Source of the DNA: a virus | IMG/VR virus record: IMGVR_UViG_3300034198_023574 | Coordinates: 1 to 21,842 of that record | Direction: 5' to 3' (one strand) | Length of the DNA: 21,842 nt | Shown: piece after piece, positions 1 through 21,842 of the stretch | Layout: each line of letters opens with the position of its first letter | How positions within the stretch are numbered: the first letter of the stretch is position 1 | Notes under the pieces: model-generated | Told to the model about the DNA's origin: nothing | Database searches by the model: none | What the model saw: the letters and a program-made list of their open reading frames with translations, nothing else | Made by a program: the position numbers and the translations under genes

Positions 1-92
1 AGAGGAAAATTTCTGGAAAAACGCCGGGTGGTACATACACAGTAGGCAGCTCTTAAATTAATATGTAATACCTAAACCTTAATGGTGGCCCC

Positions 93-389
93 TTAGTATC
101 TATAAGGCCCCTGATTCACAGGAACATAAACTACTCGTGGCACCGTTACCATCTGGTATTTCTTTAAAAGACACCAGCTCTGACTTTCCACCATCACATT
201 CTCATACTTTACCACCGGAGCATACTGAGTAACCACAGGAACCATAGTTACTGCCGGAACAGAATAGTAGTATGGAACATATTCCACCCTTTGGACTATT
301 GGAGTCATCGGCACCCAATCACTTCCCATACAAATTTCTCCTGCACCAAAACTCAAAACTAATGCCGCTAACAATAAAGTCTTTTTCAT
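93..389 (-). CDS. Small secreted Val/Pro/Tyr-rich protein, function unknown
   Basis: A 98-residue protein with a typical Sec signal peptide: Lys2-Lys3, then a hydrophobic stretch (LLLAALVLSF, residues about 5-14) and a small-residue zone around Gly15-Gly22. No lipobox is evident before Cys20. The mature part is dominated by Val, Pro and Tyr, with repeated short patterns such as YVPYY, VPVV and YVPV and only two or three Cys, which suggests an extended beta-rich exported protein. The start is supported by a GAGGGA ribosome binding site (complement of 396-401) six bases upstream. It is transcribed away from the structural operon, in the same direction as 534-767 but beyond that gene's terminator, so it probably has its own promoter. 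I do not recognise the family. It could be an envelope or superinfection factor, or a gene acquired from a host; nothing in the sequence decides this. Confidence 0.7.
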   Translation of the reverse strand: MKKTLLLAALVLSFGAGEICMGSDWVPMTPIVQRVEYVPYYYSVPAVTMVPVVTQYAPVVKYENVMVESQSWCLLKKYQMVTVPRVVYVPVNQGPYRY

Positions 390-465
390 AAAAAATCCCT
401 CGTTAATAAAGTAAATTGACCGATTTCCACAAGTTTAACATCGACATCCGTCCTTCACAACCTTT

Positions 466-503
466 AAAAAAAATAATTCCAGATGACACTACGCCACCTG
501 GAA
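466..503 (-). terminator. Rho-independent terminator for the leftward gene 534-767
   Basis: Read on the minus strand, arms 503-495 and 485-477 form a 9-bp stem with one G-U wobble and a 9-base loop (494-486). It is followed at once by TTA and eight consecutive T (473-466). On the plus strand the wobble becomes an A/C mismatch and there is no T run on the correct side, so the signal is directional. It sits about 30 bases beyond the stop of the AT-hook gene and separates it from the secreted-protein gene. Confidence 0.8.
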
Positions 504-533
504 CTATTCTCTTAAAAAGAAACACTATAATTT

Positions 534-767
534 TCAGCTAGAAACAACACTATCATTATTGCTATTATCGACCACCTTATTTTTCTTTGGTCGCCCCCTA
601 GCCTTCTTTAAAGTTAGCTTGCGTCTTTGACGACGAACCATTGCTGTTGTTATATTTTGACCAGTAATTTGACTTAGTTTTACGGCCAAAACTTCATCAC
701 ACAACAAAGTATGATTCTGCTGAATAAATTCTGTTTCACTAGATGACCACTTTTTATATGTTGCCAT
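534..767 (-). CDS. Small DNA-binding protein with helix-turn-helix/SANT-like N-terminus and AT-hook
   Basis: A 77-residue protein. Residues about 7-52 resemble a small helical DNA-binding domain of Myb/SANT or HTH type: an early Trp followed by an acidic helix (KWSSSETEFI), then LLCDEVLAVKLSQITG and a basic recognition-like helix (VRRQRRKL). Residues 56-63 (KARGRPKK) match the AT-hook core RGRP flanked by basic residues, which in known proteins binds the minor groove of AT-rich DNA. The tail is Asn/Ser-rich and probably disordered. It is divergent from the structural operon and shares its control region (768-851), the usual arrangement for a transcriptional regulator. The N-terminal layout recalls that of the protein encoded at 1658. 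A regulatory role is inferred from domain type and position; it could instead be a nucleoid-like protein. Confidence 0.7.
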   Translation of the reverse strand: MATYKKWSSSETEFIQQNHTLLCDEVLAVKLSQITGQNITTAMVRRQRRKLTLKKARGRPKKNKVVDNSNNDSVVSS

Positions 768-788
768 TTTTTACTTTCTTGGATAAAG

Positions 789-819
789 TTGACTAAAAGT
801 GTAAGAACACTATTATACT
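789..819 (+). promoter_or_regulatory. Sigma70-like promoter with internal dyad, driving the rightward operon
   Basis: TTGACT at 789-794 matches the -35 consensus at five of six positions. TATTAT at 811-816 (16-base spacer) is the best -10; TATACT at 814-819 (19-base spacer) is an alternative. The spacer contains the inverted repeat AGTGT-aaga-ACACT (798-811), and TACTAGTA at 816-823 is a perfect palindrome, so the site looks like an operator-bearing promoter. On the minus strand TATAAT (817-812) lies in the same place, so a leftward promoter for 534-767 may overlap it, although no good -35 is seen on that strand. Confidence 0.55.
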
Positions 820-851
820 AGTAGTTGGCAAGTTTCGCGCAAGGAGAATAA

Positions 852-1052
852 ATGACTAATCCTAAAATTGATTTTAATTTGGTCAATTCCACCTTAACAA
901 TCAAAGCCTCTGGTTCACTAGATGATGAAGCCACTATGGATTTGTTGTTACCACAAGGAAAGAGTATAGCTCAATTATTATATGACCAAGAAAATTTCCA
1001 AGACCCCCAAAATCTCAAAGAAGAGTCCAAAGAAGAAAACCCCAAATCCTAG
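852..1052 (+). CDS. Hypothetical 66-residue protein, first gene of the rightward operon
   Basis: The ATG is preceded by GGAG (843-846) at five bases spacing, a strong ribosome binding site, so this reading frame is likely translated. The product is small and mostly polar: residues 1-45 could form a small alpha/beta unit (alternating hydrophobics in FNLVNSTLTIKASG, then an acidic helix DDEATMDLLL), and the last 20 residues are Glu/Lys-rich and probably disordered. Its last 71 bases overlap, in another frame, the start of the sigma-like gene at 982. I recognise no family. It may serve partly as a leader that couples translation into the next gene, which has no ribosome binding site of its own. 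Confidence 0.55.
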   Translation: MTNPKIDFNLVNSTLTIKASGSLDDEATMDLLLPQGKSIAQLLYDQENFQDPQNLKEESKEENPKS

Positions 1053-1674
1053 CAATTTGCCCCACGGTGTTACAGAAGAACAATTTTTAGTTGTTTTAGA
1101 TAATATAAGCAAAAGACTAGGCCACAAGTTTAAATTTGGATATCACAGTTTTGATGACATGAAGCAACAAGCTGCTATATTTGCACTTGAAGGACTTCAG
1201 AAATATGACAATAAACGACCATTAGAAAATTTCTTATGGACCCACGTTCGTAATCGTCTTTTCAATTATAAAAGAGATAATTATCAAAGGCCCGACAAAC
1301 CCTGCTTTTCTTGTCCACTATACGACGCCCACTGCAAAAAGAGTACCAATCAATGTTTGGAATTTTCCAACAAAAACGACTGTACCCTCTATGCAGCATG
1401 GGAAACCCGTAATAATAGCAAAAAGAATATTATGAAACCTGTAGGAATGGAAGACGTTAATGATTATTCTCATTCTCCATCCTCAAAAAGCCCCGATGTT
1501 TCTGATATAGTATTCAATCAACAAATTATCGACCTGCTAGACCAACATATTCCATCATCATGTCGCGAAACTTACCTAAGACTCAAATATGGTGAAAAAA
1601 TTTATAAAACCGACATGACCAAACTATATTCCGTTATTCAAGATATTTTGAAAGAACATGGCTATGAGTACTAA
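982..1674 (+). CDS. Phage sigma-factor-like protein with Cys-rich insert
   Basis: A 230-residue protein. Residues 1-25 are a Lys/Ser/Pro-rich basic tail. Residues about 33-103 resemble sigma70 region 2 in its short phage form: FGYHSFDDMKQQA, then a helix with FALEGLQKYD, and ENFLWTHVRNRLFNYKR, which corresponds to the -10-recognition helix. Residues 108-134 hold five cysteines (C108-x2-C111-x6-C118-x6-C125-x8-C134), a likely zinc- or metal-binding insert. Residues about 181-225 could be a reduced region 4 helix-turn-helix. Overall size and order recall late sigma factors of the T4 gp55 type, but I cannot claim orthology. The start overlaps the upstream gene by 71 bases with no clear ribosome binding site, and no internal ATG precedes region 2, so translational coupling is likely. 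Its natural targets would be head and fibre promoters. An alternative is a regulator that only shares the region 2 fold. Confidence 0.68.
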   Translation: MTKKISKTPKISKKSPKKKTPNPSNLPHGVTEEQFLVVLDNISKRLGHKFKFGYHSFDDMKQQAAIFALEGLQKYDNKRPLENFLWTHVRNRLFNYKRDNYQRPDKPCFSCPLYDAHCKKSTNQCLEFSNKNDCTLYAAWETRNNSKKNIMKPVGMEDVNDYSHSPSSKSPDVSDIVFNQQIIDLLDQHIPSSCRETYLRLKYGEKIYKTDMTKLYSVIQDILKEHGYEY

Positions 1675-2503
1675 AGGACCTAAAAAAAGAGGCCAGCTCG
1701 CACTAGACGAAGAAAAATACATCAGAGATAATGTGCTTGTACTAAGCATAGAGGAAATAGCGGAACAGCTCAACAGAAATCCCGCCCCCGTTGAAAGATA
1801 TATCGAAGAAAATAAGTTAGGTTTAGATCCCAACGAATATAACGACGCCAAGGTACTAAGACACAAACTGCATAGTAAAAATTTCTGGACAGAAATCAAA
1901 AGACAGTTCGACGAAGATAGTGGTGAACTAGAATATTTTGAAAGTTTATGGGTCAACCTTATCAAACAGTTTAGAGAAGACGTACTTCCTGCAGAAGAAC
2001 TTCAGATCAAACAATTTATCACCATAGACATTCTGATCAATCGAAGCATGAAAGAACGAAAGCGCCACATTAGCGAAACTGAAAAATTGCAAAAAGAAGT
2101 AGACAAAGAATATGCTAAATTAGAAATTGATCGAGATGTTCCACGCCTAGTTAATTTAGAGACCCAATTAAGTTTTGCCCGTAACAGTATCGCCAACTAT
2201 ACTAACGAATATACCAAATTATTAAACGAACAACAAAAAATCAGCAAAGACCTAAAAGCTACCCGTGAACAAAGAATCAAAAGAATAGAAGATGGTAAAA
2301 GCTCCTGGGTTGGCCTTATTCGCATGTTAGAGGACGAACAAATACGCGAAAGAGAAGGTCGCGAAATGGAAATTATTGCCATGGCCACCGACAAAGTTAA
2401 AACCGTTCTTAATGATTATCATCAATATGCCGACAATACATTAGATATGCCCTTCTTAACCCCCGACAGTGTTCTTCTTAAAGATATGGAAAAATCCCCA
2501 TGA
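1658..2503 (+). CDS. Probable small terminase subunit (HTH plus coiled coil)
   Basis: A 281-residue protein overlapping the sigma-like gene by 17 bases; GAAAG just upstream serves ATG 1658, and ATG 1664 is an equally possible start. Residues about 12-55 look like a helix-turn-helix unit (LDEEKYIRDNV, LSIEEIAEQLNRNPAPVERYI). The rest is highly charged and helical, with a long predicted coiled coil around residues 130-230. A DNA-binding N-terminus followed by an oligomerising helical body, placed three genes before the large terminase in one operon, fits a small terminase that selects genome ends for packaging. No residue signature proves this, and the protein is longer than many small terminases. 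It could instead be another DNA-binding packaging accessory. The helical, charged composition is clear; the function is inferred from layout and position. Confidence 0.5.
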   Translation: MAMSTKGPKKRGQLALDEEKYIRDNVLVLSIEEIAEQLNRNPAPVERYIEENKLGLDPNEYNDAKVLRHKLHSKNFWTEIKRQFDEDSGELEYFESLWVNLIKQFREDVLPAEELQIKQFITIDILINRSMKERKRHISETEKLQKEVDKEYAKLEIDRDVPRLVNLETQLSFARNSIANYTNEYTKLLNEQQKISKDLKATREQRIKRIEDGKSSWVGLIRMLEDEQIREREGREMEIIAMATDKVKTVLNDYHQYADNTLDMPFLTPDSVLLKDMEKSP

Positions 2504-3477
2504 AAATTGCCCTAGTAACAGGAATAACCGGCCAAGACGGCTCTTATCTATCAGATCTTCTACTAGAGAAAGACTATAAGGTAATTGGTTTACAAAGACG
2601 ATCTTCAACTAACAACACCCAACGCATTTCTCATTTACTGCACAATCCTAATTTTATCCTAGAGGAATTTGACCTGACTGATCCATCAGGGTGCAATAGA
2701 ATAATAGCCCAATATAAACCACATGAATTTTATAATCTAGGAGCTCAAAGTCATGTTGGAACCAGCTTTAAACAGCCATCAACTACCATAGAGATTAATA
2801 CGGTGGGCGTTGTTAATGTGCTAGAAAGCATACGAAATTTATCTCCAGATACCAAATTTTACCAAGCTAGCACTAGCGAAATGTTTGGGCGAAATTACAC
2901 AGTAAAGGATGATGAAAAGGTGCAAGACGAAAATACTCCCATGTTACCTCAAAGTCCTTACGGGGTGGCCAAATTAGCATCTCATCATATGGTTCAAATA
3001 TATCGTTCGGCCTATAATTTGTTTTCCTGCTCGGGCATACTATTTAATCATGAAAGTCCTCGTCGTGGGGAAAACTTTGTAACGCGAAAAATAACCAAAT
3101 ATATCGGCAAAGTTGTTAGAGGAGAAACTAACGAAAGATTGTCCCTGGGGAACTTGGACTCTTTTAGGGACTGGGGTCATGCTAAGGATTATGTTCGGGC
3201 AATGTGGCTAATGCTACAAAAAGATACTCCAGTAGACTATGTTATATCAACAGGATCAACACATAGCGTTAAAGATTTTCTCAAATTAGCTTTTGGATGT
3301 GTAAATCTTGATCCTAGCAACTATGTAAATATTAATCCTGATCTTTTCCGACCGGCCGAAGTAGATTACCTTAAGGGAGATTCTTCTAAAGCCAGAAACG
3401 AACTAGGATGGAATAATGATATCTCTTTTAAAGATTTAGTCATCGACATGATACAGAATGATATAGCTCATGTTTAG
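2500..3477 (+). CDS. gmd: GDP-mannose 4,6-dehydratase family enzyme
   Basis: A 325-residue short-chain dehydrogenase/reductase. Residues 8-14 (GITGQDG) are the NAD(P)-binding GxxGxxG loop. Residues 33-35 (RRS) follow the second strand as in the NADP-binding members. Catalytic residues are T125-S126-E127 and the Y154-x3-K158 pair. NHESPRRGENFVTRKI (183-198) is a hallmark of the Gmd family rather than of other epimerases. Gmd converts GDP-D-mannose to GDP-4-keto-6-deoxymannose, precursor of GDP-fucose, GDP-rhamnose and related sugars. It is somewhat shorter than typical bacterial Gmd, but the C-terminus looks complete (GDSSKARNELGW, then a short helix). Start and the preceding stop share ATGA (2500-2503), so it is coupled to the packaging operon. 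No partner reductase or epimerase is in the window, so the final sugar is unknown. Confidence 0.9.
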   Translation: MKIALVTGITGQDGSYLSDLLLEKDYKVIGLQRRSSTNNTQRISHLLHNPNFILEEFDLTDPSGCNRIIAQYKPHEFYNLGAQSHVGTSFKQPSTTIEINTVGVVNVLESIRNLSPDTKFYQASTSEMFGRNYTVKDDEKVQDENTPMLPQSPYGVAKLASHHMVQIYRSAYNLFSCSGILFNHESPRRGENFVTRKITKYIGKVVRGETNERLSLGNLDSFRDWGHAKDYVRAMWLMLQKDTPVDYVISTGSTHSVKDFLKLAFGCVNLDPSNYVNINPDLFRPAEVDYLKGDSSKARNELGWNNDISFKDLVIDMIQNDIAHV

Positions 3478-3739
3478 AAATTTTAACGATCCACAGTATA
3501 AAAAATGGAGAAAAGACGTTTACAAAAGAGACAAATATTGTTGTCGGTGGCCGAATTGTCCATTAAAGAAAAAACTTAATGCTCATCACATAAGAACATG
3601 GGCCCAATTTCCTGGACTAAGATTTGATGTTAATAATGGTATAACATTGTGTAAATATCATCATGATCTTATTAAAGGCATGGAAACTATTTATGAATCG
3701 ACCTTTTTAAAGATACTATTAAATGACAGATTACAATAA
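3470..3739 (+). CDS. HNH endonuclease
   Basis: An 89-residue stand-alone HNH protein. The zinc ligands are apparent as C25-x4-C30 and C61-x2-H64 (CCRWPNC and CKYHH). The catalytic ββα-metal core has H39-H40, N55/N56 in VNNGITL, and H64. The N-terminus (YKKWRKDVYKRDKYCC) is the usual lead-in of such proteins. The start overlaps the dehydratase stop by eight bases, and the end overlaps the next gene by 17. HNH proteins placed next to terminase genes in other phages assist cutting of packaged DNA; a homing or general nicking nuclease is the alternative. The position inside a tightly overlapped operon, rather than inserted with its own flanks, favours a packaging or DNA-processing role. That role is inference; the fold assignment is secure. 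Confidence 0.88.
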   Translation: MFRNFNDPQYKKWRKDVYKRDKYCCRWPNCPLKKKLNAHHIRTWAQFPGLRFDVNNGITLCKYHHDLIKGMETIYESTFLKILLNDRLQ

Positions 3740-4205
3740 TCATTTCGAAATTATTATAGACACAAGAGAACAACAGCCTTGGGCTTTTGATCATCATGTA
3801 GTATCTAATCTCAAGCTAGATACGGGCGACTACTCCATCAAGGGATTAGAAGACCAGTTGTGCATAGAGCGAAAAAAGAGCGTGAGCGAAATTGCCAATA
3901 ATATCACAGAGAAAAGATTCAAAGATGTGGTAGGGCGCATGGCTCAATATAAATATTCATTTTTATTACTTGAATTTGATCTAGAAGATATTCTTATTTA
4001 TCCTGTGGGTTCAAATGTTCCCAAGAGACTATGGGACAAAATTAAAATTTCTCCTAACTTCATTATTAAACATTTAGTAGAGCTGCAAATTTACTTTAAT
4101 ATCAAAGTGCTATTTTGCGGTTCTCCATCCAATGCTGAAAGAATGGCATTATCCATCATGAAAAAGGTTTACGAAATTGAAGGACCAACAAAAACAAATA
4201 TTTGA
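3723..4205 (+). CDS. ERCC4/XPF-type nuclease domain protein
   Basis: A 160-residue single-domain protein. It carries the motif order of the XPF/ERCC4 nuclease fold: D13-T-R-E-QQPW (residues 13-20), L32-DTGDYSI (32-39), and the metal-binding IERK (48-51), followed by KRFKDVVGRM and a buried strand SFLLLEFDL. These acidic and Lys residues correspond to the GDxxxxERKxxxD active site of structure-specific nucleases, with the last acidic position less clear here. There is no helix-hairpin-helix pair or helicase, so it is the minimal nuclease form known from phages. It likely cuts branched or recombining DNA. It lies directly between the HNH gene and the large terminase, overlapping both, which points to resolution of replicative concatemers before or during packaging. 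That link is inferred from position. Confidence 0.88.
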   Translation: MTDYNNHFEIIIDTREQQPWAFDHHVVSNLKLDTGDYSIKGLEDQLCIERKKSVSEIANNITEKRFKDVVGRMAQYKYSFLLLEFDLEDILIYPVGSNVPKRLWDKIKISPNFIIKHLVELQIYFNIKVLFCGSPSNAERMALSIMKKVYEIEGPTKTNI

Positions 4206-6207
4206 AGATGCTTGGTTAGGATTGGGTGATTTATCTCAAATCATTATACCAACTAATCAGATGATCCATAGACTCAAAGAGGATATAGAAAATCCTGATT
4301 TGCATTTAATTAGACTATTAAGAAATCCTAGATATTTAGGATCAACATGTAAATTGCTATTCAATATTGAGCTACATCCTATGCAAGTAGCTATTTTACA
4401 AGAGTTTTGGCATAGACCATTTCCAATGTATATAGCTAGTCGTGGATGGGGCAAGTCTTTCCTGCTCGCTTTGTATTCTGTATTAAGATGCACATTTTAT
4501 CCTGGAACCAAGATAGTTATCGTGGGTGCAGCTTTTAGACAGAGTAAAATTATTTTCGAATATATGGAAACAATATGGAGAAATAGCGCTATTTTACGGA
4601 GCATCTTTAATGGCAATGAAGATGGACCAAGAAGAGACGTTGACCGATGTACTATCAGATTAGGAGATAGTTGGACCATTGCTGTTCCTATGGGTGACGG
4701 TAGCAAGATTAGAGGTTTAAGAGCACATATTATTATCGCAGACGAATTTGCATCCATATCTCCTGATATTTATGAAACGGTAGTATCAGGTTTCGCTGCG
4801 GTATCTGCTAGTCCTATTCAGAATGTAAAGGAACAAGCTAAAAGAAAAGCCATGTCAGAAGTTGGATTATGGAGCGAAGAACTTGAAGCTATTAATAGTA
4901 AAATGGGTAACCAAGCTATAATTTCAGGAACAGCAGACTATGACTTTAAGCATTTTGCAAGATACTGGAAAAGATATAAAGGTATTATAGAAAGCAAGGG
5001 AGACATTAGAAAACTAGAAGATCTATTCAAAGGAGAGGTACCTGATAACTTTAATTGGAAAGACTATAGTATTATTCGCATCCCTTATGAACTAATTCCA
5101 AAAGGCTTCATGGATGATAAACAAGTATCTCGCGCCAAAGCAACGATTCATAGTGGCATATATAATATGGAATATGCAGCTTGTTTTACTGCTGATAGTG
5201 ACGGATTCTTTCGTCGCAGTTTAATAGAAAGCTGTGTGGTTAATGACAGTAGTCCGGTGGTAATCAATGCAAGACCCATTATCTTTGATGCTGTTGTTAC
5301 TGGAAATACATCTCATCATTATGTATACGGAATCGACCCAGCTAGTGAACAAGATAATTTTAGTATAGTGGTTTTAGAAGTTCATCCTGATCATTCAAGA
5401 ATAGTTTATGTATGGACTACTAACAGAAGCAATTTCAAAGAAAGACAAAAAACTGGATTAGTTAAAGAATATGACTTCTACGGATTCTGTGCTCGTAAAA
5501 TCAGAAATCTTATGAAAACTTTCCCATGTGATAAGCTTGGTATGGATGCTCAGGGCGGAGGTGTCGCTATTGAGGAAGCTTTACATGATCCTTCCAAACT
5601 AGAGGATGGCGAAAATCTCATGTGGCCCATAATAGATTACAATAAAGCTAAAGAGACAGATTCTCAACCCGGTTTGCATCTTATAGAATTAGTTCAATTT
5701 GCCAAAGCTGATTGGACAGCACAGGCTAATCACGGATTAAGAAAAGACTTTGAAGATAAAGTATTATTATTCCCACGATTTGACAGCTTAACTCTTGGAT
5801 TGGCACTAGACAAAGAAAACAAAGACATATTATCTGCTGATCTTAATCCAATCTATGATAGCTTGAGCGAATGCATTTTAGAAATTGAAGAACTCAAAAA
5901 TGAATTGACCACAATAGTTATGACGCAAACCAGTAGTGGATCCGGAGGCAGAGACCGCTGGGATACCCCCGAAGTTAAACTTCAAAATGGTAAAAAGGGA
6001 CGATTAAGAAAAGACCGATATAGTGCATTAGTTATTGCTAATATGTTAGCAAGACAAATCAATAGGACTTTGCAGTCTGTTGAGTATGATATCATAGGAG
6101 ACAATGCGAAGAATGTTGTCAAACAACAAGGCAACATGTACAGAGGACCAGAATGGTTCACTTCTTCCGCTAATGACGACGATATTTATACGGGCATTTA
6201 TAAATAA
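4177..6207 (+). CDS. terL: Terminase large subunit (packaging ATPase/nuclease)
   Basis: A 676-residue packaging motor. The ATPase half has Walker A S88-RGWGKS-94, Walker B III-A-D189-E190 with Glu as catalytic base, and a coupling motif SGTA (about 250-253). The RNase H-like nuclease half has the acidic residues D387 (YGIDPAS) and D457 (LGMDAQGGG), and a C-terminal D-R-Y-SALVIAN segment in the place of the third acidic cluster. The chosen start is TTG at 4177, which has AAAAAGG about ten bases upstream; the first in-frame ATG is at 4261 and has no ribosome binding site, so the rare start is preferred. It overlaps the ERCC4 gene by 29 bases. The protein threads and cuts the genome at the portal encoded just downstream. 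Identification is secure; the exact start is not. Confidence 0.95.
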   Translation: MKDQQKQIFEDAWLGLGDLSQIIIPTNQMIHRLKEDIENPDLHLIRLLRNPRYLGSTCKLLFNIELHPMQVAILQEFWHRPFPMYIASRGWGKSFLLALYSVLRCTFYPGTKIVIVGAAFRQSKIIFEYMETIWRNSAILRSIFNGNEDGPRRDVDRCTIRLGDSWTIAVPMGDGSKIRGLRAHIIIADEFASISPDIYETVVSGFAAVSASPIQNVKEQAKRKAMSEVGLWSEELEAINSKMGNQAIISGTADYDFKHFARYWKRYKGIIESKGDIRKLEDLFKGEVPDNFNWKDYSIIRIPYELIPKGFMDDKQVSRAKATIHSGIYNMEYAACFTADSDGFFRRSLIESCVVNDSSPVVINARPIIFDAVVTGNTSHHYVYGIDPASEQDNFSIVVLEVHPDHSRIVYVWTTNRSNFKERQKTGLVKEYDFYGFCARKIRNLMKTFPCDKLGMDAQGGGVAIEEALHDPSKLEDGENLMWPIIDYNKAKETDSQPGLHLIELVQFAKADWTAQANHGLRKDFEDKVLLFPRFDSLTLGLALDKENKDILSADLNPIYDSLSECILEIEELKNELTTIVMTQTSSGSGGRDRWDTPEVKLQNGKKGRLRKDRYSALVIANMLARQINRTLQSVEYDIIGDNAKNVVKQQGNMYRGPEWFTSSANDDDIYTGIYK

Positions 6208-6218
6208 AAGTGTATAAT
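6199..6218 (+). promoter_or_regulatory. Possible late promoter upstream of the portal gene
   Basis: TATAAATA at 6199-6206 is identical to the T4 late-promoter octamer. TATAAT at 6213-6218, within GTGTATAAT, is a perfect sigma70-type -10 with no matching -35. Either could start transcription of the portal-capsid block, about 50-60 bases before ATG 6266. The octamer straddles the end of the terminase gene, and the same octamer also occurs by chance inside the ERCC4 gene (3948-3955), so confidence is low. Confidence 0.3.
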
Positions 6219-6265
6219 TCAGTTAATGCAATTACATTTTAATTAGAATTCAATTAGAAATAATT

Positions 6266-8470
6266 ATGACTAAAAAAACTCCAAAGAGTGACGTTATACA
6301 GAACGCTAAAGCTGTAGATGAACAAGCTTATGTAACTTGGGGTGACGATTTAGCCAGTAAACAAGATGCTCTAAAACAATCTTCAGAGTCCATGTCAGAA
6401 TATACTCTGGTTCAAAAAGCCAGTGCCATGAGACGATACGGATTAGATTATTCAAATCTTGATAAAAATACCTCTGGTCGTCCGGGACTAACAAGAAGCG
6501 ACTATGACTACTTTCGTCCAGACGAAGCAGTACCCCGTGAAATCAAGTTAATCATTCGTAAGGCAGAAGATATTTATCAAAGAGTAGGTTTGGTAAAAAA
6601 CGTTATTGATCTTATGGGAGACTTTGCATCTCAAGGAATAAGACTAGTACATAAAAATAAAAGAATAGAAAGATTTTATAGGCAGTGGTTCAAAAAAATT
6701 AAAGGAAAAGATAGAAGCGAAAGATTTTTAAACAATCTATATAAAACTGGTAATATAGTTGTTAATAGACAAACTGGCAAACTCAGTGTTAAAGTAGCTG
6801 ATAAATTATATCAAGCGGTGGCTGCTCCTGATTTACAAATAACTGAAACAATGAATACCCCGGTTGAAAAAAGAGAGATTCCTTGGAAATACACATTTGT
6901 CGATCCTTTTTTTGTAGAAGTAGCTGCTGGTCCTCTGGCCTCATTTGTTCAAGATAAAGCCTATCAGTTGATTTTACCAGCTCAACTTCGTAAGTTAGTA
7001 AATGCTCCAAAAACAGATGCTGAAAAAGCAGTTGTAGCAGCACTGCCGTCACAAATTTTAGAAGCAGCAAAAAGCAGACTTCCATATCCATTAGACCCAA
7101 ATAAGACTCTTGTTTTTCATTACAAAAAAGACGATTGGCAAGCTTGGGCATATCCAATGATTTATTCTATCATGGATGATATTACAGTAATCGAAAAACT
7201 CAAACTAGCAGACATGGCAGCATTAGACGGAGCCATATCCAATATTCGAATTTTCAAATTAGGCAGCTTAGAACATAAAATTGCTCCAACCAAAGCAGCT
7301 ACAGCAAAACTAGCTAGTATTCTAGGTAATAATGTTGGTGGAGGAACAATGGATCTTGTATGGGGTCCTGATATTGAGCTATTAGAATCTAATACCAACG
7401 TACATCAATTCCTTGGGGAAGGTAAATATATTCCGCATTTAAATTCAGTATATGCTGGATTAGGAATTCCTCCAACATTAACAGGAACCTTTGGTGCTGC
7501 TGGAACCACAAACAATTTTATTTCACTCAAAACACTAACCCAAAGACTACAGTATGGACGAGATGTTTTAGTAGAATTTTGGGACAAAGAAATTGAATTG
7601 GTTCAAAAAGCAATGGGTTTTAAATATGCAGCTAAAATAGAATTCGACAGAATGGATTTAAGTAATGAAGATGTTGAGAAATCTTTACTAGTACAGTTAG
7701 CAGATAGAAATCTTATTAGCGACGAACTATTACAAACTCGTTTTGGTTTTGATCCAGATATGGAAAAATCAAGACTCAATAAAGAAAACAGAGATAGAAA
7801 AACAGAAAGAATGGTAAATAAAGCAGGACCTTGGTATGATCCAGTACCAGAAAATTCATTAAAGAAGATAGCTCTACAAACCGGAGTCGTAGCCCCAAGT
7901 CAAGTGGGATTAGAGCTTGATAAGAAAAAAGGTGGTGAAAAATCAGCTCTCGATATGAAACAACCCTCTGTACCTGTACCCTCAACGAAGTTGGCAAAAG
8001 ATTCGCCAGAATCTTTGCCTGGAGTACCCGGACAAGGTAGACCTAAGAATTCTAAGGATTCTGAGCAGAGAAAAACTAAAGTTTTCAAACCACAAACGGG
8101 AGCCAAGTTATTACTATGGGCTTCTGATGCTCAGGACAAAATAAGCCAAATTATTAATCCGATATTACTAGAGTTTTATAATAAGAAAAATTTAAGAAGC
8201 TTATCTAATGAAGAAACTAAAGAGCTAGATTTAATCAAAACAAAAATATTGTTCACCCTAGAACCCCTATCTGCTGTTAATGAAAATGACACAGTAGAAA
8301 TACTAGCTAATTTAGATAAGTTTAATAAACACGATAAAATATCAGCATATAGCTCGTGGCTGAAAGAACTCAGGTCAGAACTGAACAAAGATCTAACAGT
8401 AGACGAACAAAAACAGGCTAAGGCTTCATTTTATTCTATGGTGTACTCTTCTATAGAAAAAGAGGTTTAA
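6266..8470 (+). CDS. Portal protein
   Basis: A 734-residue protein directly after the large terminase. The region around residues 80-150 (RPDEAVPREIKLIIRKAEDIYQ, VGLVKNVIDLMGDFASQGIRLVH) and the later stretch YIPHLNSVYAGLGIPPTLTGTFG to LTQRLQYGRDVL are typical of portal proteins, which form the dodecameric ring at the capsid vertex that docks the terminase and tail. The core probably ends near residue 520. The remaining ~200 residues are a low-complexity Lys/Pro/Ser linker (including QGRPKNSKDSEQRK) and a charged helical C-terminal domain, longer than in many portals. No strong ribosome binding site precedes the ATG; upstream sequence is AT-rich. The stop is one base before the next start. 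Portal assignment rests on order plus these segments; the extra tail has no assigned role. Confidence 0.86.
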   Translation: MTKKTPKSDVIQNAKAVDEQAYVTWGDDLASKQDALKQSSESMSEYTLVQKASAMRRYGLDYSNLDKNTSGRPGLTRSDYDYFRPDEAVPREIKLIIRKAEDIYQRVGLVKNVIDLMGDFASQGIRLVHKNKRIERFYRQWFKKIKGKDRSERFLNNLYKTGNIVVNRQTGKLSVKVADKLYQAVAAPDLQITETMNTPVEKREIPWKYTFVDPFFVEVAAGPLASFVQDKAYQLILPAQLRKLVNAPKTDAEKAVVAALPSQILEAAKSRLPYPLDPNKTLVFHYKKDDWQAWAYPMIYSIMDDITVIEKLKLADMAALDGAISNIRIFKLGSLEHKIAPTKAATAKLASILGNNVGGGTMDLVWGPDIELLESNTNVHQFLGEGKYIPHLNSVYAGLGIPPTLTGTFGAAGTTNNFISLKTLTQRLQYGRDVLVEFWDKEIELVQKAMGFKYAAKIEFDRMDLSNEDVEKSLLVQLADRNLISDELLQTRFGFDPDMEKSRLNKENRDRKTERMVNKAGPWYDPVPENSLKKIALQTGVVAPSQVGLELDKKKGGEKSALDMKQPSVPVPSTKLAKDSPESLPGVPGQGRPKNSKDSEQRKTKVFKPQTGAKLLLWASDAQDKISQIINPILLEFYNKKNLRSLSNEETKELDLIKTKILFTLEPLSAVNENDTVEILANLDKFNKHDKISAYSSWLKELRSELNKDLTVDEQKQAKASFYSMVYSSIEKEV

Positions 8471-8471
8471 A

Positions 8472-10043
8472 ATGCAAATATTTAAGCACGAAAAAGAAGA
8501 CGGTCTAGAAATCAAGATAACATCATCTGCATCAATTTCTTATGCTTCCATTGCTGAGCCATGTGTGGTCTCAGACGTTGCTAAAATCAATTCACTGAAT
8601 AAGAGCCTAGCTGCTCTAGATGACTCTGATCTTTACTATGTACAATCTATTTTAGTTACTTCTTCTTGGAATAAAAACGATGACATTTTTGATAAATCAG
8701 AAGTGTGGTTAGCTCGTAAAACTCCAGAGGATAAGCCAACTAATTTAGAGCATGATGAGAATTTGATCATAGGTCATATTACTAATAATTGGCCGATTAC
8801 AGAAAGCGGAGATCTAATAGACGAAACAATAGCTCTTGAAAATCTTCCAGAAAAATACCATATCTTAACAGGATCTGTTATTTATAGAGCTTTTTCTAGT
8901 CCCGAATTGAAAGACAGAGCTGAGAAATTAATAGCAGATATTGAATCCGGTTCAATGTTCGTAAGTATGGAATGTTTTTTTAAAGGGTTTGATTATGGTT
9001 TATTAGATAAGACTAATGGATCATATAAAACTTTAGCAAGAAACGAGAATACAGCTTATTTAACTAAATATTTAAGAGCATATGGCGGACTTGGAGAACA
9101 CGATAATTATAAGATTGGCAGAGTACTAAGAAATATTACATTTTCAGGTAAGGGATTCGTTGAAAAACCAGCAAATCCAGACAGTATAATTTTTACAAAA
9201 GACACTATCGATAAATTATTTGATCAAAAAAACAATAATTTATTAATAGCAGGTGTATCTAATAATCAGTTAACCTCTAAAGTGGAGAATCATATTATGA
9301 GTTCAGAACAAGAAGTAGTTGAAGTTAAACCCGAAACTGAAGTTGCATCAGTAACTGAAACCAACGTCGCTACCGAAGTTGTAGACAAAACGAATGAATT
9401 AGAAACAGCTATCCAAGCAAGAGACGAATCTATTGCTACTCTCGGAGCTGAACTAGAAGGCTTAAAAGCTCAATATGAAGCACTAGCCAAAAAACTAAAA
9501 GAAGAAGAAGATAAGAAAGAAGAAACAGAAGCAGCTAAAAAGAAAATGAAAGCAGAGATGGATGCTAAAGATGAAGAAATGAAGAAGACCAAGAGCGAAC
9601 TTTCAGCTGCTCTAGAAGCCATTGCTGGATACATGAAAGATCAAGAAGAAATGGCTAAGAAAGAAAAGAAGATGAAAAGAAAAGCTTCTCTTCTAAGTTG
9701 TGGTTTTGATGACGAGACATCTGAAGCTACTCTAGAGAAGTTCGAATCGTTAAATGATGACGCTTTCGACGCAATGACAAATCTTTTGGCTGGCAAAATG
9801 CCACCATGGTTAGAAAAGTTCAAAAAGGGAGATGATGAAAAAACTGATAAAACCAAAGATGACAAAAAGAAAGCATCTGTTGAGGAAACAGTAGATTCAT
9901 CAGTTCTTGAAAATGTCGAAGTAGAAGAAACTTTAAATCTTGGTGTTGGCAGTGATACTCAATCATCTGTCGATAATACTCGTGCAGAACTAATCGAATT
10001 CGTTTGTGCTAGACTAGGTAAAAAACTTAACAAGGGAGAATAA
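8472..10043 (+). CDS. Prohead protease fused to scaffold domain
   Basis: A 523-residue two-part protein. Residues about 10-240 look like a herpesvirus-assemblin-type prohead protease: a strand-rich start, VTSSWNKNDDIFD, a His candidate in NLEHDENLIIGHI (H94 or H102), and the nucleophile candidate S165 in FVSMECFF. Residues about 275-440 are a long charged coiled coil rich in Lys, Glu and Ala, as in capsid scaffolding proteins. The C-terminal ~30 residues (TRAELIEFVCARLGKKL) form a short helix that may touch the capsid protein. The ribosome binding site GAGG lies seven bases before ATG, and only one base separates it from the portal stop. The protease would cut the scaffold and perhaps the capsid protein during maturation. 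An internal start may yield scaffold alone (see the nested entry). Confidence 0.82.
   Translation: MQIFKHEKEDGLEIKITSSASISYASIAEPCVVSDVAKINSLNKSLAALDDSDLYYVQSILVTSSWNKNDDIFDKSEVWLARKTPEDKPTNLEHDENLIIGHITNNWPITESGDLIDETIALENLPEKYHILTGSVIYRAFSSPELKDRAEKLIADIESGSMFVSMECFFKGFDYGLLDKTNGSYKTLARNENTAYLTKYLRAYGGLGEHDNYKIGRVLRNITFSGKGFVEKPANPDSIIFTKDTIDKLFDQKNNNLLIAGVSNNQLTSKVENHIMSSEQEVVEVKPETEVASVTETNVATEVVDKTNELETAIQARDESIATLGAELEGLKAQYEALAKKLKEEEDKKEETEAAKKKMKAEMDAKDEEMKKTKSELSAALEAIAGYMKDQEEMAKKEKKMKRKASLLSCGFDDETSEATLEKFESLNDDAFDAMTNLLAGKMPPWLEKFKKGDDEKTDKTKDDKKKASVEETVDSSVLENVEVEETLNLGVGSDTQSSVDNTRAELIEFVCARLGKKLNKGE
9297..10043 (+). CDS. Nested in-frame scaffold protein from an internal start
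   Basis: ATG at 9297 is in frame with the protease-scaffold gene (residue 276) and is preceded by GTGGAG, with GGAG at 9284-9287 nine bases upstream. The predicted 248-residue product starts MSSEQEVVEV, exactly at the junction between protease and coiled-coil parts. Nested scaffold genes of this kind are well known (lambda C/Nu3). It would supply scaffold in excess over the protease. Only the site and the domain boundary are seen; translation is inferred. Confidence 0.55.
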   Translation: MSSEQEVVEVKPETEVASVTETNVATEVVDKTNELETAIQARDESIATLGAELEGLKAQYEALAKKLKEEEDKKEETEAAKKKMKAEMDAKDEEMKKTKSELSAALEAIAGYMKDQEEMAKKEKKMKRKASLLSCGFDDETSEATLEKFESLNDDAFDAMTNLLAGKMPPWLEKFKKGDDEKTDKTKDDKKKASVEETVDSSVLENVEVEETLNLGVGSDTQSSVDNTRAELIEFVCARLGKKLNKGE

Positions 10044-10044
10044 C

Positions 10045-10500
10045 ATGGCTCTTAAAGCAGATCGTATTGAAGCATTAACAGATATTTCTTTTTTCATGAA
10101 CACAGTCGCTGAAAGAGGCGGCGTGGTATCTGCTGTTACCAGTGGTTCAGGTGTATCAATGGACGACGCCAACGCTGTCGTTGCATATGCCGCCGCTGTC
10201 AGTGGAGCTAAGCCACTAGGCGTATTGTTAAATGACGTTGTAAATTATGACCTAACAAGACAGCACATCAACTGGCATAAAGATGAAGTGCAACTTGGTG
10301 GTAAGGTTTCTCTACTTCGTCAAGGGCAGGTTACAACCAACATGTTAGTTGCTGGTGTTACTCCTGCTGCTGGTGTTGATGCCTATGTTGGAGCTAATGG
10401 TCTCATTGGCACATCAAGTACTAATAGTGTAAAAATTGGCTCTTTCTTGGGGTCAAAAGATTCTGATGGTTATGTAAAATTATCAGTTAACATTGCTTAA
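10045..10500 (+). CDS. Small capsid-associated protein, probable decoration/cement protein
   Basis: A 151-residue protein between scaffold and major capsid genes, with the strong ribosome binding site AGGGAG shortly before ATG. After a short N-terminal helix it is rich in Gly, Ala, Val and Ser with alternating hydrophobic residues (GVLLNDVV, VSLLRQGQVTT, KIGSFLGSKDSDGYVKLSV), which suggests a small beta-barrel or beta-sandwich. The position, size and fold type match capsid decoration or stabilising proteins of many phages, and the closing 'GSFLG...GYVKLSV' segment is common in them. No lysine-based crosslink or catalytic motif is seen. It should be present in many copies per capsid, as its C-ending codon choice, like that of the major capsid gene, also hints. 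An unrelated structural role cannot be excluded. Confidence 0.55.
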   Translation: MALKADRIEALTDISFFMNTVAERGGVVSAVTSGSGVSMDDANAVVAYAAAVSGAKPLGVLLNDVVNYDLTRQHINWHKDEVQLGGKVSLLRQGQVTTNMLVAGVTPAAGVDAYVGANGLIGTSSTNSVKIGSFLGSKDSDGYVKLSVNIA

Positions 10501-10521
10501 GCTTTAACAAGGGAGAAAAAA

Positions 10522-11532
10522 ATGTCAGGTAATACAAAAGCATTTCAACCAACACCAGAACTAACAGATCTTCTAGTTCGCTCTGGTTCGCCAAATAGAG
10601 AAGTAGCCTTGGCTGCTAACTCAGAGTTTGCAAAAGCTCTAGAGCTACCACTAAGACAAGCTCTCTTGAGTGGAGATATTCTGGACGGTATTTTTGAGCC
10701 AATTCAACTTGCTCAAAGCGCCACACCAGAGTTTCCTCTTGATTTCCTAGCTCCTGGCACCGAAAAAGATTTCGTTGCCTATACTATTCCTAACCACGGA
10801 CATATTCCAGAGCGTCACGTTGAAGGCGATTACGTCATGGTTCCAACCTATGACATCGGCGCCTCAATCGACTATCTCCTAAAGTATGCTCGTGATGCTC
10901 GTTGGGACGTAGTTGGTCGTGCTATGGAAGTTCTAGAGTCTTCATTCGTAAAGAAGATGAATGACGACGGCTGGCATACTCTTCTAGCAGCTGGTGTTGA
11001 TCGCAATATCGTTGTATACGATAGCGATGCCTCTGCTGGTCTATTTACCAAGCGTCTAGTAAGTCTCATGAAGACAGTTATGCGTCGTAATGGCGGCGGT
11101 AACTCAGCTTCTAACAACCGTGGTTTACTAACTGATCTTTATGTTTCACCAGAAAGCATGGAAGATATCCGTAATTGGGGTATCGATCAAGTTGACGAAG
11201 TGACTCGTAGAGAAATCTACACAGCAGCTGACGGCACTCTTAACCGTGTCTTCGGTGTTAATCTTCATGACCTCGATGAACTTGGAGAAGGTCAAGAGTA
11301 TCAGCTATTCTATAGCAATATTCTTAGCGGCACTCTCCCCGGTAGCAAGAGTGAAATTGTTGTTGGTCTTGATCTACGCAAGAGAGACAGTTTCATTATG
11401 CCAGTTCGTGAACAAGTTCAAATCTTCGAGGACGAGACACTACATCGTCAGAAGAGAGCTGGTTTCTACGGATGGGCAGAGCAAGGCTTTGCCGTTCTTG
11501 ACAACCGTAGAGTACTACTCGGCTCACTATAA
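10522..11532 (+). CDS. Major capsid protein (HK97 fold)
   Basis: A 336-residue protein with a GGGAG ribosome binding site. The order fits an HK97-type capsid protein: a short N-arm, then EFPLDFLAPGTEKDFVAYTIPNHG, an E-loop-like region (RHVEGDYVMVPTYDIGASI), a long spine helix region (YARDARWDVVGRAMEVLESSFVKKM), an A-domain with VSPESMEDIRNWGIDQVDEVTRREIY, and a C-terminal strand set ending RKRDSFIMPVREQVQIFEDE and GWAEQGFAVLDNRRVLLG. The last segment is characteristic of capsid proteins of phages with this gene order. The gene uses clearly more C-ending and CGT-type codons than its neighbours, as expected for the most abundant virion protein. It is followed by a strong terminator, so it ends the capsid transcription unit. 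No N-terminal pro-domain is obvious; scaffold comes from the separate upstream gene. Confidence 0.92.
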   Translation: MSGNTKAFQPTPELTDLLVRSGSPNREVALAANSEFAKALELPLRQALLSGDILDGIFEPIQLAQSATPEFPLDFLAPGTEKDFVAYTIPNHGHIPERHVEGDYVMVPTYDIGASIDYLLKYARDARWDVVGRAMEVLESSFVKKMNDDGWHTLLAAGVDRNIVVYDSDASAGLFTKRLVSLMKTVMRRNGGGNSASNNRGLLTDLYVSPESMEDIRNWGIDQVDEVTRREIYTAADGTLNRVFGVNLHDLDELGEGQEYQLFYSNILSGTLPGSKSEIVVGLDLRKRDSFIMPVREQVQIFEDETLHRQKRAGFYGWAEQGFAVLDNRRVLLGSL

Positions 11533-11564
11533 TTTGAGCTTTAAAAAGCAATGTTACGAATTAA

Positions 11565-11598
11565 GGGCTGGCAGCAATGCCAGTCCTTTTTTCTTTTT
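11565..11598 (+). terminator. Strong Rho-independent terminator after the major capsid gene
   Basis: GGGCTGGCA (11565-11573), a GCAA tetraloop (11574-11577) and TGCCAGTCC (11578-11586) form a 9-bp stem with one G-U pair. TTTTTTCTTTTT (11587-11598) follows. The GNRA loop and long T tract make this a very good intrinsic terminator, 32 bases beyond the capsid stop codon. Confidence 0.93.
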
Positions 11599-11656
11599 AT
11601 GTCTAGCATCGTAGACTAATAGTATAAATTCTGTTAGGTGTATTTGATAGTGTGGT

Positions 11657-11662
11657 TATAAT
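11657..11662 (+). promoter_or_regulatory. Putative -10 element for the fibre operon
   Basis: TATAAT at 11657-11662 is a perfect -10 hexamer, 35 bases before ATG 11698, placed after the capsid terminator where a new promoter is required. No good -35 exists at 16-18 bases upstream. TGG lies two bases before the hexamer, close to but not an exact extended -10. TATAAATT at 11623-11630 is a further candidate if a late sigma factor is used. Nothing else is seen in 11599-11697. Confidence 0.4.
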
Positions 11663-11697
11663 CAATCAACTCAGCCAAATTATATCGGAACCCAAAT

Positions 11698-12105
11698 ATG
11701 GCAGCAAGCAAATATGATTTTGCTATAGAACAGGGTACATCTTTTAAAATCTCACTAGTTTACAAAGACGCCAGTGGAGTACCAGTTGATATTAGTAATT
11801 GGTGCGCCAGATTAACTTGGAAAACAAATCTTAATGCTACTCAGGTATTCCATTCCGACAACACTGATCATAGTGTATATAATTTTTATATTGATGGTGT
11901 GAATGGAAAATTGACTTTAATGATCCCAGCCAATACGACCAATTCCTTCTCATTCAATACTGCTAAATACGACTTGGAGCTTCAATCTCCGGATGAGCTA
12001 TATGCTAATGGAGGAGGAAAGTATGTGACTCGTATTTTATTTGGCACAGTTAGCATCGTTAAGAGATTTAGTCAAACTACATCAGCTTTGGATTGTTCAA
12101 TATGA
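11698..12105 (+). CDS. Small virion-type protein, function unknown
   Basis: A 135-residue protein, first gene after the capsid terminator. Alternating hydrophobic strands run throughout (FKISLVYKDASGVPVDIS, ARLTWKT, KLTLMIPA, KYDLELQSPDELYANGGGKYVTRILFGTVSI), indicating a compact beta-sandwich. Proteins with this outline, notably a 'YDLELQSPD...RILFGTV' closing half, are found near fibre and baseplate genes in environmental phages; a structural role such as a fibre connector is therefore likely. The ribosome binding site is weak (CGGAA). It is coupled to the next gene through ATGA. I do not assign a specific function. Confidence 0.75.
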   Translation: MAASKYDFAIEQGTSFKISLVYKDASGVPVDISNWCARLTWKTNLNATQVFHSDNTDHSVYNFYIDGVNGKLTLMIPANTTNSFSFNTAKYDLELQSPDELYANGGGKYVTRILFGTVSIVKRFSQTTSALDCSI

Positions 12106-12365
12106 GCAATTTTATTATAGATATTATTGATACTCAAAGCAATATTATTGAAATTGAAACTAGCTATGTTGATAATATAAACAACATAGAAATTGAGAGA
12201 TATGAAACTTACAACCTAGAAATTATCAACACTGAAAAAATATTACCAAGCGATTTTCCGAATACATATCCAATGTCTAGCATTATTGGAAATTTACCAG
12301 TAAGTCGTGTTAGCGGATTAAGCAATTATTTAAATACATATACTTTTGATTGTGGTACACCTTAA
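12102..12365 (+). CDS. Small hypothetical protein in the fibre operon
   Basis: An 87-residue protein. ATG 12102 is preferred because it overlaps the previous stop as ATGA; an upstream TTG at 12093 would only add three residues. The sequence is Ile/Asn/Glu-rich (IIDIIDTQSNIIEIETSYVDNINNIEIERYETYNLEI), with strict alternation that suggests beta strands. It continues with DFPNTYPMSSIIGNLPVSRVSGLSNYLNTY, a pattern used in phage fibres before repeat domains, and ends in DCGTP, like the DGGTP end of the next gene. It may be a short fibre or adaptor piece. The function is unknown. Confidence 0.65.
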   Translation: MSNFIIDIIDTQSNIIEIETSYVDNINNIEIERYETYNLEIINTEKILPSDFPNTYPMSSIIGNLPVSRVSGLSNYLNTYTFDCGTP

Positions 12366-12379
12366 TACAGGAGAATAAG

Positions 12380-13897
12380 ATGGCAGCTCAAACAAGAATT
12401 CAATTTCGTAGAGGAACAGCTTTAGAATGGTCAGGAATCAATCCTATTCTATATGCTGGAGAAATGGGTTATGAGACAGATACTAAGAAGATTAAGGTTG
12501 GAGATGGAACCACGTTCTGGAACTCTCTACCGTATGCTACTGTTAAACCAGACGATCTTAACGAATTAGTTGATGATCGAATTAATGATTTATTAACAGC
12601 TGGTTCTAATATACAAAAAACATACAATGATGTTTCTAATACTTTAACTTTAGCAGTTACTGGAGTTTCTTTAACGGGACATTCTCATACTAGTTCAGAT
12701 ATTACAAACTTTAATACCAGCGTTAGTGGACTACTGCCTGTTAAAAGCATTATTGCTGGCTCTAATATTAGTGTTACTCCTACTGGTGATTCTGGATTTG
12801 TTATTAGTGCTAATGGAGGAGTAGATCAAAATGCGGTTAAAGATATTATAGGCTCTAGCGTTAGTGGAGTTAGTGGTGTTGTAGTTAGTTATGATAATAC
12901 TTCTAAACTTACTACTGTTGGCTTGAGTAATCCATCTCTAACATCATCCAATATAAGTGATTTTAATAGTGCTGTTAGCGGATTAATAGACGTTAAAAGC
13001 TTAGCTCAAGGAACCGGTATTAGTATTACTAATAATGCTGGCTCTCATACTATTTCTGTCACTGGCATTCCTAGTTCATTAATAACAGACTTTTCTTCTT
13101 CAGTTGGTAGTGTAGTATCTACAGAGATGGTTGGAGGTTCTGGTATATCTTTTAGCTATGATAACTTAACAAATGATTTAACAGTGAGTACTACCGGAGT
13201 ATCATATGTTGGACATTCTCATTCGTGGTCTGACATTACAGACGCATCGGGCAAAGCTACTCTAAATGAACTAGCTTATTTGTCAGGAGTTAGTCCAGGT
13301 TCTGCTAGTGCTAATAGGGCTGTTGTTACTAATAGTAATAACGATATTAGTGGATTGAGAAATGTTACAGCCACTGGTACGGTTACTATTGATGGAAACT
13401 TGGTTGTTAACGGCACCACCACCACCGTTAATAGTACAACAGTTGATATTGGAGATAATATAATAAGAGTTAATACTAGTGGATTGAGTACCGGTGGTTT
13501 TGAAGTTGTTAAACCAGACGCTAGTTCCGTATCATTGATTTGGAATAATGTTTCTGGTCGTTGGGAATTTACCGGTGGAGACGTAGCTACTACCGGATTA
13601 TTTGTTGGTAGTTTAAGTGGCAATGCTTCTACTGTTACTAATGGTGTTTATACAACAGATACTGGAACAGTTACCAGCTCCATGATAGCGGATAATACTA
13701 TCGTAAATGGAGATATAAGTGATAGTGCTAATATAGCAATTACTAAATTGGCTAGTAGTGGATTAACCCTAGGATCAACAACAGTAAATCTAGGACAAAC
13801 ATCAACAGTTTTAAATGGATTAAGTAGCATTAGTGGTACTAGTCTTAGTAGTCCAACAACGTTATATAATTGTATAGTAGATGGAGGAACTCCGTGA
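12380..13897 (+). CDS. Tail fibre protein with tropism-determinant-like N-terminus
   Basis: A 505-residue protein. ATG 12380 is chosen because AGGAG (12369-12373) lies six bases upstream; an in-frame TTG at 12350 would run through that site. Residues about 6-50 (RIQFRRGTALEWSG, LYAGEMGYETDTKKIKVGDG) match the short N-terminal domain seen in fibre proteins such as the Bordetella phage Mtd family, and recur in the 18235 gene. The middle has Ser/Gly/Val-rich repeats with two HxH motifs (GHSHTSSDI at 100-108, GHSHSWSDI at 278-286). Around residues 340-360 (GNLVVNGTTTTVNSTTV) is a motif common in fibres of aquatic phages. The very Ser/Thr/Gly-rich, Cys-poor composition fits a trimeric beta-helical fibre. 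It ends in IVDGGTP and overlaps the next gene by four bases. Confidence 0.85.
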   Translation: MAAQTRIQFRRGTALEWSGINPILYAGEMGYETDTKKIKVGDGTTFWNSLPYATVKPDDLNELVDDRINDLLTAGSNIQKTYNDVSNTLTLAVTGVSLTGHSHTSSDITNFNTSVSGLLPVKSIIAGSNISVTPTGDSGFVISANGGVDQNAVKDIIGSSVSGVSGVVVSYDNTSKLTTVGLSNPSLTSSNISDFNSAVSGLIDVKSLAQGTGISITNNAGSHTISVTGIPSSLITDFSSSVGSVVSTEMVGGSGISFSYDNLTNDLTVSTTGVSYVGHSHSWSDITDASGKATLNELAYLSGVSPGSASANRAVVTNSNNDISGLRNVTATGTVTIDGNLVVNGTTTTVNSTTVDIGDNIIRVNTSGLSTGGFEVVKPDASSVSLIWNNVSGRWEFTGGDVATTGLFVGSLSGNASTVTNGVYTTDTGTVTSSMIADNTIVNGDISDSANIAITKLASSGLTLGSTTVNLGQTSTVLNGLSSISGTSLSSPTTLYNCIVDGGTP

Positions 13898-14319
13898 CTC
13901 AATTTTTTGTAAATACTAATAAAATTTTAATTGATAATGGACAGGTGAAAATAAGAGTAGATAGTAATGCTCAAAGCACCACCACAACTACTCCAGCTCC
14001 TTCTGTAGCCGGATATATTGTTTCGGGAGCTGGTAATGTAACATATAATGGTACATATTGTTTAGATTCTGGTTTGACATCTTCATCTGGTGGCAGTAAA
14101 GTATATAAGCATCAAACAAATAATATGTACATTTATTATGGTGGTGGTTTTGCTTGGATTGGCCCTGTAGTTGGTAATCTTTATGACAATTCTGATGGCT
14201 ACTATCAATATGGAGAAAATGATCCTCTTTCATCGGGAGGATGGAGCTCATCTTCTTGCTGTGGTACAGAACTAGGTTCTTCCCCAAGCTCTGTTACACA
14301 AACAACTTGTGCAGCATAG
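13894..14319 (+). CDS. Short adhesin-like protein with Thr-rich linker
   Basis: A 141-residue protein. The start is GTG 13894: GGAGG (13883-13887) lies six bases upstream, it shares GTGA with the previous stop, and the resulting N-terminus (MTQFFVNTNKILIDNGQ) aligns with that of the next gene (MTKFYISANKTLVSNGQ). Residues 1-25 are thus a shared attachment module. Residues 29-36 (TTTTTPAP) are a Thr-rich linker. Residues about 37-141 are a small Tyr/Gly/Ser-rich domain with four Cys near the C-terminus (SSCCGTELG, TTCAA), probably disulphide or surface-exposed strands. It looks like a small tip domain on a common anchor. Binding target unknown; it may be a spare or alternative adhesin to 14371. 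Confidence 0.75.
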   Translation: MTQFFVNTNKILIDNGQVKIRVDSNAQSTTTTTPAPSVAGYIVSGAGNVTYNGTYCLDSGLTSSSGGSKVYKHQTNNMYIYYGGGFAWIGPVVGNLYDNSDGYYQYGENDPLSSGGWSSSSCCGTELGSSPSSVTQTTCAA

Positions 14320-14370
14320 CTCTCTGCTTCCAAAGATTACACATAACGTTATAGTAGATAGAGAAATCAT

Positions 14371-16752
14371 ATGACAAAATTTTATATTAGTGCTAATAAA
14401 ACTTTAGTTAGTAATGGACAGATAAAAATAAGAGTAGATAATACTCAAAATACCACAACAACCGCGGCTCCAGCCGTATTGACAGTGGCCCGAGCCGGTG
14501 GCTCCAGCACGTTCACTGGCTCAGGTACTTCCGCATCGCCGTACACTAGAGTTGCACGCATTCGCAACGATAGTCAGGACGGTTTGATGGCAGATTCATA
14601 TGGCGTCGGTGGTGGCGGATACGCTTTCACTGCACAGGTTTCTGGAACTGCATATGTCACATGTACTTTCTATGACGAACATAACGAGGGGAACATTGGA
14701 TTCATCAAAAAGAACGGCGTGCACGGGAGCGATCTTGCCGGAGTACAAGGATCCATTATTTTTGACGGCACGACTGTCGAGGCAAGATCGTTTTCGGTTA
14801 TTTCAGGCGATGTAATCATACTCACGGCAGACAGCTACCTTACTTCATTCGAGAATGTTAGCGTGTGGGTGGTCCCGACGACGACGACCACAGCGGCTCC
14901 GACGACGACCACCACTACTACAACAGCAGCTCCTCAATCATTGTCATTTGCTGCAGCATATATTCACGGATCACCACTACCTTCTGGAGACGCGTCAGAC
15001 AATTCATATTCTCTTTCCGGATTGGGAACAGTTGACAGTCCTACAACTCTTGTGCTCGGAGCTGGAGATAATGGCTATAACCGAGTCTGGCTACAAATAG
15101 CAAGGTCCGGAACATTAAGCTACACAGTTACAGTAAGTAGCGAAAGCAATTACGACTACGGAAGTTTGTACAAATCATCAGGACCACCATCCTCTAATAC
15201 GTCATTAACTGGTTTTACTACAATAGTCAATCCAATGGCTGGAATTAATCAGACAGCGTCAGGTACAGTGTCTGTTACACAAGGAGAGTTCTTAATATTG
15301 ATGTATACAAAGGATGACTCAGCAGACGATGGCGCTGACAGAGTAACTTTTTCAGGATATATAACCACGCCAACAACAACAACAACAACAACAACAACAA
15401 CCGCGCCCAGTTTTACTCCTATGGCAGTTTTACTCACCAGCGGGACAAGCTACACGGTGCCTGCCGGTGCAGCTAGTATGAAAGTATGGGCTGTTGGTGG
15501 CGGTGGTGGTAGCTTTGGTGGCGCAGGTGGTACAGCATTTAATACTTGGAGCGTGTCTGGTGGCGACACTATAGCTTATAACATTGGGGCTGCTGGTTTA
15601 ACAGGGAATAATAATGCTACCACTACCAATGGTGGTGATACCATAGCGACATATAACGGAACTACCATTACTGGTATGGGCGGTAAACGCTACTGGAGCC
15701 ACCCTGATATTGGCCAAGGTGGTGGTTGGACAAGTAATGGCGGAGGAGCAAATGGCGGAAGCGGCGATGGAAGAGGCGGGGCAGTTGGTGGAAATAGTCA
15801 GCCAGTTTTGATTTGTGCGGGCTACAGCGAAAACGGAAGAAGACCAGCAACTAATGTCTCAGGCTTGCTGGAAGCGTTGGCTCTTGCTGGTATTAATACT
15901 ACACAAACTTGCGGATCAACAGCTGCGTTTGGATCTGGAGGTCATAACGGAGAGAAGAATGGAGCCCAGCAAAGCGCCGGATTAGGCGGCGGCGGCGGCA
16001 GGATCGATGGTGTCCAGACAGCCGGTGGCGGCGCTTTAATTCTTTATTTTACATCAGAACCTTTTACACCGACACCTTTTACTCCGATGGCCGTGTTGCT
16101 CACTAGCGGCACTAGCTACATGGTACCGGGCGGTGCAACCAGTATGAAAGCATGGGCGGTTGGTCCCGGCGGCACCTCTTGGGATTTTGCCGGAGGAGCT
16201 GGCGGTACTGCATTTAAAACGTGGAGCGTTATGGGCGGCAATACTGTTGCGTATGTTATTGGTGGCCCCGGCTGGTTCGGTGATGGTAGATCTGGTCTAT
16301 ACAGTGGTACTGGCACTCCTAGTACGGTGACGTTTGGGGGAACGACCATTACCGGAAACCCAGGACAAGGCGGATACATTCAGGCGTCACAGCCCGGCGC
16401 TGGTGGCAGCTATTCCGGCGGTGACGGTGGAGCTAACGGAGGAAACGGCGGATCAGGTGCCCGTGCCGGTGGGGCAGTCGGTGGAAACAGCCAGTCAATT
16501 CTGGTATGTTCCGGATACGAATCTAATGGTCGAAGACCCGCAACCAATGTCTCAGGCTTGCTTGAGGCAGTAGCTCTCGCTGGAGGTACTGCTATACAAA
16601 CTTGCTCAGGACCAAACCTATGGCAACAAGCTGCCTTTGGTTCTGGAGGAGGCTATGGCGAGAAATGGGCAGACGCGCTAATGGCTGGAGTAGGTGGTGG
16701 TGGAGCCTTTTACTTCGGAGGTGGTGGCGCAGTGGTACTTTACTTCACTTAA
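14371..16752 (+). CDS. Large modular adhesin with Thr linkers and tandem glycine-rich domains
   Basis: A 793-residue bead-on-string protein. Residues 1-25 repeat the anchor of 13894. Then follow: a Thr-rich linker (about 30-33); module 1 (about 35-168, beta-rich, GTSASPYTRVARI); a linker T5-AAP-T8-AAP (170-188); module 2 (about 189-333, LGAGDNGYNRVWLQIARSG, resembling lectin-like or PPC-type sandwiches); a T10 linker (about 335-344); and two tandem glycine-rich modules (348-569 and 570-793), each opening FTPMAVLLTSGTSY and ending LYFT. The last two recall glycine-rich receptor-binding tips of T-even gp38-type adhesins. The Gly-rich part is far richer in GC than the neighbouring fibre genes. 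Ribosome binding site weak (GAGA). It most probably determines host binding. Cysteines recur in each module (CAGY/CSGY and QTC) and may bond. Confidence 0.8.
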   Translation: MTKFYISANKTLVSNGQIKIRVDNTQNTTTTAAPAVLTVARAGGSSTFTGSGTSASPYTRVARIRNDSQDGLMADSYGVGGGGYAFTAQVSGTAYVTCTFYDEHNEGNIGFIKKNGVHGSDLAGVQGSIIFDGTTVEARSFSVISGDVIILTADSYLTSFENVSVWVVPTTTTTAAPTTTTTTTTAAPQSLSFAAAYIHGSPLPSGDASDNSYSLSGLGTVDSPTTLVLGAGDNGYNRVWLQIARSGTLSYTVTVSSESNYDYGSLYKSSGPPSSNTSLTGFTTIVNPMAGINQTASGTVSVTQGEFLILMYTKDDSADDGADRVTFSGYITTPTTTTTTTTTTAPSFTPMAVLLTSGTSYTVPAGAASMKVWAVGGGGGSFGGAGGTAFNTWSVSGGDTIAYNIGAAGLTGNNNATTTNGGDTIATYNGTTITGMGGKRYWSHPDIGQGGGWTSNGGGANGGSGDGRGGAVGGNSQPVLICAGYSENGRRPATNVSGLLEALALAGINTTQTCGSTAAFGSGGHNGEKNGAQQSAGLGGGGGRIDGVQTAGGGALILYFTSEPFTPTPFTPMAVLLTSGTSYMVPGGATSMKAWAVGPGGTSWDFAGGAGGTAFKTWSVMGGNTVAYVIGGPGWFGDGRSGLYSGTGTPSTVTFGGTTITGNPGQGGYIQASQPGAGGSYSGGDGGANGGNGGSGARAGGAVGGNSQSILVCSGYESNGRRPATNVSGLLEAVALAGGTAIQTCSGPNLWQQAAFGSGGGYGEKWADALMAGVGGGGAFYFGGGGAVVLYFT
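14878..14934 (+). repeat. Thr/Ala/Pro linker-coding repeat
   Basis: Codons for T5-AAP-T8-AAP within the large adhesin, using mixed ACG, ACC, ACT and ACA codons. This makes a mucin-like, probably extended linker between modules 1 and 2. Confidence 0.85.
15373..15399 (+). repeat. (ACA)9 microsatellite encoding a Thr linker
   Basis: Nine uninterrupted ACA codons followed by ACC give ten Thr in a row between modules 2 and 3 of the adhesin. Pure triplet runs can slip in replication, which would change linker length without breaking the frame. Confidence 0.9.
15412..16749 (+). repeat. Tandem duplication of a ~222-residue glycine-rich module
   Basis: Copy 1 spans 15412-16077 and copy 2 spans 16078-16749, in frame. 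They share matched segments in the same order: FTPMAVLLTSGTSY, SMK-WAVG, GGTAF-TWSV, AVGGNSQ, NGRRPATNVSGLLEA, and a final LYFT. The DNA is also recognisably similar across the NGRRPATNVSGLLEA segment. Loops between these segments differ in length and sequence. Confidence 0.9.
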
Positions 16753-16769
16753 TTAAGGAGAAACATATT

Positions 16770-17261
16770 ATGGGAAACATACTTAGAAATCCAACAAATA
16801 ATAAAGCCATTTTGCTAACGCCGCGCACTGGTAGTCATTCGCTTACTTTAGCAGCTATATCCCAGTGGTGGCCCGATACTGTGCTGAGGGATTCGGTTCA
16901 GCATCCCGCCTGCTGGATACCTCATCAAGAAAGCTACATTCATGGCACCAAAGAAAATGTTGCAATTATCATTCGTAATCCAGTCGAACGATTTAGATCT
17001 ATGATATCTCACAAAAATCTCAATATCGATGAGCAGCTTGTTAAACCCATGTACGGACCACTTCCTCAAGGTAATTTTGTACGTTACTTCCGGTTTGAAG
17101 ATCAGCTTAACGAAGCCGCCGAATGGTTGGGCTTGCAGACACCTCTGTCTCAGGAAGACGTTAGCGATCCGGTCGATAAACCAATATTGACACCAGAACA
17201 AGAAGCAAGAGTACGTGAGATTTATGCTGATGATATAGTTCTTTGGGAATCTTTGCAATAA
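16770..17261 (+). CDS. Small sulfotransferase-family protein
   Basis: A 163-residue protein; ATG 16770 follows AAGGAG (16755-16760), and the longer in-frame extension upstream only reads through the adhesin gene in another frame. Residues 17-25 (TPRTGSHSL) match the PAPS 5'-phosphosulfate loop of sulfotransferases. Residues 64-78 (VAIIIRNPVERFRSM) match the 3'-phosphate motif, with R69 and S77 spaced as in known enzymes (R-x7-S). The C-terminus (LTPEQEARVREIYADDIVLWESL) is the usual end of bacterial family members. It is shorter than most, so the acceptor-binding part is minimal. The reaction would move sulfate from PAPS to a hydroxyl, most often on carbohydrate or Tyr. It lies between the Thr-rich adhesin and a glycosyltransferase, which suggests an acceptor on virion or host glycans. 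Related nucleotide-binding folds remain an alternative. Confidence 0.78.
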   Translation: MGNILRNPTNNKAILLTPRTGSHSLTLAAISQWWPDTVLRDSVQHPACWIPHQESYIHGTKENVAIIIRNPVERFRSMISHKNLNIDEQLVKPMYGPLPQGNFVRYFRFEDQLNEAAEWLGLQTPLSQEDVSDPVDKPILTPEQEARVREIYADDIVLWESLQ

Positions 17262-17273
17262 TACTTATAGTTC

Positions 17274-18137
17274 ATGAATAATAAATTACTAACAATAGGC
17301 ATAACTTGTTACGATGATTTTGATGGAGTTTATTTTACAGTTCAAAGCTTAAGAGCACATCATTCAATCTTAAAAAATAATGATATAGAAATAATAGTAC
17401 TAGACAACAATCCAGACAGTGTTCATGGTCAAGAAACAGCTAAGTTTATAAATGGTTGGGCTTCGGATGTTGCTAAGTACTTTCCTCTCAAAGATAAGCC
17501 AAGTTCTTTTAATAAATATAAGATAGTTGATCATGCTAACGGTCAATATGTTCTAATTTTAGATTGTCATGTATTATTAGTAAATAATGCTATAGAGTCC
17601 TTATTAAACTACTACAAAGACCATCCAGACTGTAAAGATTTAGTTCAGGGTCCTTTACTCTACGATGATTTAAAAAATTGTGCCACAGAGTTTAAGGACG
17701 AATGGAGAGGGGATATGTATGGCATATGGTGGAATAATAATGAGGCTTTAGCTAAGAATGAACCTTTTGAAATAAAGATGCAAGGCATGGGTTTGTGTTC
17801 GTTTGAGAAAAAGAATTGGCCGGGCATTTGTCAGTACTTTAAAGGCTTTGGGGCCGAAGAAGGATATCTATCAGAGAAGTTTAGGAGAAACGGAGGAAAG
17901 AATATTTGTATTCCCCAACTTAAATGGATTCACCGATTTGGCCGACCTAATGGAGTTAAATATCCACTAATATTAGAAGATAGAATATGGAATTATTTTG
18001 TGGGGTGGCTTGAAATAACCAGAGATCCTAATCACCATATGATAGTTGATACTTATAATCATTTCAAAGGAAGAATACCACCAGAGAGCCTAGATAATAT
18101 CCTAGAACGAGCAAAAAATAAGATTCTCAATACCTAA
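17274..18137 (+). CDS. Family 2-type (GT-A) glycosyltransferase
   Basis: A 287-residue soluble GT-A enzyme with no membrane segment. The nucleotide-binding N-terminus is TIGITCYDDFDGVYFTVQSL with LDNNPDS (43-49). The metal site is D97-C-H99 in ILDCHVLL, a DxH form rather than DxD, as in polypeptide GalNAc-transferases. MQGMGL (169-174) precedes an acceptor-loop region, then GFGAEEGYLSEKFRRNGG (191-208) carries the catalytic acid candidates E195/E196, followed by H220 in WIHRFGRP. This set is typical of bacterial family 2 enzymes and close relatives. Donor and acceptor cannot be read. The gene starts 12 bases after the sulfotransferase stop with no obvious ribosome binding site, so the two are probably co-translated, and it precedes a promoter for the next fibre. 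Confidence 0.85.
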   Translation: MNNKLLTIGITCYDDFDGVYFTVQSLRAHHSILKNNDIEIIVLDNNPDSVHGQETAKFINGWASDVAKYFPLKDKPSSFNKYKIVDHANGQYVLILDCHVLLVNNAIESLLNYYKDHPDCKDLVQGPLLYDDLKNCATEFKDEWRGDMYGIWWNNNEALAKNEPFEIKMQGMGLCSFEKKNWPGICQYFKGFGAEEGYLSEKFRRNGGKNICIPQLKWIHRFGRPNGVKYPLILEDRIWNYFVGWLEITRDPNHHMIVDTYNHFKGRIPPESLDNILERAKNKILNT

Positions 18138-18149
18138 TTTGATCTTATT

Positions 18150-18166
18150 ATAAGTCAATAACTTAT
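18150..18166 (+). promoter_or_regulatory. Small inverted repeat upstream of the fibre promoter
   Basis: ATAAGT-caata-ACTTAT is a perfect 6-bp dyad with a 5-base spacer. It directly precedes the candidate -35 and lacks a T tract, so it is more like an operator or weak hairpin than a terminator. Confidence 0.3.
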
Positions 18167-18167
18167 C

Positions 18168-18196
18168 TTGCTAACGGGTGTATTAACTACTATTAT
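18168..18196 (+). promoter_or_regulatory. Sigma70-like promoter for the 827-residue fibre gene
   Basis: TTGCTA (18168-18173), a 17-base spacer and TATTAT (18191-18196) match the consensus at four and five of six positions. It sits in the 97-base gap between the glycosyltransferase and the fibre gene, 38 bases before ATG. TATATT at 18201-18206 is a secondary -10 candidate. This gap has no other feature apart from the dyad just upstream. Confidence 0.45.
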
Positions 18197-18234
18197 GCTC
18201 TATATTTACCATCCCGATAGGACATTACCCCAAG

Positions 18235-20718
18235 ATGCCAGCAAATGACCTAATCATATTTCGTAAAGGATCTGCTGCCCAATGGACATCGAGCAATCCA
18301 ATATTAGCCAGTGGAGAGCCCGGATTTGATCTTACAAACAGCGTTTTTAAAATCGGTGACGGAGTTTCGAACTGGCAATCTTTAAGTTCTCACAAGCACA
18401 ATATTAGCGATATTAATAGTTTTGCATCTGGTGTTGCTGATGTTCTTAATACGGAAATGGTTGGCGGTAGTGGAATATCATTAATTTATAATAGTCAAAC
18501 TAATACGATCACTATTAGTGTTACAGGTATAATATCAGGATCTTCTGGTGAGGGTAATAGTGGACCAATTACTGTTGCAGATATCACAGATTTTAATAGT
18601 GGAGTTAGTGGCTTAATACAAAATATTTATGCTCCATTAAGTAATCCAGTTTTTACTGGGGTTCCAATAGTTCCTACAGCAAGCTCAGGATCTAATAATA
18701 ATCAAATAGCTAATACTCAGTTTGTAAGAAATGAAATAGCTAGCGTTATTAATTCTGCTCCTGAAGCATTAAATACTTTATATGAACTAGCTGGTGCTTT
18801 AGGTAATGATAATAATTTTGCTACAACCGTTACTAATAGCTTGTCCAACAAAGCGTCATTAAGCGGGGCAGTTTTTACAGGATCAGTAACTATACCTAGT
18901 GGCTCTATCAACGCCACAATACTGTCTGTTACAGGAGTTCCAGTATCAGTTAGTGGCCACTCTCATTCTAGTTCTGACATAATAGGTTTAACTAGCACTA
19001 TAGAATCGACGCTTGACACTAGTCTAGTTGGTGGAACAGGTATAGTTTTAAGCTTTGACCAAAATACACAAACACTATCTATCAATGCTTCTAATACTGG
19101 ACTCTCATTAAGCAGCACCGACTCATTACCAGAAGGATCGTCCAATCTTTATTTTACAAATTCAAGAGCCTCAGGAGCATCTCCTGTCAAAAGTGTTGCT
19201 GGTAAAACAGGAATTATTACATTATCAGGTTCTGATGTTGGATTAGGTAATGTAGATAATACTTCTGATACAAATAAGCCAATAAGTTTAGCTGTTCAAT
19301 CAGGACTAGATTTAAAAGCAGCTTCGGTTCATAGTCATATTATATCAGAAATTTCTGGACTACAATTATCTTTAGACAATAAACAATCTTCAGGCAATTA
19401 TGCTTTAGTAGATAGTTCTGCTAACTTTAGTAGTTTAAGTGTTAATTCAACAGTAGTGAGCCTTTCGGGCCACTCTCATTCATATTCTGATATTACCAAT
19501 TTTTCATCTGGAGTTGCTAGTTCTCTTAATACGGAGCTAGTTGGTGGAAGCGGAATATCTTTAGTATATAATAGCAACAATAATACTGTTAATATTAGCG
19601 TAACTGGCATAGTTTCTGGTGGTGGAGGTATTACTGGTCCTATCAGTACATCCGATATAACAGATTTTAATACTGGAGTTAGTGGTTTAATTACTAATTA
19701 TGCCCTATTAAATAGTCCAGCATTAACAGGAACACCAATAGCTCCAACAGCGCCCACAGGAACAAATTCCAATCAGATTGCTAGTACAGAGTTTGTTAGA
19801 AACGAGATAGCCAACCTAGTAGCTTCTGCTCCATCAACTCTTGATACATTGAATGAAATTGCATTATCTCTTAATAATGATGCTAATTTTAGCTCTACCA
19901 TAGTTAGTGGATTAGCTAGTAAAGCTTCTTTAAGTGGTAGCATTTTTACTGGTTCTGTTAATATACCAAGTGGTTCTATCAATGCTAATATTTTAACAGT
20001 TAATAATATTCCGGTTTCAGTAAGTGGACATACCCACATAGCTAGCAACATTAGTGGTTTAGATACTGCTATCAATAATCAGCTTGATACATCTATTGTT
20101 GCAGGATCAGGTATAACTTTTACTTATGATAGCGGAAGCAGCAGTTTAACTATAAGCACTAGCGGAGGCTCATTTGGAGGAGGCGGTGCTCAGGGAACTA
20201 TGGGGATTCAAGGAATTCAAGGATTAGAAGGTATTCAAGGTATCCAAGGTACCATCGGAACTCAAGGGGTTCAAGGCTTAGAAGGAGCCCAAGGGATTCA
20301 AGGCACTATTGGTATCCAAGGAATTCAAGGCTTAGAGGGCGTTCAAGGCACTATTGGCGTTCAAGGTATCCAAGGTACCATCGGCACCCAAGGAATTCAA
20401 GGCACTAGCGGAACAATAGATCAACTATACTCAATAGGCAGTTCATCTACAACTAAAACACTGTCTTTAGGTAGCGGAAATGTGCAAACAGTATCTCTTG
20501 ATGCGAATTGTGTATTTACTATGCCTTCTGCTTCTGCGGCTGCAAATCTTACATTAATTATAAATCAAACAGGCTCTTTTACCGCAACATTTACAGGAGT
20601 TAAATGGGGAGGAGGAGTTGTCCCGACTATAACTACAGGATCTGGTAAAATAGACATCATAAGCTTCATATCAGATGGTACAAATTGGTATGGAGGTATT
20701 GTACAAAACTTATTATGA
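18235..20718 (+). CDS. Long tail fibre with HxH motifs and collagen-like stalk
   Basis: An 827-residue protein. AGGA lies 12 bases before ATG. Residues 7-45 (IIFRKGSAAQWTSSNP, ASGEPGFDLTN, KIGDG) repeat the N-terminal domain of the 12380 fibre. Residues 51-275 and 411-632 are an internal duplication, each with an HxH motif, NTE(M/L)VGGSGISL, QFVRNEIA or EFVRNEIA, TL-E-A, and a second HxH motif. Between them is NLYFTNSRASGASPVKS with VGLGNVDNTSDTNKPIS, a motif widespread in phage fibres. Residues 654-725 are 24 Gly-X-Y triplets rich in GIQ, GTI and GLE. The C-terminal ~100 residues (FTGVKWGGGVVPTITTGSGKIDIISF, DGTNWYGG) match a fibre tip domain common in aquatic phages. It is a trimeric distal fibre in all likelihood, and overlaps the next gene by four bases. 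Confidence 0.88.
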   Translation: MPANDLIIFRKGSAAQWTSSNPILASGEPGFDLTNSVFKIGDGVSNWQSLSSHKHNISDINSFASGVADVLNTEMVGGSGISLIYNSQTNTITISVTGIISGSSGEGNSGPITVADITDFNSGVSGLIQNIYAPLSNPVFTGVPIVPTASSGSNNNQIANTQFVRNEIASVINSAPEALNTLYELAGALGNDNNFATTVTNSLSNKASLSGAVFTGSVTIPSGSINATILSVTGVPVSVSGHSHSSSDIIGLTSTIESTLDTSLVGGTGIVLSFDQNTQTLSINASNTGLSLSSTDSLPEGSSNLYFTNSRASGASPVKSVAGKTGIITLSGSDVGLGNVDNTSDTNKPISLAVQSGLDLKAASVHSHIISEISGLQLSLDNKQSSGNYALVDSSANFSSLSVNSTVVSLSGHSHSYSDITNFSSGVASSLNTELVGGSGISLVYNSNNNTVNISVTGIVSGGGGITGPISTSDITDFNTGVSGLITNYALLNSPALTGTPIAPTAPTGTNSNQIASTEFVRNEIANLVASAPSTLDTLNEIALSLNNDANFSSTIVSGLASKASLSGSIFTGSVNIPSGSINANILTVNNIPVSVSGHTHIASNISGLDTAINNQLDTSIVAGSGITFTYDSGSSSLTISTSGGSFGGGGAQGTMGIQGIQGLEGIQGIQGTIGTQGVQGLEGAQGIQGTIGIQGIQGLEGVQGTIGVQGIQGTIGTQGIQGTSGTIDQLYSIGSSSTTKTLSLGSGNVQTVSLDANCVFTMPSASAAANLTLIINQTGSFTATFTGVKWGGGVVPTITTGSGKIDIISFISDGTNWYGGIVQNLL
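20194..20409 (+). repeat. Collagen-like Gly-X-Y repeat region
   Basis: Twenty-four consecutive nine-base units encode Gly-X-Y triplets without proline (mainly GIQ, GTI, GLE, GTQ, GVQ). A longer pattern GIQGIQGLEG recurs three times. The DNA units (for example GGTATCCAAGGTACCATC) repeat closely, so recombination or slippage between units is possible. Confidence 0.92.
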
Positions 20719-21842
20719 GACATTGGCATCTAACATTTTTCAAGGCTACTGAGCCTACGCCTACGACAATTAATGTCTATGGATCAGTCATAGAAAATTT
20801 TACTATCTTTCCAGTATCTAGTTACCAAAAACTAAATTATTCTGTAGTAGCTTCTGGATCCTCTTACACTTTGAATAAGTCACAAATATATGCTATGTTG
20901 GCTTTAAGTCCAGACGGTTTTTTGATAGAAAGTAATCAAAACAGTATAGATTTAGATACAGGACAATCAGTAAGTTTTAATTTTTATTATCCAATATATA
21001 TTGAAAATAAACGATCAGAAGGAAATATAGTTGTGTCTATGTTATCATCATTGTACTATTCAATGGTGAAAAAAAATATACAAGACATATCCTCTAAAAT
21101 AAACAACAGTTTTGGCGTAAATGTTTCCCAATTCATAACTGGTCAAAATGATACGCCGCCATCCGGATTAGTTGCCGAAACCGTTAGTCGAATTCAAGTA
21201 TTATCGACAGCGACACAATCTAATATTTCAAATTCTAATTTTGCCTATGTTCTAGACAGCATTAGCGAAACAATTAGTTCTGGAGTTACCGCCTCCACCC
21301 CCAATCAGTTCTTCAGCAATAATGCAACAGATATTGTTTCAAAAATTCAAAAAAAGGCTTTAGGACTAACAGACAATCAAAATATCCCTAATCCCACAGA
21401 AGTATCTAATTTAGCACAGAACATAAATTTAATATCTCAAAATCAAGTTGATCAAGCCAGTTCTGGTAATATTATTTCTTCTATAGTTTATTCATCACAG
21501 ATACTGCAAAGCATAACCACTCCTTTGACCAACTCCATAAGCTCACAGGAAATAAACAGCACAGCCACAACTTTAATCTCAAATATTCTCAATCCCGCTT
21601 CAATACCCTCCGCCCCAACTAATGTTACAGCTTCTCTTTCTGGTAAAGATGCTATAGTAAGTTTTTCTGTACCGTCTAGTGACGGAGGAAGCTCTATAAC
21701 AAATTATATTATTCAATATTCTAAAAACAATGGTACAACTTGGACAAACTTTACCAGAGCAACTTCTACAGCAACTTCAAATATTCTAGTAAATAATCTT
21801 TTGTATTATAAGTCTTATATATTTAGAGTAGTTGCTGTTAAT
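20715..21842 (+). CDS. Virion-type protein with fibronectin type III domain, cut by the window end
   Basis: An open frame begins at ATG 20715, overlapping the fibre stop as ATGA, and runs 376 codons without a stop to the right edge, so the gene is incomplete. Residues 1-60 are beta-rich (MRHWHLTFFKATEPTPTTINVYG). Residues about 100-290 are Ser/Asn/Ile-rich and helical (ISSKINNSFGVNVSQF, DIVSKIQKKALGLTDNQNI). Residues about 298-376 start PSAPTNVTASLSGKDAIVSFSVPSSDGGSSI and continue ITNYIIQYSKNNGTTW and SYIFRVVAVN, a clear fibronectin type III domain, used in phage tails and fibres for weak carbohydrate or cell-surface contact. No ribosome binding site is seen, so translation is coupled. Further domains probably follow outside the window. 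Confidence 0.85.
   Translation, partial: MRHWHLTFFKATEPTPTTINVYGSVIENFTIFPVSSYQKLNYSVVASGSSYTLNKSQIYAMLALSPDGFLIESNQNSIDLDTGQSVSFNFYYPIYIENKRSEGNIVVSMLSSLYYSMVKKNIQDISSKINNSFGVNVSQFITGQNDTPPSGLVAETVSRIQVLSTATQSNISNSNFAYVLDSISETISSGVTASTPNQFFSNNATDIVSKIQKKALGLTDNQNIPNPTEVSNLAQNINLISQNQVDQASSGNIISSIVYSSQILQSITTPLTNSISSQEINSTATTLISNILNPASIPSAPTNVTASLSGKDAIVSFSVPSSDGGSSITNYIIQYSKNNGTTWTNFTRATSTATSNILVNNLLYYKSYIFRVVAVN

Follow-up and report, generated by a model that had tools for sequence, protein, structure and literature searches.

The glycosyltransferase encoded at positions 17274 to 18137 of the window, by which we mean the whole stretch of viral DNA analysed (21,842 nucleotides from a large aquatic phage, IMG/VR record IMGVR_UViG_3300034198_023574), is predicted from its sequence and modelled fold to be a cytoplasmic polypeptide O-glycosyltransferase for the Thr/Ala/Pro linkers of virion adhesins, with a probability of about 0.82. 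The predicted GT-A enzyme would use a nucleotide sugar to glycosylate the threonines of the linkers in the adhesins encoded immediately upstream, and would do so in the cytoplasm, before the adhesins are assembled into the phage particle. The glycosylated tracts might then behave like mucin, as linkers that are stiff, extended, resistant to proteases and possibly shielding, and that join the virion anchor to the receptor-binding modules. We infer the identity of the acceptor, the sugar (GalNAc, GlcNAc or another) and the benefit of tract glycosylation. The features concerned are:

2500 to 3477 (no strand given): GDP-mannose 4,6-dehydratase (match 9e-118), 10 kb from the adhesin cassette
13894 to 14319, plus strand: adhesin 1, an open reading frame with a GTG start; short virion protein with an N-terminal module, which adhesin 2 also has, followed by a Thr/Pro/Ala linker
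13978 to 14001, plus strand: Thr tract TTTTTPAP of adhesin 1, candidate O-glycan acceptor, mixed codons (ACC ACC ACA ACT ACT)
14371 to 16752, plus strand: adhesin 2, with an N-terminal module, three Thr/Ala/Pro linkers and two Gly-rich C-terminal modules
14452 to 14475, plus strand: Thr tract TTTTAAPA of adhesin 2, read in the sequence
14875 to 14934, plus strand: Thr tract PTTTTTAAPTTTTTTTTAAP of adhesin 2, mixed codons
15364 to 15408, plus strand: Thr tract TTPTTTTTTTTTTAP of adhesin 2 (TTPT10AP), mostly ACA codons
15421 to 16749, plus strand: tandem Gly-rich modules of adhesin 2; in all close relatives, homologs of these lie directly 5′ of the gene for the sulfotransferase-like protein
16770 to 17261, plus strand: sulfotransferase-like (ST) protein with PAPS-binding-like motifs
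17274 to 18137, plus strand: GT-A glycosyltransferase (GT) with a DxH motif and a predicted polypeptide GalNAc-transferase fold, proposed Thr-tract O-glycosyltransferase
17562 to 17570, plus strand: DCH (DxH) metal motif, D97-C98-H99; D and H invariant in 143 of 143 homologs

The Thr tracts, the enzyme motifs and the adjacency of the genes, on which a previous sequence-only reading was built, are all present in the sequence. The starts of adhesin 1 and adhesin 2 have a 125-nt repeat in common (73% identity). With 6,511 coding residues in the window and a Thr frequency of 7.5%, 6e-6 runs of eight or more Thr are expected by chance, and the longest Thr run in the remaining window genes is at most 4, which only the tract genes exceed. 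Neighbouring Thr codons were identical at a frequency of 0.297 in 233 tracts from related loci, compared to 0.300 expected from codon usage. Since their Thr codons are mixed, the tracts are maintained at the protein level by selection. Codon mixing also ruled out an origin of the tracts as microsatellites or products of DNA slippage, the exception being the mostly ACA third tract of adhesin 2. Elsewhere, tract proteins displayed lectin, fn3, tail and baseplate domains. A search of the retrieved loci with the adhesin N-terminal module matched only the window and its near copy.

The co-occurrence of GT and Thr-tract adhesins, proposed previously as a comparative check, held among related phages. 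In records of at least 120 kb, (ACN)8 tracts were found in 12 of 12 with the GT and 0 of 8 without it (p = 8e-6), and in records of all sizes in 23/33 and 0/15, respectively; some of the 23 were weak (one or two matches, or an equal count for the reversed control pattern), and excluding these left 20/33 against 0/15 (p = 6e-5). The Fisher p-values overstate independence because records with and without the GT came from different queries and are related. Ten GT-bearing fragments were without (ACN)8, three of them with T7 tracts, and the seven fragments devoid of any tract (7/33, 55-105 kb) may reflect another GT target or a tract located off the contig. One GT-less fragment with tracts (L137/G049) has its contig end inside the tract gene. 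Among relatives with 88-98% identical capsids and at least 9 kb downstream, tracts were present in all six with the GT and in none of the 22 without it (p = 3e-6). In L102, L104 and L106, the GT begins within about −8 to +3 nt of the point where the final tract ORF ends. Mapping the label 'tract within 3 kb' onto a tree of 116 GTs required 23 changes, at least 11 of which were forced by starred branches. In many phage GT homologs (50-65% identity) the GT is located in a different genome region, distant from tracts. The adhesin/GT cassette sits in a variable adhesin region.

The GT, of 287 amino acids, belongs to the GT2 clan by its PF00535 match (3.7e-8), the only Pfam match above cut-off. Besides D97 and H99, E195 and E196 were also invariant in the 143 homologs, and H220 was found in 142, with one gap. 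The AlphaFold (AF2) model had a pLDDT of 93.6, and its best 50 PDB matches were all polypeptide GalNAc-transferases (TMq 0.61-0.73, E 5e-14 to 3e-11). The earlier assignment to a GT-A enzyme with the DxH of polypeptide GalNAc-transferases is thus borne out by the invariant motif and the GT27-like predicted fold. The sequence profile gave a different ranking against PDB chains, with TarP, a wall teichoic acid GlcNAc transferase, on top (5e-6), chondroitin synthase also matched, and no GalNAc-transferase at E ≤ 1 that would indicate GT27 membership. The likeness to GT27 consists of the nearest solved fold, the GT-A domain with DxH, the Glu pair in GFG[AG]EE, a late His and linked Thr/Pro/Ala-rich acceptors. 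The phage enzyme differs in being prokaryotic and phage-encoded, in its short length, generic GT2 profile and 14-18% identity, and in having neither a signal anchor nor the C-terminal ricin-type lectin domain of the animal enzymes. Residues 30-117 matched GtrB-like O-antigen conversion weakly in PHROG (E 0.0074), but the model had no helix pair outside the GT-A domain corresponding to the C-terminal membrane helices of GtrB.

The linkage between GT and Thr-rich genes also recurs in several bacterial phyla. A Thr-rich ORF was located within 2 kb of the GT in 28 of 61 bacterial homologs and in the other 33 none was found within that distance; at distances up to 1 kb their density was 19.6 per 100 kb, compared to 2 such ORFs in total beyond 3 kb. 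In the converse test, genes next downstream of random viral T12 tracts were compared with distant genes. The family of the window GT and an unrelated GT-A family together made up 15 of 118 next-downstream genes and 3 of 400 distant genes (p = 5e-8), and a GT of one or the other family often followed the tract gene within about 30 bp. A search for the window's own GT family in cultured phages found none. In Enterococcus phage phiFL1A, a gene of the second family comes directly after that of a Thr-tailed major tail protein, and four more cultured phages have members adjacent to tract genes or in their vicinity. Lactobacillus phage Semele is another cultured phage that carries the second family. 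The second family was at first suspected to be similar to plant peptidyl glycosyltransferases, but its model gave only moderate matches, to WbbM, LARGE1, UGGT and LgtC-like GT-A enzymes. Given the GalNAc-transferase-like fold and the repeated pairing of GT and Thr runs, these phages probably produce fibres that are mucin-like and coated with sugar by the phage itself.

The sequence-only reading had the GT and the sulfotransferase jointly building sulfated glycans on the Thr tracts, which is consistent with the gene order tract gene, ST, GT seen both in the window and in L018-L023 (GT 65% identical). The ST-like protein displayed conserved motifs resembling those that bind the 5′- and 3′-phosphosulfate of PAPS, TPRTGSHSL and IIRNPVERFRSM, with R19, R69, R74 and S77 unchanged across 13 homologs, and had weak database matches (Pfam 0.035, one member; PDB 0.65), neither of which establishes membership of a sulfotransferase family. 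However, in all of the close relatives ST comes after a Gly-rich module, and these include L083, L084, L085, L088 and L091, which have neither tract nor GT; four of the five ST-bearing capsid relatives are without both. The tract genes of L018 and of the window likewise end in this Gly-rich module, which in adhesin 2 matched Gly_rich_2 at 0.0027, under the curated cut-off. ST was rejected as a tract partner, since the Gly-rich module precedes it whether or not a tract is present, and joint sulfated decoration is rather unlikely. The best reading of the gene order is that the ST-like gene would be the partner of the Gly-rich C-terminal module of adhesin 2, a second enzyme/module pair meeting the GT/tract pair there. 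The claim that the enzymes decorate the Thr-tract fibres survives in its GT half, through co-occurrence, adjacency, bacterial recurrence and fold, and is lost for the sulfotransferase; of the pair expected to accompany Thr-tract adhesins, only the GT does so, with ST tracking the Gly-rich module.

The GT, and ST with it, might instead act on glycans of the host surface, for example to exclude superinfection or to mask the receptor, and share a cassette with the adhesins since both concern the receptor. Phage glycosyltransferases altering the O-antigen are well known, and the GtrB-like PHROG match, TarP as the nearest solved structure by sequence and the variable region around the cassette would all fit such a role. 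Yet the GT is linked to the Thr tract itself and to no receptor-binding module, the tract proteins being as diverse as lectin-like adhesins, major tail proteins and baseplate proteins, and in phiFL1A it is an unrelated GT that stands behind the tail protein. The bacterial homologs adjoin short Tat-signal Thr-tail proteins where a phage adhesin is absent, and the genes flanking the window GT, the ST-like gene and a fibre, included no recognisable GtrA-type flippase. We consider host modification improbable. That the tracts are plain flexible linkers, the GT acting on DNA or another protein and the co-occurrence stemming from common ancestry or gene exchange, is very improbable. Tracts without either GT family are indeed common, with at least 33 of 44 random tract records lacking both, although the records are fragmentary and contain other GT families. 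Against this, the presence of the GT and that of the tract change in step among phages whose capsids are at least 88% identical, and the link recurs on the GT tree, in several bacterial phyla and with the second GT family.

Tract glycosylation by the GT, the reading we prefer, may be compared to several known systems. Animal polypeptide GalNAc-transferases (CAZy GT27) start mucin sugar chains, and the GT60/PF11397 GlcNAc-transferases also act on polypeptides. Members of the latter were found once beside a random viral Thr-tract gene and once beside a bacterial GT homolog, but the window GT has no PF11397 match. GtrB-like O-antigen enzymes are likewise phage-encoded and of the GT2 clan, but differ from the window GT by their membrane helices, a gtrA partner, a usual DxD in place of DxH and the lack of tract linkage. 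A passage in one paper states that mycobacteriophage-encoded glycosyltransferases modify the phage's own virion proteins, namely capsid and tail tube subunits at their C-termini (PMC12619734, citing Freeman et al. 2023). In the present loci a phage GT gene is likewise linked to a virion protein gene, whereas the acceptor would be adhesin Thr tracts. The literature covered by our search gave no account of Thr-tract phage fibres with a GT or of GT27-like phage enzymes, the mycobacteriophage statement being the nearest. Virion glycosylation is known in phages, and the enzyme type and acceptor described here seem to represent a new variant of it.

Phage virion proteins often contain Thr tracts, which are generally regarded as mere linkers. 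If the tracts accept glycans from dedicated enzymes, many environmental phages would have an outer surface that is partly phage-made sugar, with bearing on adsorption, on resistance to antibodies and proteases, and on the expression of receptor-binding proteins for study. A GalNAc-transferase-like fold paired with a mucin-like acceptor outside eukaryotes would also raise the question of the origin of mucin-type glycosylation. We are somewhat inclined to a wider view, in which prokaryotes and phages have a widespread, undescribed mucin-type O-glycosylation of poly-Thr virion proteins and short Tat-exported bacterial proteins, by at least two unrelated cytoplasmic GT families (one with the GalNAc-transferase fold), alongside a Gly-rich module with its own sulfotransferase on modular adhesins. 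The occurrence of the second GT family in cultured phages makes the glycosylation reading testable now.

The GDP-mannose 4,6-dehydratase upstream, previously suggested as supplier of an activated deoxysugar, is present, but besides its distance from the cassette it was found in 25 of 27 GT-less relatives, which ruled it out of the glycosylation system. Judged by this distribution, the gene is a core gene of the lineage.

The virus fragment (21.8 kb) carries terminase, portal-like, capsid-like and fibre genes. The protein encoded at 10522-11529, called a capsid protein from its position in the gene order, had 80 or more relatives at ≥88% identity on contigs of up to 244 kb, which places the window in a lineage of large tailed phages. 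The genes for two adhesins with Thr/Ala/Pro linkers (Thr tracts), a sulfotransferase-like protein (ST) and a GT-A glycosyltransferase (GT) were all located between two Mtd_N-type fibre genes. The features discussed are:

2500-3477, GDP-mannose dehydratase
13894-14319, adhesin 1
14371-16752, adhesin 2
16770-17261, sulfotransferase-like gene (ST)
17274-18137, glycosyltransferase gene (GT)

Within 13870-16760 the two adhesins have their first 125 nt in common (73%), and the Gly-rich module of adhesin 2 is tandemly duplicated (138 nt at 75%). GC reaches 0.52 in this stretch, and the higher GC suggests that it may have been acquired recently.

The tracts named in the sequence-only reading were found exactly where it had placed them; runs of at least 8 Thr have an expectation of 6e-6 in the coding sequence of the window. 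Across 233 tracts the codons were mixed, and adjacent codons were identical no more often than expected (0.297 versus 0.300), which indicates that the amino acid run itself is what is kept. By their sequences the tract proteins are virion proteins: the matches of 50 of them include ConA-like lectin, fn3, FGE-type, BNR and Gly-rich domains, and the PHROGs matched include tail and baseplate proteins.

The GT matches PF00535 (3.7e-8) and has DCH as its metal motif. In a confident AlphaFold model built from 28 homologs (pLDDT 93.6) it resembles a GalNAc-transferase by fold, as each of the 50 best PDB matches was a polypeptide GalNAc-transferase (human, mouse, fly or Toxoplasma), with E-values of 5e-14 to 3e-11 and query-based TM-scores of 0.61-0.73. 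Unlike the animal enzymes the GT has no lectin domain, and by sequence profile alone no relation to GT27 was visible, the best PDB match being TarP; the GT is therefore not filed as a GT27 member. Among 143 viral and bacterial homologs D97, H99, E195 and E196 were invariant, and H220 was kept in 142, with one gap.

Comparison of 80 loci carrying a relative of the GT and 80 carrying the capsid gene gave a nearly binary picture, the maximum of Thr per 15-residue stretch being either 10-15 or at most 6. The sequence-only reading had proposed that the GT decorates the Thr-tract adhesins, and in related phages the two do coincide: of the capsid relatives with 9 kb or more of downstream sequence, tracts were present in 6/6 with the GT versus 0/22 without (p=3e-6; p-values here are guides and not exact, since the records are relatives of one another and came from different searches). 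The sole GT-less exception with tracts, L137, is on a contig that ends inside the second tract gene. Whole-record searches detected (ACN)8 in 12/12 records with the GT versus 0/8 without when only records of 120 kb or more were counted, and for all sizes in 23/33 (20/33 without weak cases) versus 0/15. The tracts were in frame in all eight (ACN)8 records checked, and the ORFs that hold them contain 2-18 Thr tracts apiece. The GT starts about -8 to +3 nt from the end of the last tract gene in L102, L104 and L106. When the label "Thr-rich ORF within 3 kb" was mapped onto a tree of 116 GTs, it changed 23 times, at least 11 of them on supported branches, which implies repeated gains or losses of the link. 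Many phage GT homologs (L011-L081) are in another genome region, distant from the tracts of the same genome.

A converse sample consisted of 120 viral contigs chosen solely for 12 consecutive Thr codons, and the tract was within an ORF in 99. The window GT family came immediately after the tract gene in three contigs and was nearby in two. A second, unrelated GT-A family also followed tract genes, its start lying at -3 to 33 nt from the gene end in 11 contigs and at 766 nt in one. Together the two families made up 15/118 next-downstream genes versus 3/400 distant genes (p=5e-8), and Pfam revealed more GT families among tract-gene neighbours; the families listed for the distant control included none. 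The second family occurs in 74 cultured phage records, and all five cultured phages examined had Thr-tract proteins beside or near its GT. In Staphylococcus phage RQ1 (L386:3235-3937) a short Thr run closes the ORF of the major tail protein, and long Thr tracts follow in an overlapping ORF that is read in a different frame, which suggests that a Thr-tailed tail protein may be made by frameshift.

Searching bacterial and archaeal genomes yielded 61 GT relatives (31-49% identity), 28 of which had a Thr-rich ORF within 2 kb. The density of such ORFs was 19.6 per 100 kb at distances of up to 1 kb from the GT and 9.6 at 1-2 kb, with only 2 in all beyond 3 kb. The bacterial GT frequently forms a fusion with an HprK-related-kinase-like domain, and several of the Thr-rich ORFs nearby encode short proteins that combine a twin-arginine-like signal with a Thr tail. 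At eight loci (L294, L298, L302-L305, L316, L318) such proteins share LPxRWTKPVVxSVxVPAHAA ahead of the Thr tail and adjoin the fused protein; NTP_transf_5, PqqD and sulfotransferases are among the neighbours of such GTs. These loci look like a bacterial system, so far undescribed, for modifying Thr-tail peptides.

Fold, motif, the repeated linkage in phages and bacteria and the converse linkage with the second family make glycosylation of the tracts by far the best explanation, with a probability of roughly 0.82 as judged from genomes. Modification of the host surface could be the shared reason for the linkage. In Enterococcus phage phiFL1A, one of the five examined, however, the last base of the gene for a Thr-tailed major tail protein overlaps the GT start, and as major tail proteins are not among the receptor-binding proteins, this speaks against host-surface modification as the common reason. 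phiFL1A (L383:2-955, 2348-3004) also encodes, ahead of its tail genes, a further protein with a Thr tract, gp45. Phage-made glycosylation of virions is already known from mycobacteriophages (Freeman et al. 2023, as cited in PMC12619734); for the GalNAc-transferase-like fold, the proposed role of Thr tracts as acceptors and the spread into bacteria, no description was found in the literature searched.

Two further enzymes had been proposed as parts of the system. The GDP-mannose dehydratase (2500-3477), suggested as supplier of an activated deoxysugar, was rejected as a member of the system, being present in 25 of 27 GT-less relatives. The ST, whose motifs look PAPS-binding and whose identity the databases did not confirm, turned out to track the Gly-rich module, tract present or not. 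It starts -1 to 20 nt after a protein ending in a Gly-rich module of the adhesin 2 type (window, L083-L092, L004, L018), in close relatives with or without a Thr tract, and the two ORFs likewise adjoin in L134. Three divergent ST relatives (L009, L121, L142) were without the module, and L028 and L031 had modules of a related, shorter type and no ST. In L085, L086, L087 and L091 the ST gene and the end of the Gly-rich adhesin share one base, likely reflecting translational coupling. This context across relatives points to two enzyme/module pairs in the window, one of GT and Thr tract, the other of ST and Gly-rich module, and the gene arrangement shows both putative pairs meeting in one adhesin.

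Follow-up and report, generated by a model that had tools for sequence, protein, structure and literature searches.

Two divergent TNF-like, glycine-rich modules in tandem at the end of a putative phage fibre protein, and the partner gene that follows them

A fibre gene of an uncultured tailed phage ends in two old and divergent copies of one glycine-rich module. It is best explained, with a probability of about 0.72 and largely by analogy, as encoding a fibre with two receptor-contacting heads of the Pam3 gp24 type, whose tip and downstream "partner" gene make up a swappable host-recognition cassette. The gene product would be a tail-fibre or adhesin protein ending in two TNF-like, glycine-rich tip domains: in each of these a conserved β-sandwich with its glycine motifs would hold up hypervariable loops, and the loops, like those of Pam3 gp24 and the gp38 adhesins, would contact the host surface. 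Because the copies are old and their loops strongly different, the fibre most likely has two heads of different fine specificity, with which it would either bind more avidly or choose between receptors. The tip would be exchanged among phages together with the partner gene directly downstream.

The gene lies in IMG/VR record IMGVR_UViG_3300034198_023574, a genome fragment of 21,842 bases, classed as linear (this whole stretch is "the window" in what follows), with terminase, capsid-region and fibre genes. Its terminase has about 24% identity to those of Staley/Slash-like Bacillus phages and 23.5% to that of Microcystis phage MaeS; its capsid gene has 20% identity to that of Bacillus phage G. 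Another IMG/VR record, L003 (L numbers are our handles for viral records and loci), is 100% identical to the window over 13,949 bases, both module copies included: it is the same phage, and perhaps no independent assembly. The packaging genes of the window have a GDP-mannose 4,6-dehydratase gene in their midst (2500-3477; PF16363, E 9.3e-118). The fibre locus itself is laid out as follows:

14371..16752, plus strand: fibre/adhesin gene of 793 aa; domains strung like beads between Thr-rich linkers (as many as 10 Thr in a run)
14371..14478, plus strand: N-terminal anchor, ~36 aa, in common with the upstream ORF 13897-14319 (E 4.7e-10)
14479..15411, plus strand: two domains of no assigned family between Thr-rich linkers
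15412..16050, plus strand: glycine-rich tip module, copy 1
16051..16077, plus strand: short linker joining the copies
16078..16749, plus strand: glycine-rich tip module, copy 2
16770..17261, plus strand: partner gene, 163 aa, with sulfotransferase-like motifs and a purine-rich stretch just 5' of its ATG

The two modules are the last 446 residues of the fibre protein, in a single open frame. A preliminary description, made from the letters of the DNA, had read 15412-16749 as two copies of ~222 residues, and this is borne out: the copies are spaced 666 nt (222 codons) start to start, 62% of their aligned residues are identical, and one half finds the other by BLASTP at E 7e-46. Terminal position is the rule: the last module ends at most 1 residue from the end of the ORF in 32 of 34 module ORFs, the exceptions being L010, in which the ORF reaches the contig end, and L028. 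(In L028, 2316-4421, the module appears by eye to be followed at the same protein's end by an FN3 domain and a different glycine-rich domain, that is, a mixed two-tip protein.) Upstream of the tip, a Pfam search with the product of 14371-15411 returned zero matches at E 1; the second of the two inner domains has relatives in L037 and L039.

Several neighbours of the gene deserve a note. The small upstream ORF (13897-14319) has not only the anchor but also a Thr linker in common with the fibre gene, so that the locus consists of two adhesin-like genes on a common base. Two more fibre-like genes, at 12350-13897 and 18235-20718, each bear an Mtd_N domain, the latter with collagen-like GIQGIQG repeats as well. 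At 17274-18137 there is a glycosyltransferase family 2 (GT2) gene (Pfam E 3.7e-8) with at least 80 relatives among viral contigs. The thought that this neighbour glycosylates the Thr-rich linkers found no overall support in counts of Thr-rich ORFs near GT2 genes: one lies within 3 kb at 12 of 65 distinct GT2 loci among the matches listed. At partner-gene loci a Thr-rich ORF lies anywhere on the plus strand in 24 of 77, over regions unequal in size to the 3 kb of the GT2 comparison. The closest GT2 relatives do seem enriched in nearby Thr-rich ORFs (7 of the first 8 rows).

Copy 2, modelled with AlphaFold2 as a single chain with 21 family sequences, gives pLDDT 89.3 and pTM 0.90, and the best solved match to that model is fibre gp24 of cyanophage Pam3 (7ypx_A: 169 residues aligned at Z 17.3, rmsd 2.6 and 25% identity). 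The tail tip of mycobacteriophage Bxb1 (9d93, chains Qa/Qb) comes next, with Z 13.0 over 167 residues, and then the TG domains of ALK/LTK, with Z about 8. Since these receptors have glycine-rich TNF-like folds too, fold alone is no proof of phage-host binding. Like the Pam3 gp24 tip, the module has a predicted TNF-like sandwich with a glycine-rich lattice, hypervariable stretches between its glycine motifs, and a distal, C-terminal position in a fibre protein. Fold likeness to Pam3 gp24 and C-terminal position together lend support, through modelling and analogy, to the preliminary description's naming of a receptor-binding module. The nearest predicted viral proteins are mostly glycine-rich or unnamed ones from uncultured tailed phages, with some giant-virus collagen-like proteins among them. 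In a model of the tandem both domains fold (pLDDT 84.1), but the pTM of 0.62 is too low to fix how they are placed relative to each other.

How do the two copies differ? Columns were classed as frame or loop by means of 31 other rows of the family; the window copies and their nearest relative, the single-module L022, had no part in the definition. So classed, the window copies have the same residue in 91 of the 108 frame columns, with zero gaps, and in 37 of the 100 loop columns; another 22 columns are gapped. The predicted structure draws the same line: of the 56 residues in predicted strands and helix 12 differ between the copies (gaps counted as differences), and of the 168 outside 84 do. 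Common frameworks and differing loops, as noted at the outset, thus survive alignment, and loops and framework have not diverged equally: from frame to loops, pN for the pair goes from 0.093 to 0.467, and pS from 0.586 to 0.671. With pS similar and pN different between the two classes, the contrast reflects constraint, rather than age or recombination. It is also family-wide, with mean identities of 0.78 in the frame and 0.23 in the loops (561 pairs, 34 modules); against the trend of those 561 pairs the loops of the window pair are more alike than predicted (residual +0.11, SD 0.08).

These data lend no support to the proposal of one diversifying and one preserved copy: both copies have diverged, with end branches of 0.73 and 0.90 (the single-copy relative L022 has 0.75), and loop dN/dS, where finite, is below 1. 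Over 14 pairs, dN/dS where finite ranges from 0.03 to 0.28 in the frame and from 0.14 to 0.91 in the loops (loop dS being saturated in 2 pairs). Diversifying selection on one copy was not seen, in a weak test, the loop dS of the window pair (1.69) being near saturation. Gene conversion between the copies was likewise considered and rejected: 67 of 124 same-residue codons differ, and the longest unchanged run is 5 (p 0.79).

Finite loop dN/dS values below 1 mean that relaxed constraint suffices for the divergence of the loops. Might the second copy then be "merely" a structural spacer or a redundant duplicate, with only the terminal copy binding and the inner loops drifting? The absence of visible positive selection suits that idea, which we nevertheless consider unlikely: the frame of both copies is strongly constrained (frame dN/dS 0.09), and the loops of copy 1 have not decayed, there being zero frame gaps in 108 columns. 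A second alternative, targeted mutagenesis of one copy by a diversity-generating retroelement or the like, is suggested by the Mtd_N domains of the neighbouring genes, since a protein known to be targeted by such a retroelement begins with Mtd_N. It is very improbable, and was rejected on the spread of mismatch types between the copies (C/T 54, A/G 39, A/T 39, C/G 36, A/C 31, G/T 30); divergence at synonymous sites is the same in the frame as in the loops, and no reverse transcriptase was recognised in the ORF list of the window, itself a fragment.

Copy number varies among relatives. (A technical note: the set of module ORFs was gathered by short-motif scans of viral contigs and from loci fetched for neighbouring genes, so that the family is larger than counted; a module was counted if at least 70% of the model was covered.) The matches listed include at least 43 distinct ORFs with a module; 39 have it once and four (the window, L010, L040 and L144) twice. 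One-copy alleles, which the preliminary description had thought worth seeking, accordingly abound (39/43), and the two-copy state is not fixed in relatives; three-copy ORFs, the other allele it had envisaged, number zero of 43 among the matches listed. That most relatives do with one copy again suits a spacer or duplicate; that L040 and L144 each keep two distinct copies speaks against it. In a tree of 47 modules, copy 1 of L040 groups with copy 1 of L144, and copy 2 with copy 2 (100/100 each): the two loci share, as judged from their sequences, an old tandem of two different modules. The copies of L010 fall into a group with the single modules of L013 and L028 (100/100). Two-copy tips thus sit on three or more branches of this tree, which, with the L040/L144 tandem, indicates that tandem tips can persist as two distinct heads.

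Whether the window's own tandem arose by local duplication or by the addition of a related module from another phage is a separate question. The two copies and the L022 module form one group (99/98), and sister pairing of the copies has a support of 85/0; each is as close to the L022 module (63%) as to the other. This closeness and the equivocal pairing favour addition, as do the placement of the L040/L144 copies on different branches and the module exchange seen in L034/L037 and L022/L040. The well-supported common group points the other way, and the somewhat elevated loop identity of the window pair fits an old local duplication too. We regard addition as a real possibility, if one somewhat short of an even chance.

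L022 and L040 come from related phages, to judge by the four proteins flanking the fibre region (88, 91, 93 and 97% identical); other fibre-region proteins are 36-66% and other neighbours 64-69% identical. At the same fibre locus, the tip of L022 is a single copy of the window's kind, and that of L040 is a pair of another kind. DNA identity between them climbs from ~0.70 to 0.97 at L022 position ~8740, in the last codons of the partner gene; only this downstream boundary is sharp, the upstream one not. The tip and partner gene of L022 resemble the window's (the partners are 82% identical), while its other proteins match the window's only in short, Mtd_N-like N-termini. L034 and L037 have a single block in common, 1.3 kb at 85.5%, consisting of module and partner gene: it begins some 100 nt ahead of the module and stops about 70 nt past the partner. 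Both comparisons fit the joint exchange of tip and partner gene. (L037/L039 was discarded as an exchange case, its module divergence being little above that of the surroundings.) With tip and partner replaced as a unit, as this reading has it, tips with one copy and tips with two would be alleles of a single cassette, and their presence at one locus in related phages makes the gain or loss of a second head directly comparable.

Of 41 loci with a module among the matches listed, 35 have the partner gene as the next gene after it (profile search, near-identical contigs counted); those without it are L010, where the contig ends, L013, L028, L035, L075 and L078. Distance matrices of module and partner are correlated (Mantel r 0.58, 37 pairs; 0 of 5000 permutations as high), to which shared phage ancestry could contribute. 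Viewed from the partner's side (its loci are 16770-17261 of the window and L049-L205), 39 of 62 distinct partner proteins follow a module, 7 begin a contig and so have no ORF before them to judge by, and the other 16 stand behind a different ORF. Two of the 16 come after a first partner copy and one lies at a distance of 303 nt; the ORFs preceding the remainder resemble, by eye, other fibre proteins. Standing as it does behind other, unrelated fibre tips also, the partner family may be a general fibre companion. In L194 and in L197 (5920-7024 in each) two partner copies are arranged in tandem behind a different fibre-like ORF.

What is the partner? Its motifs make a sulfotransferase origin likely. 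R19, H45, P46, R69, E73, R74 and S77 are present in all 25 of 25 sequences, and G21, S22 and S24 in at least 90% of them; R19/G21/S22/S24 and R69...S77, eight residues apart, we take to be the 5'-PSB loop and the 3'-PB Arg...Ser of PAPS-dependent sulfotransferases. Of the 25 members, 18 weakly match phrog_3347 (galactose-3-O-sulfotransferase; best E 0.0028) and 2 weakly match Sulfotransfer_2 (best E 0.041); a Pfam search with the window's own partner protein gave no sulfotransferase match, and the family had no relevant match in the PDB. No chaperone family from Pfam, PHROGs or NCBIfam came up that would make it a TFA-type chaperone like gp25. Its role we infer only tentatively: tip and sulfotransferase-like partner might be a co-inherited cassette in which the partner sulfates the tip (or aids its folding) or sulfates the tip's host glycan, a specific proposal that we hold to be rather doubtful. 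A phage swapping its tip would then swap the matching enzyme along with it, and a tandem tip would provide two specificities served by one partner. Should the partner indeed be an enzyme tied to the tip, receptor recognition and chemical modification would be combined in one exchangeable unit, and that unit would be a marker by which metagenomes could be searched for host-recognition genes.

A tblastn search of 50,697 phage records with the fibre protein, copy 2 and a relative's module gave no match, the low-complexity filter that was on making it a weak search for the module; the same search with two partner proteins also gave none, and two scans of genome contigs produced zero confirmed relatives. 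Neither a tandem of this tip nor its pairing with the partner was found in literature whose coverage leaves most subscription journals outside.

Single glycine-rich TNF-like tips are already known from structures; what is seen here is their one- and two-copy forms across uncultured phages. The closest known system is Pam3 gp24 (7ypx, 7yfw), which has in common with the window's module the TNF-like sandwich with its glycine-motif lattice, the hypervariable distal loops and the location at the fibre end. Its TNF-like domain is described as bearing glycine motifs; the stem is conserved, the tip is hypervariable and is the proposed determinant of host specificity. Pam3 gp24 differs from the window's fibre in having one head per chain, a helical shaft and a chaperone, gp25 (PMC9608196). 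The window's fibre would have two heads on each chain, carried by Thr-rich linkers, and the gene downstream is not the same. The gp38 adhesins of S16 and PP01 (T2-type phages) are alike in placing glycine-rich motifs between receptor-setting hypervariable loops (PMC6851490, PMC12892980), and for PP01 gp38 cross-linking is reported to put such loops on OmpC (PMC12892980); unlike the module, gp38 is a separate protein with its glycine lattice on a β-helix. (S16 gp38, 6F45, is absent among the 50 and 27 structural matches listed, which excludes nothing.) Among curated families, PF21722 (Gly_rich_2) is matched by 10 of 21 family members at E ≤0.1 (best 1.7e-10), while the window protein, at 18.2 bits, falls below the gathering cut-off of 24.3. 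The Bxb1 tail tip belongs to the same fold class in a different phage and context. The TG domain of ALK/LTK, like the module, has a TNF-like, glycine-rich fold, but it is a eukaryotic receptor domain, and its glycine region is much larger.
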